NCBI RefSeq assembly: GCF_000421265.1
Contig: NZ_ATWN01000006.1
Coordinates: 1-64,000, forward strand
Length of the DNA: 64,000 nt
Source: Thalassospira lucentensis MCCC 1A00383 = DSM 14000
Lineage (GTDB): Bacteria > Pseudomonadota > Alphaproteobacteria > Rhodospirillales > Thalassospiraceae
Direction: 5' to 3'
A program made the position numbers and the translations under genes. The first letter of the stretch is position 1; the number at the start of each line of letters is the position of its first letter. The notes below the pieces were generated by a model, which had not been told where the DNA came from, did no database searches, and saw only the letters and a program-made list of their open reading frames with translations. This document shows positions 1 through 64,000 of this stretch, piece after piece.

Positions 1-250
1 ATGGCCGTCAACGCAGCAAACAGATATTGCCAGATGCCTTTTTGCGACCAGCGGTTATAACGATTGTAGACCGTGGTGGATGGACCGTAATCGGCAGGGC
101 AATCTTGCCAACGACAGCCAGATTGAAGCACGTGAATGATCCCGCTGATGATGCGCCGATCATCTTCGCGCCGCCGACCCGCCGCACGGTATGGCAGATG
201 CGGCTTAATCAGCGCCCATTGCTCGTCGGAAAGCCAGAATTGACCCTTCA
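1..250 (-). CDS. IS5-family transposase, N-terminal part (runs off window)
   Basis: Reading the minus strand gives an open frame starting MKGQFWLSDEQW, followed by LIKPHLP, a GRRREDDRRI segment, GCRWQDCPADYGP and TVYNRYNRWSQKGIW. This is the typical N-terminal DUF4096-type region of IS5-group transposases (IS427-like). The frame is open to base 1, so the catalytic DDE core lies outside the window. An ATG at 266 is also in frame (MEFRN...), but the ATG at 250 is preceded by GGAG at a good distance. Whether the element is intact cannot be judged. Family assignment rests on recognised motifs. Confidence 0.8.
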
Positions 251-320
251 TGTTACGGAACTCCATATATTGCGTTCCAGATCATTGAATCTGTTAAAGG
301 TTAATGAGTTCTAACCCTAG
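1..320 (-). mobile_element. Left-edge insertion sequence, IS5 family, partial
   Basis: The transposase start at 250/266 implies that one end of the element lies a few tens of bases further right. A CTAG tetranucleotide near 316-319, the type of target used by IS5-group elements, is a possible boundary. The other inverted repeat is outside the window, so the end cannot be confirmed. The right-hand limit given here is approximate. Confidence 0.45.
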
Positions 321-731
321 GTTTTCAAAAATCGGCGATAAAGTTGTAGCTTTGGATATGTGCTATAATGGCAAAACCGCTCCACTTTTTCTTAAGCAGA
401 ATCTCCCTGATGCACTAGAGAAGTCGAAATCAGGCTTGCTTTACTTCGATAGAAAAGAGGTTAGCAAAAGAGTCCGCGCTAAATTTAGATGCGTTAAACG
501 AGAGAAGTCTGTTGCCCCCTCCGGATGTTCATTAAGCAATCTATGTGGCCACAAACTCTTTTTCGTGTTCACTCAGTTTTGCAAGGTCATCGCACGAAGA
601 ATCTCTAGAAAAGTAAACTCTGTTAGCGACAATGCGATAAGAAACTCATTAATTGAGCTATTCAAGCTCTTGGCAGACCACACCGTACAACAACACTACA
701 AGAGCAGCCTCACCTCAATCTAGAAGCCCGG
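267..731. other. AT-richer gap between IS remnant and LysR gene
   Basis: This stretch is visibly richer in A and T than the surrounding genes. It holds one 139-codon open frame on the plus strand (304-723) beginning MSSNPRFSKIGDK, with an AAAGG shortly before its ATG. The predicted protein is Lys/Ser rich with scattered Cys and resembles nothing I recognise. The base composition and the adjacent IS suggest laterally acquired or decaying DNA. I cannot tell whether the frame is expressed. Confidence 0.4.
304..723 (+). CDS. Doubtful hypothetical protein, 139 aa
   Basis: The open frame starts MSSNPRFSKI and ends KSSLTSI, with a possible AAAGG ribosome site only a few bases before the ATG. It is basic, has several Cys residues (RCVKRE, SGCSLSNLCGHK, TQFCK), and shows no clear membrane segment or known motif. 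Composition is unlike the neighbouring chromosomal genes. It could be a foreign gene brought in with the IS, or a chance frame in low-GC DNA. No function is proposed. Confidence 0.25.
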   Translation: MSSNPRFSKIGDKVVALDMCYNGKTAPLFLKQNLPDALEKSKSGLLYFDRKEVSKRVRAKFRCVKREKSVAPSGCSLSNLCGHKLFFVFTQFCKVIARRISRKVNSVSDNAIRNSLIELFKLLADHTVQQHYKSSLTSI

Positions 732-2852
<2,121 letters not shown>

Positions 2853-2879
2853 TCAAACCAAAACGTTTTGAATTATCAC

Positions 2880-2909
2880 GCCAATGCCGGATTTAACCCC
2901 GGCATTGGC
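2880..2909. repeat. Hairpin between frmA and S-formylglutathione hydrolase gene
   Basis: An 11-bp perfect stem (CCAATGCCGG against CCGGCATTGG plus one outer G-C pair) encloses an 8-nt loop. No T-run follows, so it looks like an intercistronic processing or stabilising hairpin rather than a terminator. Confidence 0.6.
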
Positions 2910-2939
2910 CGACAATCAAAAAGATCAGAGGAGCCCGAA

Positions 2940-3797
2940 ATGGGTATTGAGAACGCGTCAAGCAACAAGGTCTATGGCGGCTGGCAAAAGCAGTACACCC
3001 ACCCGTCCAATGTTCTGGGCTGTGACATGCGCTTTGCCATTTTCCTGCCGCCACAGGCAGGCAATGGCACCAAGGTCCCGGTGATGTACTGGCTATCGGG
3101 TCTGACATGCACCGACGAAAACTTCATGCAAAAGGCCGGTGCGTTTCGTCTTGCGGCCGAACTGGGCATTGCGATTGTCGCACCCGACACCAGCCCACGC
3201 GGCGATCATGTGCCCGATGACGAGAACGAGGCCTATGATTTTGGTAAGGGTGCCGGGTTCTACGTCAATGCGACGCAGGAACCCTGGGCACGTAATTACC
3301 GCATGTATGACTATGTCACGAAGGAACTGCCAAGCCTGATCAAGGATCACTTCCCGGTCAGTGACGATGCGGTGATTTCGGGTCATTCGATGGGCGGTCA
3401 CGGGGCATTGATGATTGCGCTTCGTAATCCCGGCACATTCAAATCGGTCACGGCCTTTTCCCCGATCTGCAATCCGATCAATTGCCCGTGGGGCCAAAAG
3501 GCGCTGGGCAATTATCTGGGCGACGATAAATCAGTTTGGAAAGCATGGGACAGTTCGGAACTGATGAAATCGGCAACAGCGCCGGATGCGCAAACACCGG
3601 CCCTTGTCGATCAGGGCGATGCCGACGGCTTTTTGGCCGAGCAGCTTAAACCCGAAGTGCTTGAAGCAGCGGCCAAATCCTCAAGCTACCCGCTGACGGT
3701 GCGTATGCAGGATGGCTATGATCATAGCTATTACTTCATCTCAAGCTTCATCGAAGATCACATCCGCTTCCACGCCAAGCACCTTGGGCTTAGCTAA
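2940..3797 (+). CDS. fghA: S-formylglutathione hydrolase
   Basis: This is a serine esterase of the esterase D type that hydrolyses S-formylglutathione to formate and glutathione. The protein has 285 aa. The nucleophile elbow GHSMGG is clear and the catalytic His lies in DGYDHSYYF near the C-terminus. LSGLTCTDENFMQKAG is characteristic of the family. The start chosen is the ATG at 2940, preceded by AGAGGAG. A longer frame from 2868 would read through the intercistronic hairpin. It pairs with the upstream class III dehydrogenase and ends at a strong terminator. Confidence 0.95.
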   Translation: MGIENASSNKVYGGWQKQYTHPSNVLGCDMRFAIFLPPQAGNGTKVPVMYWLSGLTCTDENFMQKAGAFRLAAELGIAIVAPDTSPRGDHVPDDENEAYDFGKGAGFYVNATQEPWARNYRMYDYVTKELPSLIKDHFPVSDDAVISGHSMGGHGALMIALRNPGTFKSVTAFSPICNPINCPWGQKALGNYLGDDKSVWKAWDSSELMKSATAPDAQTPALVDQGDADGFLAEQLKPEVLEAAAKSSSYPLTVRMQDGYDHSYYFISSFIEDHIRFHAKHLGLS

Positions 3798-3837
3798 CAA
3801 AGCGGATTGATTTCACGAGATCCGCAGCAATGCGGTT

Positions 3838-3887
3838 CCCCGGCACGCCATCTCGCCCAAAACTTGGTGTGCCGGGGGCTTTCTTTT
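3838..3887 (+). terminator. Rho-independent terminator after fghA
   Basis: CCCCGGCACGCC pairs with GGTGTGCCGGGG (one G-T pair) and is followed by TTTCTTTT. It separates the plus-strand formaldehyde operon from the convergent biotin transporter operon. Confidence 0.85.
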
Positions 3888-3896
3888 GCGGCGCGA

Positions 3897-4511
3897 TCAA
3901 GATGCCGTTTCATCAGGATCAAAGCTGCGCGCTTCAATCGCATCGGCCACATCATCGGCCATTTTAAGGGTTCGGATGAGCAGGGGCACGACCATGGCAA
4001 GGATGGATTTATCTAGGCCCCGTGCCCGTTGGGCGTCGCGGATTTCCGATGCCACGGTGGCGATCACCGGGATAAAACGCAGCACCATCGAAATCGCCAG
4101 GCTGACCTTTTCCGGATTAACGCCAAGCGGACGCAACGGCCCCATGGCGCGCTCCAGTGATGCCAGCATGGCGGATGTTTTGGTGGTTAGTGTCACAAGG
4201 GACGCGAACAATACAATTGCAGCAACGCGCGCAATGACAAGCAATCCGGCCTGCCAGTCATTGAGCCAAAGCTGCACGGCAAAAAAGATCAAAAGCAGCC
4301 AGAAGATCGGCTTCACCTGCGCCCAGATGACAGACGGGCCAAATCCACACAGCGGGTAGAACACCAGTACCGTTGTAAGGATAACTGTCACCACCGGCCA
4401 ATCAGGGATCAGAAAAACACCGGTACCAAGGGCAATCATCGCCAATATCTTGATCCCGGCGCCTGCGCGGTGCAGCGGCGATGTCCCGTCGATATAAAGC
4501 CCGGCGATCAT
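3897..4511 (-). CDS. bioN: Biotin ECF transporter transmembrane protein BioN
   Basis: This 204-aa integral membrane protein belongs to the CbiQ/EcfT family, the coupling subunit of energy-coupling-factor transporters. Several hydrophobic segments fill the N-terminal 120 residues. The cytoplasmic coupling helices with Ala-Arg-Gly type motifs are seen as [10 protein letters not shown] and [14 protein letters not shown], which grip the ATPase. The start overlaps the end of bioM by 4 nt, so the two are translationally coupled. Together with bioM and bioY it forms a complete three-part biotin importer. The short single-ATPase form suits BioMNY rather than a general-purpose ECF module. Confidence 0.9.
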
Positions 4512-5182
4512 GCCATCATCTCGCGGTATTTTGGCAAGGCGTTGGCGGGCGTATCATCAAGGGCGATCTTGCCCTGATCAAACACCAGCACCCGGTCATA
4601 ATCAGCAATCAGATCAAGATCATGCGACACCGTAATCACGGTTTGATCAAGCTTTGCGATGGCGCGTTCGACCCGATTGCGGTTGCGCAGATCAAGCAAG
4701 GTGGTCGGCTCGTCAAAAATGACGTATCGCGGGTTCATCACCAGCACCCCGGAAATCGCCAGAAGCTGCTTTTGCCCGCCGCTCAAAAGGTGGCTTGGAT
4801 GGGTTTTGAAATCTGTCAGGTCATAGCGCGCAAGGATTTCATCAATGCGGCGATGAACTTCGTCCTTAGGCAATTTTAACGCCTTGAGACCAAAGGCGAG
4901 GTCTTCTTCAACCACCGGATAGACAATCTGATTATCTGGATTTTGAAAGACAAATCCGACATGACGGCGCAGCTTGCGCCCGTCCTTGGCCGGATTGAAA
5001 TCATCGACCGTCACCGTACCGCTGGTCGCGGTTTGCAGCCCATTGAGCAAGCGCACAAAGGTGCTTTTGCCCGAGCCATTTGCCCCGACAACCGCAATCC
5101 GTTTTTCAGTCAGGGTCAGCGAAATATCGTGAAGCACACGTCGCTGGTCAAACTGCACAGAGACATTTTCAAAACGGATCAT
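4508..5182 (-). CDS. bioM: Biotin ECF transporter ATPase BioM
   Basis: This 224-aa ABC ATPase has Walker [11 protein letters not shown]-loop [11 protein letters not shown], signature [11 protein letters not shown], Walker [13 protein letters not shown] and a switch His in VSHDLD. The FQNPDNQ stretch is typical of ECF/cobalt-type ATPases. The start is set at [11 protein letters not shown] (ATG at 5182). A longer frame exists but has no family similarity, and the hairpin at 5229-5272 lies inside it. No obvious ribosome site precedes 5182. It overlaps bioN by 4 nt. Confidence 0.9.
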
Positions 5183-5228
5183 AAGGGGGTATCCGTGGGT
5201 TTTAAGGGCATGGAAGGATGCGCATAAA

Positions 5229-5272
5229 GGGTGCCAGGCATCGTCGCACATGGCGTTCCATGCGTGGCACCC
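5229..5272. repeat. Nested hairpin between bioY and bioM
   Basis: Outer arms GGGTGCCA (5229-5236) and TGGCACCC (5265-5272) enclose a second stem built on ATGG-CGTT-CCAT. It sits just after the bioY stop and 46 nt before the bioM start. No T-run follows, so it may tune expression between the substrate-binding unit and the ATPase. Confidence 0.55.
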
Positions 5273-5280
5273 ATAAGACG

Positions 5281-5829
5281 TTAGCGCGCCTTGGAAATCA
5301 AGGGATAGGACCGCCGTACAGCAAGGCACGCCGCAACCGCAATCGCCACCTTGATCGCATCGCCAATCAGGAACGGTGCCGCCCCGACAGTTGCCTGCCA
5401 ATAGCTGATGTCGGCGGCAACCGCCACCCACGCATTGCCGATGGCATACAGCACAACAATCCCGCCAAACCCGATGGCAAGGGTCGCTTTGATCACCGTA
5501 AGGTCATTCCAGAAGTGTTCGATCAGAAGGCCAATGACAAAGGCCGAAATGGCCCAGCCAAAGATGAAGCCACCGGTCACCCCGATCATCACGCCAAAAC
5601 CACCGCGTCCACCAGACAGCAACGGCAAACCCACCGCGACCAGCACAAGAAACAGCACAATCGACAGGCCACCGCGCCGGGCACCCAAAATGGCCCCCGC
5701 CAACATCGGGCCAAGCGACTGTGCAGTTACCGGAACGCCGGTCACCGGAAGGGTAAGTGGCGGAAACAGCCCCAGAACTGCGGTCAAAGCCGCAAACAGG
5801 GCGATATAAACAATATCCTTGGTATTCAT
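5281..5829 (-). CDS. bioY: Biotin transporter substrate-capture protein BioY
   Basis: This is a 182-aa, very hydrophobic S-component with about six membrane segments. It starts [20 protein letters not shown] and contains the family stretches [27 protein letters not shown] and GGFIFGWA. It binds biotin and docks on BioN/BioM. The start at 5829 has GGGAA upstream, whereas the longer frame back to 5883 adds a basic tail not seen in the family. I saw no BioR-type TTAT-N2-ATAA site in front of it, so the regulator is unknown. Confidence 0.93.
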
Positions 5830-5899
5830 GTAACGGTTCCCATTCCCGTTATAAGACCGCCTTGCAATCAACCCCTTGCGCAAAACGACCTTTCGTTAA

Positions 5900-5916
5900 C
5901 CGGTCCGCCCGACCGG
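5900..5916 (-). terminator. Possible terminator after the ArsR-type gene
   Basis: CCGGTC and GACCGG form a 6-bp stem with a 5-nt loop. On the minus strand it is followed by a T-containing tract (TTAACGAAAGG). It lies between the ArsR stop and bioY. It is weak and may equally be a chance hairpin. Confidence 0.35.
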
Positions 5917-6025
5917 CTCAACGGGCAATGGGATACCCGCAATTTTCCTTCCCGCCAAGCAAAATGACGCTTCTTTCGGACAAATGCCTTGGCTCATCCC
6001 GCAATAGATGCGCGATTTCAAAACG

Positions 6026-6385
6026 TTAGCCGTCATCGCCTTCGACAAAGGTTTTAAGCCGCATCAGTGCAGAATCCCAACGCCCGGCCACATGATCAAG
6101 ATAGGCGCGCGCCTGTTTGAGTTGATCAGGGCAAAAGGCATAGTGGCTTTCGCGGCCCATCCGATGATTTTGCACCAGCCCGGCGGCTTCGAGCACGCGC
6201 AGATGCTTGGTCACGGCCTGCCGGGTCATGTCGGCATCATCAGACAGCACCGAAATTGATCGCGGCTTGCCATCCGACAGACGATCAAAGAGTGCTAACC
6301 GGGTGGAATCACCCAGAGCGGCAAAAATGACGGAAAAATCACCGTCATTTTTGCCATTCGCTTGATTATTTTCAGTTTTCGACAT
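6026..6385 (-). CDS. ArsR-family transcriptional regulator
   Basis: This 119-aa protein has the ArsR winged-helix fold: FAALGDSTRLALFDRLSDG, then the recognition helix region MTRQAVTKHLRVLEAAGLV, and a wing at NHRMGRESHYAF. There are no metal-binding Cys pairs, so it belongs to the non-metal group usually paired with SRPBCC genes. It overlaps the SRPBCC gene by 14 nt and is probably translated from the same message. The ATG at 6385 begins MSKTENNQ. Autoregulation through the two GCAAC palindromes upstream of the operon is likely but inferred. Confidence 0.9.
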   Translation of the reverse strand: MSKTENNQANGKNDGDFSVIFAALGDSTRLALFDRLSDGKPRSISVLSDDADMTRQAVTKHLRVLEAAGLVQNHRMGRESHYAFCPDQLKQARAYLDHVAGRWDSALMRLKTFVEGDDG

Positions 6386-6818
6386 GTTTTTTGATGTTTT
6401 CCAACTGGGATGCCCAACCATGTGTGTTGGCGCGCAATGCTTCGGCAACCCGATGGGCGGGTAGATTGTCAAATCCGGTTTCGCGCACCCGAACCGATGT
6501 CTGACCATCGCCTTCTTCGAGCCAGAATTCGACCAGTGTTTCGGGCTCCCCACTGTAATCAACATCCGGGTCCACGGCATAGGGATGCCATGTATAGGCG
6601 AAATAGGCTGGTTCCTCCATCGCCTTGATGGTGGAATGCCACGGCACATGGGTGAAACCCTCAATCGTGATTTTGCCGGTTGAAACCTTGCCAACCTCAA
6701 ACGGGGCATCAATCGCAAGACCAAACCACGTGCCAAATTCGGTATGACTGGTTAATGCGCGCCACACACGGGCACGTGGGGCCTTAATCTCGATAGACTT
6801 TTCAATCGTATTTGACAT
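6372..6818 (-). CDS. SRPBCC (AHSA1-like) domain protein
   Basis: This 148-aa START/Bet v1-like protein of the AHSA1 group begins MSNTIEKSIEIKAPRARVWRALTS and continues EFGTWFGL, TWHPYAVDP and TLVEFWLEE. The family folds around a large hydrophobic cavity. Partners of ArsR regulators are common but the ligand is generally unknown. The start at 6818 follows a strong AGGAGG. That Shine-Dalgarno sequence lies inside an inverted repeat (6822-6837), so binding there could block translation or transcription. It overlaps the downstream ArsR gene. Confidence 0.9.
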   Translation of the reverse strand: MSNTIEKSIEIKAPRARVWRALTSHTEFGTWFGLAIDAPFEVGKVSTGKITIEGFTHVPWHSTIKAMEEPAYFAYTWHPYAVDPDVDYSGEPETLVEFWLEEGDGQTSVRVRETGFDNLPAHRVAEALRANTHGWASQLENIKKHVEN

Positions 6819-6821
6819 AAC

Positions 6822-6837
6822 GCAACCTCCTGGTTGC
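6822..6837. promoter_or_regulatory. GCAACC-N4-GGTTGC palindrome over the SD of the SRPBCC gene
   Basis: This is a perfect 6-4-6 inverted repeat whose spacer and arms include the AGGAGG ribosome site. A second palindrome with the same GCAAC half-sites lies at 6867-6882. Centre-to-centre distance is 45 bp. It is a likely ArsR operator. Confidence 0.6.
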
Positions 6838-6866
6838 ATTTAAGATGCCTGAGCATTTTTTATTAT

Positions 6867-6882
6867 GCAACTAAAAAGTTGC
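6867..6882. promoter_or_regulatory. GCAACT-N4-AGTTGC palindrome upstream of the SRPBCC/ArsR operon
   Basis: This is a perfect 6-4-6 inverted repeat in an AT-rich promoter stretch. It is the partner of the repeat at 6822-6837, and together they look like two operators for one small repressor. Confidence 0.6.
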
Positions 6883-6910
6883 TCATTCTATTCTAAGCCC
6901 AAACCACAAA

Positions 6911-6934
6911 CGCCCGACCATTGCTGGCCGGGCG
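6911..6934 (-). terminator. Terminator after ureG
   Basis: CGCCCG and CGGGCG form a GC-rich stem. On the minus strand it is followed by TTTGTGGTTT. It is placed about 50 nt past the ureG stop and would end the urease operon. Confidence 0.65.
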
Positions 6935-6983
6935 ATGTGTGCTCCCGTCATCCGCTTAATATTTGCGTCCATCTATCCCCATA

Positions 6984-7604
6984 TCAGGACGCTGCGGATT
7001 GGCGGAGCCCCCCTGTCTCGATGATGAAATTCTTAACGTCTTCAAGGCCGTCCATCGCCTTAAGGTTGGTGAACAGGAACGGACGCGACCCACGCATTTT
7101 CTTGGCATCGCGGTCCATGACACCCAAATCAGCCCCGACCAATGGCGCCAGATCGGTTTTGTTGATCACCAGCAAGTCAGACCGTGTAATGCCCGGGCCA
7201 CCCTTGCGCGGGATTTTATCACCGGCTGAAACGTCGATGACGTAAATGGTGATATCGGCAAGCTCCGGCGAAAACGTCGCGGACAGGTTATCGCCGCCCG
7301 ATTCAATAAAGATCGCCTCAAGCCCGGCATGCTTGGCCGCCATGTCTTCGACTGCCGCCAGATTGATCGAGGCATCTTCGCGAATGGCGGTATGCGGGCA
7401 GCCGCCGGTTTCAACCCCGGCAATGCGGTCCGCATCCAATGCGCCCGAACGGGTCATGAATTCGGCGTCTTCGCGGGTGTAAATATCGTTGGTGATCGCC
7501 GCGATGTTAAATTCATCGCGCATGGCCTTGCACAGCCGTTCCAACAACGCGGTTTTACCGGACCCAACCGGGCCACCAATGCCGATACGAAGGGGTGAGC
7601 TCAT
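6984..7604 (-). CDS. ureG: Urease accessory GTPase UreG
   Basis: This 206-aa SIMIBI-class GTPase delivers nickel to urease within the UreDFG complex. The P-loop GPVGSGKT is at residues 11-18. Other family motifs are the GAxxAxRI-type segment [25 protein letters not shown] with its metal-binding Cys-Pro-His, [11 protein letters not shown], and the guanine-specificity motif NKTDL. The gene is the last of the urease operon and overlaps ureF by 4 nt. Length is normal and all GTPase motifs are intact. Confidence 0.97.
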
Positions 7605-8311
7605 GATCTAAATAACCTCGTATATTGGGTTTCGTGTTTCATCGATGTCCAGTCAACCATAGGGGCTGCCGCCCCCAGATCGGCCAAATCTGTTGCCATG
7701 GCATGATCCACGGCGATTGAGACGGCTTTATCAAGCGATGATAAGGACCGGACACCATCGGTCTGACCAAGCGGCACCAAACGCACTGCACTCGACACAA
7801 GGTTTGCCGCCATGGCATGTAAAAAGGCCGTCAGGGCTTCGCGCAATGGAACCGTGGCAACCGCCGCAGCAATCCCGACCGCAACGGGATAGGATGGCAG
7901 GCGATCATTACCCCGCATTTGATCAGCCCAGCGGGTCAGCACCCCATCGCCCCAGACTTTCGATACCGTGGAGACAAAGGCACGCCCCTGTGCGGTTGCT
8001 TCAAGCGCCATTTCCGATGTGCCGCGCCAACAGTCCGCCTCAACCCCGATGCCAAACAAGGCATCTTCATCGCCCGTAAGGGCGGCCCGCCATGCGGCAC
8101 AAAACAGCACCGCATCAATCCGCCCGGCGCCAAACTCCAAAACACCCTCAACCCAGTTGATCAGGGTATCGGCCGAGCCAACCCGACCGTCCTCAACCGC
8201 ATATTCCACACCATGCGAATAAGTATAGGACCCGACCGGAAAAGACGGGCTTAGCCACGTCATCAGGCGCATCAGACCCGCAGGGTTAAGCGTCAGGTTA
8301 TCCGTGGTCAT
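7601..8311 (-). CDS. ureF: Urease accessory protein UreF
   Basis: This 236-aa all-helical protein starts at ATG 8311 ([20 protein letters not shown]) and shows the family hallmark [16 protein letters not shown]. UreF bridges UreD and UreG and controls GTP hydrolysis during nickel insertion. The start lies inside the 3' end of ureE (14-nt overlap). An in-frame extension to 8422 would only repeat antisense-like His-tail coding sequence and is rejected. The C-terminus overlaps ureG by 4 nt. Confidence 0.95.
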
Positions 8312-8852
8312 GTGGGATTCCTGCGGCATGGGCATGGGCGTGTTTGGGGTCATCATCCTGATCAAAATGATCGTTGCCATGGCTGTGGCCATGCGCACCG
8401 CCAAGCCCGTGATACGCGCCATTCAGCGGATCAAACGGCGCGATTTCATGTTCCACCACACCACCAAGGCCGATGATCATGTCGCGCATGACGTGATCGT
8501 CAATGATCCGCAAACGCCCATCATTCAAAACCTGAACCGGGGTATGGCGGTTGCCGATGTGCCATGCCAATTTGGCCGTCGCAATCGGCCCGGCTGCGGT
8601 GATGGTTAGGACCGGCTCATCCGCCGCACGCACGACAATCACCCCGCCCTCAGCCAGACGCAAACGATCCCCATCGGCCAGCCGCACCGCATGCGGCAGA
8701 TCCAGCAGGAACGCATCGCCCGCATCATCATGCAGGCGAATACGCCGACGATGGCGGTCGGAAAACACCAGGGTCACCGTACCGCGCACTTCTGACGTAT
8801 CGGCACGATCAACCGGGATATGTTCAATGGCATGACGCATGACGTTATCCAT
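8298..8852 (-). CDS. ureE: Urease nickel metallochaperone UreE
   Basis: This 184-aa protein has an N-terminal peptide-binding domain (LVFSDRHRRRIRLHDD, LPHAVRLADGDRL), a central metal-binding domain (AWHIGNRHTPVQV), and a C-terminal His/Asp-rich tail with about ten His in its last 35 residues. The tail is the nickel-storing feature of Klebsiella-type UreE. An ATG at 8840 (MRHAIEHIP) is better spaced from GGGATGG than the ATG at 8852, so the start could be four codons later. It lies 5 nt after ureC. Confidence 0.95.
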   Translation of the reverse strand: MDNVMRHAIEHIPVDRADTSEVRGTVTLVFSDRHRRRIRLHDDAGDAFLLDLPHAVRLADGDRLRLAEGGVIVVRAADEPVLTITAAGPIATAKLAWHIGNRHTPVQVLNDGRLRIIDDHVMRDMIIGLGGVVEHEIAPFDPLNGAYHGLGGAHGHSHGNDHFDQDDDPKHAHAHAAGIPHDHG

Positions 8853-8857
8853 CCCAA

Positions 8858-10570
8858 TCAGAACAGGAAATACCGCTGCGCCATCGGCACAGTATCGACC
8901 GGCTGACAGGTCAGAAGCTCGCCATCGGCCTTGACCTGATAGGTTTCAGGATCGACTTCCATTTTCGGCAAGGCGTCATTGAGCTTCATGTCTTTTTTGC
9001 CGATATTACGTGTGTTTGACACCGCCAAAAGATCCTTCGACAAACCAAATTCAGCCGCAATGCCAGCATCAATGCCCGCCTGCGACACGAACGAGAAGCT
9101 TGAGCGTGCAAGCGCACCACCATAGGCGCCAAACATCGGACGGTAATGCACCGGCTGCGGGGTCGGGATCGAGGCATTGGGATCGCCCATCGCAGCCGCC
9201 ACAATCATCCCGGCCTTGATCACCATGTCGGGCTTCGTGCCAAAGAACATCGGCTTCCAGACCACCAGATCGGCGATTTTGCCAACTTCGATGGAGCCGA
9301 CATGCGACCCGACCCCTTGGGCAATCGCCGGGTTGATGGTGTATTTCGCGACATATCGTTTGGCCCGGAAATTATCATTGCCCGCCCCGGCATCCTCGGG
9401 CAGTGCACCGCGCTGCTTTTTCATCTTGTCTGCTGTCTGCCATGTGCGGGTGATGACTTCACCGACACGGCCCATGGCCTGACTGTCCGATGAAATGATC
9501 GAAAACGCGCCAAGGTCATGCAGGATATCTTCGGCGGCAATCGTTTCACGACGAATGCGGCTTTCGGCGAAGGCGACGTCTTCGGGGATTTTCGGATCAA
9601 GGTGATGGCAAACCATCAACATATCGAGATGTTCGTCAATCGTATTGACCGTAAACGGACGGGTCGGATTGGTCGAACTTGGAATAACGTTGGCCTCCCC
9701 ACACAGCTTGATGATGTCGGGCGCGTGGCCGCCCCCGGCCCCTTCGGTGTGGAAGGTATGAATGGTCCGTCCCTTAAACGCCGCACGGGTATGTTCGACA
9801 AAGCCGCTTTCATTAAGCGTATCGGTATGGATCATCACCTGCACATCAAGGTCATCAGCAACCGACAGGCAGTTATCAATTGATGCGGGCGTCGTGCCCC
9901 AGTCTTCATGCAGCTTAAGCCCGCAGGCACCGGCCTTGACCTGCTCAATCAGCGATCCCGGCAGGGTCGCATTGCCCTTGCCAAAGAACCCGATATTCAT
10001 CGGAATGCCGTCTGCGGCCTGAAGCATCCGGGCAATGTGCCACGGACCGGGTGTGCAGGTGGTCGCATTGGTCCCCGCCGCCGGGCCTGTACCACCGCCC
10101 AACATGCTGGTCACACCGGAATAAAGGGCATCTTCAACCTGTTGCGGACAAATCCAGTGGATATGCGCATCAATGCCACCTGCGGTAATGATGTTGCCTT
10201 CACCGGCGATAATTTCGGTGCCCGGACCAATGATGATATCAACACCGGGCTGGATATCAGGATTACCGGCCTTACCAACGGCGGCAATACGGCCATCCCG
10301 AAGGCCGATATCGGCCTTGATGATGCCGGTATAATCAAGGATCAGCGCATTGGTGATCACGGTATCAACCGCACCATCGGCGCGCGTAACCTGTGACTGG
10401 CCCATGCCATCACGGATGACTTTGCCACCACCAAATTTGACTTCTTCGCCCAGTGTCGTGAAGTCCTTTTCGACTTCAATGATCAAATCAGTATCGGCCA
10501 GCCGGACCTTGTCGCCCACGGTCGGACCGAACATTGCCGCATAGGACGGACGATCAATTTCGTATGCCAT
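8858..10570 (-). CDS. ureC: Urease alpha (catalytic) subunit
   Basis: This 570-aa amidohydrolase is the nickel subunit that hydrolyses urea to ammonia and carbamate. By alignment to the Klebsiella numbering (offset +2), all active-site residues are present: His136 and His138 (GGIDAHIHW), the carbamylated Lys219 (GLKLHEDW), His248 (MIHTDT), His274 ([12 protein letters not shown]), the flap Cys321-His322, and Asp362 (ISSDSQAMG). It starts [20 protein letters not shown] with GGGGGAA upstream. It sits between ureB and ureE. Confidence 0.98.
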
Positions 10571-10585
10571 TTCTCGTTCCCCCGC

Positions 10586-10897
10586 TTAAAGCTTGCCGTT
10601 GATTTTGGCGTTAAAACCGTAAACCGTGCCGGTCCCAGCGTATTTGACCAGATTGACCTCGCGCGATTGGCCCGGTTCGAACCGCACTGCACTGCCCGCA
10701 GGAATATCAAGGCGGAAGCCGCGCGCCGCATCACGGTCAAAATCAAGCCCCGGATTGGTTTCATAAAAATGATAGTGCGAACCAACCTGCACCGGACGGT
10801 CGCCGGTATTGGACACCGTGATGGTTTTGGTTTCACGACCCTCATTTAAAATCAGGTTGCCTTCTTTGGTAATGATTTCACCTGGAATCATAATCAT
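10586..10897 (-). CDS. ureB: Urease beta subunit
   Basis: This 103-aa structural subunit contains the conserved [21 protein letters not shown] and [15 protein letters not shown] stretches. It forms the urease trimer with UreA and UreC and fixes the position of the catalytic subunit. The start may be MIMIPGEI (10897) or MIPGEI two codons later. It lies 8 nt after ureA and 15 nt before ureC. Confidence 0.97.
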
Positions 10898-10905
10898 AAG
10901 CCCCC

Positions 10906-11208
10906 TTAACGGATCGGTTCGTGAACGGTGACAAGCTTGGTTCCATCGGGGAACGTTGCTTCGACCTGAATGTCGTGGATCATTTCGGCAATGCCATCCA
11001 TCACCTGATCGCGTTTGATCACGGTGGCCCCGTCGCGCATCAAATCGGCAACCGATCGACCATCACGGGCACCCTCGACAACGTAATCAGTGATGATTGC
11101 GATGGCTTCGGGATGGTTAAGTTTTACACCGCGTGCAAGGCGATTGCGCGCCACCATGGCGGCAACCGAAATCAGCAGTTTGTCCTTTTCGCGTGGCGTC
11201 AAATTCAT
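10906..11208 (-). CDS. ureA: Urease gamma subunit
   Basis: This 100-aa protein starts [24 protein letters not shown] and contains the invariant [21 protein letters not shown] and the C-terminal [20 protein letters not shown]-type ending (here [14 protein letters not shown]). It is a standard-length, separate gamma subunit, as in most proteobacteria, with no fusion to beta. It is the second gene of the operon, after ureD. Confidence 0.98.
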
Positions 11209-11235
11209 GCCTGCTTCCTCCTTGGATCCACCATT

Positions 11236-12168
11236 TTAAATCTCCCACAAACGCGGCAAGCGTTCGGGAAGCCCCCGTGTTTTATGGCGGAACTGTTTCC
11301 ACCATGCGCCGTAAACCCGGCGCAATTTCATCGGATCACGCGCCATAAAGCGCACAATCACAATTCCCTTCATCGCGGTTGCCGCACACAAAACGGCCGC
11401 GTCATCCAGACCGTCACACGCCTGTGTTAAACACACCCGCGCATCATCCAACTGATCCTCGGCACCGTGACCAACCAAAATGGCCGTCGCCGCAGCACGT
11501 GCGCCATCAAAGGCCGCCGCGTGATTGAGCATCCGCAACACATCGCCCTCAAGATGCAGCGCATCACGCCAGATCGGGCGCCCGTCAATCGACACATCCC
11601 ATGCATCGCGGGCAAGTCCCGTGGTAAATACTTCGCCGCGTGCAAGACGGCCAAACACCATCATTTCCCCGGCCATGACCATGCCGCTGCCGGTTGCAGC
11701 CACGGTTGTTTTGCGCCGCAAGCGCGCCTGATCAAACAGGATGGTTTCATGGGGCAACCATTCCAGCCAGCCACCATCGCCAACGCCCAGATCAACCGAC
11801 ATCTCACAATCAAGCCCAGCAGACCGGTAAATCTTTTCCGCTGCCTGGGCGGTAAACAACGCAGACGCACCGTCCGAAACGCGACCTTCAAACGCCAGCT
11901 TATCGCCACCGACCATGCCACCCGATGTGGCGACCAAAACAGCCGTGGTCAGATCCCCTGCCACAGGGCGCGGGAACAGGATTTTCATCGGATCGCGGTA
12001 ATACAGATGATCAAGTGCCGCATGCCCGCCCTGATGGGTCGGGCCGGTTCCCGTTCGGAACGTCACCTCGGCGCGGCCATCGGTTTTGATGCGCGCGTTC
12101 TCTGCGGTCAGTTCAGTATCCGCGTTTTGAGGGGCGGAGATCGGGGTTTCGAGTTTGCGAAGTTGCAC
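11236..12168 (-). CDS. ureD: Urease accessory protein UreD
   Basis: This 310-aa protein is the scaffold that binds urease apoprotein and channels nickel from UreG/UreF. Family motifs include RPVAGDLTTAVLVATSGGMVGGD, YRSAG, WLEWLPHETILFD and GEMMVFGRLARGE. The start codon is GTG at 12168, five bases after AGGTGG. It opens the urease operon, and 176 nt separate it from urtE. That gap has no clear terminator, so read-through from the urea transporter is possible. Confidence 0.95.
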   Translation of the reverse strand: MQLRKLETPISAPQNADTELTAENARIKTDGRAEVTFRTGTGPTHQGGHAALDHLYYRDPMKILFPRPVAGDLTTAVLVATSGGMVGGDKLAFEGRVSDGASALFTAQAAEKIYRSAGLDCEMSVDLGVGDGGWLEWLPHETILFDQARLRRKTTVAATGSGMVMAGEMMVFGRLARGEVFTTGLARDAWDVSIDGRPIWRDALHLEGDVLRMLNHAAAFDGARAAATAILVGHGAEDQLDDARVCLTQACDGLDDAAVLCAATAMKGIVIVRFMARDPMKLRRVYGAWWKQFRHKTRGLPERLPRLWEI

Positions 12169-12344
12169 AAGGCCACCTGATGATTTGGTTCTTTACGTGA
12201 ACCTGATACCGTTTTCCGGCAATTCCATCGGCCATAACAGCAAGATGCGGGCCAACCAGACAATCCATCGCAACCGACGGATTTCCGGCCCCGTTTAAGC
12301 GCGCAAATCACCCCAAACCTGCGCAAATTTTCGGCAAATGCTGA

Positions 12345-13040
12345 TCAAACAGTCAGATAAGCCCGGACTTTTTCACGATCCAGCGTGTCCTTTGATCCGG
12401 ATAAAACCACCTCGCCACGTTCCAGAACGACAATCTCATCGGCCAGTTCATGGGCAAATTCAAAATACTGTTCGACCAGAAGGATTGCCATATCGCCACG
12501 ATCCGCGAGCTGTTTGATCACGCGCTGGATATCCTTGATGATCGATGGCTGAATGCCTTCGGTCGGTTCATCCAGCACAAGCAATCTGGGTCGGGTGACA
12601 AGGGCACGCCCAATCGCAAGCTGCTGTTGCTGCCCACCCGAAAGATCGCCACCGCGACGCCCCAGCATGTCACGCAGAACCGGGAACAGTTCGAAAATCT
12701 CATCGGGGATATGACGCATGGCACGCGGCAAGGCGGCAAACCCGGTTTCAAGGTTTTCCTTCACGGTCAAAAGCGGGAAAATCTCACGTCCCTGCGGGAC
12801 AATAGCGATACCATTGACTGAACGCCGCCATGATGGATCGCGCGAGATATCCTTGCCTTCCCATTTGATGTTGCCATCCGCAATCGGATGCTGACCAACG
12901 ACCGCGCGCATCAGGGATGTTTTACCCACCCCATTACGACCAAGCACGGCGGTGACTTTGCCCGTGCTTGCACTCAGCGACACTTTGCGCAGGGCATGGG
13001 ACGCACCATAGAACAGATCAATATTGCTAACATCGAGCAT
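12345..13040 (-). CDS. urtE: Urea ABC transporter ATPase UrtE
   Basis: This 231-aa LivF-type ABC ATPase has Walker A GRNGVGKTS, the urea-type segment PQGREIFPLLTVKENLETG, signature LSGGQQQQLAI, Walker B LLVLDEPTEGIQPSII, and a degenerate H-loop region LLVEQYFEFA. The EGIQPSI stretch and FPLLTV are characteristic of UrtE. It is the last gene of urtABCDE, 15 nt after urtD, and works with UrtD as the ATPase pair. Confidence 0.95.
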   Translation of the reverse strand: MLDVSNIDLFYGASHALRKVSLSASTGKVTAVLGRNGVGKTSLMRAVVGQHPIADGNIKWEGKDISRDPSWRRSVNGIAIVPQGREIFPLLTVKENLETGFAALPRAMRHIPDEIFELFPVLRDMLGRRGGDLSGGQQQQLAIGRALVTRPRLLVLDEPTEGIQPSIIKDIQRVIKQLADRGDMAILLVEQYFEFAHELADEIVVLERGEVVLSGSKDTLDREKVRAYLTV

Positions 13041-13055
13041 GATTAAGTCTTTCCC

Positions 13056-13844
13056 CTAGCGTCCCAGATAAACTTCAATGACCCGCGGGTCTTTTTGCAC
13101 GTGATCAAGACGGCCTTCGGCCAGCACCGATCCTTCATGCAGCACGGTTACCTTGCAATCAAGGTCACGGACAAATTCCATGTCGTGCTCGACCACCACC
13201 ACTGAATATTCCTTGGCGATTGTGCGCAAAAGCTTGGCGGTTTCTTCGGTTTCAGAATCGGTCATACCGGCAACCGGCTCATCGACCAAAAGAAGTTCAG
13301 GTTCCTGCATCAACAGCATCCCGATCTCCAGCCACTGTTTCTGCCCATGCGACAGGTTGGCGGCCAACTCATCGCGCTTTTCATCAAGCATGATGGTGAT
13401 CAGCGTTTTCTCGATCTTGATCTTTTCGGCACTCGAAAGACGATGGAACAGGGCCTTAAACACCCCACGCCCGCCCGAACAGGCAAGCAGGAGGTTGTCA
13501 AACACCGTATGGCTTTCAAATACGGTCGGTTTCTGGAACTTGCGCCCGATGCCAAGATTGGCGATGTCGGCTTCATCCAGTTTGGTCAGGTCGGTTTCGC
13601 TTTTAAACAAAACGTCCCCGGTATCAGGCCGGGTTTTACCGGTGATGATATCCATCATCGTGGTTTTACCCGCCCCGTTCGGGCCAATGATGGCGCGAAG
13701 CTCGCCCGGTTCGACATAAAACGACAGATTATTGAGCGCACGGAAACCATCAAAGGTCACCGACACCCCATCGACATAGAGAATGGTTTCAGCACGGGCA
13801 CTTTTAACCTGCGCGTCTGGTTTGATATCCATGGCTTCGCTCAT
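13056..13844 (-). CDS. urtD: Urea ABC transporter ATPase UrtD
   Basis: This 262-aa LivG-type ATPase has an N-terminal extension of about 20 residues, then VDGVSVTFDGFRALNNLSF, Walker A GPNGAGKTT, IGRKFQKPTVFESHTVFDNL, the atypical signature LSHGQKQWLEIGM found in UrtD, Walker B LLLVDEPVAGMTD, and VEHDMEFV. Start and stop overlaps of 4 nt with urtC indicate coupling. Confidence 0.95.
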   Translation of the reverse strand: MSEAMDIKPDAQVKSARAETILYVDGVSVTFDGFRALNNLSFYVEPGELRAIIGPNGAGKTTMMDIITGKTRPDTGDVLFKSETDLTKLDEADIANLGIGRKFQKPTVFESHTVFDNLLLACSGGRGVFKALFHRLSSAEKIKIEKTLITIMLDEKRDELAANLSHGQKQWLEIGMLLMQEPELLLVDEPVAGMTDSETEETAKLLRTIAKEYSVVVVEHDMEFVRDLDCKVTVLHEGSVLAEGRLDHVQKDPRVIEVYLGR

Positions 13845-15013
13845 GCTTTGCCTCCTGCACTCAGGCGTTTTCGCATTGACGATAGGATTGATTGCCTGTC
13901 AGGCGCCCCGAATGCCGGAACCGCGCCAATCACCCCTTTGGGCAGAAGCAAGGTCACCGCAATAAACAACCCGCCAAGGAAGAACAGCCAGAAGTCCGGC
14001 ATTACCCCGGTAAAGAAGGTCTTGGCATAGTTGACGATAAACGCGCCAAGCACCGCCCCATAAAGCGTGCCACGCCCGCCAACCGCGACCCAGATGACGA
14101 TTTCAATCGAAAGGGCCGGGGCAAATTCGCCCGGATTGATGATCCCGACCTGCGGCACATAAAGCGCACCGGCAATTCCGGCCATCACCGCCGAAATGGT
14201 AAAGACAAACAGCTTGTAATATTCAACCCGGTAGCCCGTAAACCGCACCCGGCTTTCGGCATCACGAATTGCGATTAAAACTTTGCCAAGGCGTGACTGG
14301 GTAATGCCGCGCGCCACGATGTAACAAATGCCAAGAAACACACAGGACGCGACAAACAACCCGGCCCTTGTGCCATCCGATTGCAATGAATAGCCCAGCA
14401 AATCCTTAAAATCGGTCAGGCCGTTATTGCCGCCAAACCCCATATCGTTGCGGAAAAACGCCAGCAACAGTGCATAGGTCATGGCCTGCGTAATGATCGA
14501 AAGATACACGCCGGTCACGCGTGATCTGAACGCCAGGAACCCAAACACAAAGGCCAGCAGTCCCGGCACAAACATCGCCATGACAATGGCAAACCAGAAC
14601 ATGTCAAAGCCGTACCAGTACCACGGCAATTCGGTCCAGTTCAGGAACACCATGAAATCGGGCAATTCCGGGTTGCCATAAACCCCGCGATCACCGATCT
14701 GGCGCATCAGGTACATGCCCATGGCATAGCCGCCCAGCGCAAAGAATGCCCCATGACCCAACGACAAAATCCCGCAGAAGCCCCATATCAGATCCACGCT
14801 AAGTGCCAACAGCGCATAGCACAGATATTTGCCCAAAAGGCTCAGCATCCATGTCGGCACGTGGAAGGACGAAGTTTCAGGCACCAACAGGTTTCCAATC
14901 GGCACCAGAATGGCTGCGGCAATCAGGATCGTAAGCAAAATCATGCCCCCGCGATCCTTAAGCAACCAGCCCACGACCGGCGTCATTTGATATTTTTGAC
15001 TGTAATCGGTCAT
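13841..15013 (-). CDS. urtC: Urea ABC transporter permease UrtC
   Basis: This 390-aa LivM-type permease has about ten membrane segments. Characteristic stretches are CYALLALSVDLIWGFCGILSLGHGAFFALGGYAMGMYL and VAVGGRGTLYGAVLGAF, the EAA-like coupling region. It pairs with UrtB to form the urea channel of the ABC importer. It starts MTDYSQKYQMTP, 3 nt after urtB, and overlaps urtD by 4 nt. Confidence 0.95.
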   Translation of the reverse strand: MTDYSQKYQMTPVVGWLLKDRGGMILLTILIAAAILVPIGNLLVPETSSFHVPTWMLSLLGKYLCYALLALSVDLIWGFCGILSLGHGAFFALGGYAMGMYLMRQIGDRGVYGNPELPDFMVFLNWTELPWYWYGFDMFWFAIVMAMFVPGLLAFVFGFLAFRSRVTGVYLSIITQAMTYALLLAFFRNDMGFGGNNGLTDFKDLLGYSLQSDGTRAGLFVASCVFLGICYIVARGITQSRLGKVLIAIRDAESRVRFTGYRVEYYKLFVFTISAVMAGIAGALYVPQVGIINPGEFAPALSIEIVIWVAVGGRGTLYGAVLGAFIVNYAKTFFTGVMPDFWLFFLGGLFIAVTLLLPKGVIGAVPAFGAPDRQSILSSMRKRLSAGGKA

Positions 15014-15016
15014 GTA

Positions 15017-16720
15017 TCAGGCCTCCACCGCGCGGCCCTTAAGGGCAAAGAGCCCCTTGGGTCGTTTCTGGATGAACAGGATCAGCGCAATCAGCACAAA
15101 GATTTTGGCCAATACCGCACCGGCAAATGGTTCAAGGAACTTATTGACGATGCCAAGGCTGAACGCGCCCAGAACCGTGCCCCAAAGATTTCCGACACCG
15201 CCAAACACAACCACCATGAAACTGTCGATGATATAGGTCTGACCAAGGTTCGGACTGACGTTTGAAATCTGGCTCAGCGCCACCCCGGCAATCCCGGCGA
15301 TCCCCGATCCCAACCCAAAGGTCAACGCATCGACATAGCCCGTACGTATGCCAACCGACCCGGCCATGCGGCGGTTCTGGGTGACGGCGCGCATTTGAAG
15401 GCCAAAGGCGGTATAGCGCAGAACGCAGGCAATCCCGGCAACCACAATCAGGCTGAACAGAATGATCCACAGCCGGTTATAGGTCAGGACCAGACCGGTC
15501 GAAAATTCAATCGCGCCACTCATGAAATCGGGCGCTGTCACCTGTTGGTTGGTGGCACCGAAAATCGTTCTGGTGGCTTGCTGCAACACCAGACTGACAC
15601 CCCATGTCGCGAGAAGGGTTTCAAGTGGCCGACCGTACAAGAAACGAATAACGCAGCGTTCAATCACAACGCCGATCATACCGGCCACCAAAAACGCGGC
15701 AGGCACGGCAATGATCAAAGACCACGGCGAGCCAGACGGCAGAACCGAACTTAAAATCTGCTGCACGACAAAGGTGGTATAGGCGCCGATCATGATCATT
15801 TCGCCGTGGGCCATGTTAATGACCCCCATCACGCCAAAGGTGATGGCAAGCCCGACGGCGGCCAGCAACAAAACAGAGCCCAAACTGATCCCGCGATAAA
15901 CATCGCCAAGTGTTTGCCAGTTTGAAAGACGGCCTTCGACATCGTCCAATGCATCCTGCGCGGCAGTCACGACTTCGGGTTCAATCCCCTCGGCCTCGGC
16001 ACTGGCAACAAATTGCGACAGAACCGCGCGAATTTGCGGGGTGGTTTCACTGGCCAGAACGTCGATGGCAGCCAACCGTTCCTCGGCATTTTCACCCGCG
16101 GCCAAGGCCATGGTCGCGCGCGCCAAATTCATCCGCGCCAGAAGCGTTTCATCGTCTTCGCGCTCAATCGCGCGTAAAAGCAACGGCAACATCGCCGGAT
16201 TACGGGCATCCATGATCTGCTCTACGGCAGCGGTTCGCACGGCATGGTCGGGACTAAACAGGTTCAGGGTTGCCAGCGCATCGCGAAGCGCCCCGCGCAG
16301 CCGGTTGTTGACCTTGATTTTATCAAGTTCCTTGGATGAACTTTCCCCGGCTTCTTCACCACTGATGATGTCGATATGGGTATAGACCTTGCCCTTTTTG
16401 GTCGCGATCACGACATGTTCGTCGCTGTCACGGACATAAAGGTCACCTTCGAGCATTGCCTTAAGGATTGGCGCGACGCGCGGATCGCCGTCTGCGGCCA
16501 TTTCTTCGATGATGGCAACCTGTTTGGTCGAACTTTTGTCATTGAGTTGTTCGGCAATATTGCGCAGTTCCTCGTCGCTAAAGGCCTGCGCAACATTGGG
16601 GAAAACCACAGAAAGCATCATCAAACAGGCAACCACACCACAAATCCGGGCAGTAAACCGGCGCATCTGCATGATGGAAAACGGGGAACGGCGCAGCACT
16701 GAAAACATGTCATTGCGCAT
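15017..16720 (-). CDS. urtB: Urea ABC transporter permease UrtB with periplasmic N-domain
   Basis: This is a protein of about 567 aa. A signal-like segment (MQMRRFTARICGVVACLMML...AQA) is followed by about 200 residues of helical repeat sequence with alanine-rich repeats, as usual in proteobacterial UrtB. A LivH-type permease domain follows from about residue 275 (LGLAITFGVMGVINMAHGEMIMIGAY; VVFGGVGNLWGTVLGAF). The longest frame begins at a TTG. GTG at 16726 and ATG at 16720 are the realistic starts, with AAAGG upstream. A 9-bp hairpin lies between urtA and this gene. Confidence 0.93.
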   Translation of the reverse strand: MRNDMFSVLRRSPFSIMQMRRFTARICGVVACLMMLSVVFPNVAQAFSDEELRNIAEQLNDKSSTKQVAIIEEMAADGDPRVAPILKAMLEGDLYVRDSDEHVVIATKKGKVYTHIDIISGEEAGESSSKELDKIKVNNRLRGALRDALATLNLFSPDHAVRTAAVEQIMDARNPAMLPLLLRAIEREDDETLLARMNLARATMALAAGENAEERLAAIDVLASETTPQIRAVLSQFVASAEAEGIEPEVVTAAQDALDDVEGRLSNWQTLGDVYRGISLGSVLLLAAVGLAITFGVMGVINMAHGEMIMIGAYTTFVVQQILSSVLPSGSPWSLIIAVPAAFLVAGMIGVVIERCVIRFLYGRPLETLLATWGVSLVLQQATRTIFGATNQQVTAPDFMSGAIEFSTGLVLTYNRLWIILFSLIVVAGIACVLRYTAFGLQMRAVTQNRRMAGSVGIRTGYVDALTFGLGSGIAGIAGVALSQISNVSPNLGQTYIIDSFMVVVFGGVGNLWGTVLGAFSLGIVNKFLEPFAGAVLAKIFVLIALILFIQKRPKGLFALKGRAVEA

Positions 16721-16808
16721 GATCACCAAACCTTTGTATTCAATATGGAAAATGGGGAAAATAATAGATCAGACGATGGCGGCACCCTGGCCTGCCTGAC
16801 AGCGAACA

Positions 16809-16834
16809 GGCCGGTCGCGTTCCCACGACCGGCC
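16809..16834. repeat. Intercistronic hairpin between urtA and urtB
   Basis: GGCCGGTCG and CGACCGGCC form a perfect 9-bp stem with an 8-nt loop, 14 nt past the urtA stop. No T-run follows on the minus strand. It may protect the urtA message or attenuate read-through, giving more binding protein than permease. Confidence 0.65.
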
Positions 16835-16847
16835 CGCCCAGCACCGA

Positions 16848-18122
16848 TTAGTACATCGGTTTTTCACAGTTGCCGCAGACCCAAGGATAGGTCCAGTCGG
16901 CGGTCAGTTTTGCGCTTTCTGGCAGGAAGTCCGACCATGCATCGCCAACGACCGTACCTTCGGTTTCCCAAACGGTGTCAAACTGGCCATCGTCCTGAAC
17001 TTCGCCGATCAAAACCGGCTTGGACAGGTGATGGTTGGTGTTCATGACAGCCATACCACCAGTCAGGTTTGCAACTTCCTGGCCATACATGGCCTGACGC
17101 ACGGCATCAACATCGGTGGTGCCAGCCTGCTCAACAGCCTGTTTCCACATGTTAAAGCCGATGTAGGTTGCTTCCATCGGATCGTTGGTGACACGTGCGT
17201 CATCACCAATGAAGGCATGCCATTTTTCGATAAAGGCCGTATTGGCATCAGACTCAACCGACTGGAAGTAGTTCCAGGCAGCAAGGTGACCAACAAGCGG
17301 CTTGGTATCGATACCAGCAAGCTCTTCTTCACCGACAGAGAACGCAACAACCGGAATGTCTTCGGCTTTGATGCCCTGGTTGGCGAGTTCCTTGTAGAAC
17401 GGAACGTTCGCATCACCGTTAATGGTCGAAACCACGGCGGTTTTCTTACCGGCTGACGCGAATGCTTTTACATCCGCAACAATCGACTGCCAGTCGGAAT
17501 GACCGAACGGGGTGTAGTTCTCCATGATGTCTTCATCAGAGATACCCTTACCGTTCAGGTAAGACCGCAGGATTTTGTTGGTGGTACGCGGATAAACGTA
17601 ATCGGTACCAAGCAGAACAATACGTTCTGCAGAACCGCCGTCTTCGCTCATCAGGTAATCAACAGCCGGAATGGCCTGCTGGTTCGGCGCGGCACCGGTA
17701 TAAAATACGTTGCGCGAGCTTTCTTCGCCTTCGTACTGAACCGGATAGAACAGCATGCTGTTCAGCTCTTCAAACACCGGCAGAACCGATTTACGCGAAA
17801 CCGAGGTCCAGCAGCCAAAAACAACATCGACTTTATCTTTTTCGATGAGTTCGCGGGCTTTCTCGGCGAAAAGTGGCCAGTCGGATGCCGGGTCAACGAC
17901 CACAGCTTCGACCTGCTTACCAAGCAAACCACCATTTTTGTTCAGATCATCGACCAGCATCAGGACAGTGTCCTTCAATGTGGTTTCAGAAATCGCCATC
18001 GTCCCCGAAAGAGAATGCAGCACACCTACCTTAATGGTATCTGCTGCTTGTGCGGCTGACATGGTCATAACAGACAATGCCAAGGCCCCAGCGCCCATGA
18101 GCGCTTGAAGCTTCTTATTCAT
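16848..18122 (-). CDS. urtA: Urea ABC transporter substrate-binding protein UrtA
   Basis: This 424-aa periplasmic binding protein has a Sec signal peptide (MNKKLQALMGAGALALSVMTMSAAQAA, cleavage near residue 26-27). The mature part starts DTIKVGVLHSLSGTMAISE and contains the urea-specific VVDPASDWPLFAEKA, VFGCWTSVSRKSVLPVFE and FYPVQYEGEESS. The C-terminus PWVCGNCEKPMY is typical. GTGGAGG precedes the ATG. It heads the urt operon behind a sigma-54-like promoter, which suggests nitrogen control. Confidence 0.97.
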   Translation of the reverse strand: MNKKLQALMGAGALALSVMTMSAAQAADTIKVGVLHSLSGTMAISETTLKDTVLMLVDDLNKNGGLLGKQVEAVVVDPASDWPLFAEKARELIEKDKVDVVFGCWTSVSRKSVLPVFEELNSMLFYPVQYEGEESSRNVFYTGAAPNQQAIPAVDYLMSEDGGSAERIVLLGTDYVYPRTTNKILRSYLNGKGISDEDIMENYTPFGHSDWQSIVADVKAFASAGKKTAVVSTINGDANVPFYKELANQGIKAEDIPVVAFSVGEEELAGIDTKPLVGHLAAWNYFQSVESDANTAFIEKWHAFIGDDARVTNDPMEATYIGFNMWKQAVEQAGTTDVDAVRQAMYGQEVANLTGGMAVMNTNHHLSKPVLIGEVQDDGQFDTVWETEGTVVGDAWSDFLPESAKLTADWTYPWVCGNCEKPMY

Positions 18123-18142
18123 TTATAGCCTCCACTGCGAGT

Positions 18143-18405
18143 TTATTGCACCACAGTGGTACTAGCTAAAACCGTGCCAGAATCACCCTCTTATGGAATA
18201 AAATCAAGAATCGAGGGATTCCCACGCAATATCCAACTATTTTACATCGCAGTTTCGGAAAATATTTGCGTGGACCACATTTTATCTGACCATTTTTCAA
18301 TCATAGATTAAAATTTGATTATTTTTTAATCACATTGACGCACCTGCCACCAGCCCCTATTTCAAGGGCGGAAGTTTCGCCACCGCTTGCGGTTATTGCA
18401 CCACA
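18143..18405. repeat. Direct repeat TTATTGCACCACA, two copies upstream of urtA
   Basis: The 13-mer occurs exactly at 18143-18155 and again at 18393-18405, in the same orientation, 250 bp apart. TGCACCA is half of the NtrC operator consensus (TGCACC-N-GGTGCA). The first copy is followed by GTGGT, giving ACCAC-A-GTGGT. It is possibly part of nitrogen control of urtA. Confidence 0.45.
18164..18179 (-). promoter_or_regulatory. Sigma-54-like promoter of urtA
   Basis: On the minus strand the bases read TGGCACG-GTTT-TAGCT against the RpoN consensus TGGCACG-N4-TTGCW. The invariant GG and GC doublets are exactly 12 bp apart. The -12 element is 42 bp from the urtA ATG. It differs from consensus at one position in the -12 box. 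Confidence 0.65.
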
Positions 18406-18431
18406 ATCCCGCCTTGCCATTGGCGGCTTCC

Positions 18432-18457
18432 CGCCCTGCGGGTTCGCCCGCAGGGCG
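18432..18457. terminator. Strong hairpin after the lysR gene at 18478
   Basis: CGCCCTGCGGG and CCCGCAGGGCG form an 11-bp perfect stem with a TTCG loop, 20 nt past the lysR stop codon. There is no clear T-run on the minus strand, so it may be a rho-assisted terminator or a repetitive extragenic element. Confidence 0.5.
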
Positions 18458-18477
18458 TTATCCGTTCAACGTCAAAA

Positions 18478-19431
18478 TCATTCCGCTGCCAGAAGGTGAT
18501 CTTCAGGGGCGATTGACGCAATTACATTTCGGATTTGATCGCGCAACCAAACCAGCCCGACGTCCTTGTCGGTCCAGACCGCCCAGTTCATCGTCACCGG
18601 TGGAAATGCGACTTCAATTGGCATCTGGCAAAAGCTCAACCCAAATAACGGGGCATACTGGGTGGCAATACGGCACGGAACCGTTGCGATAATCGGTGCA
18701 TTGCGCGCCGCAGCCAAAAGCGGCATGAAATCAGGGGCCGCCATGACGACGTTCAAATTGATCCCCAACCCCTGCAACGCATCGCCGACACATCCCGCAA
18801 CGTTACCCGTCTGCGACAACACCGCGTGGCGTGACGCCAGATAATCCTCACGCGACAAAGGGCGGCTCAACTTAAGGAGATTGGGGTTAAAGCAGCACGC
18901 CACTTCGGACTTAAAGAGTACCTCGCCGAAATAGCCTGATTGCAACGGGCTTTTACATCCGATTGCCAAATCGATCTCGCCATTATTGATCATCGTATCA
19001 ACCCTGTCGGTGGTGATCGTGCGGCTTAACAGCTTGGTTCCCGGTGCGTGTATCTGCAAATGACGCAACAACACCGGAAGCAGGATCATTTCCATTTCGC
19101 CGGTCACCCCCAACCGAAAAACGCGTTCCGCCGTTGCCGGATCGAACCGGTCCGTTGCCTGAAGCGCATTTTGCGCCTGTGACAAGGCGGTCCGGACGGG
19201 CCCGGCCAATGCACGCGCCTTGGCGGTTGGTTGCATTTTCTGCCCGACCCGCACAAACAGATCGTCCTGCAACAACACGCGCAGTGTTGATAAATTGTGA
19301 CTCATGGCCGATTGCCCAATCCGCAATTTTTCGGCGGATTTGGTCACGCTAAGCTCTTGCATCATTGCGTCAAACGCAACCATGAGGTTGAGATCGAATG
19401 ACCGTAAATTGAAATGATCAATATTATCCAT
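18478..19431 (-). CDS. LysR-family regulator divergent from a Tat metallo-hydrolase
   Basis: This 317-aa protein has the NodD/LysR-type N-terminus NLRSFDLNLMVAFDAMMQELSVTKSAEKLRIGQSAMSHNLSTLR, then the TTTDRVDTMINNGEIDLAIG region of the ligand domain. The opening FDLNLMVAFDAMM places it in the subgroup that includes NodD- and SyrM-like proteins. The start could be 19431 (MDNIDHFN) or three codons earlier. It is divergent from the metallo-beta-lactamase-fold gene at 19531, with a 99-bp shared promoter region, so it probably regulates that gene. Confidence 0.88.
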   Translation of the reverse strand: MDNIDHFNLRSFDLNLMVAFDAMMQELSVTKSAEKLRIGQSAMSHNLSTLRVLLQDDLFVRVGQKMQPTAKARALAGPVRTALSQAQNALQATDRFDPATAERVFRLGVTGEMEMILLPVLLRHLQIHAPGTKLLSRTITTDRVDTMINNGEIDLAIGCKSPLQSGYFGEVLFKSEVACCFNPNLLKLSRPLSREDYLASRHAVLSQTGNVAGCVGDALQGLGINLNVVMAAPDFMPLLAAARNAPIIATVPCRIATQYAPLFGLSFCQMPIEVAFPPVTMNWAVWTDKDVGLVWLRDQIRNVIASIAPEDHLLAAE

Positions 19432-19530
19432 GACCCGCATCGATTTGATTACTGATGAAATGGACTATACATTTTGCCCATAAACTTACAACCCGCCGGT
19501 TTGCCCGGCATCTTTAGGAGGAAAAGATCC

Positions 19531-20514
19531 ATGTTATCACGTCGCGACATGCTCAAAGGGTCATTGGCCGCCGCCGCCATCGGTGCAGTTGGCAGCACCG
19601 TATTTGTCCCCCTGCGTGCGGATGCCAAGGCCCCTTTGGCCGGTACACAGGCACCGGGGTATTACCGCCTGATGGTCGGGGACGTCGAAATCACCGCCCT
19701 GTCGGATGGTACCGGCCATTTCCCATTGGCCGATCTTTATCTTAACACCACGCCCGAACATGCCCGTACCGCCCTTGCAAATGCGTTTCAGGGCACGCCG
19801 ACACATGTATCGGTCAACGCGTACTTGCTGAATTTCGGGGATCGGCTGGTGCTGCTTGATGCGGGCACCAGTGACTTGATGGGCCCTGCCCTTGGCAAAC
19901 TGCCGGCCAACATCATCGCATCGGGCTATCACCCCGATCAGATTGATGATGTCGTCATCACCCACATCCACACCGACCATACCGGCGGGCTGACACTCAA
20001 TGGCAAAAAGGTCTTTGCCAATGCCACGGTCCATGTGCCGAAACTTGATGCGGATTACTGGCTTGATCCGGCCATCCGCGACGCAGCCCCCGATGAAGCC
20101 AAGGCATTCTTTGATCAGGCGGTCTCGGCCACCAAACCCTATGTCGACAGCAGCACGCTCAAAACCTATGACGCCGATGCGCCAGCCCTTCCGGGCTTGG
20201 TCAACACGACCCATCGCCCCGGCCACACGCCGGGCCACAGCGCGCTGTGGTTTGAAAGCAAGGGCGAAAAGTTTGTCTATTGGGGCGACATCACCCATGG
20301 CGACATCCTTCAGTTCGACGAACCGGGCGTTTCAATCGCCTTTGACGTTGATCCCAATCAGGCGATTGAAACCCGCGAAGCTGCCTTTGCCGAGGCGGTC
20401 GCGGAAAAATATCTGGTTGCTGGCTGTCACATCGCATTCCCGGGCATCGGCCATGTCCGCGAAGATGCCACGATGTATGACTGGGTTCCGATGAATTATC
20501 GCAGCGACGTCTGA
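19531..20514 (+). CDS. Tat-exported MBL-fold metallo-hydrolase
   Basis: This 327-aa protein carries a twin-arginine signal (SRRDMLKG followed by a hydrophobic Ala-rich stretch, cleavage probably near residue 32). The metallo-beta-lactamase zinc motif HIHTDHTGG is at residues 145-153, with a downstream His in HRPGHTPGHS and Asp in YWGDITHGD. The closest recognisable relatives are AHL-lactonase-like or alkylsulfatase-unrelated MBL hydrolases in the periplasm. The substrate is unknown. AGGAGG precedes the ATG at 19531. Export before folding-dependent metal loading fits a Tat route. It ends at a bidirectional terminator facing puuD. Confidence 0.88.
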   Translation: MLSRRDMLKGSLAAAAIGAVGSTVFVPLRADAKAPLAGTQAPGYYRLMVGDVEITALSDGTGHFPLADLYLNTTPEHARTALANAFQGTPTHVSVNAYLLNFGDRLVLLDAGTSDLMGPALGKLPANIIASGYHPDQIDDVVITHIHTDHTGGLTLNGKKVFANATVHVPKLDADYWLDPAIRDAAPDEAKAFFDQAVSATKPYVDSSTLKTYDADAPALPGLVNTTHRPGHTPGHSALWFESKGEKFVYWGDITHGDILQFDEPGVSIAFDVDPNQAIETREAAFAEAVAEKYLVAGCHIAFPGIGHVREDATMYDWVPMNYRSDV

Positions 20515-20550
20515 TCCCCCATCCCCGCCGGGTCTTTGCCCGGCACGTCA

Positions 20551-20591
20551 ACGCAAAAGGGCGGCCGCATCACGCGACCGCCCTTTTGCGT
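20551..20591. terminator. Bidirectional terminator between MBL gene and puuD
   Basis: ACGCAAAAGGGCGG pairs with CCGCCCTTTTGCGT, and the stem extends inward. A/T runs on both sides of the GC core let it serve both convergent genes. Confidence 0.85.
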
Positions 20592-20610
20592 CATCAACCA
20601 AGATTGGTGA

Positions 20611-21807
20611 TTATTCCGGCATGCCCGCACGTATCCACTGGCCAAGCTGGGCACGTTCTTCGTCGGACATTTCCGTGATATTGCCAAGCGGCATGGCCCG
20701 GCCAATCACGGCCTGTGCCAGCACACGCTGGGCATTGGCTTCGATCTGGGCCAGATCATCAAACATCACGCCCGCCGGGGCTTCATCGAACCCTTCGTCA
20801 CGCGGGTTTTGCGAATGACAGCTCGCACAGCGTGTTTGAACAATCGCCAACGCATGATCAGCCGTGATGATGTCTTCATCCGCAAGCTTGACCGCATTAG
20901 GGTCATAGGATGCAAACATCGCCAAAACCGCCATGCCCACACCGGCTGCCGGAAGCTGCCAGACAATTGCCTTACCCGTCCCGCCCGCATTGCGCGTGTT
21001 AAAGAAGTGCCGCACTAGCCCGCCAATAATCAGGATCAACCCAACGATCAACCATGACTGATCGTGCGAAAACAGCATCGAATAATGGTTGCTGATCATC
21101 ATCAGCAACACCGGCAGGGTCAGATAGTTATTATGGGTTGAGCGTTGCTTGGCCTGTAGCCCCAATGCCGGATCAGGCTTTTCCCCGGCCATCAGGCTGG
21201 CAACGACCTTTTTCTGATTGGGGATGATGATGCGAAACACATTGGCGGCCATGATCGTACCAATCATTGCCCCAACATGGATAAAGGCCCCACGCCCACT
21301 AAACACATGGGTAAAGAAATAAGCCGCCACCATGATCAGGATAAACAGGGCGACCGCAAGCTTACCCGTACTTTTGCCAATCGTACTTTTGCACAGGATG
21401 TCATAAATCACCCACCCGGCAAACAGGCTGCCCAGCCCAATCAGGATCGCATCCATCTTGGTCAGCGCCAGAACACTTGGGTCGATCAAATAGCTTTCGG
21501 CACTCCAGTAATACATCGTCACCAAAAGTGCAAAACCGGTCAGCCAGGTAAAGTAAGCCTCATACTTGAACCAATGCAGGTCGGCTGGCATGGATTTGGG
21601 CGCAACCATCCATTTATTGACGTGATAAAACCCGCCGCCATGCACCATCCATGCTTCGCCGTAGACACCCTCATCCATGTCTGGCCGCTTGCGCAAACTC
21701 AAGTCCAGCCAGACAAAATAAAACGAAGATCCGATCCAGGCGATGCCCGTAATCAGATGCGCCCAGCGCAGGATCAAATTGATCCAGTCCTGAAACAGAA
21801 TATCCAC
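20611..21807 (-). CDS. puuD: Membrane urate oxidase PuuD with C-terminal cytochrome c domain
   Basis: This 398-aa integral membrane protein begins MDILFQDWINLILRWAHLITGIAWIGSSFYF and has eight or so membrane segments. A cytochrome c domain at the C-terminus carries heme motif CASCH (about residue 327 from this start) and a distal Met in GRAMPLGN. This is the Agrobacterium-type PuuD that oxidises urate to 5-hydroxyisourate and passes electrons to the respiratory chain instead of making hydrogen peroxide. The longest frame starts at TTG (21834). GTG at 21807, preceded by GGAGG, is preferred. It supplies the urate-oxidising step of the purine route encoded at 31695-41129. Confidence 0.95.
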   Translation of the reverse strand: MDILFQDWINLILRWAHLITGIAWIGSSFYFVWLDLSLRKRPDMDEGVYGEAWMVHGGGFYHVNKWMVAPKSMPADLHWFKYEAYFTWLTGFALLVTMYYWSAESYLIDPSVLALTKMDAILIGLGSLFAGWVIYDILCKSTIGKSTGKLAVALFILIMVAAYFFTHVFSGRGAFIHVGAMIGTIMAANVFRIIIPNQKKVVASLMAGEKPDPALGLQAKQRSTHNNYLTLPVLLMMISNHYSMLFSHDQSWLIVGLILIIGGLVRHFFNTRNAGGTGKAIVWQLPAAGVGMAVLAMFASYDPNAVKLADEDIITADHALAIVQTRCASCHSQNPRDEGFDEAPAGVMFDDLAQIEANAQRVLAQAVIGRAMPLGNITEMSDEERAQLGQWIRAGMPE

Positions 21808-22103
21808 GGCGTTAGAAACCTCCGTCTCGCCCAAGGCAGATGACGATCACGTCATGCTTGGGCTGCCCCTCTTTTGGGAATGATACCGGCGCCGCTTATC
21901 CCCACGCAGACCAAGAATCATTCCAATCACTCTCTTATTCAGTCCTACCATAGGCGTCAGAGCTCCTCTATTATTAACGCCCCGAGCATAATCGAAATGA
22001 CTTTCAAACTATTCTTTAAAATGGCACAGTGGGCGCCACCAAATTGAACAAACAACAACACTAAACGCCAAAAGCCACGACCAGATCAGGAGCATCCCGC
22101 ACC
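21808..22103. other. Divergent promoter region of puuD and a lysR gene
   Basis: This is a 296-bp gap with AT-rich sequence (21940-22020) suitable for promoters. TGGC-N9-GCCA at 22022-22038 is a small inverted repeat 66 bp before the lysR start and may be a binding site. No gene is seen here. Confidence 0.4.
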
Positions 22104-23015
22104 ATGTCCGACTTTGAGGACATCCAGATTTTTGTCCGCGTTGCCGAACTTGGTAACCTTTCTGCCGCCGGGCGCGAATTGCGTCATTCAGCAGCCGTCG
22201 TGTCCAACCGGATTGCACGCCTTGAAGAACGCCTTGGCGTTCGCTTGCTCAACCGCACAACGCGCCGGGTTAATCTGACCACCGAAGGCGATGTCTATTA
22301 CCGGCACTGCCTGCGCATTTTATCGGAAATGCAGGAAGCCGAAAATGCCATCGCCAATCAGAAAAACACCACACGCGGCCCGGTAACGCTGACCTGCCCG
22401 ATTGCATTTGGCAACAAATATGTCGTGCCGATCATTCCAAAATTCGTTGAACAAAACCCGGATGTGCAAATCCGCCTGCATCTGTCGGACCGGCTTTTGG
22501 ATTTGTTGCAAGACAAGGTTGATCTTGCCATTCGCATTGCCGAGCTTAAGGAAAGCTCGCTCATCGTTCGCAAACTGGCGGCCAACAAACGCATGCTGGT
22601 GGCAAGCCCGGATTATCTTGAAAAGCATGGCGCGCCAAATATGCCCGGTGACCTTTTGCATCACAATTGCCTGTTGCTGCGCTTCCCCGGATCGCAACAA
22701 TATCAATGGACGCTGGTCGGCCCGAATGACGAAGGCGCGGCCACCTTGGCGGTTTCGGGCTCAATGGATTCCGATAACGGCGAAGTCCTGACCCGCTGGT
22801 GTCTGGACGGGCACGGCATTGCGCTTAAATCACACTGGGAAGTCGGCGCCCACATCCGCGATGGCCGCCTGAAGGTGGTTCTGCCCGACTATCAACCGCC
22901 ATCACATGCGGTCTATGCGCTGTATCCGGAAAACCGCTATCTGCCGACACGCGTGCGCGCCTTTGTCGATTTTCTGGTCGGTGAATTTGGCGGCACGCCG
23001 CCGTGGGACCGCTGA
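22104..23015 (+). CDS. LysR-family regulator next to puuD
   Basis: This 303-aa LysR protein of the large CrgA/DsdC-like group has the helix-turn-helix GNLSAAGRELRHSAAVVSNRIARLEERLGVRLLNRTTRRV, linker helix, and effector domain (PDVQIRLHLSDRLLDLLQDKVDLAIRI; ALYPENRYLPTRVRAFVDFL). It is divergent from the urate oxidase gene, so control of puuD by a purine-related ligand is plausible. The ligand cannot be read from sequence. It ends at a strong bidirectional terminator. Confidence 0.92.
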   Translation: MSDFEDIQIFVRVAELGNLSAAGRELRHSAAVVSNRIARLEERLGVRLLNRTTRRVNLTTEGDVYYRHCLRILSEMQEAENAIANQKNTTRGPVTLTCPIAFGNKYVVPIIPKFVEQNPDVQIRLHLSDRLLDLLQDKVDLAIRIAELKESSLIVRKLAANKRMLVASPDYLEKHGAPNMPGDLLHHNCLLLRFPGSQQYQWTLVGPNDEGAATLAVSGSMDSDNGEVLTRWCLDGHGIALKSHWEVGAHIRDGRLKVVLPDYQPPSHAVYALYPENRYLPTRVRAFVDFLVGEFGGTPPWDR

Positions 23016-23041
23016 ACACGTTGGCCTACCCCTGCCCATCC

Positions 23042-23083
23042 AAAATGAAAATGCCCCGGCACGAAGCACGGGGCATTTTCATT
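23042..23083. terminator. Bidirectional terminator between lysR and deacetylase gene
   Basis: AAATGAAAATGCCCC pairs perfectly with GGGGCATTTTCATTT (15 bp). A and T runs on both flanks suit termination of both convergent transcripts. Confidence 0.9.
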
Positions 23084-23106
23084 TCAAGCCACATCTAATC
23101 ACGTGA

Positions 23107-24144
23107 TCAGCGTTTGGCCTCATTCAGATATCCACTGAGAACCGCCGCCACATTATGCCCAATCACGTCATGGGCGTAGCCGCCTTCCATGGCAAACACG
23201 GTTTTAAGACCCAAGCGCCCGATCATTTGACCGATGCGTTTAAAATCATCGGTCTGGAGTTTGAAATCACAAATCGGTTCCGCTTCGTGGGCATCAACAC
23301 CCAGTGCAATCACCAGCGCATCGGGTTGCCATGTCACAAGCTTTTGCATGGCCTTGGCATAGCCCTGCCCCCATGCACCAAAATCACTACCACCGGGAAG
23401 TGGGATGTTCAGGTTCGCCCCCTGCCCGTCATTGCGACCGGTTTCATTGGCATAGCCCATGAAGAACGGGAACTGATGGGTCGGGTCGGCATGGAGTGAG
23501 ATGGTCAGAACATCGCCACGTTGATAGAAAATATCCTGCGCGCCATTGCCGTGATGGTAATCAATATCAAGGATCGCGACCTTTTTCGCGCCCTTGGAAA
23601 TCATCCTCTGGGCCGCAATGGCGCAATTATTCAAAAAACAATACCCGCCATAACGGTTGGCATGGGCATGATGCCCGGGCGGACGGGTGAGGGCAAAGGA
23701 TGCCTCGCCATCATGCCACGTCGCATCGGCAGCAGACGTAACAGTCTGCGCCCCCCAATAGGCCGCTTTCCACGTGCCTTGCGTGATCGGTGTATCTGAT
23801 GAAATGGCAAACTGGCCCAGACGCGCGCTGATATGTTCGGGTTTACCGCCAGAAAACCCAGCACTGGGCCAGACATAGGGGAACGCATCGCCCTTGTTAC
23901 CCGCCTTGGCCCATGCGCCCCAGGCGTTTTCGATGAAATCAAGGTAATCGGCATCGTGGATGGCGCGGATCGGATCCATGCCGTGATCAGCCGGATCAAC
24001 AAGTTGCGCCTGTACCGCATGTGCGACCGCATCACGGATAATCGGAATGCGCCGGGCATTTTCAAAACAGGGCACCATGCGCCCGTGGTGCATTTCGCCA
24101 GCACCGTCATGGGCATCGTGGCGGGCATTAAAGAAAACACGCAC
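23107..24144 (-). CDS. Histone deacetylase-superfamily amidohydrolase, acetylpolyamine type
   Basis: This 345-aa zinc hydrolase shows the class II HDAC/acetylpolyamine amidohydrolase pattern: the starting MRVFFNARHDAHDG, the catalytic RPPGHHAHANRYGGYCFLNN, zinc-binding DIDYHHGNGAQDIFY, GVDAHEAEP and the C-terminal EGGY. Length matches acetylpolyamine amidohydrolases, which remove acetyl groups from acetylputrescine or related polyamines. Substrate choice is inferred. The start is taken as GTG at 24144, eight bases after AGGAGA. The longer frame begins at a TTG. It appears monocistronic and lies between two regulators' territories. Confidence 0.88.
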   Translation of the reverse strand: MRVFFNARHDAHDGAGEMHHGRMVPCFENARRIPIIRDAVAHAVQAQLVDPADHGMDPIRAIHDADYLDFIENAWGAWAKAGNKGDAFPYVWPSAGFSGGKPEHISARLGQFAISSDTPITQGTWKAAYWGAQTVTSAADATWHDGEASFALTRPPGHHAHANRYGGYCFLNNCAIAAQRMISKGAKKVAILDIDYHHGNGAQDIFYQRGDVLTISLHADPTHQFPFFMGYANETGRNDGQGANLNIPLPGGSDFGAWGQGYAKAMQKLVTWQPDALVIALGVDAHEAEPICDFKLQTDDFKRIGQMIGRLGLKTVFAMEGGYAHDVIGHNVAAVLSGYLNEAKR

Positions 24145-24234
24145 GGCACAGTTCTCCTGTGAGAAGGGCAAGGAAAGAGCATCTCTAAGGACGCTCCTAG
24201 ATCATCACCCTACCCCGATATGTTTAGAAAACGG

Positions 24235-25404
24235 TTATTTCTTGGCGGTATAGAGCAGCTTTTCAATCGTATCGAGGAATCCGCCCAGCTTATTGCGCAG
24301 ATTTTCCGACTGTGTCGCCAGACGGCTGGCCATTTCGCGGGTCGTATCGGCGGCGTCCCCTGTACGGCTGGCCATGTCGGAAACGACCGTGATGTTATCG
24401 GTGACTTCCTGTGCGCCGCTTGATGCCTGTTCGACATTGCGGGTGATGTTTGATGACAGGCTGGCTTGGGTTTCAACATTGCCCGAAATCATGTCTGAAC
24501 GTGCAGCCAGATCATCAATCACCCCGGCAATTTCACGGATCGACCCAACAGACTGTTCAATCGCGGTCTGGATATCCTGAACTTTTTCTTCGATGCTTTC
24601 GGTGGCCTTACTGGTCTGATTGGCAAGACCTTTGACCTCATTGGCAACCACGGCAAACCCTTTGCCCGCCTCGCCCGCACGCGCAGCCTCGATGGTCGCA
24701 TTCAGGGCCAGAAGGTTGGTCTGGGCGGCGATATCACGGATGAAGCTGACAACTTCGACGATTTCACCGGCAGCCGCTTCAAGCTGGCCAATCCGACCAT
24801 CGGTTTCCTGTGCCAGACCATTGGCACGATGGGCAATTTCAACCGATTCACGTGCCTGATCGGACACTTCGCGGATTGACTGGTTCAGTTCTTCGGAGGC
24901 CTGCGACACCTCGGTCACATTGCTGGCGGTCTGACGCGCCGCGGCGGCAACAGTGGTCGAACGTGCGCTGGTTTCATGGGCAATCGAATTGGCATCACCC
25001 GATGCCTCGGACAAGGCCGAGGCTGCACTGGCAATTTCGTCAACAACGTCAAACGAACCACTTTTGAAATCATCAAGGATGGATGCAAAGCCCGACAGTT
25101 TTTCTTCAATTGAGGCGGTCGCCGCATTGATGCGTTTTGCCGATGACAGATATTCACCAACAAGGCCGGTTTCGACAATCCGGCGATAATACCGGTTTTC
25201 CGAAACGGCGCCCATCGATGCGGCACTTTCGCGCAGGAACGCATCATTACGGTCGATCAACCGGTTGATCGCGATAAACAATTCGCGCATGTCCGAATGA
25301 CTGTCGACATTGGTAATACGCGCTTCGTAATCACCTTCGGCTGCGGCCAGAACCACATCCAGTGCCTTTTTGATACCTGACTTGGAACCACCAAATAGCG
25401 CCAT
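24235..25404 (-). CDS. Soluble methyl-accepting chemotaxis protein
   Basis: This 389-aa chemoreceptor lacks any transmembrane segment. Residues 1-115 form a HAMP/PAS-like input region ([35 protein letters not shown]). Residues 125-385 form the coiled-coil signalling domain, whose hairpin tip [19 protein letters not shown] is at about 226-244. It lacks a CheR-binding pentapeptide at the C-terminus (ends LLYTAKK). It begins 23 nt after a PAS protein gene on the same strand. The two probably act as a split sensor, the PAS partner sensing redox or a ligand and the MCP signalling to CheA. Confidence 0.93.
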
Positions 25405-25427
25405 TGCGAACCTCGAACCTCTTGGTC

Positions 25428-25997
25428 TTAAAGACTTTGGATGAATTTATCGTACGCCATACCGGCATCGGAAAGCTTTTGCGCAAGAACCTTGGATGCG
25501 GCCATCATTCCGTCCTTACGGTTGGCCGTACTGTCCTCGATCTTGCGCAGCTCCGCATAAAGCGGAATGATCGTTTGCTTAAGAATTCTTGGGTCGGCAA
25601 CACGACGATTTGAATGATAGCCAATCACCTTGTACGCGGCATCAAATGTCGGGGTGATATGGGCATAAACCCAGTAATGATCACCTTTTTTGCCCATATT
25701 CACGACATAGGCAAAAATCTCGTGCCCGGCTGCAATTTCATCCCACAGCATTTTGAAAATGCAGCGCGGCATATCGGGGTGACGGATAAGCGAATGGGGC
25801 TGACCAAGGACTTCCTTTTCACTGAAGTCGGCCAAATTCAAAAACAGTTCGTTGGCATAGGTAATCCGACCTTTAAGATCGGTCTTGCTGACAATCAGTT
25901 CTTCTGGTTTGAAATGGCGTTCCTTGCCGGACGGCTGAACACCTGAACGCTTTTCACTCACCTTCAATACCCCGTTTATATTCTTCTTTCCCTGCAA
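25428..25997 (-). CDS. PAS-domain sensor protein, aerotaxis-receptor-like
   Basis: This 189-aa cytoplasmic protein has a PAS domain at about residues 30-130: [40 protein letters not shown], then [22 protein letters not shown] and a GYHSNRRV ending. This is the Aer-type PAS-3 pattern that often binds FAD. A short helical tail follows. It is directly upstream of the soluble chemoreceptor gene, so an energy-taxis or intracellular signal sensor is likely. Ligand or cofactor is not proven. Confidence 0.9.
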
Positions 25998-26290
25998 TTA
26001 AGGCGTGCAGGGAATTTTGACTGTCCGATTATCATGTAACCTTAATTCAGCGAAGAAAAAATGTAAATTTATCTTATATTTCAGACCCTAAGCCCGCTCG
26101 CAAAAATAAGATCAATTCAAAGGCTTAACCTCTTTCACGGATGGGCGATTTGGTCGAATTTACCTACACTGGAAAGCTGAAATTCTTCTAATCGCCCCGA
26201 CAACAGAAGCCACGAAAAGGATTGATACATCCTTGCGTGCGATGTTCATGTATCATTGCCGCGTCAGGCAGGGTTTGTCTTGGGGGATAC
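25998..26290. other. Divergent promoter region between PAS gene and small ORF
   Basis: This is a 293-bp AT-rich gap (notably 26030-26110) between the PAS/MCP operon and the plus-strand 120-aa gene. I saw no palindrome longer than 6 bp and no open frame that looks coding. Confidence 0.4.
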
Positions 26291-26653
26291 ATGCAACAAG
26301 ACCTTCGCAATTTTCCGTTCCGCGTTGTTATTCACGAAAAGCAGTCTGCGCAAAACGTTCTGGACTGGCTTGATAAAAATATCCGCAGTGACCGCTGGAC
26401 CATGGGCATTCGCAACATCGAACTGCCCCGATCCGGGCAATCCGCACCGTTTGTCGACATGGTGATCTATTTTGCGCGCCGCGATGACATGGACCTGTTT
26501 CGCGAACGCTGGGCGGGTAAAACCCGCGAACACAAAGTCAAACTCCGTGGTCTGCGGGCGGCTTTCTATGCGCTGCTGCATCCGGGCACCGAAATGGTCG
26601 CCTATGAAAAGTCATCCGACACACCGACCAAAACGGCAAACGCAAAAACCTGA
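26291..26653 (+). CDS. Uncharacterised protein, 120 aa
   Basis: The protein starts MQQDLRNFPFRVVIHEKQSA after GGGGGA. It contains WLDKNIRSDRWTMGIRNIELP and VDMVIYFARRDDMDLFRERWAG. It is soluble and mixed alpha/beta with a Lys/Thr-rich C-terminal tail, and has no signal peptide. I do not recognise the family. The short strand VDMVIYFARRDDMDLFRERW looks like the second half of a ferredoxin-like fold, which is only an impression. It ends at a shared terminator with the transporter operon. Confidence 0.7.
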   Translation: MQQDLRNFPFRVVIHEKQSAQNVLDWLDKNIRSDRWTMGIRNIELPRSGQSAPFVDMVIYFARRDDMDLFRERWAGKTREHKVKLRGLRAAFYALLHPGTEMVAYEKSSDTPTKTANAKT

Positions 26654-26658
26654 ACAAA

Positions 26659-26690
26659 AAAGCCCCGCGCACCTTAATGCACGGGGCTTT
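26659..26690. terminator. Bidirectional terminator after the 120-aa gene and bmp gene
   Basis: AAAGCCCCG pairs with CGGGGCTTT. On the minus strand it runs into TTTTTTG, a good intrinsic terminator for the nucleoside transporter operon. It also serves the plus-strand gene. Confidence 0.85.
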
Positions 26691-26726
26691 GTCATTTAAC
26701 CGATCCGGATGGATCGAAAACCTGAC

Positions 26727-27809
26727 TTATTTCGGAAGTTCAGCGTCGATGCCTTTGATGTACCAGTCCATGCCAAGCAGCATGCCATCTTCGGCCATTT
26801 CGCCTTCCTTGATGCGAAGCTCGCCTGCCTGATCATAGATCGGGCCGGTGAACGGATGCAGTTCACCCGAAGAAATTTTGGCTTCGACTTCTTCTGCAAG
26901 CGCTTTTACGTCGTCAGGCATGTTGGTGTAAGGCGCCATCTCGACCATACCGCTATCAATACCACCCCAGGTGTCGATCGACTCCCATGTGCCATCAGCA
27001 ACCGCTTTGGCGCGCTCGACATAGTATTTGTCCCAGTTATCAACAATCGCAGTCAGCTGTGCTTTTGGCGCAAACTTGATCATGTCAGAAGCTTGACCGA
27101 AACCAAGAACGCCACGGTTTTCAGCAACCTGAAGCGGTGCCGGGCTGTCGGTGTGCTGCACCATGATGTCAGCACCCTGATCGATCAGGGCCTTGGCTGC
27201 ATCGCCTTCTTTGCCCGGATCATACCAGGTGTTGGCCCAAACGATTTTCACTTTAACGTCCGGGTTCACCGACCATGCACCAAGCATGAAGGCGTTGATG
27301 CCACGCACAACTTCCGGGATCGGGAACGACCCAACATAGCCGATGGTGTTCGACTTGGTCATTTTACCGGCAATTACGCCCGCAACATAACGGCCCTGAT
27401 AGAAACGTGCAGCATAGGTCGAAAGGTTATCGGCACGCTTGTAACCGGTCGCGTGTTCGAATTTCACATTCGGGAACTGCTTGGCCACTTTTTCGGTCGG
27501 GTTCATATACCCGAACGAGGTGGTGAAGATCAGGTTGTGACCGGTCTGTGCCATCTGACGGATAACGCGTTCCGCATCAGCACCTTCTGGCACACTTTCG
27601 ACGTAGCTTGTCGAAGCCGCATCACCCAATTCTTTTTCAATCGCCTGACGGCCAATGTCGTGACGATAGGACCAGCCGTGGTCACCAATCGGGCCAACAT
27701 AAACAAAACCGACTTTTACGTCTTCGGCCTGGGCTGCACCCATGCCCAATGCAAGTGCACCCGTCGCCACAACGGCGGTAAGGGTACGCTTCATGAAACT
27801 TGTATTCAT
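26727..27809 (-). CDS. BMP-family nucleoside/purine ABC transporter binding protein
   Basis: This 360-aa protein has a Sec signal peptide (cleavage after AAQA, about residue 28). The mature part starts EDVKVGFVYVGPIGDHGWSYRHDIGRQAIEKE and contains FTTSFGYMNPT, GRYVAGVIAGKMTKSNTIGYVGSFPIPEV and VQHTDSPAP, all of the BMP (PnrA-like) family that binds purine nucleosides or nucleobases. There is no lipobox Cys, so it is periplasmic rather than lipid-anchored. It is the last gene of the ABC unit, separated from the permeases by a hairpin. Neighbouring guanine deaminase and xanthine dehydrogenase genes point to purines. Confidence 0.92.
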   Translation of the reverse strand: MNTSFMKRTLTAVVATGALALGMGAAQAEDVKVGFVYVGPIGDHGWSYRHDIGRQAIEKELGDAASTSYVESVPEGADAERVIRQMAQTGHNLIFTTSFGYMNPTEKVAKQFPNVKFEHATGYKRADNLSTYAARFYQGRYVAGVIAGKMTKSNTIGYVGSFPIPEVVRGINAFMLGAWSVNPDVKVKIVWANTWYDPGKEGDAAKALIDQGADIMVQHTDSPAPLQVAENRGVLGFGQASDMIKFAPKAQLTAIVDNWDKYYVERAKAVADGTWESIDTWGGIDSGMVEMAPYTNMPDDVKALAEEVEAKISSGELHPFTGPIYDQAGELRIKEGEMAEDGMLLGMDWYIKGIDAELPK

Positions 27810-28002
27810 TATGTAGTCTCCCTGTTAATCAGCAGATCAGGATTTAAACACATTCCTGTTTGCAATCAATGACGTGTTCTCACGCGAACCAAGACTCAAA
27901 CAAACCGGCCGAACAGATTGACCGCCTTGCGTGAGTTTTGGTCCGTCGCGCTCTTCCTCCCGCTGGGCTGGAACATCATTTGTCGTGTTCCGGTCCCAAT
28001 CG

Positions 28003-28028
28003 CAGACCGGCCTTAGTGGGCCGGTCTG
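28003..28028. repeat. Hairpin overlapping the permease stop codon, before the bmp gene
   Basis: CAGACCGGCC and GGCCGGTCTG form a perfect 10-bp stem. The stop codon of the permease gene lies in its 6-nt loop. No T-run follows. It resembles an mRNA-stabilising or attenuating hairpin between membrane and binding-protein genes. Confidence 0.65.
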
Positions 28029-28933
28029 AACGCCTGACCAATACAGGCCGGCGCATTCAGTCTGATTTTTGCACGGTCACTGGAAATAATCACCAGCACA
28101 ATCACCGTCGCCAGATACGGCAGCATCGACATGAACTGGGATGGCACATGAATGCCCGCCCCTTGCGCATGAAGCTGCATGACCGAAATCAGGCCAAACA
28201 TATAGGCCCCGGCCAACAACCGCCCCGGACGCCACGTGGCAAACACCACGAGTGCGAGCGCGATCCAGCCACGGCCCGCTGTCATGTTTTCCGCCCACAT
28301 CGGGGTATAGGACAGCGACAAATACGCCCCGGCCAATCCGGCCATCGCCCCGCCAAACATCGTGGCAAGATAGCGGATTTTAATCACCGAATAGCCAATC
28401 GCATTGGCCGAATGATGCGAATCACCCACCGCCTTAAGGATCAATCCCGCCCGGGTTTTGGTCAGGAAATAACCCACCCCGAACACCACAAGCAACGAGA
28501 AATAAACAAGGAAGTCCTGTCCAAACAGGATCGGACCAATCACCGGAATCTGACTGATCCCCGGGATCGAAAGTGACGGCAGCGGATCAATCGCAAAGCC
28601 GACAAAACCCGATCCGACAAGGGCGGAAAAACCAACCCCAAAGATGGTCAATGCAAGCCCCGTCGCCACCTGATTGGCCATCAGGGTCAAGGTCAGAAAC
28701 GCAAAGATCAGCGATATCAACACTCCGGCCACCACAGATGCAAAAATGCCCAGAATGGCCGATCCGGTCGTCGCGGTGACGGCAAAACCGGCAATCGCCC
28801 CAACCAGCATCATGCCTTCGACGCCAAGATTAAGCACACCGGACTTTTCCGTGATCAACTCACCCGACGCCGCCAGCAAAAGCGGGGTCGATGCAGTAAT
28901 CACCGTCAATGTGAAAGGAACAATCCAATCCAT
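28013..28933 (-). CDS. Nucleoside ABC transporter permease, second subunit
   Basis: This 306-aa permease belongs to the BPD_transp_2 class, resembling NupQ/YufQ. It starts MDWIVPFTLTVITASTPLLLAASGELITEKSGVLNLGVEGMMLVGA, a very conserved opening for this subunit. Eight to nine membrane segments follow, with the coupling region IRYLATMFGGAMAGLAGAY. The start overlaps the first permease's stop by one base (TAATG). It forms the channel with the gene at 28933-30012. Confidence 0.92.
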   Translation of the reverse strand: MDWIVPFTLTVITASTPLLLAASGELITEKSGVLNLGVEGMMLVGAIAGFAVTATTGSAILGIFASVVAGVLISLIFAFLTLTLMANQVATGLALTIFGVGFSALVGSGFVGFAIDPLPSLSIPGISQIPVIGPILFGQDFLVYFSLLVVFGVGYFLTKTRAGLILKAVGDSHHSANAIGYSVIKIRYLATMFGGAMAGLAGAYLSLSYTPMWAENMTAGRGWIALALVVFATWRPGRLLAGAYMFGLISVMQLHAQGAGIHVPSQFMSMLPYLATVIVLVIISSDRAKIRLNAPACIGQAFRPAH

Positions 28934-30012
28934 TATGCGGTTCTCCCTTTTGCCGCGATAGAACCGAAACGAATACGGTATTTGGTCAAGACATCACAGG
29001 CCAGCAAGAAGAACAGCAATATCCCCTGAAACAGGCCGGTCACCGCATTGGGAAGCCCCAGCGTAATTTGGGCAAGTTCACCGCCAAGATAGGTCAGCGC
29101 CATAATCAAACCGCCAAACAAAATGCCCACCGGATGCAAACGCCCCAAAAAGGCAACAATGATCGCGGTAAAGCCATACCCGGGCGAAATGGACGGCTGC
29201 AACTGGCCAATCGGGCCCGCAACCTCAAACAAACCAGCCAATCCCGAAAGTCCACCGCCCAAAAGCAGGGTAAACCAGATCATGCGTTTCTGACGGAACC
29301 CAACGTGGCGGGCGGCCTGCGGGGCCTTGCCAACCACACGCAACTGGAACCCGATCAAGGATTTCGACAGTAACAACCACCCGGCAATCACCACCAAAAC
29401 CGCAATCGCCGTGCCCAGATGCACCCGTGTGCCATCATAAATGATCGGCAACAGTCCGGCATCGGGGAATGGGCGCGATTCCGGGAAGTTAAATCCTTCG
29501 GGATTACGCCACGGGCCATGCACCAGATAACTTAAAAACAGGGTCGCAACATAGGTCAGCATCAGGCTGGTCAGAATTTCATTGGCGTTAAAGCGCGTAC
29601 GCAACAATGCCGGGATAGCACCCCAGAACGCCCCGCCGATGGCGCCAAACACCAACATGGCCGGCAGTAAAAACACGCTTTGACTGTCATAGAAATAAAG
29701 GGCCAGGCCACCGCCAAAGATCGCCCCCATGGTCAGCTGCCCTTCGGCACCAATGTTCCAGACGTTTGCCCGAAACCCCATGGCAAGACCAATCGCAATG
29801 ATCACAAGTGGGGTCGCCTTGACCAGAAGCTCGGACACGCCATAGCTGTTGCTGATCGGCAGGATAAAGAAGGTATAAAGCGCTTCAAGCGGGTTCTTGC
29901 CCATAAAGGCAAAGATGACGCCGCCAACAACAAGCGTCATGACGATTGCCAAAACCGGCGACAGATAGACCATCGCCTGTGAATGCGAACGGCGGGGTTC
30001 AAGCCTGATCAA
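28933..30012 (-). CDS. Nucleoside ABC transporter permease, first subunit
   Basis: This 359-aa permease is similar to NupP/YufP. Key stretches are ATPLVIIAIGLAMGFRANVWNIGAEGQLTMGAIFGG, IPALLRTRFNANEILTSLMLTYVA and FTAIIVAFLGRLHPVGILFGG. It has roughly nine membrane segments. It starts within the end of the ATPase gene (14-nt overlap). With its partner permease it makes the translocation path of the purine nucleoside importer. Confidence 0.92.
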   Translation of the reverse strand: MIRLEPRRSHSQAMVYLSPVLAIVMTLVVGGVIFAFMGKNPLEALYTFFILPISNSYGVSELLVKATPLVIIAIGLAMGFRANVWNIGAEGQLTMGAIFGGGLALYFYDSQSVFLLPAMLVFGAIGGAFWGAIPALLRTRFNANEILTSLMLTYVATLFLSYLVHGPWRNPEGFNFPESRPFPDAGLLPIIYDGTRVHLGTAIAVLVVIAGWLLLSKSLIGFQLRVVGKAPQAARHVGFRQKRMIWFTLLLGGGLSGLAGLFEVAGPIGQLQPSISPGYGFTAIIVAFLGRLHPVGILFGGLIMALTYLGGELAQITLGLPNAVTGLFQGILLFFLLACDVLTKYRIRFGSIAAKGRTA

Positions 30013-31606
30013 CGCGACCTCCTGTGGCTAGCATGTCGTTCGCCGGGGTCGCGTCGCCGTCCAAATCATGGAGCCCCCCCATCAACAGACCAATTTCTTC
30101 GATGCTGACATCGGCCATCGGACGCGATCTGGACATTTTGCCCTCCGACATCACAACGACCTGATCACAAATCGCAAAAATCTCGTCAAGGTCCTGCGAA
30201 ATCACCAGAACCGCCGTACCCTTTGCCGCGAGATCAAGCAACGCCTGATGAATGGCACTGGCCGCGCCGGCATCTACACCCCACGTCGGCTGGGAAATCA
30301 CCAGTACACCGGGGTCTTGCAGGATTTCACGCCCGACGATGAATTTTTGAAGGTTCCCGCCTGAAAGGCTTCCGGCTTCGGCACCAGAGCCGGTGGTACG
30401 GACATCAAATGTTTTAATAATAGTATCGGCAAAGGACCTGGTCGGGACTTCGCGGATCAAACCACGTGCCGTCAAGGCCATCCGGCGAAATGCCGTCAGG
30501 AACCCGTTTTCTGCCAAACTCATATCGGTCACGGCACCATGGCCATTGCGTTCTTCGGGAACAAACGTCGCGCCAAGGCGACGGCGGCGACGCGGCCCGA
30601 AATGTGCGACGGATGTGCCATCAATCTTGATGTTATCGGGGGCGGCAAACTGTTCGGTTTCCCCGGCCAGTGCCTGAAACAGCTCGTTCTGACCGTTCCC
30701 GGCCACCCCGGCAACGCCAAGGATTTCACCGCCGCGCACGGTCAGATTGACATCCTTAAGGTCAGTGCCGAACTGTTCTTCGCTGGCCAGTGACAAGTTG
30801 CTGACCTCAAGACGAACATCGCCAAAGGTCCGGTCATTGCCCCGGTCCGGTGCGGTCAGTTTCTGGCCGATCATCATTTCGGCCATCGATTTTGCGGTTT
30901 CTTCCCGCGGGTCACAGCCACCCACCACCTTGCCACCGCGCAACACAGTCGCTTTCTGACACAGCGCTTTGACCTCATGCAGCTTGTGGCTGATATACAG
31001 GATCGCGCAGCCCTCATCGGCCAGACGGCGCAGCGTTTCAAACAGTTTTTCGACTTCTTGCGGGGTCAGAACCGATGTCGGTTCGTCCAAAATCAGCAAT
31101 TTGGGATTTTGCAGCAAACACCGGACAATCTCGATCCGCTGACGTTCGCCAACCGACAGGGTGTAAACATGGCGGTCCGGATCAAGCGGCAGGCCATAGG
31201 TCTTTTCGACCTCGACCACCTGCTTGCGCAGCACCTCCATATCGCGCACATCGTTCATCGCCAGCGCAATGTTTTCAAGCACCGTCATGGTTTCAAACAG
31301 CGAGAAGTGCTGGAACACCAGACCGACACCCATTTCACGCGCATCGTGCGGGCTATGAATGGTCACAGGCTTGCCGTCCCAAAGCACCTCGCCCTGATCG
31401 GCCTGCAATACACCGTAAATGATCTTCACAAGCGTACTTTTGCCAGCCCCATTTTCCCCAAGCAGCGCATGAATCTCGCCCGGCTCGATACGGAAACTGA
31501 TATCGTCATTGGCCAGACAGCCCGGAAAGGCCTTGGTCACACCGCGCACTTCAAGTTGCGCGTGCCCTGCCCCCGTCATGGCTTCTGTCCCGGCATCACC
31601 GGTCAT
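29999..31606 (-). CDS. Nucleoside ABC transporter ATPase with two nucleotide-binding domains
   Basis: This is a protein of about 535 aa with tandem ABC domains as in NupO/RbsA. Domain 1 has Walker A GENGAGKST, LSVGERQRIEIV signature and LLILDEPTSVLTPQE. Domain 2 has a degenerate Walker A (GVAGNGQNE), signature LSGGNLQKFIVGRE, and a Walker B in which VLVISQPTWGVD replaces the usual Asp-Glu. The second ATP site is therefore probably weak, which is usual for this class. Start options are ATG 31606 (MTGDAGTEAM) or GTG codons up to 31624. Confidence 0.92.
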   Translation of the reverse strand: MTGDAGTEAMTGAGHAQLEVRGVTKAFPGCLANDDISFRIEPGEIHALLGENGAGKSTLVKIIYGVLQADQGEVLWDGKPVTIHSPHDAREMGVGLVFQHFSLFETMTVLENIALAMNDVRDMEVLRKQVVEVEKTYGLPLDPDRHVYTLSVGERQRIEIVRCLLQNPKLLILDEPTSVLTPQEVEKLFETLRRLADEGCAILYISHKLHEVKALCQKATVLRGGKVVGGCDPREETAKSMAEMMIGQKLTAPDRGNDRTFGDVRLEVSNLSLASEEQFGTDLKDVNLTVRGGEILGVAGVAGNGQNELFQALAGETEQFAAPDNIKIDGTSVAHFGPRRRRRLGATFVPEERNGHGAVTDMSLAENGFLTAFRRMALTARGLIREVPTRSFADTIIKTFDVRTTGSGAEAGSLSGGNLQKFIVGREILQDPGVLVISQPTWGVDAGAASAIHQALLDLAAKGTAVLVISQDLDEIFAICDQVVVMSEGKMSRSRPMADVSIEEIGLLMGGLHDLDGDATPANDMLATGGRVDQA

Positions 31607-31694
31607 TGACGTCACTGCTACCACCCCTATTTAGCAATATGATTTTGCACACCGTTGGCGGTTTTACCGCATTCTGTGCTGCAATCAAACGGTC

Positions 31695-32171
31695 TCAATA
31701 TGCGATCTTGTCGGTTTTGGTATCCCAGGCGGCGAAAACCTCGCGCGCTTCGGGCACATCGACATGTTCTATGGGCAAGGACCGATCCTTGATCGGCTTT
31801 GCCACTTCATCATACAGGAACTGATCATCAAAACCGATGGCGGCGGCATCATCGCGGCCATTGGCATAATAGATCTTGTCAAGACGGGCCCAATAGATCG
31901 CCGAAAGACACATCGGGCAGGGTTCGCAACTGGTGTAAATCTCACACCCGGCAAGGTCAAAACTGCCAAGCTTCTCGCACGCCGCACGAATGGCGCTGAC
32001 CTCGGCATGCGCGGTTGGATCGTTTGTCGATGTGACATTGTTCCATCCTTCGGCAATCACGTCGCCATTGCGCACAATGATTGCCCCGAACGGCCCACCA
32101 CATCCCTCGTCCATTTTTTGCCGGGATAAATCCACGGCATGGCGCATATGGCCCTTTTTGGCATCACACAC
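31695..32171 (-). CDS. guaD: Guanine deaminase, cytidine-deaminase fold
   Basis: This 158-aa zinc deaminase is close in size to Bacillus GuaD. The zinc motif is HAEVSAIRAA (His55, Glu57) and PCPMC (Cys85, Cys88). Further family features are NDPTAHAE and the C-terminal region FLYDEVAKP. It converts guanine to xanthine, feeding the xanthine dehydrogenase encoded just upstream. The start is taken as GTG at 32171, seven bases after AGGAGA. A longer frame reaches 32207. A related adenosine or other nucleobase deaminase cannot be fully excluded. Confidence 0.88.
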   Translation of the reverse strand: MCDAKKGHMRHAVDLSRQKMDEGCGGPFGAIIVRNGDVIAEGWNNVTSTNDPTAHAEVSAIRAACEKLGSFDLAGCEIYTSCEPCPMCLSAIYWARLDKIYYANGRDDAAAIGFDDQFLYDEVAKPIKDRSLPIEHVDVPEAREVFAAWDTKTDKIAY

Positions 32172-32197
32172 TACCAGTTCTCCTTTGCGAAACCCAC

Positions 32198-32215
32198 GAT
32201 CTGGCAAACCAGATC
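32198..32215 (-). promoter_or_regulatory. GATCTGG-N4-CCAGATC hairpin in the guaD leader
   Basis: This is a perfect 7-bp stem with a 4-nt loop, 14 nt upstream of the guaD ribosome site. CCTGATCAGG (32217-32226) and GGCCG/CGGCC (32225-32243) stems lie just before it. It could be a regulatory leader or protein-binding site. Confidence 0.45.
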
Positions 32216-32252
32216 ACCTGATCAGGCCGTCATTAACGCGGCCCTTTATCAT

Positions 32253-32274
32253 TAAAAACACCTTCAATGAAGGT
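32253..32274 (-). terminator. Terminator after xdhC
   Basis: ACCTTCA and TGAAGGT form a 7-bp stem with a one-base centre. It is followed on the minus strand by GTTTTTAA. It separates the xdh operon from guaD and the transporter operon. The stem is short, so partial read-through is likely. Confidence 0.55.
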
Positions 32275-32281
32275 CGTAAAA

Positions 32282-33334
32282 TCAACCCGCCCCGTCTGAT
32301 GCGGTTTTAATCGGCTGACTTTGCGCCATCTGTGCTTCGCGCACAGACAGCAATTGCACAGCAACTGACGCCGCAATAACGGCCGGCTGTTTGCCGGTAA
32401 TCCCACCAACACCAATCGGGCAGGTCAAACGACCAATCGCCGCTGCGCTTAAACCCCGATCGGTAAGCCGCCGGATAAAACGCGCGCGCTTGGTCTGGCT
32501 GCCAATCATGCCGACAAAGCCAAGATCACCACGCACCAACGCCGCCCGGCAGATGTCAAAATCAAGCGCGTGGTTGTGTGTCAGGATCAAAACATGCGCA
32601 CCAGCTGGAATATCGGCGACTTCTTCTTGCGGTTTATCACTGTGACACACCTGAAGTTTCGCCCCGCTCAGTCCAGTCAGATAGTCCTCACGCGGATCGA
32701 CAAGATGAATGTCAAACGGCAAGGGTGCCAAGGTATTCACCAGTGCCGTGCCCACATGCCCGGCCCCGAAAATCCACACCGGTGTCGCCGCGTCATCCAG
32801 ACGCAGACACAGCATGTCCACCCCGTTATGGCTCACCATGCCGCCACGCAATGCACCAAAGGTCCGCGCCAACACGGCTGATTGCTCGGCATCGGCCACG
32901 CCGAGGTGGTTGTCACTGGTCGGCAGCATGATCCAGTGACCATCGTTCTGCCCGCCACCGCTAACAAGCTGCTTGAAGGCGTTTAAAAGTATGGTCTTTT
33001 GCGACGGCCCAAGCAGATGAAACCCGACCTCAACCGATCCACCGCAACATTGGCCCAAGCCCGGCCCCAGCGGGAACCGCACGATTTCCGCATTGGCGAT
33101 GTCAGGGATGTTAGCGCTAACATCCTCTGCTACGGCAAATGCATCGCGCACCCGGCGCGTCACCTGATGTTCAAGGTTGCCACCGCCAATCGTACCGGAA
33201 ATGCCCTCTGACCCGATCAGCATGAAGGCACCGGCTTCACGCGGGGTTGATCCGCGAATGGCCGCAACACTGACCAGCATCACCGGCCCCGACGATGCCA
33301 ACAGATCAATATGTGCACCATGCGACAGGGTCAT
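32282..33334 (-). CDS. xdhC: Xanthine dehydrogenase accessory protein XdhC
   Basis: This 350-aa protein binds molybdenum cofactor, assists its sulfuration and hands it to XdhB. The XdhC_CoxI N-domain has VSVAAIRGSTPREAGAFMLI and GTIGGGNLEH. GPGLGQCCGG carries the conserved Cys pair. The C-terminal Rossmann domain starts VWIFGAGHVGTALV and ends FVGMIGSQTKRARFIRRL and CPIGVGGITGKQPAVIAASV. It lies 3 nt after xdhB and is last of the hiuH-xdhABC operon. Confidence 0.95.
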   Translation of the reverse strand: MTLSHGAHIDLLASSGPVMLVSVAAIRGSTPREAGAFMLIGSEGISGTIGGGNLEHQVTRRVRDAFAVAEDVSANIPDIANAEIVRFPLGPGLGQCCGGSVEVGFHLLGPSQKTILLNAFKQLVSGGGQNDGHWIMLPTSDNHLGVADAEQSAVLARTFGALRGGMVSHNGVDMLCLRLDDAATPVWIFGAGHVGTALVNTLAPLPFDIHLVDPREDYLTGLSGAKLQVCHSDKPQEEVADIPAGAHVLILTHNHALDFDICRAALVRGDLGFVGMIGSQTKRARFIRRLTDRGLSAAAIGRLTCPIGVGGITGKQPAVIAASVAVQLLSVREAQMAQSQPIKTASDGAG

Positions 33335-33337
33335 GCC

Positions 33338-35734
33338 TTATTCCCCCGCCGCGGGCATGGATTGCCCGACATTTTGCATCATCCGCTTGGCCACATCGGC
33401 CACCGCATACAAAACCGCCTCGGGCGTTGCCGGGGTGTTAAGTGCCGGGATCACCTTATGATCGGCGACCGAGGCAATCGCATCGGCAATTGCGCGATGA
33501 ACCGAAATCGCCAACATCAACGGCGGCTCCCCGACCGCCTTGGACCGGTGAATGGTTTTTTCAACGTTGCGTCCCGATGACCACAATTCCATGCGGAAAT
33601 CTTCCGGTCGATCCGAACAAGCCGGGATTTTATAGGTTGATGGCGCATGGGTGCGCAAATTGCCCTTATCATCCCACCAAAGCTCCTCGGTGGTCAGCCA
33701 CCCCATGCCTTGAATAAAGCCGCCTTCGATCTGCCCACGGTCAATCGCCGGGTTCAGCGACCGCCCGACATCATGAATGATATCCACCCGTGTGACCTTG
33801 TTTTCACCGGTCAGGGTATCGATCAAAACTTCCGAGCACGCCATGCCATAGGCAAAGTAATAAAACGGTCGGCCCGATGCGTTTTCGCGGTCGTAATGGA
33901 TTTTCGGCGTCGCGTAATAACCCGTCGCCGACAAAGACACCCGTGCGAGATAGGCCTGCTTGATCACATCGGCAAAGCTCAGCTCCGCCTGATCGCCGAT
34001 AATCACCTTACCGGGTACAAACCGCACCGCCGCCTCGGCCACACCGTATTTTTCGGCTGCAAACGTGATCAATCGGTTCTTGATCGTCATCGCCGCATCA
34101 CGTGCCGCCATGCCGTTCATATCCGCCCCGCTTGAGGCCGCCGTCGCCGATGTATTGGGCACCTTGCCGGTATTGGTCGCGGTGATCTTGATCTGGTCAA
34201 GGTCGATCTGGAATTCCTCGGCGACGACCTGGGCGACCTTGATAAAAAGCCCCTGCCCCATTTCCGTCCCGCCGTGGTTCAAATGCACCGACCCATCCTG
34301 ATAAACATGGATCAACGCCCCGGCCTGGTTCAGGAACGACGTGGTAAAGGAAATGCCAAACTTGACCGGGGTTAACGACAGCCCCTTTTTCAGAACCGGG
34401 CTTTGCGCGTTAAACGCCTCAACGTCCGCCCGGCGTTTGCGATAATCGCTGGCCGCCAGAATATCATCGGTCAGATCACCCAGAACATTGTCTTCGACCA
34501 CCATGTGATAGGGCGTCGTATTACGATCATCGGTCCCGTAATAATTGGCAATCCGCACATCCAGCGGATCGCGGCCAACGGTCATCGCAATTTCATCAAT
34601 GATGCGTTCAATCGCCACCATCCCCTGTGGCCCACCAAACCCGCGAAACGCCGTGTTGGACACAAGATTGGTTTTACAGCGGTACGACCGAATTTCGACA
34701 TCGCCAAGGTAATAGGCATTGTCGGTATGGAACATCGCCCGGTCAGCAATCGCAGCCGACAAATCGGCCGAAAAACCGCAATTGGCGGCATATTGGATAT
34801 CAAGCCCGCAAATCCGCCCGTCATCGTCAAAGCCGACATCATAATCGACGATAAAGTCATGGCGCTTGCCGGTCATGATCATGTCGTCATCCCGATCCAG
34901 CCGGAATTTCGCCGGGCGACCGGTTTTCACCGCCACGATGGCGGCCAGTGCCGCCCACTGGGATGCCTGCGTTTCCTTGCCGCCAAAGCCACCACCCATA
35001 CGGCGCACTTCGACCGTCACCGCATTGGCCGGACGGCCAAGCACATTGGCGATATTGTGTTGCACTTCGGATGGATGCTGGGTCGAGCAATGCAGCAACA
35101 CGTCACCGTCTTCCTGCGGGACGGCAAACGTGATTTGCCCTTCAAGGTAAAAGTGATCCTGCCCGCCAATTTCCATTCGGGCCGACCGGCGATGCTTGGC
35201 CTTGGCAAGTGCCGACGCCGCATCCCCCTGTTTCATCACATGCGGCGGGGCGACAAAAAGCTGCTTTTCAAGGGCTTCATCCACCAACAGAACCGCAGGC
35301 AGTTCTTCGTATTCAATGTCTGCCAGCTTGGCTGCGGCACGCGCCTGTGCGCGGGTTTCGGCCGCCACACAAAACACCGGCTGACCATAAAACTGCACCA
35401 ATCCGTCGGGCAAAACCGGCTCATCATGGGTATGGGCCGGGGACACGTCATTAACACCGGGGATGTCATCGGCGGTCAAAACGCACACCACACCCGGCGC
35501 CGAACGCACCTTGGACAGATCCATCTTGGTGATTTTGCCATGCGCAATCGTCGCCGCACCGGGGGCCAGATGCAGCGTGCCGAATGGCTCGATAATGTCA
35601 TCAATATAAACCGCTTCGCCCGCCACATGTTTCGGGCCGCTATCATGCTTGGACGCGGTGCGCACCCCACCCGACAAACCGGCAGTCGGGGCAAGAAGAT
35701 CATCGGTTTGGCTGTTTGCAGATGGGTCAGACAT
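33338..35734 (-). CDS. xdhB: Xanthine dehydrogenase molybdopterin-binding subunit
   Basis: This 798-aa large subunit hydroxylates hypoxanthine and xanthine. Recognisable are PIDDI-like entry (VYIDDI), GRPAKFRLDRDDDMIMTGKRHDF, the substrate Arg in FRGFGGPQGM, ATAASSGADMNG for cofactor binding, and the catalytic Glu in KAVGEPPLMLA near residue 745. All correspond to the Rhodobacter capsulatus active-site residues. The start at 35734 (MSDPSANSQ) follows a strong AAGGAGG and overlaps xdhA by 8 nt. A 462-codon antisense frame over it is a shadow. Confidence 0.96.
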   Translation of the reverse strand: MSDPSANSQTDDLLAPTAGLSGGVRTASKHDSGPKHVAGEAVYIDDIIEPFGTLHLAPGAATIAHGKITKMDLSKVRSAPGVVCVLTADDIPGVNDVSPAHTHDEPVLPDGLVQFYGQPVFCVAAETRAQARAAAKLADIEYEELPAVLLVDEALEKQLFVAPPHVMKQGDAASALAKAKHRRSARMEIGGQDHFYLEGQITFAVPQEDGDVLLHCSTQHPSEVQHNIANVLGRPANAVTVEVRRMGGGFGGKETQASQWAALAAIVAVKTGRPAKFRLDRDDDMIMTGKRHDFIVDYDVGFDDDGRICGLDIQYAANCGFSADLSAAIADRAMFHTDNAYYLGDVEIRSYRCKTNLVSNTAFRGFGGPQGMVAIERIIDEIAMTVGRDPLDVRIANYYGTDDRNTTPYHMVVEDNVLGDLTDDILAASDYRKRRADVEAFNAQSPVLKKGLSLTPVKFGISFTTSFLNQAGALIHVYQDGSVHLNHGGTEMGQGLFIKVAQVVAEEFQIDLDQIKITATNTGKVPNTSATAASSGADMNGMAARDAAMTIKNRLITFAAEKYGVAEAAVRFVPGKVIIGDQAELSFADVIKQAYLARVSLSATGYYATPKIHYDRENASGRPFYYFAYGMACSEVLIDTLTGENKVTRVDIIHDVGRSLNPAIDRGQIEGGFIQGMGWLTTEELWWDDKGNLRTHAPSTYKIPACSDRPEDFRMELWSSGRNVEKTIHRSKAVGEPPLMLAISVHRAIADAIASVADHKVIPALNTPATPEAVLYAVADVAKRMMQNVGQSMPAAGE

Positions 35735-37223
35735 GTGCAGCCTCCTTACCAACAAGGCGGGTGGCAACATCGGGCGCGCTGGTTTCGATAAACAGCTTGG
35801 TCAAAAGGTTCTGGGCCACCAGCATGCGGTATTCCTTCGATGCCCGCATGTCGGTCATCGGCGCAAAATCACTGGCAAGGGCAAGCTGCGCCGCACTGAG
35901 GCTGGCCTCATTCCAGTCCTGCCCGATCAGGGCCGCCTCGCATTTCTTGGCACGCATCGGGGTCCCGGCCATACCGCCAAACGCGGCACGGAATTCCGCC
36001 ACCTTGCCATCCGCAATCCGGATCGCAAAGGCGCCAAGAACCGCCGTGATATCCTGATCAAAACGTTTGGAAATTTTATAGGCCTTAAATGTCATGCCCA
36101 ATGCCGGTTTGGGCACAATCACGCTTTGTACAAACTCGCCGGGCATCCGGTCCTGTTTGCCATAGCTGACAAAGAATTCTTCCAACGGCACGTCGCGCGT
36201 TACATCGCCCATGCGAAGGACAATTTTCGCCCCCAGTGCAATCAGGGCCGGCGGCATGTCACCAATCGGTGATCCGTTGGCGACATTACCACCGACAGTC
36301 CCGGCATTGCGGATTTGCCGCGATCCGATACGCCGGATCAGCTCACCCACATCGGCCGCCACCCGACCCAGCGCATCATGCGCACGGCTATAGGTCACAC
36401 CGGCCCCGATGGTCACGGCCGTCTCGGTTTCGCTCACCGATTTCAGATCAGCAACGTCACCAATGTAAATGATCGGATCAAGCCGTTTGAGCATCTTGGT
36501 CACCCAAAGCCCAACATCGGTTCCGCCCGCCAATACGGTTGCGTCCGGATGCGCCACCAAAAGGGCCGCCAGTTCATCAGATGTGCGCGGCGCGTAATAG
36601 CGGCCCGCAGCATGTTCTACCGCCAAAGTCCCGGCATCCTTGACCATATCACTCAGGCGGGTGGCAAGATCAGTCCGGCGTTTTTGTTCAGTTGTATCAT
36701 TGGCGGCAACACCGCCAGCATTCCGCGCCGCCTCAATAATAGGACCATAACCAGTACAGCGGCACAGGTTCCCGGCCAGTGCATCATTGATCGCCCCGCG
36801 ATCCTCCTCGCCACCATCCAGCCACAGCTGATACAGGCTCATGACAAAACCGGGTGTGCAGAAACCACATTGCGATCCATGGGTCTCGACCATCGCCTGT
36901 TGCACCGGGTGCAGGCTACCATCCTTGGATTTCAGGTGTTCGACCGTCAAAAGCTGTTTGCCATCAAGGGTCGGGACAAACTGGATACAGGCGTTCACCG
37001 TGCGATAGGCCATGCCCCCATCGCCATTTGGCTCACCAATAATGACGGTGCAGGCCCCGCAATCCCCCTCTGCACAGCCTTCTTTCGTACCTGATTTGCG
37101 TTCTTCAAGACGCAGGTAATCAAGAACCGTCATCTGCGGATCAATATTGCGCAGGCTGCGTTCTTCGTCCCCCAAAAGGAACCGGATGTCAGCCCGCATA
37201 GTGATGTCGGTGTGTTGCGTCAT
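35727..37223 (-). CDS. xdhA: Xanthine dehydrogenase FeS/FAD subunit
   Basis: This 498-aa small subunit has two [2Fe-2S] clusters and FAD. Cluster Cys residues are in GCAEGDCGACTV (about 49-58), the QCGFCTPGFVMSLY segment, and CRCTGYGPI. The FAD-binding domain follows a linker from about residue 200 (VLAGGTDVGLWVTK; GGNVANGSPIGDMPPALIALGA). Electrons pass from molybdenum to NAD. It starts MTQHTDITM, 8 nt after the hydroxyisourate hydrolase gene. Confidence 0.96.
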   Translation of the reverse strand: MTQHTDITMRADIRFLLGDEERSLRNIDPQMTVLDYLRLEERKSGTKEGCAEGDCGACTVIIGEPNGDGGMAYRTVNACIQFVPTLDGKQLLTVEHLKSKDGSLHPVQQAMVETHGSQCGFCTPGFVMSLYQLWLDGGEEDRGAINDALAGNLCRCTGYGPIIEAARNAGGVAANDTTEQKRRTDLATRLSDMVKDAGTLAVEHAAGRYYAPRTSDELAALLVAHPDATVLAGGTDVGLWVTKMLKRLDPIIYIGDVADLKSVSETETAVTIGAGVTYSRAHDALGRVAADVGELIRRIGSRQIRNAGTVGGNVANGSPIGDMPPALIALGAKIVLRMGDVTRDVPLEEFFVSYGKQDRMPGEFVQSVIVPKPALGMTFKAYKISKRFDQDITAVLGAFAIRIADGKVAEFRAAFGGMAGTPMRAKKCEAALIGQDWNEASLSAAQLALASDFAPMTDMRASKEYRMLVAQNLLTKLFIETSAPDVATRLVGKEAAHV

Positions 37224-37231
37224 GCTCGGCC

Positions 37232-37585
37232 TCAGCTTCCGCGATAGGTCGAATAGCCGAATGGCGACAGCAAAAGCGGCACATGATAGTGCGACTGCCC
37301 GTCTGAAATGCCAAACCGGATGACAACCTGATCAAGGAACTTCGGGTCAGGAAGCTCTGTCCCACAGGCGTCAAAATAATCGCCCGCATGGAAAACCATC
37401 TGATACTTACCGGGCTTGAATGACGCCCCGTCAAGCATGGGCGCATCGGTCCGACCATCAACATTGGTCACCGCCTCGGCGACAAGGTCATCATGGCCAT
37501 TGCCAAAACGATGCAGCTCGATCCGGATACCGCCCGCCGGACAGCCTTTTGCCGTGTCGAGTACATGCGTCGTCAGTCGTCCCAT
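37232..37585 (-). CDS. uraH: 5-Hydroxyisourate hydrolase (transthyretin-like)
   Basis: This 117-aa protein has all three signature patches of the family: LTTHVLDTAKGCPAGGIRIEL at the N-terminus, the GRTDAP loop, and the C-terminal tetrapeptide YRGS. It converts 5-hydroxyisourate made by PuuD to OHCU, the substrate of UraD. It heads the operon uraH-xdhA-xdhB-xdhC. GGGAGG precedes the ATG. The gene is also called hiuH. Confidence 0.97.
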   Translation of the reverse strand: MGRLTTHVLDTAKGCPAGGIRIELHRFGNGHDDLVAEAVTNVDGRTDAPMLDGASFKPGKYQMVFHAGDYFDACGTELPDPKFLDQVVIRFGISDGQSHYHVPLLLSPFGYSTYRGS

Positions 37586-38053
37586 GGCGGGCCTCCCTCT
37601 CTCAAACTCTTATATGGTGGTCGATCGCTTCTCCCCAGGTCGGCATTCTATTTGGTGATTTTGTGCCGTACCAAATTTTGAGCGATGTTCTTTTAAGCCC
37701 TTCCCGTTTAGGGCAGTTTTAAAAAGGGTCGCATTACGACCCGTTCTCGGAAAGAGGCGATAAAGTGAAACTATATCAATAATTCTTTGAAAAACGAATT
37801 CCGTCACTTCGTGCAGAATGGTACGAAACAATGGTCAAAAGCCCAAGGGCCAAGACATAACGACCACAAAAACGTGGCAAACCGCTGATCCCGTCCAGGA
37901 ACATTATCAAAGTCGTCTTGATAGTGCGGCGCTACAGCAACGGAGTTCTTCCTTGCTGCACTGCGACCTATGGTTAATGCTATACCCATAGATGCTACAC
38001 CAAACATCCCGGCAGACAAAGCAAGGGATACAAAGAAGGCAGGAGAGGCAGAC
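37586..38053. other. 468-bp divergent control region of the xdh and allantoin operons
   Basis: The gap separates uraH-xdhABC (minus) from puuE-uraD-alc-allA (plus). It holds the inverted repeat at 37650-37676, a GCCCT/AGGGC hairpin near 37697-37714, an AT-rich block at 37755-37800, and CAGCAA-N12-TTGCTG at 37936-37959. Short open frames here lack family resemblance or ribosome sites. It is probably where a purine-responsive regulator acts on both arms. Confidence 0.5.
37650..37676. promoter_or_regulatory. ATTTGGT-N13-ACCAAAT inverted repeat before uraH
   Basis: Perfect 7-bp arms at 37650-37656 and 37670-37676 lie 65-91 bp upstream of the uraH start. The spacing suits a dimeric activator or repressor. 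The regulator is not known. Confidence 0.45.
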
Positions 38054-38968
38054 ATGAGCGACCAGAATTATGCGCGCGATCTGATTGGCTATGGCGACAC
38101 CCCGCCCAAGGCCAACTGGCCAAATAAGGCCCGCGTCGCGGTTCAGTTCGTCCTGAACTATGAGGAAGGTGGCGAAAACTGCATCCTGCATGGCGATAAG
38201 GCATCCGAGGCGTTTCTGTCGGAAATCGTTGGCGCGGACATGCGCGAAGGTGTCCGCCACATGAGCATGGAGTCGATCTATGAATATGGATCGCGTGTTG
38301 GTGTCTGGCGCATTTTAAACCTGTTTCGCGAACGCCAAATCCCGATCACGGTCTTTGCCGTTGCCATGGCGCTGGCGCGCAACCCCAAGGTTGGCGAAAC
38401 CGCGATGAAGGACGGGCATGAAATTTGCTCGCACGGCTATCGCTGGATTGATTACCAATATCTGTCCGAAGACGTCGAACGCGACCATCTTCATAAGGCG
38501 ATTGAGATTATCAAAGGCATCACCGGCGAACGCCCGCTGGGGTGGTACACCGGGCGCACCAGCCCCAATACACGCCGCCTGGTCGCCGAAGAAGGCGGAT
38601 TCCTCTATGATGCCGATGATTACAGCGATGAACTGCCGTTCTGGAGTACCCAGACCGAAACCCCGCATCTGATCGTGCCTTATACCCTTGATGCTAATGA
38701 CATGCGCTTTGCCGCCATGCAGGGGTTTAATTCCGGCGAACAGTATTTCCAGTACCTCAAAGACAGCTTTGACACGCTGTATGAAGAAGGCGCTGAAACG
38801 CCGCGCATGCTGTCCATCGGGTTGCATTGCCGCTTGGTTGGTCGTCCGGGCCGTTTTGCCGCGCTCAAACGCTTTGTCGATTATGTGCAAAGCCACGACA
38901 ATGTCTGGTTTGCACGCCGCATTGATATCGCACGCCATTGGCGCGAACATCACCCGTTTGGCGGCTAA
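38054..38968 (+). CDS. puuE: Allantoinase PuuE (polysaccharide-deacetylase fold)
   Basis: This 304-aa cofactor-independent allantoinase belongs to the PuuE family, unrelated to the metal amidohydrolase type. Family stretches are VQFVLNYEEGGENCILHGD, SMESIYEYGSRVGVWRILNLF, GHEICSHGYRWIDYQ and GWYTGRTSPNTRRLV. It opens the hydantoin ring of S-allantoin to allantoate. The start at 38054 has AGGAG upstream. The longer frame from 37970 adds a non-conserved basic tail. It is the first gene of a four-gene operon. Confidence 0.95.
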   Translation: MSDQNYARDLIGYGDTPPKANWPNKARVAVQFVLNYEEGGENCILHGDKASEAFLSEIVGADMREGVRHMSMESIYEYGSRVGVWRILNLFRERQIPITVFAVAMALARNPKVGETAMKDGHEICSHGYRWIDYQYLSEDVERDHLHKAIEIIKGITGERPLGWYTGRTSPNTRRLVAEEGGFLYDADDYSDELPFWSTQTETPHLIVPYTLDANDMRFAAMQGFNSGEQYFQYLKDSFDTLYEEGAETPRMLSIGLHCRLVGRPGRFAALKRFVDYVQSHDNVWFARRIDIARHWREHHPFGG

Positions 38969-38992
38969 GAAAACAAAAAAGAAAAGGTCATC

Positions 38993-39520
38993 ATGACGAA
39001 TACCGCACCATCGCTTTTTGAAACCCGCCCGCCCAGCACATTGGCCGAAAGCGCCTTTGTCTCGCGCTATGGCTGGGTCTATGAACATTCACCGTGGGTC
39101 GCCCATAAATTGTATGAGCGCGGCATTACCAGCGCGCTTGATACCTCCACGGCCCTTGCCGATGCGATGGCCGCCGTGGTCAATGGCGCGGTTGACGCCG
39201 ATAAGCTATCCTTGCTGCGCGCTCATCCCGATCTGGCTGGAAAACTGGCCTTGGCCGATTTGACCGCCTCATCACAAAGCGAGCAAAAGGGGGCCGGGCT
39301 TGATCAATGCAGTGCGGATGAACTGGTCCGCTTTACCGAGCTTAATGACGCCTATAAGCAGAAATTCGGCTTCCCGTTTATCTTTGCCGTAAAGGGCTTT
39401 GACCGCGCCGATATTCTGGCCGCCTTTGAACGCCGCGTAAAAAACGATCCGGAGGCCGAATTTAACGAGGCCATTGGTCAGGTCCATCGCATCGCCAAGC
39501 TGCGGCTTGAAGATCTGTAA
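38993..39520 (+). CDS. uraD: OHCU decarboxylase UraD
   Basis: This 175-aa all-helical enzyme decarboxylates 2-oxo-4-hydroxy-4-carboxy-5-ureidoimidazoline to S-allantoin, securing the right stereoisomer. The motif LLRAHPDLAGKLA contains the catalytic His. SSQSEQKGAGLDQCS, NDAYKQKFGFPFIFAVKG and the C-terminal EIGQVHRIAKLRLEDL-like ending (here AIGQVHRIAK) are typical. It is 24 nt after puuE. Confidence 0.96.
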   Translation: MTNTAPSLFETRPPSTLAESAFVSRYGWVYEHSPWVAHKLYERGITSALDTSTALADAMAAVVNGAVDADKLSLLRAHPDLAGKLALADLTASSQSEQKGAGLDQCSADELVRFTELNDAYKQKFGFPFIFAVKGFDRADILAAFERRVKNDPEAEFNEAIGQVHRIAKLRLEDL

Positions 39521-39587
39521 CCATCAAAACTTCCGCGCCACAATGCCCGGACCGAATAACAAACGATAAAATCAGGAATGAACTGTT

Positions 39588-40607
39588 ATGAGCCATACTG
39601 AAAACCATGATGCACCGGAATTTACACGGCGCTTTGTTAATCTGGCCGATGAACGTCTGGGCGCAGAAGCCATTTTCGCGACCGATGATTTCTTTGCCGA
39701 CAAACAGCGCATGCTGCAATCGGGCGACGCCATTTTCTATCCCGACCGATATGACGATAACGGCAAATGGATGGATGGCTGGGAAAGCCGCCGCAAACGG
39801 ATCGAAGGCCATGATTACTGCGTTGTCCGTCTGGCAACATCGGGCCGCATTCACGGGGTGGATATCGACACCAGCCACTTTACCGGCAACTTCCCGCCTG
39901 CAGGCTCACTCGAAGGCTGCTATTGCCCGGCGGGTGATCCGGGTGATGATGCCACATGGACGGAAATTGTCGCCCCCATGGGCCTTGGGGCCAGCGCGCA
40001 TCACTATGCTGATGTGACCTCAGACGCCATTTACACCCATGTCCGCCTGCACATCTATCCAGATGGCGGGGTGGCACGTTTGCGCGTTTATGGCCGCCCA
40101 AACCGCGACTGGACCGATATGGCCGCCCGCAGCGAACAGGTTGATCTGGCCTCCATGATCAATGGTGGGGTCGTTGTTGGCTGGTCTGATTCCCATTACG
40201 GCAACCCGAACGCCATTTTGTCCCCCGGTCGTGGGGTTAATATGGGCGATGGCTGGGAAACCCGCCGCCGACGTGAACCGGGCAATGAATGGCTGATCAT
40301 TGAGCTTGGCAATCCGGGCGAGATTGAAAAAATCATCGTCGATACCTGCCACTTTAAGGGCAACTATCCTGACCGCGTATCGATCCAAGGTGCCTTTGTC
40401 GATGGGGAAAAGGACAAGTCGCTGACCGCACGTTCGATGTTCTGGTCGACCATCCTGCCCGAAAGTAAAATGCAGGCAGACCATATCCACGAATTTGATG
40501 CATCGGCCCTGACCATCAGTGGCCCGGTCACCCATTTGCGGGTCAATTCGATCCCCGATGGCGGCATTAGCCGTTTGCGCATTCTTGGCAAACCGACCAG
40601 CAAATAG
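39588..40607 (+). CDS. alc: Allantoicase
   Basis: This 339-aa protein is built of two homologous jelly-roll domains. Each carries a DGWE(S/T)RR motif (MDGWESRRKR near 65 and GDGWETRRRR near 222) and an IxGVDIDTxHFTGNFP or IVDTCHFKGNYP motif. It hydrolyses allantoate to S-ureidoglycolate and urea. It lies 67 nt after uraD and 9 nt before the ureidoglycolate lyase gene. The urea it releases is the substrate of the urease in this window. Confidence 0.97.
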   Translation: MSHTENHDAPEFTRRFVNLADERLGAEAIFATDDFFADKQRMLQSGDAIFYPDRYDDNGKWMDGWESRRKRIEGHDYCVVRLATSGRIHGVDIDTSHFTGNFPPAGSLEGCYCPAGDPGDDATWTEIVAPMGLGASAHHYADVTSDAIYTHVRLHIYPDGGVARLRVYGRPNRDWTDMAARSEQVDLASMINGGVVVGWSDSHYGNPNAILSPGRGVNMGDGWETRRRREPGNEWLIIELGNPGEIEKIIVDTCHFKGNYPDRVSIQGAFVDGEKDKSLTARSMFWSTILPESKMQADHIHEFDASALTISGPVTHLRVNSIPDGGISRLRILGKPTSK

Positions 40608-40616
40608 GGCGGATGC

Positions 40617-41129
40617 ATGTCGATGAAACTTAAGGTCGAACCGCTTACCGCGGATGACTTCGCCCCATTTGGCGAGGTCATCTCAACCGCGACCGCGCGC
40701 GACAGTTACAAAATCAATCTGGGTACCACCACCCGGTTTCACGATATCTCGCGCGTTGATGTCGGGGATCAGGGTGGTGCCCCGATCATCAGCATCTTTC
40801 GCGGCACACCCCGGGCCAAGCCGATTGAAATCAAGATGATGGAACGTCACCCGCTCGGCTCACAGGCTTTCATGCCATTGGCCGGTCAGAAATTCCTGAT
40901 CGTGGTGGCATCGGGTACGGATACCCCGACACCAGACACCCTACGTGCGTTTATCTCGGACGGCACCCAAGGTGTGACTTACGCCAAAAACGTCTGGCAT
41001 CATCCGCTGTTAGTCCTTGAATCCGACAGTGATTTCCTGATTGTGGATCGCAGTGGACCGGGGGAAAACCTTAACGAAGTCGACCTGCCGCTGGTTGATG
41101 GCGCGGTGATCACCCTCGATTGGTCTTAG
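40617..41129 (+). CDS. allA: Ureidoglycolate lyase
   Basis: This 170-aa cupin-like enzyme cleaves ureidoglycolate to glyoxylate and urea, the last ureide step. Family features are LTADDFAPFGEVI, IFRGTPRAKPIEIKMMERHPLGSQAFMPL, and the metal/substrate segment GVTYAKNVWHHPLLVL. It starts MSMKLKVEPL. It ends the puuE-uraD-alc-allA operon in front of two tandem hairpins. Using the lyase rather than ureidoglycolate amidohydrolase, the cell depends on urease for the last nitrogen. Confidence 0.95.
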   Translation: MSMKLKVEPLTADDFAPFGEVISTATARDSYKINLGTTTRFHDISRVDVGDQGGAPIISIFRGTPRAKPIEIKMMERHPLGSQAFMPLAGQKFLIVVASGTDTPTPDTLRAFISDGTQGVTYAKNVWHHPLLVLESDSDFLIVDRSGPGENLNEVDLPLVDGAVITLDWS

Positions 41130-41149
41130 CGCGTATTGTGGGACTACAT

Positions 41150-41172
41150 GTCGGCAAGGCTCACTTGCCGAC
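41150..41172. repeat. First of two tandem hairpins after allA
   Basis: GTCGGCAAG and CTTGCCGAC make a 9-bp perfect stem with a 5-nt loop, 20 nt past the allA stop. A CG-rich stem without T-run lies before the stronger terminator at 41203-41228. Confidence 0.6.
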
Positions 41173-41202
41173 GAGCTCAGATTTAATAACTTATAACTGA
41201 CA

Positions 41203-41228
41203 CAGAGCGGGCAATCTTGCCCGCTCTG
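41203..41228. terminator. Terminator between allA and the carbonic anhydrase gene
   Basis: CAGAGCGGGCAA pairs with TTGCCCGCTCTG with almost no loop, followed by CATAAGATTTAA. Both convergent genes end here. The T-run is poor, so strength is uncertain. Confidence 0.6.
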
Positions 41229-41244
41229 CATAAGATTTAAGGGA

Positions 41245-42096
41245 TCAGTTGATTTCCGACAATAGATCCGGATTTGTCACAAGATTTCGCACGCCATGGG
41301 CGTGGTTTTCACCAAACGGGTTATCTTTTAGCCATGCATCTACCGACGCAAGGTTCAGCTTAACGACCGTTGGTCGCACACTCCAGGTCACCTGGAAGGG
41401 CGAACCTTTTTCGTTATAGCCTGGACCTGTCGTCGATCCTTCGTACAAAACCGGTTTACCCAGATCGGTTGGCAGGTTCGGAACCTGATTGAGCCCGTTG
41501 ATATCTTCAATCTCGGCCATCTTGGCAAAGTCTTCTCCGCCCTCGGAAACCAGAACCCCAACAACCGCTTCGACACGCAGTTGTGGATTTTTAATCGCAT
41601 CGCTCAGACAGGTACCAAGGCCATTGCCAATTGTGGCTTTCGCAGTCGAGTAGACAAAATGAATTTCGATGGTGTCACCCGGCTCAAGATCGCCATGCTC
41701 GCTGGCCCCAACTTTCATACCAATCGGGGCAAGTTCATCTTCGGTCAGTTTGCCATCATATTTAAAGCCGGTACCATACCCGTGCCCGTCACCATTGCCC
41801 GCATATGTTGTGAACATGCCGCCTTTGTGTTCGGCATTCTCATGAAAATGAATGTCGCACAACGTCATCTTATCGACAGCCGGTGCAATGCTAAAAATGC
41901 GATGGTTCTCGCCAGAATATGAACCGATATCGCGTGGCGACTGAGGACTATACCCTTTTCCGTCGGTCTCAATGGCCAACGATGTGCGCTGCTTGGCAAT
42001 GACCTCATCAGGAACACCATGGTCCGCCGATGCAGCCATGGCAGCAGATGAGACAAATGCGACTGTTGCAGTTGCCAAAAGGAACGTCTTGAACAT
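41245..42096 (-). CDS. Delta-class carbonic anhydrase, exported
   Basis: This 283-aa protein has a Sec signal peptide (MFKTFLLATATVAFVSSAAMA, cleavage near AMA-ASA). The mature part contains LCDIHFHENAEHKGG (His83, His85, His90), YAGNGDGHGYGTGF and IEIHFVYSTAK. This matches bacterial proteins named delta-class carbonic anhydrase, related to the diatom TWCA1 type, with a His triad for zinc. It would interconvert CO2 and bicarbonate in the periplasm. The longer frame upstream (to 42189) is not conserved. It lies next to a ureide operon whose products give CO2 through urease. Confidence 0.82.
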   Translation of the reverse strand: MFKTFLLATATVAFVSSAAMAASADHGVPDEVIAKQRTSLAIETDGKGYSPQSPRDIGSYSGENHRIFSIAPAVDKMTLCDIHFHENAEHKGGMFTTYAGNGDGHGYGTGFKYDGKLTEDELAPIGMKVGASEHGDLEPGDTIEIHFVYSTAKATIGNGLGTCLSDAIKNPQLRVEAVVGVLVSEGGEDFAKMAEIEDINGLNQVPNLPTDLGKPVLYEGSTTGPGYNEKGSPFQVTWSVRPTVVKLNLASVDAWLKDNPFGENHAHGVRNLVTNPDLLSEIN

Positions 42097-42314
42097 TTTC
42101 TTCTTTCTCCAGAAAATACGGCAAATAGGAATATTAGATCCGCCACATAAGACTAGAGCGCCGCCATTGGGGCGATATCTGGGCAACATCCGGGCAATAC
42201 CGGGACGATATTTCTCCCCTCAGCCTGAAGAACTGTTCACCACTTCAAAGCAATTGTCAAAGACCACAACTTAGCGATGTGGCCATGTCACCCCCGTCAT
42301 CATCTTGACTAAAC

Positions 42315-42998
42315 CTAACGTCTGAACGCACCAACCAACCCGAGATCACGCATATAGCCGAACAAATCAACGCTGTTGTCCGCAACATACTCCGCCCCGG
42401 CATCGCGCAGAATATCGGCATCCTGCGTATGGCGATGCGCCCCGCCTAAAAACCCGACCGACCGCATGCCCGCCGCCTTTGCCGCAACGACCCCAGATGG
42501 ACTGTCTTCAATCACCAAACACTGTTCTGGTGCCCACCCACAGGTTTCAGCCGCCAATAGGAAAACATCCGGTGCCGGTTTGCCGCGTTTAACCTGCTCG
42601 GCGGAAAAGATGCGATGTTCAAAGAAATCGGCCAAACCGGTCAGGGACAAGCATTCATCCAACCGCGCCAGATCGCTACCCGATGCCAAGGCAAATGGCA
42701 CACGCAGCGACGACAGCAGTTCGGGAATACCCGCAATGGCGCGAAGCTCGGTTGCAAACATACCTGCAAGTTCGGCCTCGCAATGTTCCTGATAACGTTG
42801 CGCGTTGATCGACGTGCCAAACCGGGTATTAAGCGCAAGAACCATCTCGCCATACGCAACCCCGCCAAACGTGCGGGCCAGTTCAGCCGCCGTAAGGCTG
42901 ACGCCATAATCAGGCAAAAGTTTTTCATCGACCGCAAAAGACAAAATCTCGCTGTCGATCAGAACGCCATCACAGTCAAAAATGACGTTGGAAATCAT
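42315..42998 (-). CDS. HAD-superfamily phosphatase, beta-phosphoglucomutase-like
   Basis: This 227-aa HAD hydrolase has motif I DCDGVLIDSE (catalytic Asp in FDCDGVL), motif II ALASGSD, motif III Lys in KRGKPAPDVF, and motif IV EDSPSGVVAAKAAGM. The cap domain is helical (subfamily I). Relatives act on sugar phosphates or 2-phosphoglycolate-type compounds, so substrate is unknown. It overlaps the TPR lipoprotein gene by 4 nt. No purine role is evident. Confidence 0.9.
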   Translation of the reverse strand: MISNVIFDCDGVLIDSEILSFAVDEKLLPDYGVSLTAAELARTFGGVAYGEMVLALNTRFGTSINAQRYQEHCEAELAGMFATELRAIAGIPELLSSLRVPFALASGSDLARLDECLSLTGLADFFEHRIFSAEQVKRGKPAPDVFLLAAETCGWAPEQCLVIEDSPSGVVAAKAAGMRSVGFLGGAHRHTQDADILRDAGAEYVADNSVDLFGYMRDLGLVGAFRR

Positions 42999-43807
42999 TG
43001 TGCCGGGGCTTGCTGACCACTTGATGCACCGCCGAGATCAAGGGCAAGCAACCGTTTCTGAATGGTTTGTGACAGCACCGGGCTGGGATCGGCCTGCATC
43101 GCACGTTGATAGGCCGCACGCGCCATATCGGTTTTGCCCATCGCAAGCGCGTTATCGGCAAAATGCGCAAGATGCTCGGCCGTCGGCATTGACTTATTAA
43201 CCGCAACAAACACTTCCTCAGCCTCGGCGTAGCGTTCCTGTTTATACAGGATCAAGCCATAGGTATCGAGTGCACTCGGGTTCTCCGGATCAGCTTGCAT
43301 GACCTGCTTCGCCAACCGTTCCGCTTCACCAAGGTTTTCACCCTTCTGGGCAAAATGAAACGCCAGCCAGTTTGCCGCTGCGATATTCCCTTGACGTGCG
43401 GCCTGCCAAGCTTCTGCGGTCATAGTATCGCGGTACGATGAAATCACCCCTTCGATGGTTTGCTGATCCAGCCCATCGACCCATGTCAAACCAACCCGCA
43501 CCGCCTTGCAGCCCTGCGCGTTGGCCTGCTGGCACATGGCAACGGCTTCCTCGACCGCGCCCAGAACGGTGGCCGATGGACCCGCCGCATATTCCTTGCC
43601 CACGTCATCACGCGACAGCGCCTTAAAATCAATCATCGCCCGGTATCGGTCATCAACCTTGGCCTGTTTGGGCGCTTCGAACATATCTTGGGGCTCCCAG
43701 TTTGAACTGGTATCCCCGCAGGCAGCAAGACCAAGCAGCAGGGCAACCGCCACAAACGGGCGCATGGATCGAATGTTAAGGGGACGAAAATCAGGCACGG
43801 CAGTCAT
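42995..43807 (-). CDS. TPR-containing lipoprotein
   Basis: This protein of about 270 aa has a lipobox LGLAAC near the N-terminus (from MRPFVAVALLLGLAACGDTS), so it is probably anchored to a membrane. After an extended linker the rest has tetratricopeptide-like repeats: DTYGLILYKQERYAEAEEVFVAVNKSMP and FADNALAMGKTDMARAAYQRAMQADPSP. Internal Cys pair CQQANAQGC may be disulfide bonded. The ATG at 43807 is one start and the ATG at 43765 (MRPFVAV) another. It is coupled to the HAD phosphatase gene downstream. Confidence 0.8.
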   Translation of the reverse strand: MTAVPDFRPLNIRSMRPFVAVALLLGLAACGDTSSNWEPQDMFEAPKQAKVDDRYRAMIDFKALSRDDVGKEYAAGPSATVLGAVEEAVAMCQQANAQGCKAVRVGLTWVDGLDQQTIEGVISSYRDTMTAEAWQAARQGNIAAANWLAFHFAQKGENLGEAERLAKQVMQADPENPSALDTYGLILYKQERYAEAEEVFVAVNKSMPTAEHLAHFADNALAMGKTDMARAAYQRAMQADPSPVLSQTIQKRLLALDLGGASSGQQAPAQ

Positions 43808-43878
43808 TCCCTGTATTGGTGAAAAAGCCAGACGCATCATAGCGCAAATCGGTTTTTCAGACATTAACAGCATGGTTT

Positions 43879-45612
43879 TTACCGGGTTTGGCGCCAGCGT
43901 TGCCCACCGATCTTAAGGTCGGAATAGCGCGGCGCAATCACATCAACCGCCCCTTCGGCCAAATCGCGTTGCATCTGGGCCCGGTCTCTGTCGTTGGGAT
44001 CAAGCTGCAAGGTCGCAACCGACACCCATTCACTGTCTTCGGCCGCATACCGATAGACCGGGGCATAATCTTCATCGATGAAAAACACGGCTTCTTCGCT
44101 GCCATCGCCATCAAGATCAATCAGCAAAATCGAACACAGGTTCGCCCCGGTATCATCGCGGCAAAATCGGCGATAAAATTCAAGCGGCCCGGTCAGAAGC
44201 TCATCAACAAGGTCACTGGGCACCTTATGGGTTGCCGGAAAGATCGGAATGCGATCAGCCGCAATCATATCGCCCCGGTCATTGGGATTGCGGTCACGCA
44301 AAGCAGTCAGATCGGGCATAGCATCGGGATAGCTTGCCGTAAATTTGGCAATGGCCGCGATGCCAGGGTCGCCTAATCGGGTGGCCATAAAGGACAGATC
44401 ATTCAGCGTGCGAGTTGACAGCTCAGAAGAGGATGCCTCGGCCCCAAGCTTCTCCGTCAGGCGGGCTTCCTGACTGCGGGCCGACATGGTCACAGGATCA
44501 AGCAACGGCAGATGCACGACAAACGCCGTTACCGCCAGACAGATCGCGATATGGCCAAATGTCGCGCGCAGGGCATTGGGGGCTGATTGGCGACGGCCAA
44601 AGGCCGCAACCGATAGCCAAATGGTCGAAAACAGCACAAACAGTGCTGCCCAAATGCCATAGGTCCGCGACGGTGTAAGGCCGTAATCGGTCACCCGAAG
44701 CCAGATGGTATAGATCGCAATCGCGGCAAAAACCGGCGCCATCCACAAGGTCACCCGAAATATGCGGTCGCCAATCTTGCCAAACAGGGTCGATGCCTCA
44801 CCGGCCTGAACCGCCCCAAACAGCAAATAACTAAGCCCCGCGGCGGCGGCCATCACCGTCCACCACACACCAAAGTCCTGCGCAATCAGGATTTCCCAGC
44901 CGCCAAATACGGCAACGGCCAAAAACACCAACAGCCCACAAGCCTGAATGGGATAGAGCACGCGAAACATCACGCCGATGACCTGGCGCACCGGGATCAA
45001 AAGATTGGCTTTTTCCTGCGCAATCAAAACACCCGTCGCAAACGCAACCCCCGACAGGGGGGCACCAATATATCCTTCGGCAATGAGGTCCCAAATCTGA
45101 TCAAGCCCGACCAGCTCAAGCAGGGCTGTCAGCGCATATAAAAGCGGCCAAAGAATACCAATCGCCAAAAGTCCGAAGGCCAGCGAAAGCTTGATCGACC
45201 AGATTTCCGGTACCAAAGCTCCACGGTCGCGATGGTTTGGCAAAACCGTTGTTTGCGGGCGGGCCCATATCCGCCAAGCCGCCACCGCAATACCAACCCA
45301 AATCGCCTGACAGACCAAAAGCCCGGTTGTTGGAATATCGGTCACAAAGTCAAACCCGACGAAAACCTGAAAACCAAGGACCTGAAGGGCAGAAAGACCC
45401 GCAACGCCAAGGGTAAAAAGCACATCATCGCGCAGGTTGCGCACGCCAACCGCAAACCAGCTACAAAAGGCAAGGCTTGCGACAAGTGTCATCAGACTTG
45501 TCAGGGCATATTCATCCAACGGCGCGTAACTGCTTAGATACCAGAACGCCAATCCATACGCCGCCCCGCTCAGCGGAAACATCCAGTGCCTATTGTTCAT
45601 TGATGTACTCAT
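43879..45612 (-). CDS. DUF4153-family multi-pass membrane protein
   Basis: This protein of about 577 aa starts MSTSMNNRHWMFPLSGAAYGLAFWYL. About twelve hydrophobic segments occupy residues 10-390, then a soluble C-terminal region with an Asp-rich stretch LLIDLDGDGSEEAVFFIDED that looks like a calcium-binding repeat, and VSVATLQLDPNDRDRAQ. The membrane part fits DUF4153, found in many proteobacteria with no known role. The start is uncertain (45639, 45612 or 45600). It follows the sdh terminator and precedes the TPR lipoprotein gene by only 70 nt. Confidence 0.75.
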   Translation of the reverse strand: MSTSMNNRHWMFPLSGAAYGLAFWYLSSYAPLDEYALTSLMTLVASLAFCSWFAVGVRNLRDDVLFTLGVAGLSALQVLGFQVFVGFDFVTDIPTTGLLVCQAIWVGIAVAAWRIWARPQTTVLPNHRDRGALVPEIWSIKLSLAFGLLAIGILWPLLYALTALLELVGLDQIWDLIAEGYIGAPLSGVAFATGVLIAQEKANLLIPVRQVIGVMFRVLYPIQACGLLVFLAVAVFGGWEILIAQDFGVWWTVMAAAAGLSYLLFGAVQAGEASTLFGKIGDRIFRVTLWMAPVFAAIAIYTIWLRVTDYGLTPSRTYGIWAALFVLFSTIWLSVAAFGRRQSAPNALRATFGHIAICLAVTAFVVHLPLLDPVTMSARSQEARLTEKLGAEASSSELSTRTLNDLSFMATRLGDPGIAAIAKFTASYPDAMPDLTALRDRNPNDRGDMIAADRIPIFPATHKVPSDLVDELLTGPLEFYRRFCRDDTGANLCSILLIDLDGDGSEEAVFFIDEDYAPVYRYAAEDSEWVSVATLQLDPNDRDRAQMQRDLAEGAVDVIAPRYSDLKIGGQRWRQTR

Positions 45613-45676
45613 GCTTGTGCCTAGGGTCTGAACCCACATGCGGTCTTATCGCCGCGAAGTTTGCATTAGAACAGAA

Positions 45677-45711
45677 AAAGCCGCCAGGATCATCAGATCA
45701 CTGGCGGCTTT
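45677..45711 (-). terminator. Terminator of the sdhCDAB operon
   Basis: AAAGCCGCCAG pairs with CTGGCGGCTTT around a 13-nt loop. On the minus strand the stem is followed by TTTTTCTG. It lies about 45 nt past the sdhB stop. Confidence 0.85.
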
Positions 45712-45757
45712 AACATGTTGGCGTAAAACGCCTATTTCAGGGCAACCCGATGCGCAA

Positions 45758-46540
45758 TTATGCGCGGCGTTCTGCAATCATCTTTTTGATTTCAGTAATC
45801 GCAAGCGACGGGTTAAGGCCTTTCGGGCAAGTATTGGTGCAGTTCATGATCGTGTGGCAACGATACAGGCGGAACGGATCTTCGAGTGCATCGAGACGTT
45901 CACCGGTATATTCGTCACGCGAGTCTGCCAACCAGCGATACGCCTGAAGCAAAACTGCCGGGCCGAGGAATCGGTCGGAGTTCCACCAATAAGACGGGCA
46001 CGCGGTCGAACAGGAGAAGCACAAAATGCATTCCCACAACCCATCAAGCTGGGCACGTTCTTCACGCGACTGCAAACGCTCGCCGTCCGGCGGTGTCGGG
46101 CTGTCGGCCTTAAGCCACGGCTCGATCGAGGCAAGCTGCGCATAAGGCTGTGACAGGTCAGGCACCAAATCCTTAACCACCGGCATATGCGGCAGCGGAT
46201 AGATTTTGACCTCACCCTTGATGTCATCAATCGGCTTAAGACACGCAAGCGTGTTGCGGCCATCAATGTTCATCGCGCACGAACCGCAAATGCCTTCACG
46301 GCATGAACGGCGGAATGTCAGGGTCGCATCGATCTCGTTTTTAATCTTGATCAGCGCATCCAGCACCATCGGACCACACTTATCGAGATCAATATCGTAA
46401 GTGTCGGTCCGCGGGTTGTCGCCGCTGTCAGGATCAAAACGATAGATCTTGAAGCTGCGTGTGTTCTTCGCGTCAGCCGGAGCAGAGAACGACTTGCCCT
46501 CTTTAACGACCGAATTGGCGGGAAGATTGAATTCTACCAT
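45758..46540 (-). CDS. sdhB: Succinate dehydrogenase iron-sulfur subunit
   Basis: This 260-aa subunit has the [2Fe-2S] Cys set in [23 protein letters not shown] and the [4Fe-4S]/[3Fe-4S] set in [16 protein letters not shown] and [17 protein letters not shown]. It carries electrons from the flavoprotein to ubiquinone in complex II. It is the last gene of sdhCDAB, 25 nt after sdhA. Alphaproteobacterial-type sequence with [23 protein letters not shown]. Confidence 0.98.
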
Positions 46541-46565
46541 CTCTCAAATCCTCTCTTGCCGCGCC

Positions 46566-48362
46566 TTAATAGACGCGCTCTTTCGGCTCGATGTATGACA
46601 CTTCATCAGTCAGGGTGAAGTTGTTAACCGGACGATACGTCAGATCAACAGCATACCCCTTGGCGTCATCCACCTTGGCAATGGTGTGCTTCATCCAGGT
46701 TTCGTCATCACGTTTTGGATAATCTTCGTGGGCATGTGCCCCACGTGATTCGTGACGCGCTTCTGCCGAATTCATTGTCGCTGCGGCACAGGTCATCAAG
46801 TTCTCAAGTTCGAGAGTCTCGACCAGGTCCGAGTTCCAGATAAGGGACCGATCCGAAACGCCAACATCGGGAAGTGTTTTGGCGGTTTCAGACAATTTGT
46901 CCTTACCTTCTTTCAGGATTTCAGCCGTCCGGAACACGCCGCAGTTGCCCTGCATGACGCGTTGCATTTCCAAACGGATATCTGCCGTCGGACGCGAACC
47001 TTTTGCCCAGCGCAGACGATCAAAACGTGCAATCGCTTCGTCGCCGTCGGTGGTTTTAAGTTCCTTGAACGATGATTTCGGATCGACCACTTCGGCGGCA
47101 TGCATACCGCACGCACGGCCAAACACCACCAGATCAAGCAGCGAGTTGGTACCCAAACGGTTTGCACCATGGACCGACACACAGGCGGCTTCGCCCGCGG
47201 CCATCAGACCCTTAACAATTGCGTTCGGGTCTTTGGCGGTCGGGCGCAGAACTTCGCCCTTATAGTTGGTCGGAATGCCGCCCATGTTGTAATGGACCGT
47301 CGGAAGAACCGGGATCGGTTCCTTGGTCGCATCAACACCGGCAAAGATTTTTGCGGTTTCGGTAATACCCGGCAGACGTTCCCACAGCACTTCCGAACCA
47401 AGATGTTCAAGATGCAGGTGGATATATTCGCCGTGCTCGCCAACACCACGACCATCACGGATTTCCTGTGACATGCCACGCGACACAACGTCACGCGATG
47501 CAAGGTCCTTAACGGTCGGCGCATAACGTTCCATGAAACGTTCGCCTTCGGAGTTGGTCAGATACCCGCCTTCGCCGCGCGCACCCTCGGTGATCAGGCA
47601 ACCTGAACCGTAAATGCCGGTCGGGTGGAACTGAACAAATTCCATGTCCTGCAAACCAAGACCTGCACGTGCCACCATGCCATGACCGTCACCGGTGCAT
47701 GTATGGGCCGAGGTGCAGCTAAAGAATGCACGCCCATAACCACCCGATGCCAGAATGACCATCTTGGCGTTGAAACGGTGCATTTCACCAGAATCAAGGT
47801 CCCAGGCCACCAAACCGCGGCACGTGCCGTCATCATCCATGATCAGGTCAAGGGCGATATATTCGACAAAGAACTCGGCTTTATGCTTCAGGCACTGTTG
47901 ATACAGGGTATGGAGCATCGCGTGACCGGTACGGTCAGCCGCGGCACAGGCCCGTTCAACCGGCGCCTTACCGTGATCACGGGTGTGACCACCGAACGGA
48001 CGCTGATAGATTTTGCCATCTTCGGTGCGCGAAAACGGCATGCCATAATGTTCAAGTTCATGAACAGCCGGCACCGCATTGCGGCACATATATTCGATTG
48101 CGTCCTGATCACCCAGCCAGTCTGACCCCTTGACGGTGTCATACATATGCCACTGCCAGTGATCTTCGGACATGTTGCCAAGCGACGCACCAATGCCACC
48201 CTGTGCCGCAACAGTGTGCGAACGGGTCGGGAAGACCTTGGTGATACATGCGGTTTTAAGCCCGGCCTCAACCGTACCCAGCGTCGCGCGAAGTCCCGCG
48301 CCGCCCGCACCCATAACAACAACGTCGTAGTTATGGTCGATGATTTTATAAGATTCACTCAT
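46566..48362 (-). CDS. sdhA: Succinate dehydrogenase flavoprotein subunit
   Basis: This 598-aa subunit has FAD motif [16 protein letters not shown], the covalent-FAD His49 in [10 protein letters not shown], and conserved catalytic stretches [21 protein letters not shown] and [15 protein letters not shown]. The start at 48362 ([13 protein letters not shown]) is the usual one, and a further 17-residue frame upstream overlaps sdhD. It oxidises succinate to fumarate in the TCA cycle. Confidence 0.98.
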
Positions 48363-48366
48363 TGGC

Positions 48367-48750
48367 TCAGGCTCCGGCAAAAACGATACGCAAGACCGAT
48401 ACAATGGCAGCAACGGACAGGAATGCCGCCACAGCCTTGATCAGCATCAACGAAATCATTTCTGCTTTACGGTTATGCACATAATCTTCGATCACAACTT
48501 GCAGGCCGTGCGTGGTGTGCACAGCAACGCTGACAATCATCAGGATCATCATCGTCGAATGGAAGTACGAGCTCAACCACGCATGGACCGCGTCATAGTT
48601 GGCTGTATGTCCGGCAAGAATCGAAATTATGAACCAGATGCCGAGCGGAAGGTTCGCCATAGCCGTAACGCGCTGGGTCCACCAGTGCGATGCGCCACTT
48701 TTGGCAGAACCAAGACCGCGCACACGGCCAAGATCGGATTGCATCTTCAT
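48367..48750 (-). CDS. sdhD: Succinate dehydrogenase membrane anchor subunit D
   Basis: This 127-aa protein has three membrane helices. The segment [24 protein letters not shown]-like opening (here [20 protein letters not shown]) and [14 protein letters not shown] fit SdhD, with the heme and quinone-site His/Asp-Tyr region. It is 4 nt before sdhA and 27 nt after sdhC. Confidence 0.95.
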
Positions 48751-48777
48751 GACAAGTTTGTCCCCTCTTGCCCGGCC

Positions 48778-49158
48778 TTAGGCCAGACCGATGATCCAAG
48801 TGATAATGGTCAGCACAACTGCCGCGCCAAGGACGATGGGGTTGCTTTTTGCTGCACCCTCATTCGACAGGCCGCGACCAGTGTCCCAGACAAGATGCCG
48901 GACACCGTTGCAAGCGTGGAAATAAAATGCCACCGTCCAACCGAACAGCAACAAAAGACCAAACCACGAGGTGAAAAATGCCTGATAGCCTTCAAAGGCA
49001 TCACGGCCAGCGCCGGCACCAATCAGCCAGGACGCTAAAAATACGAAACCAACGGCAAGGCCGACACCCATCACGCGGAAAGTAATGGACATCACTGCTG
49101 CCATCGGAAGCCGGTACACCTGTAAATGCGGAGACAGCGGCCGATTGGCTTTGCTCAT
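48778..49158 (-). CDS. sdhC: Succinate dehydrogenase cytochrome b556 subunit
   Basis: This 126-aa protein begins MSKANRPLSPHLQVYRLPMAAVMSI. The N-terminal RPLSPHLxVY is the family signature. It has three membrane helices and the heme-ligand His in HACNGVRHLVWDTG. The start at 49158 is preceded by GAAGAGGCA. It opens the complex II operon. Confidence 0.96.
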   Translation of the reverse strand: MSKANRPLSPHLQVYRLPMAAVMSITFRVMGVGLAVGFVFLASWLIGAGAGRDAFEGYQAFFTSWFGLLLLFGWTVAFYFHACNGVRHLVWDTGRGLSNEGAAKSNPIVLGAAVVLTIITWIIGLA

Positions 49159-49498
49159 AACGGAATTGCCTCTTCTCAAAGTAGCTGGCGGGAAAGCAGG
49201 GTTTATTTACCCATGCGAGCCGTTTGAGTCAATCTGAACCCCTCTGTAAACCAAAGAAATCAGTGATCAAATCGGGTTTTAGCTTCCGTTTAACTACGTA
49301 GGTTGACCTCTCAGACACCGTAAACGACCCGCGGGAAGGGCCCAAAGTAAGACTCGGCGTCAAACTCCTGAAGTGCATACGGCATAACGTGGACTTAGCA
49401 ATTGCACAATTAGACCTTCTTACGCAAGACAACAGCAATGCGATCAATGGCTAATAATGGCTAATATTCGTCAAAGATGAGGATGAATGTGCTGGCAA
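49159..49498. other. sdh promoter region and adjacent gap
   Basis: This is a 340-bp region upstream of sdhC. It contains an AT-rich stretch at 49380-49480 and a TTTACAGAGG-like segment. A 72-codon minus-strand frame (49229-49447) has no ribosome site or family likeness. It most likely carries the sdh promoter and the terminator zone of the EEP hydrolase gene, which lies on the same strand upstream of the sdh operon. I saw no obvious binding palindrome. Confidence 0.4.
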
Positions 49499-50644
49499 TC
49501 AACCGTCGGCAAGCACCGCATTGAGATAATCTTTGGAAAAATCGGTCTGAATTTCGCACCAGAGAAGTTTATGGTCCGACATTTGATGCTTGCGATAATA
49601 TCGCCGGTAATAATTTTCCTTTTGATCGCGGGTGCGCAAATTACCGTCACTGTTGCGATCAAACGCCGTCCCCCAGACGTGATCAAGGTAATGGTCGCTG
49701 TCCTCGTTGCGATAAATCACATCAAACATGCTAAACACGCCCGATCGCAGCAAACTGAACCGGTCATCGGCCAACCGGAACGCAATCTGATCATAATGAT
49801 GCTTTCCCGACAGGCTGGTCGGGGCGTTCTTGATCGCCTCGGGGATGACAAACCCGGCGCCTTCAAGCGCCTGCATGGTGTGATGTTCGGGCGACACAAT
49901 GTTGAAATCGCCCAGCAGGACAAAATTGGCGGCCTTGCCCTGCACCTTCTGTTCCTTGCTTTGACGTGCAGCAAGAAAATCGGCTATGCGGCGTATTTCT
50001 TCACGCCGATGCGCCATTTCCGGACTGGTTTCAGATGCATTGCCATAAAAGATATGCACCGTACACAGCTTGAATTTGAACCAGCCGGACTGAAAGGCCA
50101 CGGAAAAAGGTGTCCGGGCAAACTGCACACCGTCCGCGTCGTCATCGTCTCGACCGACGGCAGCATCACCGGCATCACTGGCGCGCCCCGGCTCGACGAT
50201 CTTCTGACCGGTCGGCAGGACAATTTCACCGGCCTCCCGGCGAAACCACACCTTGGATTTGCGAAAGGCAAAGGCAAGCCGTTCGCTATTGCCTTTGCTG
50301 CCTTCGGTGGTGTCGGTGACGATATAGTCCCAGCCACTGCCCAAATGATCGCGAAACAGCGTTTCAAGTGCGGCCAGGTTTTCATTCACTTCCTGGATCG
50401 CCACCAGATCGAAATGATCGATGATTTCGGCGATATACATCATCGACTCGGCCTCACGGGTATAAGCCCCGCCATTGCCAAAATGCATCAGGTTCCATGA
50501 CGCCAGACGCAGGCTTTGTGTCTCGGCCTCCGCCCCGGCAAGAATGTCTGATTTCAAACGATCCTTAAGCCGCAAAAGCGCACTGGCGACAAACCGACGA
50601 TGGATCGGATTTTCAATATCGCGGATGGGTTTGACATTGGTCAC
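49499..50644 (-). CDS. Endonuclease/exonuclease/phosphatase-family protein
   Basis: This 381-aa protein of the EEP superfamily has the metal-dependent motifs SWNLMHFG, VAIQEVNE, SERLAFAFRK, VHIFYGNAS, LLGDFNIV and SDHKLLWCE. These provide the Asn, Glu, Asp-Asn and Asp-His residues of the DNase I-like active site. There is no signal peptide, so it is cytoplasmic. The substrate (nucleic acid, inositol phosphate or lipid headgroup) is not known. The start is taken as GTG at 50644 after GAGGG, and a TTG at 50662 extends it. Confidence 0.85.
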   Translation of the reverse strand: MTNVKPIRDIENPIHRRFVASALLRLKDRLKSDILAGAEAETQSLRLASWNLMHFGNGGAYTREAESMMYIAEIIDHFDLVAIQEVNENLAALETLFRDHLGSGWDYIVTDTTEGSKGNSERLAFAFRKSKVWFRREAGEIVLPTGQKIVEPGRASDAGDAAVGRDDDDADGVQFARTPFSVAFQSGWFKFKLCTVHIFYGNASETSPEMAHRREEIRRIADFLAARQSKEQKVQGKAANFVLLGDFNIVSPEHHTMQALEGAGFVIPEAIKNAPTSLSGKHHYDQIAFRLADDRFSLLRSGVFSMFDVIYRNEDSDHYLDHVWGTAFDRNSDGNLRTRDQKENYYRRYYRKHQMSDHKLLWCEIQTDFSKDYLNAVLADG

Positions 50645-50753
50645 GGCACCCTCACACTGCAATTTATGGTGAATGCGTTATTCTACGTAATTCAACCATA
50701 AATGAAAGTTACAATTTCAAAAGCAACCAAAGCGATTATCGGATACCGTAAAC

Positions 50754-51803
50754 CTAGCGCGGAATGAGAACCGTATAATCAAAGTCCAAAAGAACATCGG
50801 CGTGATATTTCCCGTCCTCCGTCCGCAACGGGAAATCGCTTGCCCGGCGATCTCGCACCGCCACAAGCCGCAAACGAAGCGCGCCAAGATCGCGCCGACC
50901 GGGCAGCTCAAACTTATCCAGAACTTCTGACCAGGCAAAAACCGTATCGCCGGCAAAGGCCGGATTGGCATGTGCCCCGGCATTGATTGCGGCAATTTTA
51001 AACGCATTGCCCAGCCCGTTAAACGACAAGGCGCGGGCCAGTGATATGATATGCCCGCCATAAATCAGCCGCTTGCCAAACCGTCCGGCACTGGCGGCCA
51101 CCTGATCAAAATGCACCTTGGCGGTATTTTGATACAGCCGGGTTGCGATCTGATGTTCGGCTTCTTCAAGGGTCATGCCGTCAATATGATCAATCTTTTC
51201 CCCGACATAATAGTCATCCCAAAGATCGGGCGATCCTGAAAGTTCGGTATCATAATCGGACGCATCCAACCCAACGGGCACCTGAAGCGCCTCGGGGGAG
51301 ACAACCGTTGGCAGTTCGGGCAAAACCGTTTCGGGGGCCGGCGCTGATTGGTCTTTTTTGACCACCATCACCCAGCGATTGTAATCCAGCACCATCTCGC
51401 CGCGCTGATTGCGCCCGACAGTATTGACGTAAACAACCCCGGTTTTGCCGTTTGAATTTTGCTTGAGCCCCGTCACGGTCGAGACCGAACTCACCGTATC
51501 ACCGGGATAGACCGGAACGCCAAAAACACCCCCGGCATAGCCCAGATTGGCCACCGCATTTAGCGACACATCGGGTACCGTTTTGCCAAACACCATGTGA
51601 AACGCCAAAAGATCATCGACGGGGGCGGATTTAAACCCGATCCGATGGGCATAAACGTCTGACGACTGCACGGCAAACCGCGGACCATACAGCCCGGTAT
51701 AAAGGGCGACATCGCCCGATGTGATGGTGCGCGGTGTGGCGTGGCGAATTTCCTGCCCGATGCGGAAATCCTCGAAATAGTTCCCCGGATTGGTCTTTGA
51801 CAT
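50754..51803 (-). CDS. mch: Mesaconyl-CoA hydratase-like MaoC protein
   Basis: This 349-aa protein has two MaoC/hot-dog halves. It starts MSKTNPGNYFEDFRIGQEIRHATPRTITSGDVALYTGLYGPRF and has FKSAPVDDLLAFHMVFGKTVPDVS. This length and opening match mesaconyl-CoA (C1) hydratase/beta-methylmalyl-CoA dehydratase of the ethylmalonyl-CoA pathway. The R-specific hydratase residues are in the first half. It lies 93 nt after the CoA ester lyase gene, whose substrate beta-methylmalyl-CoA is the hydratase's product. Other dehydratase roles cannot be excluded. Confidence 0.85.
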   Translation of the reverse strand: MSKTNPGNYFEDFRIGQEIRHATPRTITSGDVALYTGLYGPRFAVQSSDVYAHRIGFKSAPVDDLLAFHMVFGKTVPDVSLNAVANLGYAGGVFGVPVYPGDTVSSVSTVTGLKQNSNGKTGVVYVNTVGRNQRGEMVLDYNRWVMVVKKDQSAPAPETVLPELPTVVSPEALQVPVGLDASDYDTELSGSPDLWDDYYVGEKIDHIDGMTLEEAEHQIATRLYQNTAKVHFDQVAASAGRFGKRLIYGGHIISLARALSFNGLGNAFKIAAINAGAHANPAFAGDTVFAWSEVLDKFELPGRRDLGALRLRLVAVRDRRASDFPLRTEDGKYHADVLLDFDYTVLIPR

Positions 51804-51896
51804 TCGATGGCCTCCCTAAAGGCAAAACTTTGCAAACGTCCGGTTCAGTCGGATTTTATGGTTTTATGATCCGAACCGGTGTCATGGGTTGGCGGC

Positions 51897-52775
51897 TCAG
51901 GCCCCGTCCATTTCGCCGATCAAATCGGCCATGGTCACCAGTTTCTGGGCTGACACCACATGCAGGTTTTCAATCAGCTTGCCATCCACAACAACAACGC
52001 CCTTGCCCTCGGACGCGGCCTGCTCAAAGGCCGCAATGATCTTGCGCGCCCAGGCAACATCCGCCTCACTTGGCGCAAATGCCGTATTGGCCGCGCCAAT
52101 TGTTTTGGGATGAATAAGGGTTTTGCCGTCAAAGCCCATATCGCGGCCCTGCTGGCAGGATGCGGCAAATCCATCGTCATCGGACAGATCAAGATGCACA
52201 CCATCCAAAATCGCCAAGCCAAAGGCCCGTGCCGCCAAAATACACAGACCAAGGCTTGTGATCATCGGCAAACGATCCGGGGTATGGGCGCAATTTAAAT
52301 CCTTCGCCAGATCAGACGTCCCCATGACAAACCCGCCAAGCTTGGGATGCGCCCCTGCAATTTCCTTGGCATTGAGCATCGCAAGCGGGGTTTCCATCAT
52401 GCACCAGATGCGCATGTCCTCATGCGCGCCTTCGGCCGCCATGATGTTTGCCACCTGACGCACGGTATCGGCACTTTCGACCTTGGGCAGCAAAATCGCA
52501 TCGGCCGATGTTTTCGCCGCCGCAACAATGTCGGCATGGCCCCACGGGGTATTGAGCCCATTGGTCCGGATTTGAATTTCGCGTTTGCCATACCCACCCT
52601 CGGCCAAGGCCGAGACAATCTGATCGCGTGCGCTATCCTTGGCATCAGGCGCCACCGCATCTTCCAGATCAAGGATAAGCCCATCAGCGGGCAGGTTTCG
52701 ACCCTTTTCCAGCGCGCGGGCGTTGGATCCCGGCATATACAAAACAGACCGGCGCGGACGTGGGGCAGCAGCCAT
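51897..52775 (-). CDS. CoA ester lyase (malyl-CoA/beta-methylmalyl-CoA lyase or malyl-CoA thioesterase type)
   Basis: This 292-aa HpcH/HpaI aldolase-fold protein starts MAAAPRPRRSVLYMPGSNARALEKGRNLPADGLILDLEDAVAP. The Glu/Asp metal ligands and RTNGLNTPWG-type substrate Arg are present, along with LLPKVESADTV and the C-terminal KTLIHPKTIGAAN. It is shorter than Mcl1 (about 320 aa) and close to Mcl2-type malyl-CoA thioesterase, so the reaction is either glyoxylate + propionyl-CoA from methylmalyl-CoA or malyl-CoA hydrolysis. It is adjacent to mch on the same strand. Confidence 0.85.
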   Translation of the reverse strand: MAAAPRPRRSVLYMPGSNARALEKGRNLPADGLILDLEDAVAPDAKDSARDQIVSALAEGGYGKREIQIRTNGLNTPWGHADIVAAAKTSADAILLPKVESADTVRQVANIMAAEGAHEDMRIWCMMETPLAMLNAKEIAGAHPKLGGFVMGTSDLAKDLNCAHTPDRLPMITSLGLCILAARAFGLAILDGVHLDLSDDDGFAASCQQGRDMGFDGKTLIHPKTIGAANTAFAPSEADVAWARKIIAAFEQAASEGKGVVVVDGKLIENLHVVSAQKLVTMADLIGEMDGA

Positions 52776-52956
52776 CAGACATCTCCCGTTTGATAATATT
52801 TGTTCAAAATTGACGTTTTATTTTTACGAAAATTACCCAAACTTGTTTTGCACCGCAAGTCACTTTTTGCACTGCGGGATGAATACAATTGAAAATTGGA
52901 AGGTTCTGAATACCGACCCACAGCCTTTAACCCACCCGGCCAAGGCAAAAGAAAAA

Positions 52957-54111
52957 CTATTCCGGTTTCCCAAAAAGCCCCGTCATCAGCATGCTGGTGA
53001 CGGTCGGAACGTCGTTTAACGCCCGCCCGTTTGACAGAAACACCACCACGGTGTCCTGATCGGGGAACCATGAAAATTCGGCGGAATAGCCAAAGTAAAT
53101 CCCGTCATGCCCCCACACCGGGCCCCACGCACTATTGCCGATTACAAACCCATAGCCATAGGACCCGTCCCCGGCAAAAATCGTATCGCTGGTCGCGCGC
53201 TCAATTGCATTGGGGCCCAATAACACCCCGTTAACAAACAGTGCCCGGGCAAACTTCACCATGTCTTGCACGGTAGACATCACCCCGCCATCGGCAAGCT
53301 GATCACCCACATCATAATCGGTGACGTCTTCAAGCTGCCCGTCATCATCGGCATCATCAAACCCGCGCGCCAGAAGGTCCGGTCGCGGAAACCGGCCAAA
53401 GGATGTGTTGCGCATTTCGGCGGGTTCAAAAATCCGGCGGTTAAACACCGCTTCAATAAGATCGCCCTCAACCGCCTCAATCATGATGCCCAGCAAGATG
53501 AAATTGCTGTTGGACGGGGCATAGGTCGAACCGGGCTCAAAATAGGCATCGTGATCGGCAATCAGCGGCAGCAACTCAATATTGCGCCAGCCATGCTGCG
53601 GATCGCTGCCGACCAGTTGAAAGAAAAACTCCCCATCAAGATAATCGGGGATACCCGAACTGTTGCGCAAAAGATCACGGATGGTCGCCGTCTCGCTGTT
53701 GGCAATACGGCCCTTGTATTCCTCGGGCAGGAATTTACCGATTTTATCTGACAGATTGATGCGTTTTTCCGACGCCAGCTGCAAGGTCACCACAGATGTC
53801 ATCATCTTGGTCAGCGACCCGATATAAAACTGCCGGTCGACCGTCATCGCGGTATCGGGCTTGACCGAGGCATAGCCGCTCGCCGCCGTGCGCAGTGTCC
53901 CATTGCCATAGCCAATGCCAACAACCGCACCGGGCAACCCGGCATGATCGACATATTGCTTCAGGAAAATCTCAAGCGGATCGGCATCGGGTTGTGTCTC
54001 CCCCTTGGCAGTCTGCGCCATCGCCACGGTCGGACACAGCATGGCCGGGAACACATATGCCCCCAGCACCAGCACCGCAAAAACCCCAAAAACCCGATGC
54101 AGCTTTATCAT
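52957..54111 (-). CDS. Exported serine hydrolase (class C beta-lactamase fold)
   Basis: This protein of about 384 aa has a signal peptide (from MIKLHRVFGVFAVLVLGA to about residue 35). The beta-lactamase-fold catalytic motif SLTK is in GSLTKMMTSVV, with Tyr in YAPSNSNFILLG for YxN and a late HDGIYFGYSAEF-type region for the HxG motif. It is probably a periplasmic DD-peptidase, esterase or amidase rather than an antibiotic resistance enzyme. Start options are 54135, 54120 and 54111, with a GGGG before the last. It is the last gene of the minus-strand group after the EndoU and small-protein genes. Confidence 0.8.
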   Translation of the reverse strand: MIKLHRVFGVFAVLVLGAYVFPAMLCPTVAMAQTAKGETQPDADPLEIFLKQYVDHAGLPGAVVGIGYGNGTLRTAASGYASVKPDTAMTVDRQFYIGSLTKMMTSVVTLQLASEKRINLSDKIGKFLPEEYKGRIANSETATIRDLLRNSSGIPDYLDGEFFFQLVGSDPQHGWRNIELLPLIADHDAYFEPGSTYAPSNSNFILLGIMIEAVEGDLIEAVFNRRIFEPAEMRNTSFGRFPRPDLLARGFDDADDDGQLEDVTDYDVGDQLADGGVMSTVQDMVKFARALFVNGVLLGPNAIERATSDTIFAGDGSYGYGFVIGNSAWGPVWGHDGIYFGYSAEFSWFPDQDTVVVFLSNGRALNDVPTVTSMLMTGLFGKPE

Positions 54112-54187
54112 ACGCCCCATAATCTCGTTGCCCATTATCCAATGGCGACCATCTGCGCGGCCTTGCGAACCTGCCATTTTGTGGTGT

Positions 54188-54520
54188 TCATCGGTCGATC
54201 TGCTTGCACCAGGCCACCAGTGCAGCCCGCAATTCTTGCGTTTTAACCTGCACCGACGGATCGCCGGCGTCGTCATAGACCGGTGATATATCGGAAACCT
54301 CCATCCCCACATTGAGGATATGGGCATTCATCGCCATTTCCCAACCCGTTGATTTTCCCGAAATCACATCTTCCACCTTGGCCAGAACCTGCCCCGCCCA
54401 ATCGGGCACAGCCTGAACATCAAACACCAGTACGGCACAAATCTGATCGTGCCCGGCGTTACCGACAATCCGCCCCGGCCAGTCGGGAACAAATGCCTCA
54501 TTGTCGTTCGATGCGGTCAT
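54188..54520 (-). CDS. Small protein downstream of EndoU, possible immunity partner
   Basis: This 110-aa acidic cytoplasmic protein starts MTASNDNEAFVPDWPGRIVGNAGHDQICAVLVFDVQAVPDW and ends LVAWCKQIDR. It contains KSTGWEMAMNAHILNVG. AAAGGACA precedes the ATG. I do not recognise a family. It lies 33 nt after the EndoU gene in the same direction, a toxin-then-immunity order, and has no signal peptide. A role as EndoU inhibitor is an inference from position only. It may simply be an unrelated operon member. Confidence 0.65.
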   Translation of the reverse strand: MTASNDNEAFVPDWPGRIVGNAGHDQICAVLVFDVQAVPDWAGQVLAKVEDVISGKSTGWEMAMNAHILNVGMEVSDISPVYDDAGDPSVQVKTQELRAALVAWCKQIDR

Positions 54521-54553
54521 GGGTTTTGTCCTTTAAAACAGCCTGCTACGCAC

Positions 54554-55153
54554 TTAACGCAGCGGAAAGGCCGTATTGATCCGACCGTCTTTGAGCAACC
54601 CCATCGCGATCAAAAACCGCGATTTTGGGGCCGCCCCGACACAGAACTTCACATCTTCCCCGATCAATCCGCCGCCCTCCGGCCGATTGGCCCCGCATTG
54701 CCACCAGCCGGGCGACCCCGCCGGACAGGCTTGGCGATGTTCAAACGCATACAGGATAGATGCCGTCACCTGTTCCATGCTGCACGCATCGGGAAACAGG
54801 CTGGAAAACTTTTGTGGATCATCCCCATTCCGATTGCGCAAACGCACGGTCCCGGCATAAATCCCGTTGGCATTGGGGCTTTGCGTCACCTCAACCCCGG
54901 CCACCGTGGCTGGATTGATCGCATTTGGCCGGGCATGAAACCCGGTTGCCGATCCGTTTGACCGGATTTCACCGCAAAACACATGATCAAGGTTGATCGG
55001 CGGCGTACTTTTGCTCCATGCCGGGGCTGCCGGGCAGGCCACCTGTGCGCGCGCCGGCAGGATCAGCACAAACACCCCGACAATGATGATAGCGGCGAGC
55101 CCCGAAATACCACCACCAATGCCCAACAGCCCCAAATTCCGGCGACTTGTCAT
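54554..55153 (-). CDS. Exported EndoU-type ribonuclease
   Basis: This 199-aa protein starts MTSRRN, followed by a hydrophobic segment (about residues 8-33) ending LPARAQ, a likely Sec cleavage site. The rest carries the EndoU pattern: His57 in NLDHVFCGE, His73 in SATGFHARP, and Lys115 in the segment DPQKFSSLFPDACSMEQVT, with Thr130 and Tyr135 placed as in the family. These are the two His and one Lys of the catalytic centre. EndoU enzymes cut RNA at uridylates and are best known as bacterial contact-dependent toxin domains. Here it stands alone. It lies 15 nt after an ATPase gene. Confidence 0.8.
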   Translation of the reverse strand: MTSRRNLGLLGIGGGISGLAAIIIVGVFVLILPARAQVACPAAPAWSKSTPPINLDHVFCGEIRSNGSATGFHARPNAINPATVAGVEVTQSPNANGIYAGTVRLRNRNGDDPQKFSSLFPDACSMEQVTASILYAFEHRQACPAGSPGWWQCGANRPEGGGLIGEDVKFCVGAAPKSRFLIAMGLLKDGRINTAFPLR

Positions 55154-55168
55154 GTCTCACACCCGTCC

Positions 55169-56545
55169 TTAAAGCTGCGAAAACTCAAGCCCGATACGAA
55201 GGGCCAGCACACTGGCCGGCTCAAACCGCATCGGCACACCGCCAATTTTCCCACCGTGCCATTGCGCCTTGGTCAAAACAAACGCACCCAGCGGCAAGGC
55301 ATGACTGCCCCGGAAATTAACCAATGCACGGATTTCCTTGGGCTTGCGGATCGCTTCATCACGCCACAGACAGTGATAGGCAAAAAGCGGCGTGCCCGAC
55401 CGCCGATCCAAGAACACAAATGGCACCTCATAATGCCCCCAACGCGCGTAATAGAGGCTTTCCATCCCGACACTCGATGTCAAAAACTGCGTCTGGATCG
55501 CGGTTTCCGCCAACCGCGTGATTGTCGCACTGTCGGACGTCCGCGCGCCAATAAGCCCGGTGCGCAAACCCGGATGGATCAGATGGACCTTAAACGCCAC
55601 CGCACGCTGGAACGGCTTGGCATCCTGATCAACCCGTTCAAGACGGCGCACCAACCACGCACTTTCAAGATATTCCAGATAACGGCGCAGCGTGTTTTTG
55701 GCGATATCAAGCTCACGCGCCAGCGTCTCGATCGAAAATTCCGAGCCGGTGTTATAGGCCAGAAGCGCAAACAACCGGTGCAAATCCGACGGGCTTGAAA
55801 TCCCGTGCAACCCCGGCAAATCGGAATGAAGCGACCGATGAATGGCGCGCGCTTCGCCGTTGCGGTCATGAAAACCGCCTTCATTGATATAGGCCTCGAA
55901 CATCTCGTTCAGCTCAACCAAGCCACCGGGCACATCGGACGTATAGCGTCCGACATTTGGCGTTTCGGGCAAAACGTCAGTTGGCGAAACGCCATTCTGT
56001 TCAAGATATTCGGCAAAACTAAACGGGGGTAAAAACAGGCTCTGAATATGTCCGGCACTGTCCGCACTTGGGGCCAGCGCACTGACCGCCACCACACGCA
56101 ACAGCGGATCCGCCACCAGCAATTGCGCCAAACGGTCTTCCCAGTCGCGTTGATAAGACACCTCATCGACGAAAATCCACAATGGATGATCGGCCGAAAT
56201 ACCGCGCATCGACCGCAGCAATTTGGGCAAACGCGGCAGATCAATTTCCAAAAACAGCGGATGTTCAAGCGAGATATAGCAAACATGACGGCGCGGCGTG
56301 TCGGCATTCAGCAAGCTTGCAATCGCCTGGCGCATCATCACGGTTTTACCCACCCCGCGCGGCCCGGTCAGAACAACCGCCTTTTGCCCGTCATGCTTTT
56401 CAATTGCCGCCCAGAACCGCTTGAAAAAGGCGCGCTGCGGCAAATCATGGACCAGATCGTCCGTCACCCCGTCCCACCACGGGTTATCTTGCATCAAACG
56501 GTGCAGAAAGTCCTGCTCACCGGGATGTTCGATCATGGTCGCCAT
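55169..56545 (-). CDS. AAA ATPase with DUF4143-like C-terminal domain
   Basis: This 458-aa protein has Walker A GPRGVGKT at about 61-68, Walker B in LWIFVDEVSYQRDWED, and the AAA_14 pattern LRVVAVSALAP. A winged-helix DUF4143-like domain follows from about residue 255 (LFALLAYNTGSEFSIETLARELDIAKNTLRRYLEYLESAWLVRRLE) and a C-terminal nuclease-like region with LVNFRGSHALPLGAFVLTK. Such ATPases occur in many bacteria, role unsettled. The likely start is ATG 56545 after GTAGG. It is probably cotranscribed with the EndoU gene. Confidence 0.85.
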   Translation of the reverse strand: MATMIEHPGEQDFLHRLMQDNPWWDGVTDDLVHDLPQRAFFKRFWAAIEKHDGQKAVVLTGPRGVGKTVMMRQAIASLLNADTPRRHVCYISLEHPLFLEIDLPRLPKLLRSMRGISADHPLWIFVDEVSYQRDWEDRLAQLLVADPLLRVVAVSALAPSADSAGHIQSLFLPPFSFAEYLEQNGVSPTDVLPETPNVGRYTSDVPGGLVELNEMFEAYINEGGFHDRNGEARAIHRSLHSDLPGLHGISSPSDLHRLFALLAYNTGSEFSIETLARELDIAKNTLRRYLEYLESAWLVRRLERVDQDAKPFQRAVAFKVHLIHPGLRTGLIGARTSDSATITRLAETAIQTQFLTSSVGMESLYYARWGHYEVPFVFLDRRSGTPLFAYHCLWRDEAIRKPKEIRALVNFRGSHALPLGAFVLTKAQWHGGKIGGVPMRFEPASVLALRIGLEFSQL

Positions 56546-56671
56546 TGTCACCTACCCCAAATATTCCGCCGCCCATCGCGCGTCTTTGGCGATAATGCCG
56601 GGGAAAACCTTTAAATTAGGTATAGTGATAAACGCTATTTGGCAATTATTTCGTAATTCCCTGCAAACAAA

Positions 56672-56702
56672 AGAAAAACCGGACCCGCAAAGCAGATCCG
56701 GT
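56672..56702 (-). terminator. Terminator of the psp operon
   Basis: ACCGGA and TCCGGT enclose a 13-nt loop. On the minus strand the stem runs into TTTTTC, placed about 100 nt past the pspC stop. A T-run also precedes it on the other side, so it works in both directions. Confidence 0.7.
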
Positions 56703-56801
56703 AAAAAAGGCTGGCGGCGATTTCACATTGCAGACGCAAGGGGGAGCCGTTGCAAGGGAAATTGGGGATTTGAAATCGCCACCCGTATCGCGTTCGTCGC
56801 G

Positions 56802-57413
56802 TTACGCTTTATCGTTGGGGGAGGAAGGATCGTTTTTCGGATCCTTTGAATGTGCATCATCACCAGACGTTGCATCATCCTTTTTCATTTTTTCAAGTTC
56901 GGACGCCAACCGGTAATCGCCAGAAGCAACAAACCCCTCCATCGAGCCGGTCCGGCTTTCAAGGTCGTCAAACTTCTCACGCAGCTCTTCCATCCACGGC
57001 TCTTCAAAATCAACACCCATGGTCGGACGATCTTCCGGGGCCGTGCTGCTTGATGTCGTGCTGCTTGCTTTGGCGTTATGGCGCGCTTGATATGATGGAT
57101 TGCCACGCGATGCGCCGCCAAACTTGCCGCGCAATCCGTCAAACCATGACGGATGATGGACAAAGGCCCATGCAATGCCAAACAGCATCACACCCACCGG
57201 GAAACTGAACACAAGGATCAGGATAAAGGCAATCAAAACACCCTTACGTGGAATGCCAAAGCTTTCCGCAATTCCGCGCGTGGTGCGACCAATCACACCG
57301 TGACATTTCTCGCCGTTCTGATCACGCTTGCGCGCACGGCATCCGCCGCGATCGCGCCTTTTGTGACCACACCGATACCCACCGCCATCAGCAGTCGCTT
57401 GCTGGGCACTCAT
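56802..57413 (-). CDS. pspC: Phage-shock protein C-like membrane protein
   Basis: This 203-aa protein has a PspC-type core: CHGVIGRTTRGIAESFGIPRKGVLIAFILILVFSFPVGVMLFGIAWAFV, one or two membrane helices. The long charged C-terminal tail (Asp, Ser, Lys rich, about 110 residues) is larger than in E. coli. The N-terminus is rich in Gly/Arg and Cys-His (YRCGHKRRDRGGC), unlike standard PspC. The start at 57413 has GGAGG. It ends the pspA-pspB-pspC unit. Confidence 0.82.
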   Translation of the reverse strand: MSAQQATADGGGYRCGHKRRDRGGCRARKRDQNGEKCHGVIGRTTRGIAESFGIPRKGVLIAFILILVFSFPVGVMLFGIAWAFVHHPSWFDGLRGKFGGASRGNPSYQARHNAKASSTTSSSTAPEDRPTMGVDFEEPWMEELREKFDDLESRTGSMEGFVASGDYRLASELEKMKKDDATSGDDAHSKDPKNDPSSPNDKA

Positions 57414-57658
57414 ATCCTGTTCCTCCATTCGACAACCTCGGCATCCAACAGGCGTTCAAGTGTTTCGACACGGCCTTCAAGACGTTCGGCCCGTTTTTTC
57501 AAACCCGCCACGAGTTCCTTTTCGTGCGCGGCTTGCTCCGGGCTTTGTGCGCGCTGTGCCGTCTTCATCCGTTTCCAGACCGTTATATAGTGAAACACAA
57601 CCCAGACCGGGCCAACAACGGCAATAAATACGATAAGAGGTACAGCAAACGCCCACAT
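57410..57658 (-). CDS. pspB: Phage-shock protein B
   Basis: This 82-aa protein has one N-terminal membrane helix (MWAFAVPLIVFIAVVGPVWVVFHYI) followed by a coiled-coil tail KKRAERLEGRVETLERLLDAE. With PspC it senses inner-membrane damage and releases PspA from PspF in the classical model. It overlaps pspC by 4 nt. Confidence 0.93.
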   Translation of the reverse strand: MWAFAVPLIVFIAVVGPVWVVFHYITVWKRMKTAQRAQSPEQAAHEKELVAGLKKRAERLEGRVETLERLLDAEVVEWRNRI

Positions 57659-57713
57659 GTCTGTCAGCTCATTCCTTGTTCAGGTGCACGTGTCGAAACC
57701 CTCGGCACGCTGA

Positions 57714-58388
57714 TTATTTGTCTTTCTTGACGTTCTTCACGCGCGATTTAAGCTCCTTGAGATCATCTTCAATCCCAATTTCGCCCTCAAGGTCTTCAAA
57801 CTGTTCTTCAAGGCTCTGCCCGCGACCAAGGTCCCAGGAATCCGCACCCGCTTCAAGTTCGTCAATCCGGCGCTCCATCTGCTCATAGCGCAGAAGTGCG
57901 TCATCAATCTGACCCGAATGGATCTTTTCACGCATTTTGACACGCTTTTCAGCCGTCTGCATACGGATTTCCACCGCGCGCTGCTTGCCCTTGGCTTCAT
58001 TAAGCTTGTTCTGCAACTTGTTCAGATCCTCGTCGAACTTGCCAAGAGTCTCTTCAATCACTTCAAGCTCGCGCTCAAGCACAAGGCTCTGATCGGCCAA
58101 CCGGCGGCGCGCCATCAGTGCGCCCTTGGCCAGATCATCACGGCCCTTGGACACGGCAAATTCCGCCTTGGTGTCCCACTCGACCTGACCGTCATGCAGC
58201 TTTTTAAGCTTACGCTCGACTTCTTTCTTGTCGGCAATCGCCTTGACCGCACTGGAGCGGACCTCAACCAGAGTGTCTTCCATTTCCTGGATCATCAACC
58301 GCACCATTTTTTCCGGATCTTCGGCACGATCCAGAAGCGAGTTGATGTTGGCATTTACGATATCGGACAAACGCGAAAACACGCCCAT
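57714..58388 (-). CDS. pspA: Phage-shock protein A
   Basis: This 224-aa coiled-coil ESCRT-III-like protein starts MGVFSRLSDIVNANINSLLDRAEDPEKMVRLMIQEMEDTLVEVRSSAVKAIADKKE. The DPEKM segment and the long coiled coil (residues 25-185) are diagnostic. It binds PspF and acts on stressed membranes. The start has AAGGAGATC upstream. It is divergent from pspF, with a sigma-54-like promoter between. Confidence 0.97.
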   Translation of the reverse strand: MGVFSRLSDIVNANINSLLDRAEDPEKMVRLMIQEMEDTLVEVRSSAVKAIADKKEVERKLKKLHDGQVEWDTKAEFAVSKGRDDLAKGALMARRRLADQSLVLERELEVIEETLGKFDEDLNKLQNKLNEAKGKQRAVEIRMQTAEKRVKMREKIHSGQIDDALLRYEQMERRIDELEAGADSWDLGRGQSLEEQFEDLEGEIGIEDDLKELKSRVKNVKKDK

Positions 58389-58438
58389 TGTCAGATCTCC
58401 TTCAAAATACGGGGACGCAAAAATTCTGACATCACTAT

Positions 58439-58454
58439 TTCAAATGCCGTGCCA
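58439..58454 (-). promoter_or_regulatory. Sigma-54-like promoter of pspA
   Basis: On the minus strand TGGCACG-GCAT-TTGAA matches TGGCACG-N4-TTGCW with A for C in the -12 doublet. The invariant -24 GG is present. The -12 element lies about 50 bp from the pspA ATG. PspF, a sigma-54 activator, is encoded divergently. Confidence 0.65.
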
Positions 58455-58557
58455 GTTTCATTAATTGTTATATTTCAACATCTTATGTAATCATCAGACT
58501 ATTTAATTAACTTTTATCGCGACATTAATTGCGATTTTCGATATCGTTTTTCGCGAA

Positions 58558-59562
58558 ATGGATAGCTTGCAACCGATATTGGGCGAAGACCCCATTTTTC
58601 TGGCCGCGCTTGAGCATGTCTCACGTCTGGCACCAATTGAACGCCCGTGCCTGGTGATTGGTGAACGCGGATCGGGTAAGGAGCTGATTGCTGCGCGCCT
58701 GCATTACCTGTCCAAACGTTGGGGCGGGCCACTGGTTAAGGTCAATTGCGCAGCCCTTTCTGAAACCCTGCTTGATACCGAGCTTTTCGGCCACGAAGCC
58801 GGGGCCTTTACCGGCGCGGCCCGCCGCCATATTGGCCGGTTTGAACGCGCGCACGGCGGCACCATCATTCTCGATGAAATCGCCACCGCCAGCCCCGTGG
58901 TGCAGGAAAAACTTCTGCGTGTTGTCGAATATGGTGAAATTGAACGGGTTGGCGGCTCCGAGGTGATCGAAATCGACACCCGCGTCATTGGTGTGACAAA
59001 TGAAAACCTGCGTGAACTAGCCAAAACCGGCAAGTTCCGCGCTGATTTACTCGACCGCCTCGCCTTTGACGTCGTTGCCGTGCCGCCGCTGCGCCAAAGG
59101 TCTGATGATATCCTGCCCCTTGCCGAACAATTCGCGCTGGAAATGACCAAACGCCTGTCACGGCAAGTTTTCGCAGGCTTCACCCCGACGGCGGCCCGCC
59201 AACTTCTCAGCCATTCCTGGCCCGGCAATGTCCGCGAGCTGCGCAATGCGGTTGAACGCAGCCTTTATCTGTCTGAAGACGATGAAGCCCCGCTTGGTCA
59301 TATCGTGCTCGACCCGTTCGAAGGCATCTGGACCGAAACCGACCATGCCGGACCACCGGCAGCAACAAGCGCCCCCGACGCCCCAACTCCAAGCAGCACA
59401 ACAGACTTCAAATCCCAGGTCGCCGAGTTTGAAATCAACCTGCTCAAACAGGCCCTTCGGGATTACGGCAACAACCAGACCGAAGCTGCCAAGGCGCTTG
59501 ATCTGAATTATCATCAGTTTCGCCGGTTGCTCGACAAGCACAGCCTGTTACCGGGGAAATAA
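58558..59562 (+). CDS. pspF: Phage-shock transcription activator PspF
   Basis: This 334-aa bacterial enhancer-binding protein lacks an N-terminal sensor domain, as usual for PspF. The AAA+ domain has Walker A GERGSGKE (35-42), GAFTGA loop (82-87) that contacts sigma-54, GTIILDEIATASPVVQEKLLRVVEYGE and arginine finger region. The C-terminal Fis-type helix-turn-helix is NQTEAAKALDLNYHQFRRLL. It activates the divergent pspABC promoter when not bound by PspA. Confidence 0.95.
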   Translation: MDSLQPILGEDPIFLAALEHVSRLAPIERPCLVIGERGSGKELIAARLHYLSKRWGGPLVKVNCAALSETLLDTELFGHEAGAFTGAARRHIGRFERAHGGTIILDEIATASPVVQEKLLRVVEYGEIERVGGSEVIEIDTRVIGVTNENLRELAKTGKFRADLLDRLAFDVVAVPPLRQRSDDILPLAEQFALEMTKRLSRQVFAGFTPTAARQLLSHSWPGNVRELRNAVERSLYLSEDDEAPLGHIVLDPFEGIWTETDHAGPPAATSAPDAPTPSSTTDFKSQVAEFEINLLKQALRDYGNNQTEAAKALDLNYHQFRRLLDKHSLLPGK

Positions 59563-59564
59563 GC

Positions 59565-60020
59565 ATGTATCAACCCCGGACTCCGAACTACGACAAATCC
59601 GATCCGATCAAACGTTGGCAGCTGCCCGACAGGGTCTTTTTTGCATGCGGCGCTTGTCACATTCTCGCCCATGCCTTTCTTGAACGCTATGCAAACACGG
59701 CAATGCAGCCGTTCTGGTTCAAGCCATTTGATGGCTTCACCGGAAACCACATCGTTGTCATCTGGGGTGATTGGGCATTTGACTACCACGGCTACAGCAA
59801 ACGCACCGTCCTGATCGATCATTATTTCAAACGCGCCCGGCAACGCTGGCCGGGCTGGGATGCAGAATTGCAGTCACTGCCCCGCGACGTGCTGGTCTCT
59901 GAAAACAAATCAAAGGAAATCAGCGGCCTTTGGCTGCGCGAACCCGACCAGTTTCTTCACAACGCCCTGCCCCGCGCCGAACGCTATCTTGATCGATTTG
60001 GCCCGCCCCCAGACGCTTAA
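59565..60020 (+). CDS. Uncharacterised Cys/His protein coupled to pspF
   Basis: This 151-aa soluble protein begins MYQPRTPNYDKSDPIKRWQLPD. Its ATG is two bases after the pspF stop, with GGGGAA in the end of pspF. Residues 25-45 read VFFACGACHILAHAFLERY and 60-78 read GNHIVVIWGDWAFDYHGYSKR. The Cys-helix then His strand layout recalls papain-like or NlpC/P60 hydrolases. This is inference. A heme c role for CGACH is unlikely because no signal peptide is present. It probably works with, or is modulated by, the phage-shock response. Confidence 0.7.
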   Translation: MYQPRTPNYDKSDPIKRWQLPDRVFFACGACHILAHAFLERYANTAMQPFWFKPFDGFTGNHIVVIWGDWAFDYHGYSKRTVLIDHYFKRARQRWPGWDAELQSLPRDVLVSENKSKEISGLWLREPDQFLHNALPRAERYLDRFGPPPDA

Positions 60021-60040
60021 TCGACCAATGCCAACACGCT

Positions 60041-60664
60041 CTACACCCCAATCAAACGCGACAAGGTCAAAAGCGCAAAAAACAGCAATCCCCCAGCGCA
60101 GGTCAGATTAAGCACCCGCCAAATAACCGGCGACACATAATGCCGCGTCCAGCCGATGCCTGCGGCACAGACAAAACACCACAAAAACGACGACGCCATA
60201 AACCCGGTAATGAAGACAAAAAAGGCCAACCCATCCGGGTCTGCCGCCCCAAGTGCCGAGATTGTCCCGCCCAAGGCCGCCCAATAGGGGATATTCATCG
60301 GATTAGACAGTGAAAGCCCTGCCCCGGCGGCAAAGGCAGACTTTCGACTTTGCACACCCGACGACATCAAACAGGGCATCGGGCGAATAGCATCGCGCAG
60401 GCTTTGCCATGCCATCCATCCCAGCAACGCCGCCCCTAGAACGGCCATCGGCTGTGCAACCAAAGGCAGCGTAAAAATCGCCGCCGCCCCCAAAAGCCCC
60501 AGCACAGCCCAAATCAGATCGCCAATCAACGAGCCGACCTGCACCGCAAAGGCCTGCGCAAACCCGCCGACCATGCCACGCCGAAGACTTTCGGTAAAAA
60601 TCGCCCCGGGCGCTGCGTTAAACAAAAACCCCAGCGCAAAGGCCGATACAAACAATTCGATCAT
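60041..60664 (-). CDS. LysE-family amino-acid exporter
   Basis: This 207-aa protein has six membrane segments. It opens MIELFVSAFALGFLFNAAPGAIFTESLRRGMVGG, which carries the conserved PGA/P motif, and has GLSLSNPMNIPYWAALGG in the middle. Exporters of this type remove amino acids or related metabolites. The substrate is unknown. It is convergent with the 151-aa gene, 20 nt apart. It is a single-gene unit. Confidence 0.9.
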   Translation of the reverse strand: MIELFVSAFALGFLFNAAPGAIFTESLRRGMVGGFAQAFAVQVGSLIGDLIWAVLGLLGAAAIFTLPLVAQPMAVLGAALLGWMAWQSLRDAIRPMPCLMSSGVQSRKSAFAAGAGLSLSNPMNIPYWAALGGTISALGAADPDGLAFFVFITGFMASSFLWCFVCAAGIGWTRHYVSPVIWRVLNLTCAGGLLFFALLTLSRLIGV

Positions 60665-60735
60665 CCATGCCCCGCCAACAAAATGCCCTGTACCTTATGC
60701 ACATGCATCTGCTTAGCGATTGGATGTTCTTGCTG

Positions 60736-61869
60736 TCAGTCGGCAAGCGACCGTGCAATGACCATCCGCTGAATGTCAGATGTGCCTTCGTAAATCTGGC
60801 ACACCCGCACATCGCGATAGATGCGCTCCACCGGGAAATCTTTAAGGTAGCCATAGCCGCCGTGAATTTGAATGGCGGCGGAACAAACTTCTTCGGCGAT
60901 TTCGGATGCAAACATTTTGGCCATGCAGGCCTCGGTCAGGCACGGTTTATGGTCATCGCGCAGTTCGGCGGCGCGGTGCACCAGCAAACGGGCGGCATCG
61001 ATTTTGGTCGCCATATCGGCCAAGCGAAAGGCTACGGCCTGATGCTCCATGATTTTTTTGCCAAAGGTTTCGCGTTCATTGGCGTAATCGCGCGCGGCCT
61101 CAAATGCTGCGCGGGCCATGCCAACCGATTGCGCGGCAATGCCGATGCGGCCACCTTCAAGGTTTGCAAGGGCGATTTTATAGCCCTGCCCTTCATCGCC
61201 CAGCATGTTTTCCGCAGGAACCCGGCATTCAACAAAGGTGATCTGGCAGGTGTCCGAGGCATTTTGCCCCAGCTTTTCCTCGACCCGCGACACCACGTAA
61301 CCCGGCGTATCGGTCGGCACAATAAAGGCGGAAATCCCGCGCTTTCCTGCGTCCGGATCCGTGACGGCAAAGACGATGGCAATATCGCCCTCACTGCCCG
61401 ATGTGATGAATTGCTTGGACCCGTTGATCACCCAGTGATCGCCATCGCGCACCGCACGGGTTCTAAGGGCACTTGCGTCTGATCCGGCCTGTGGCTCGGT
61501 CAGGCAAAACGCACCGATCTTTTCGCCCTGCGCCATCGGCACCAGGAATTTCTGCTTTTGATCTTCGGTGCCAAATTTCAGGATCGGCATACAGCCGACC
61601 GAGTTATGCACCGACATAATGGTCGATGTTGCCCCGTCGCCTGCGGCAATTTCTTCGAGGGCCAAGGCATAGGCGACATGATCCATGCCCGCCCCACCAT
61701 AACTATCTGGGACCAACATACCCAGAAAGCCAAGCTCGCCCAGACCGGCAATCGCCTCGGCCGGGAAGGTATGGTGGGCATCCCACTTGGCGGCATTGGG
61801 TTTGAGTTCATTTTCGGCGAACTCGCGCGCGGTGTCGCGCACCATGATCTGATGATCTTCCAACCGCAT
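60736..61869 (-). CDS. Acyl-CoA dehydrogenase
   Basis: This 377-aa FAD flavoprotein starts [36 protein letters not shown]. Family stretches are [49 protein letters not shown] and the late [40 protein letters not shown]; the Glu in YEGTSD is the catalytic base. Similar to short/branched-chain or isobutyryl-CoA dehydrogenases of amino acid catabolism. The start uses the ATG at 61869. It lies downstream of the beta carbonic anhydrase and thiolase genes. Confidence 0.93.
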
Positions 61870-61943
61870 GGCGGCACGTACCCCTTCCCTTTACTTGGGC
61901 GAAAGCACCGGCCATGCGATCAGATAAAAGCATTCAGCCGGGC

Positions 61944-62561
61944 CTAAAGCCCCTGAACAAATTCTTCTTTGGCATCATCATATTGCCAAAGAATGCCTTC
62001 TTTCATGCCGTACCACCACCCATGCAGGTGAAGGTTCCCGGCATCGACCCGATCCTTGATGAAAGGAAAGGTCATTAGATTATCCAGCGAATTGCGGATC
62101 GAATGGCGCGAGACTTTGTCGACATCCGGGCCATGATGCAGGCAACATTTCGCCATACTGACCCATTCGCCGATAAAGTCACGTTCGGGCACCTTGCCAG
62201 CCTCGCCGTGCTCGACCAATGCCTCCATCCCGCCACAGCCGGAATGCCCAAGAATCACGATATCCTTGACCTTAAGATCGCGGACCGCAAATTCAATCGC
62301 GGCTGACGTCCCGTGATAGTTTTCATCGGGCTCATAGGGCGGGACAAGGTTGGCGACGTTGCGCACGACAAACATCTCACCCGGCTCGGCATTGGTCAGG
62401 ATCGCCGGATCAACGCGCGAGTCTGAACAGGCAATCAAAAGCACTTCGGGCTTCTGGCCCATGTTGACCAAGTCTTCGACGCGTTCAGGGCGCTGCTCAT
62501 AATACATCGCCTTGAAGCTTTTAAACCCGGCCAGCATCCGGTCAACGGTCGGCTTTGACAT
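61944..62561 (-). CDS. Beta-class carbonic anhydrase
   Basis: This 205-aa cytoplasmic enzyme has zinc ligands Cys45, Asp47 (LLIACSDSRVDP), His106 and Cys109 (GHSGCGG). It starts MSKPTVDRMLAGFK at ATG 62561 with GGGGAG eight bases upstream. It interconverts CO2 and bicarbonate. The place between thiolase and acyl-CoA dehydrogenase genes suggests supply of bicarbonate to a carboxylase of the same pathway, or recovery of CO2. It is a different class from the exported enzyme at 41245. Confidence 0.95.
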   Translation of the reverse strand: MSKPTVDRMLAGFKSFKAMYYEQRPERVEDLVNMGQKPEVLLIACSDSRVDPAILTNAEPGEMFVVRNVANLVPPYEPDENYHGTSAAIEFAVRDLKVKDIVILGHSGCGGMEALVEHGEAGKVPERDFIGEWVSMAKCCLHHGPDVDKVSRHSIRNSLDNLMTFPFIKDRVDAGNLHLHGWWYGMKEGILWQYDDAKEEFVQGL

Positions 62562-62667
62562 CGCGCGAACTCCCCTGTTTTGATCAATCACTCTGCCGAC
62601 AAAATAGGGGGAATTCGCACAAGTTGGTAGCCCCAAACGCAACTTTTTAGAACGGATTTAATCTGCG

Positions 62668-63855
62668 TTAAATAAGCTCAATCGCAACGGCCGTGGCTTC
62701 CCCCCCGCCAATGCACAGTGATGCGACACCTTTGGTCCCGCCATGGGTTTTAAGCGCATGGATCAAGGTCACCAGCAACCGCGCGCCCGTCGCGCCAATC
62801 GGATGGCCAAGGGCACAGGCCCCGCCGTGCACATTAACCTTGCCATGATCAAGCTCAAGATCACGCATCGCGGCCATGGCGACAACCGCAAACGCCTCGT
62901 TGATTTCCCAAAGATCGACATCGCCGACCGACCAGCCGGTTTTATCCAGAACCTTTTTGATTGCGTCAATCGGGGCGGTGGTGAACCAGCAGGGTTCCTG
63001 TGCATGGGTCGCCTGCCCGGTGATTTTGGCAAGGGGTTTAAGACCCCGTTTTTGGGCCTCGGACGCGCGCATCATCACCAAGGCCGCTGCCCCATCGGAA
63101 ATCGATGCCGAATGGGCGGCGGTGACTGTGCCGTCCTTGGCAAAGGCCGGACGCAGGGTCGGGATTTTTTCCGGTTTGGATTTTGGTGGTTGCTCGTCGG
63201 CATCAATGGTCACATCACCCTTGCGCGTGGCATAGGTCACCGGGGTGATTTCATCGTCAAAATGCCCGGCCTTCGCCGCATCCTGTGCGCGGGTCAGTGA
63301 TGTGATGGCGTAGTCATCCTGCTCTTTGCGGGTAAATCCGTATTTTTCCGCGGTCGCCTCGGCAAAGGTGCCCATCGACCGGCCCTTTTCATAGGCATCT
63401 TCAAGCCCATCAAGCGCCATATGGTCATAGACCATGTCATGACCGTATTTATGGCCCGACCGCATTTTGGACAGCAAAAATGGCGCATTGGTCATGCTTT
63501 CCATGCCGCCAACCACCATGACATCGGAACTGCCTGCGGCCAGAATATCATGGGCAAACATCACCGCCTTCATGCCCGATCCGCACATTTTATTGATCGT
63601 GGTGGCCCCTGCTGCACGCGGAATACCGGCATGCCATGCCGCCTGACGTGCGGGGGCCTGTCCCTGACCGGCGGGAAGCACATTGCCCATGATGACTTCG
63701 TCAATGTCATCGCCGGACACACCACCGCGCTCAAGGGCGGCCTTGATCGCGACACCGCCAAGCTCGGCGGCGGTAACCGGGGCAAAATCACCCTGCAAAC
63801 CGCCCATCGGGGTGCGGGCACAGGAAACGATGACGATTGGATCAGACGTATTCAT
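62668..63855 (-). CDS. Acetyl-CoA C-acyltransferase (thiolase)
   Basis: This 395-aa thiolase has the nucleophile Cys91 in NKMCGSGMKAV, NEAFAV, GGACALGHPIGATGARLL with the catalytic His, and the late general-acid Cys in LCIGGGEA. It starts MNTSDPIVIVSCARTPMGGLQGD. It condenses or cleaves acetoacetyl-CoA, or 3-oxoacyl-CoA of branched-chain breakdown. It lies 26 nt after an isovaleryl-CoA dehydrogenase-like gene, so leucine catabolism is the likely setting. Confidence 0.93.
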   Translation of the reverse strand: MNTSDPIVIVSCARTPMGGLQGDFAPVTAAELGGVAIKAALERGGVSGDDIDEVIMGNVLPAGQGQAPARQAAWHAGIPRAAGATTINKMCGSGMKAVMFAHDILAAGSSDVMVVGGMESMTNAPFLLSKMRSGHKYGHDMVYDHMALDGLEDAYEKGRSMGTFAEATAEKYGFTRKEQDDYAITSLTRAQDAAKAGHFDDEITPVTYATRKGDVTIDADEQPPKSKPEKIPTLRPAFAKDGTVTAAHSASISDGAAALVMMRASEAQKRGLKPLAKITGQATHAQEPCWFTTAPIDAIKKVLDKTGWSVGDVDLWEINEAFAVVAMAAMRDLELDHGKVNVHGGACALGHPIGATGARLLVTLIHALKTHGGTKGVASLCIGGGEATAVAIELI

Positions 63856-63881
63856 GATATTTATCCTGTTGTCTTTAGGTC

Positions 63882-64000
63882 TTAAGCGGTTTCGCCAAAC
63901 AGTTCGCGGCCAATCAGCATGCGCCGTATTTCACTGGTCCCCGCCCCGATTTCATAAAGCTTGGCATCGCGCAGCAACCGGCCCGTGGGGTATTCGTTGA
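63882..64000 (-). CDS. Isovaleryl-CoA dehydrogenase-like acyl-CoA dehydrogenase, C-terminal end
   Basis: The last 38 codons are seen, reading [20 protein letters not shown] then [18 protein letters not shown] and a TAA stop. The ending [16 protein letters not shown] is very typical of isovaleryl-CoA dehydrogenase (LiuA). The rest of the gene lies right of the window. It is followed on the same strand by the thiolase gene after 26 nt. Confidence 0.8.

What the first reader, a model, noticed from the sequence alone, without database searches (positions are those of the whole stretch)
59565..60020. Unknown Cys/His protein translationally coupled to pspF
The ATG is two bases after the pspF stop. 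The protein has CGACH at 28-32, then GNH at 60-62 and DYHGY at 73-77, a layout like Cys-His hydrolases. PspF is normally a single gene or followed by unrelated ones, so a conserved link would add an enzyme to the phage-shock system.
Basis: partly seen in the sequence, partly recalled or inferred. Interest (0 to 1): 0.52.

Follow-up and report, generated by a model that had tools for sequence, protein, structure and literature searches.

The report
Stray cysteine enzyme beside stress regulator
A small, unnamed bacterial enzyme gene sits right behind the regulator of a membrane-stress system, but it looks like an independent, mobile accessory gene that landed in a variable spot rather than a part of that system.

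Summary
A 151-residue ORF starts 2 bases after the pspF stop, with CGACH 28-32, GNH 60-62 and DYHGY 73-77, and it is a real gene under purifying selection. Pfam, NCBIfam, PHROGs and PADLOC do not name it. A confident model (pLDDT 94) puts C31 at a helix start and H62 and D73 on the next strands. The best solved look-alikes are mostly papain/transglutaminase-like cysteine enzymes (SseI domain Z 5.5, human NTAQ1 Z 5.2). C31, H62, D73 and H75 are near-invariant. So the Cys-His enzyme reading is supported, most likely with H62 rather than H75 as base.

The phage-shock link is not supported. It exists only in this genus (Thalassospira-like): 14 of 29 genomes have the intact gene directly behind pspF, 7 have porin-like genes in between, 4 have broken copies and 4 none. 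Outside the genus, 0 of 62 loci have pspA or a true pspF nearby. Of 15 other genomes with the family, 0 have a PspF or PspA above cut-off. The pspF-acyl-CoA dehydrogenase interval is a variable cargo slot (41-4482 bp) that elsewhere holds toxin-antitoxin and phage-defence genes.

The parts
59565..60020 (+). gene for a 151-aa predicted papain/transglutaminase-like cysteine enzyme (C31, H62, D73; H75 also near-invariant)
59655..59657 (+). codon of predicted nucleophile C31
   Evidence: position computed from the ORF start; C in 80 of 80 rows with a residue there
59748..59750 (+). codon of predicted general base H62
   Evidence: position computed from the ORF start; H in 78 of 80 rows
59781..59783 (+). 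codon of predicted third triad residue D73
   Evidence: position computed from the ORF start; D in 80 of 80 rows
58558..59562 (+). pspF, left border of the variable slot
   Evidence: TIGR02974 above cut-off; present in 29 of 29 genus genomes
60041..60664 (-). LysE-type exporter gene, further cargo of the slot
   Evidence: PF01810 1.8e-32; in the slot of 3 of 29 genus genomes, this one included
60736..61869 (-). acyl-CoA dehydrogenase-like gene (name recalled, no family scan), right border of the variable slot
   Evidence: syntenic in the genus loci

Best explanation
The ORF encodes a small protein without an obvious signal peptide (by eye), of a so far unnamed family with a papain/transglutaminase-like fold. 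C31 at the start of a helix is the likely nucleophile, H62 on the next strand the base, and D73 on the following strand orients the histidine; it would attack an amide bond of a peptide or protein (a protease or deamidase type of reaction). Shown: the gene, its conservation, the invariant residues, the predicted fold, the distribution. Inferred: catalysis, the triad geometry, the class of reaction; the substrate is unknown. It is an accessory, probably horizontally moving, stand-alone gene. In this genus its ancestor settled in the variable slot between pspF and an acyl-CoA dehydrogenase gene, where it is probably read along with pspF because of position. It is not a working part of the phage-shock response.
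For: Near-invariant C31, H62, D73 (80/80, 78/80, 80/80 of rows with a residue there). Model pLDDT 94.2, pTM 0.90, helix 31-42, strands 63-67, 70-73, 76-79. Top structural rows SseI catalytic domain (Z 5.5), NTAQ1 (Z 5.2; model residue 28 pairs with residue 25 at the start of the match, so C31 would fall on catalytic Cys28 if there is no gap), AvrPphB (3.8), CPR-C4 (3.5), vasohibins (3.3); catalytic triads of NTAQ1 and SseI from passages of PMC4214742. Purifying selection. pspA or true pspF at 0 of 62 outside loci; 0 of 15 outside carriers with PspF or PspA over cut-off. Slot variable 41-4482 bp against pspA-pspF 165-179 and acad-CA 58-97. Patchy: 11 of 385 class genomes and 10 of 398 phylum genomes, own genus included.
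Against: No Foldseek PDB match at E <= 0.001 and Z under 8, which can mean only a common arrangement (note). No activity shown. Deepest genus branches already have the gene next to pspF, and 14 of 29 genomes keep a 1-15 bp gap, so a genus-specific regulatory use cannot be excluded. The single-origin branch of the genus copies has only 83/87 support.
Confidence: 0.74

Rival explanations
1. It is a phage-shock enzyme: co-translated with PspF, it processes or deamidates a Psp protein or envelope substrate.
For: Gap of 1-15 bp in 14 of 29 genus genomes with the intact gene; adjacency goes back to the deepest genus branches.
Against: 0 of 62 outside loci next to pspA or a true pspF; 0 of 15 outside carriers with PspF or PspA over cut-off; broken in 4 and absent in 4 of 29 genus genomes that all keep pspF; porin-like genes in between in 8. 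PMC11237479 passages name no such partner, but that survey left PspF out of its detailed analysis.
Confidence: 0.08
2. It is a single-gene phage-defence or toxin-type enzyme, one of the defence genes that use the pspF-acad slot; on infection it would cleave or deamidate a host or phage protein.
For: In 3 of the 4 genus genomes without the ORF the slot holds HipAB, AbiJ_NTD4 or a UG5-nitrilase reverse transcriptase. Patchy spread, mobile-element neighbours on plasmids, broken copies. 31 PADLOC models hit among 140 near neighbours against 7 among 137 farther ones.
Against: No PADLOC or Pfam hit of its own; the near-neighbour excess seems driven by 4 Uma2-like proteins and probably one helicase hit by many models (inference); the slot also holds metabolic and porin genes; no recurrent partner such as an antitoxin; no match in phage records or viral contigs.
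Confidence: 0.13
3. It has the fold but not the chemistry: a papain-like protein used for binding or structure.
For: No activity data; weak fold scores.
Against: C31, H62 and D73 almost never vary although the rest diverges to about 40% identity; the exceptions at H62 (L069, L093) are in a divergent misbinned copy and a truncated one.
Confidence: 0.05

Closest known systems
Human NTAQ1, protein N-terminal glutamine amidohydrolase (4w79)
   Same: Cys-His-Asp order, similar core (Z 5.2 over 94 residues); triad Cys28, His81, Asp97 (PMC4214742 passages)
   Different: 6% identity; no PF09764 hit; longer protein; spacings 53 and 16 against 31 and 11 here
SseI catalytic domain (4g2b)
   Same: best structural row (Z 5.5 over 91 residues, 12% identity); Cys178, His216, Asp231
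   Different: part of an injected effector; here a whole stand-alone protein in bacteria without such context in the loci read
CPR-C4 and vasohibins
   Same: transglutaminase-like cysteine enzymes among the structural rows (Z 2.8-3.5)
   Different: Cys-His-Leu(carbonyl) triad (PMC9108980 passages); here an invariant Asp follows the His
Pfam PF24591 Phage_YunG-like
   Same: weak hits in 3 of 52 members, best E 0.014; Cys-His-Asp layout of YunG is recalled
   Different: below any usual cut-off; match positions not seen (one search did not include the hitting members)

Membership tests
Phage-shock (Psp) system component | gene linked to psp genes across lineages | tested here: not met
   0 of 62 loci outside the genus; one, L062, has another sigma-54 activator (39.7%) 3.8 kb away
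Phage-shock (Psp) system component | occurs in genomes that have PspF/PspA | tested here: not met
   0 of 15 non-genus carriers have PspF or PspA over the curated cut-off; 2 have weak PspA-like hits
Papain/transglutaminase-like cysteine enzymes | conserved Cys at a helix start, then His and Asp on following strands | tested here: met
Papain/transglutaminase-like cysteine enzymes | the shared fold | tested here: inconclusive
   the ten best rows are of this kind by title or by recalled knowledge, but Z is at most 5.5; no Foldseek PDB E under 0.001
Papain/transglutaminase-like cysteine enzymes | cysteine-dependent amide chemistry | not testable with these tools
   needs purified protein
NTAQ1 / Nt_Gln_amidase (PF09764) | match to the family profile | tested here: not met
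   not among hits at E <= 1 for the window protein or among the 12 families listed for 52 members
Vasohibin/CPR-C4 | Cys-His-Leu(carbonyl) triad | tested here: inconclusive
   D73 invariant, but no residue-level superposition was available
Known defence gene families (PADLOC) | profile match | tested here: not met
   0 families at E <= 0.1

The most novel reading that the evidence does not exclude
A new family of stand-alone papain-like enzymes that moves between alphaproteobacteria and serves as a one-gene defence or growth-arrest enzyme, and a previously undescribed defence hotspot behind pspF in Thalassospira-like bacteria.
Probability: 0.13. Interest if true: 0.6.

Novelty: new member of a known kind. 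Interest (0 to 1): 0.3.

Why it matters
It shows how a gene that looks translationally coupled to a stress regulator can be a passenger of a variable slot. What is left is a conserved, unannotated family with an enzyme-like active site, and a compact insertion slot next to pspF that in some relatives holds phage-defence and toxin-antitoxin genes.

Tried and rejected
Psp partnership: rejected. Spurious ORF: rejected. Phage gene: no match in phage records or viral contigs (29 stretches matched a pattern, none confirmed). Conserved partner gene: none; the clusters shared by several loci were mostly from close relatives or at scattered offsets. PDB by sequence: none; one row at E 0.56, a 14-3-3 protein, taken as chance. 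A first structure without alignment was useless (pLDDT 41). YunG-like lead: one search rescanned 10 of 52 members, none of which hit PF24591, so the lead stays open. Families PF24591 and PF24585: 0 matches in the own genome; PF09764: one match below cut-off, elsewhere in the genome. BFVD look-alikes are mostly uncharacterised phage proteins, best E 1.9e-3. The VIA list is a second look at Foldseek's own matches, so absent families are not excluded. Promoter and terminator scan of 58300-60800: counts near the shuffles, nothing used. Literature: 'Thalassospira' with 'PspF' gave 0 papers; 'Thalassospira', 'defense', 'hotspot' gave 12, of which 6 were listed and read as listing only, none on this; 'YunG', 'papain' gave only unrelated listings.

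Rows left out: the tree used 74 of 80 loci plus the window; L069, L084, L086, L091, L093, L096 were dropped as broken, partial or misbinned. The neighbour test used 49 of 62 loci after thinning near-duplicates, 140 of 191 near genes and 137 of 170 far genes (140 were drawn; L088:1-1129, L097:1-487 and L108:1-439 were dropped as cut at the edge, and two ends were shortened by one base). The tool keeps at most 80 of 96 confirmed loci, and the first looks scored at most 9 candidates a genome.

Full report
The observation. ORF 59565-60020 (+) encodes 151 residues and starts two bases after the pspF stop. CGACH, GNH and DYHGY are at the stated residues. pspF passes the curated TIGR02974 cut-off, pspA and pspB pass theirs (TIGR02977, TIGR02976), and pspC is divergent (NCBIfam hit below cut-off). 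The window protein has no hit in Pfam or NCBIfam at E up to 1, none in PHROGs and none in PADLOC.

A real gene. In the genus, 25 of 29 genomes hold all or part of it. Six close pairs give dN/dS 0.06-0.23.

What the protein looks like. An alignment of 52 members gave a model with pLDDT 94.2 and pTM 0.90. C31 starts helix 31-42; H62 precedes strand 63-67; D73 ends strand 70-73. Among 81 aligned rows, C31 is C in 80 of 80 rows with a residue there, H62 is H in 78 of 80 (exceptions L069, L093), D73 is D in 80 of 80 and H75 is H in 79 of 80; H32 varies twice. Foldseek found no PDB match at E <= 0.001; its leading rows are vasohibins and AvrPphB. VIA-align put the SseI catalytic domain (Z 5.5), human NTAQ1 (Z 5.2) and then AvrPphB, a PaTox protease-like domain, CPR-C4 and vasohibins on top; Z under 8 is weak. 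NTAQ1's and SseI's Cys-His-Asp triads are from passages of PMC4214742, and CPR-C4's Cys-His-Leu triad from passages of PMC9108980. That AvrPphB is a papain-like protease is recalled.

The pspF link inside the genus. All 29 genomes have pspF. In 14 the intact ORF follows within 1-15 bp; in 7 the intact ORF lies behind one or two outer-membrane-barrel-like genes (about 1-2.2 kb); 4 copies are broken (G011, G016, G017, G020; G016 behind a barrel-like gene); 4 genomes have none (G003, G013, G014, G018). One barrel gene was tested (PF13505, 3.4e-18); the others are alike by eye. The frameshift in G017 could be a sequencing error. The 17 genus rows form one group in the tree with support 83/87, so one arrival followed by vertical descent is the simplest history.

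The slot. Between pspF and the acyl-CoA dehydrogenase-like gene the distance runs from 41 to 4482 bp (29 genomes), while pspA-pspF stays at 165-179 (18 rows) and acad-CA at 58-97 (27 rows); CA stands for the carbonic-anhydrase-like gene (name recalled). Two other intervals in that table also vary: AAA14-pspC 235-2234 and CA-thiolase 97-1857. The slot's cargo includes LysE, PrpF, an ABC-type ATPase, HipAB, AbiJ_NTD4 (PADLOC PDC-S32) and a UG5-nitrilase reverse transcriptase. Of the 4 genomes without the ORF, 3 have such defence or toxin-antitoxin genes there and one is empty.

Outside the genus. Genome contigs gave 96 confirmed loci, 80 kept: 18 hold pspA (17 of the genus and one misbinned contig, L069) and 62 do not. 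None of the 62 has pspA or a pspF-grade gene within the fetched flanks of up to 8 kb, some cut shorter by the contig ends. In samples of whole genomes the family is patchy: 26 of 150 relatives (25 of them the genus), 11 of 385 of the class (2 of the genus), 10 of 398 of the phylum (3 of the genus). The 15 non-genus carriers have no PspF and no PspA over cut-off, with two genus genomes (G000, G007) as positive control; several of these copies are themselves broken or partial (G183, G702, and stops in G446 and G624). 51 plasmid records carry it, 45 of them Sinorhizobium; of five plasmid neighbourhoods read, four have a transposase, recombinase or integrase gene within about 5 kb, and the fifth (Salipiger) has CcdAB about 4 kb away. 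No shared partner gene appeared (Pfam of 140 near genes).

Defence rival. PADLOC at E <= 1e-10 hit 31 models among 140 near genes (25 listed; the commonest are Uma2-like, 4 members) and 7 models among 137 far genes (the Uma2 name from Pfam). Many near models are helicases that one protein could trigger, so this is a hint, not an enrichment test.

Verdict. A predicted papain-like cysteine enzyme, new as a family, sitting by location next to pspF. The link to the phage-shock response is not supported; a defence role is open but weak.

Noticed in passing
54554-55153 (-): Protein with a bacterial EndoU nuclease domain (PF14436, 2e-17), possibly a toxin.
   Followed up: no
55169-56551 (-): AAA_14/DUF4143 ATPase that also matches the candidate defence model PDC-S01 (3.5e-33), just beyond pspC.
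   Followed up: no
L162:1178-4198: UG5-nitrilase reverse transcriptase (PADLOC DRT models, 1.9e-265) alone in the pspF-acad slot of G014.
   Followed up: partly
L035:6815-7006 and L032:8480-9019: Partial copies of the pspF 3' end and of the acyl-CoA dehydrogenase gene inside the slot, a possible trace of cargo exchange by recombination in the flanks.
   Followed up: no
L069: Contig filed as a Spirochaetales MAG carries the Thalassospira psp locus: probably misbinned.
   Followed up: no
G000:C1:664370-665026: A second, distant PspA-like protein in the own genome (67 bits, below cut-off).
   Followed up: no
interval CA-thiolase, 62643-62667 in the window: Across the genus this interval is either about 0.1 kb or about 1.6-1.9 kb, so a second presence/absence insertion lies nearby.
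   Followed up: no
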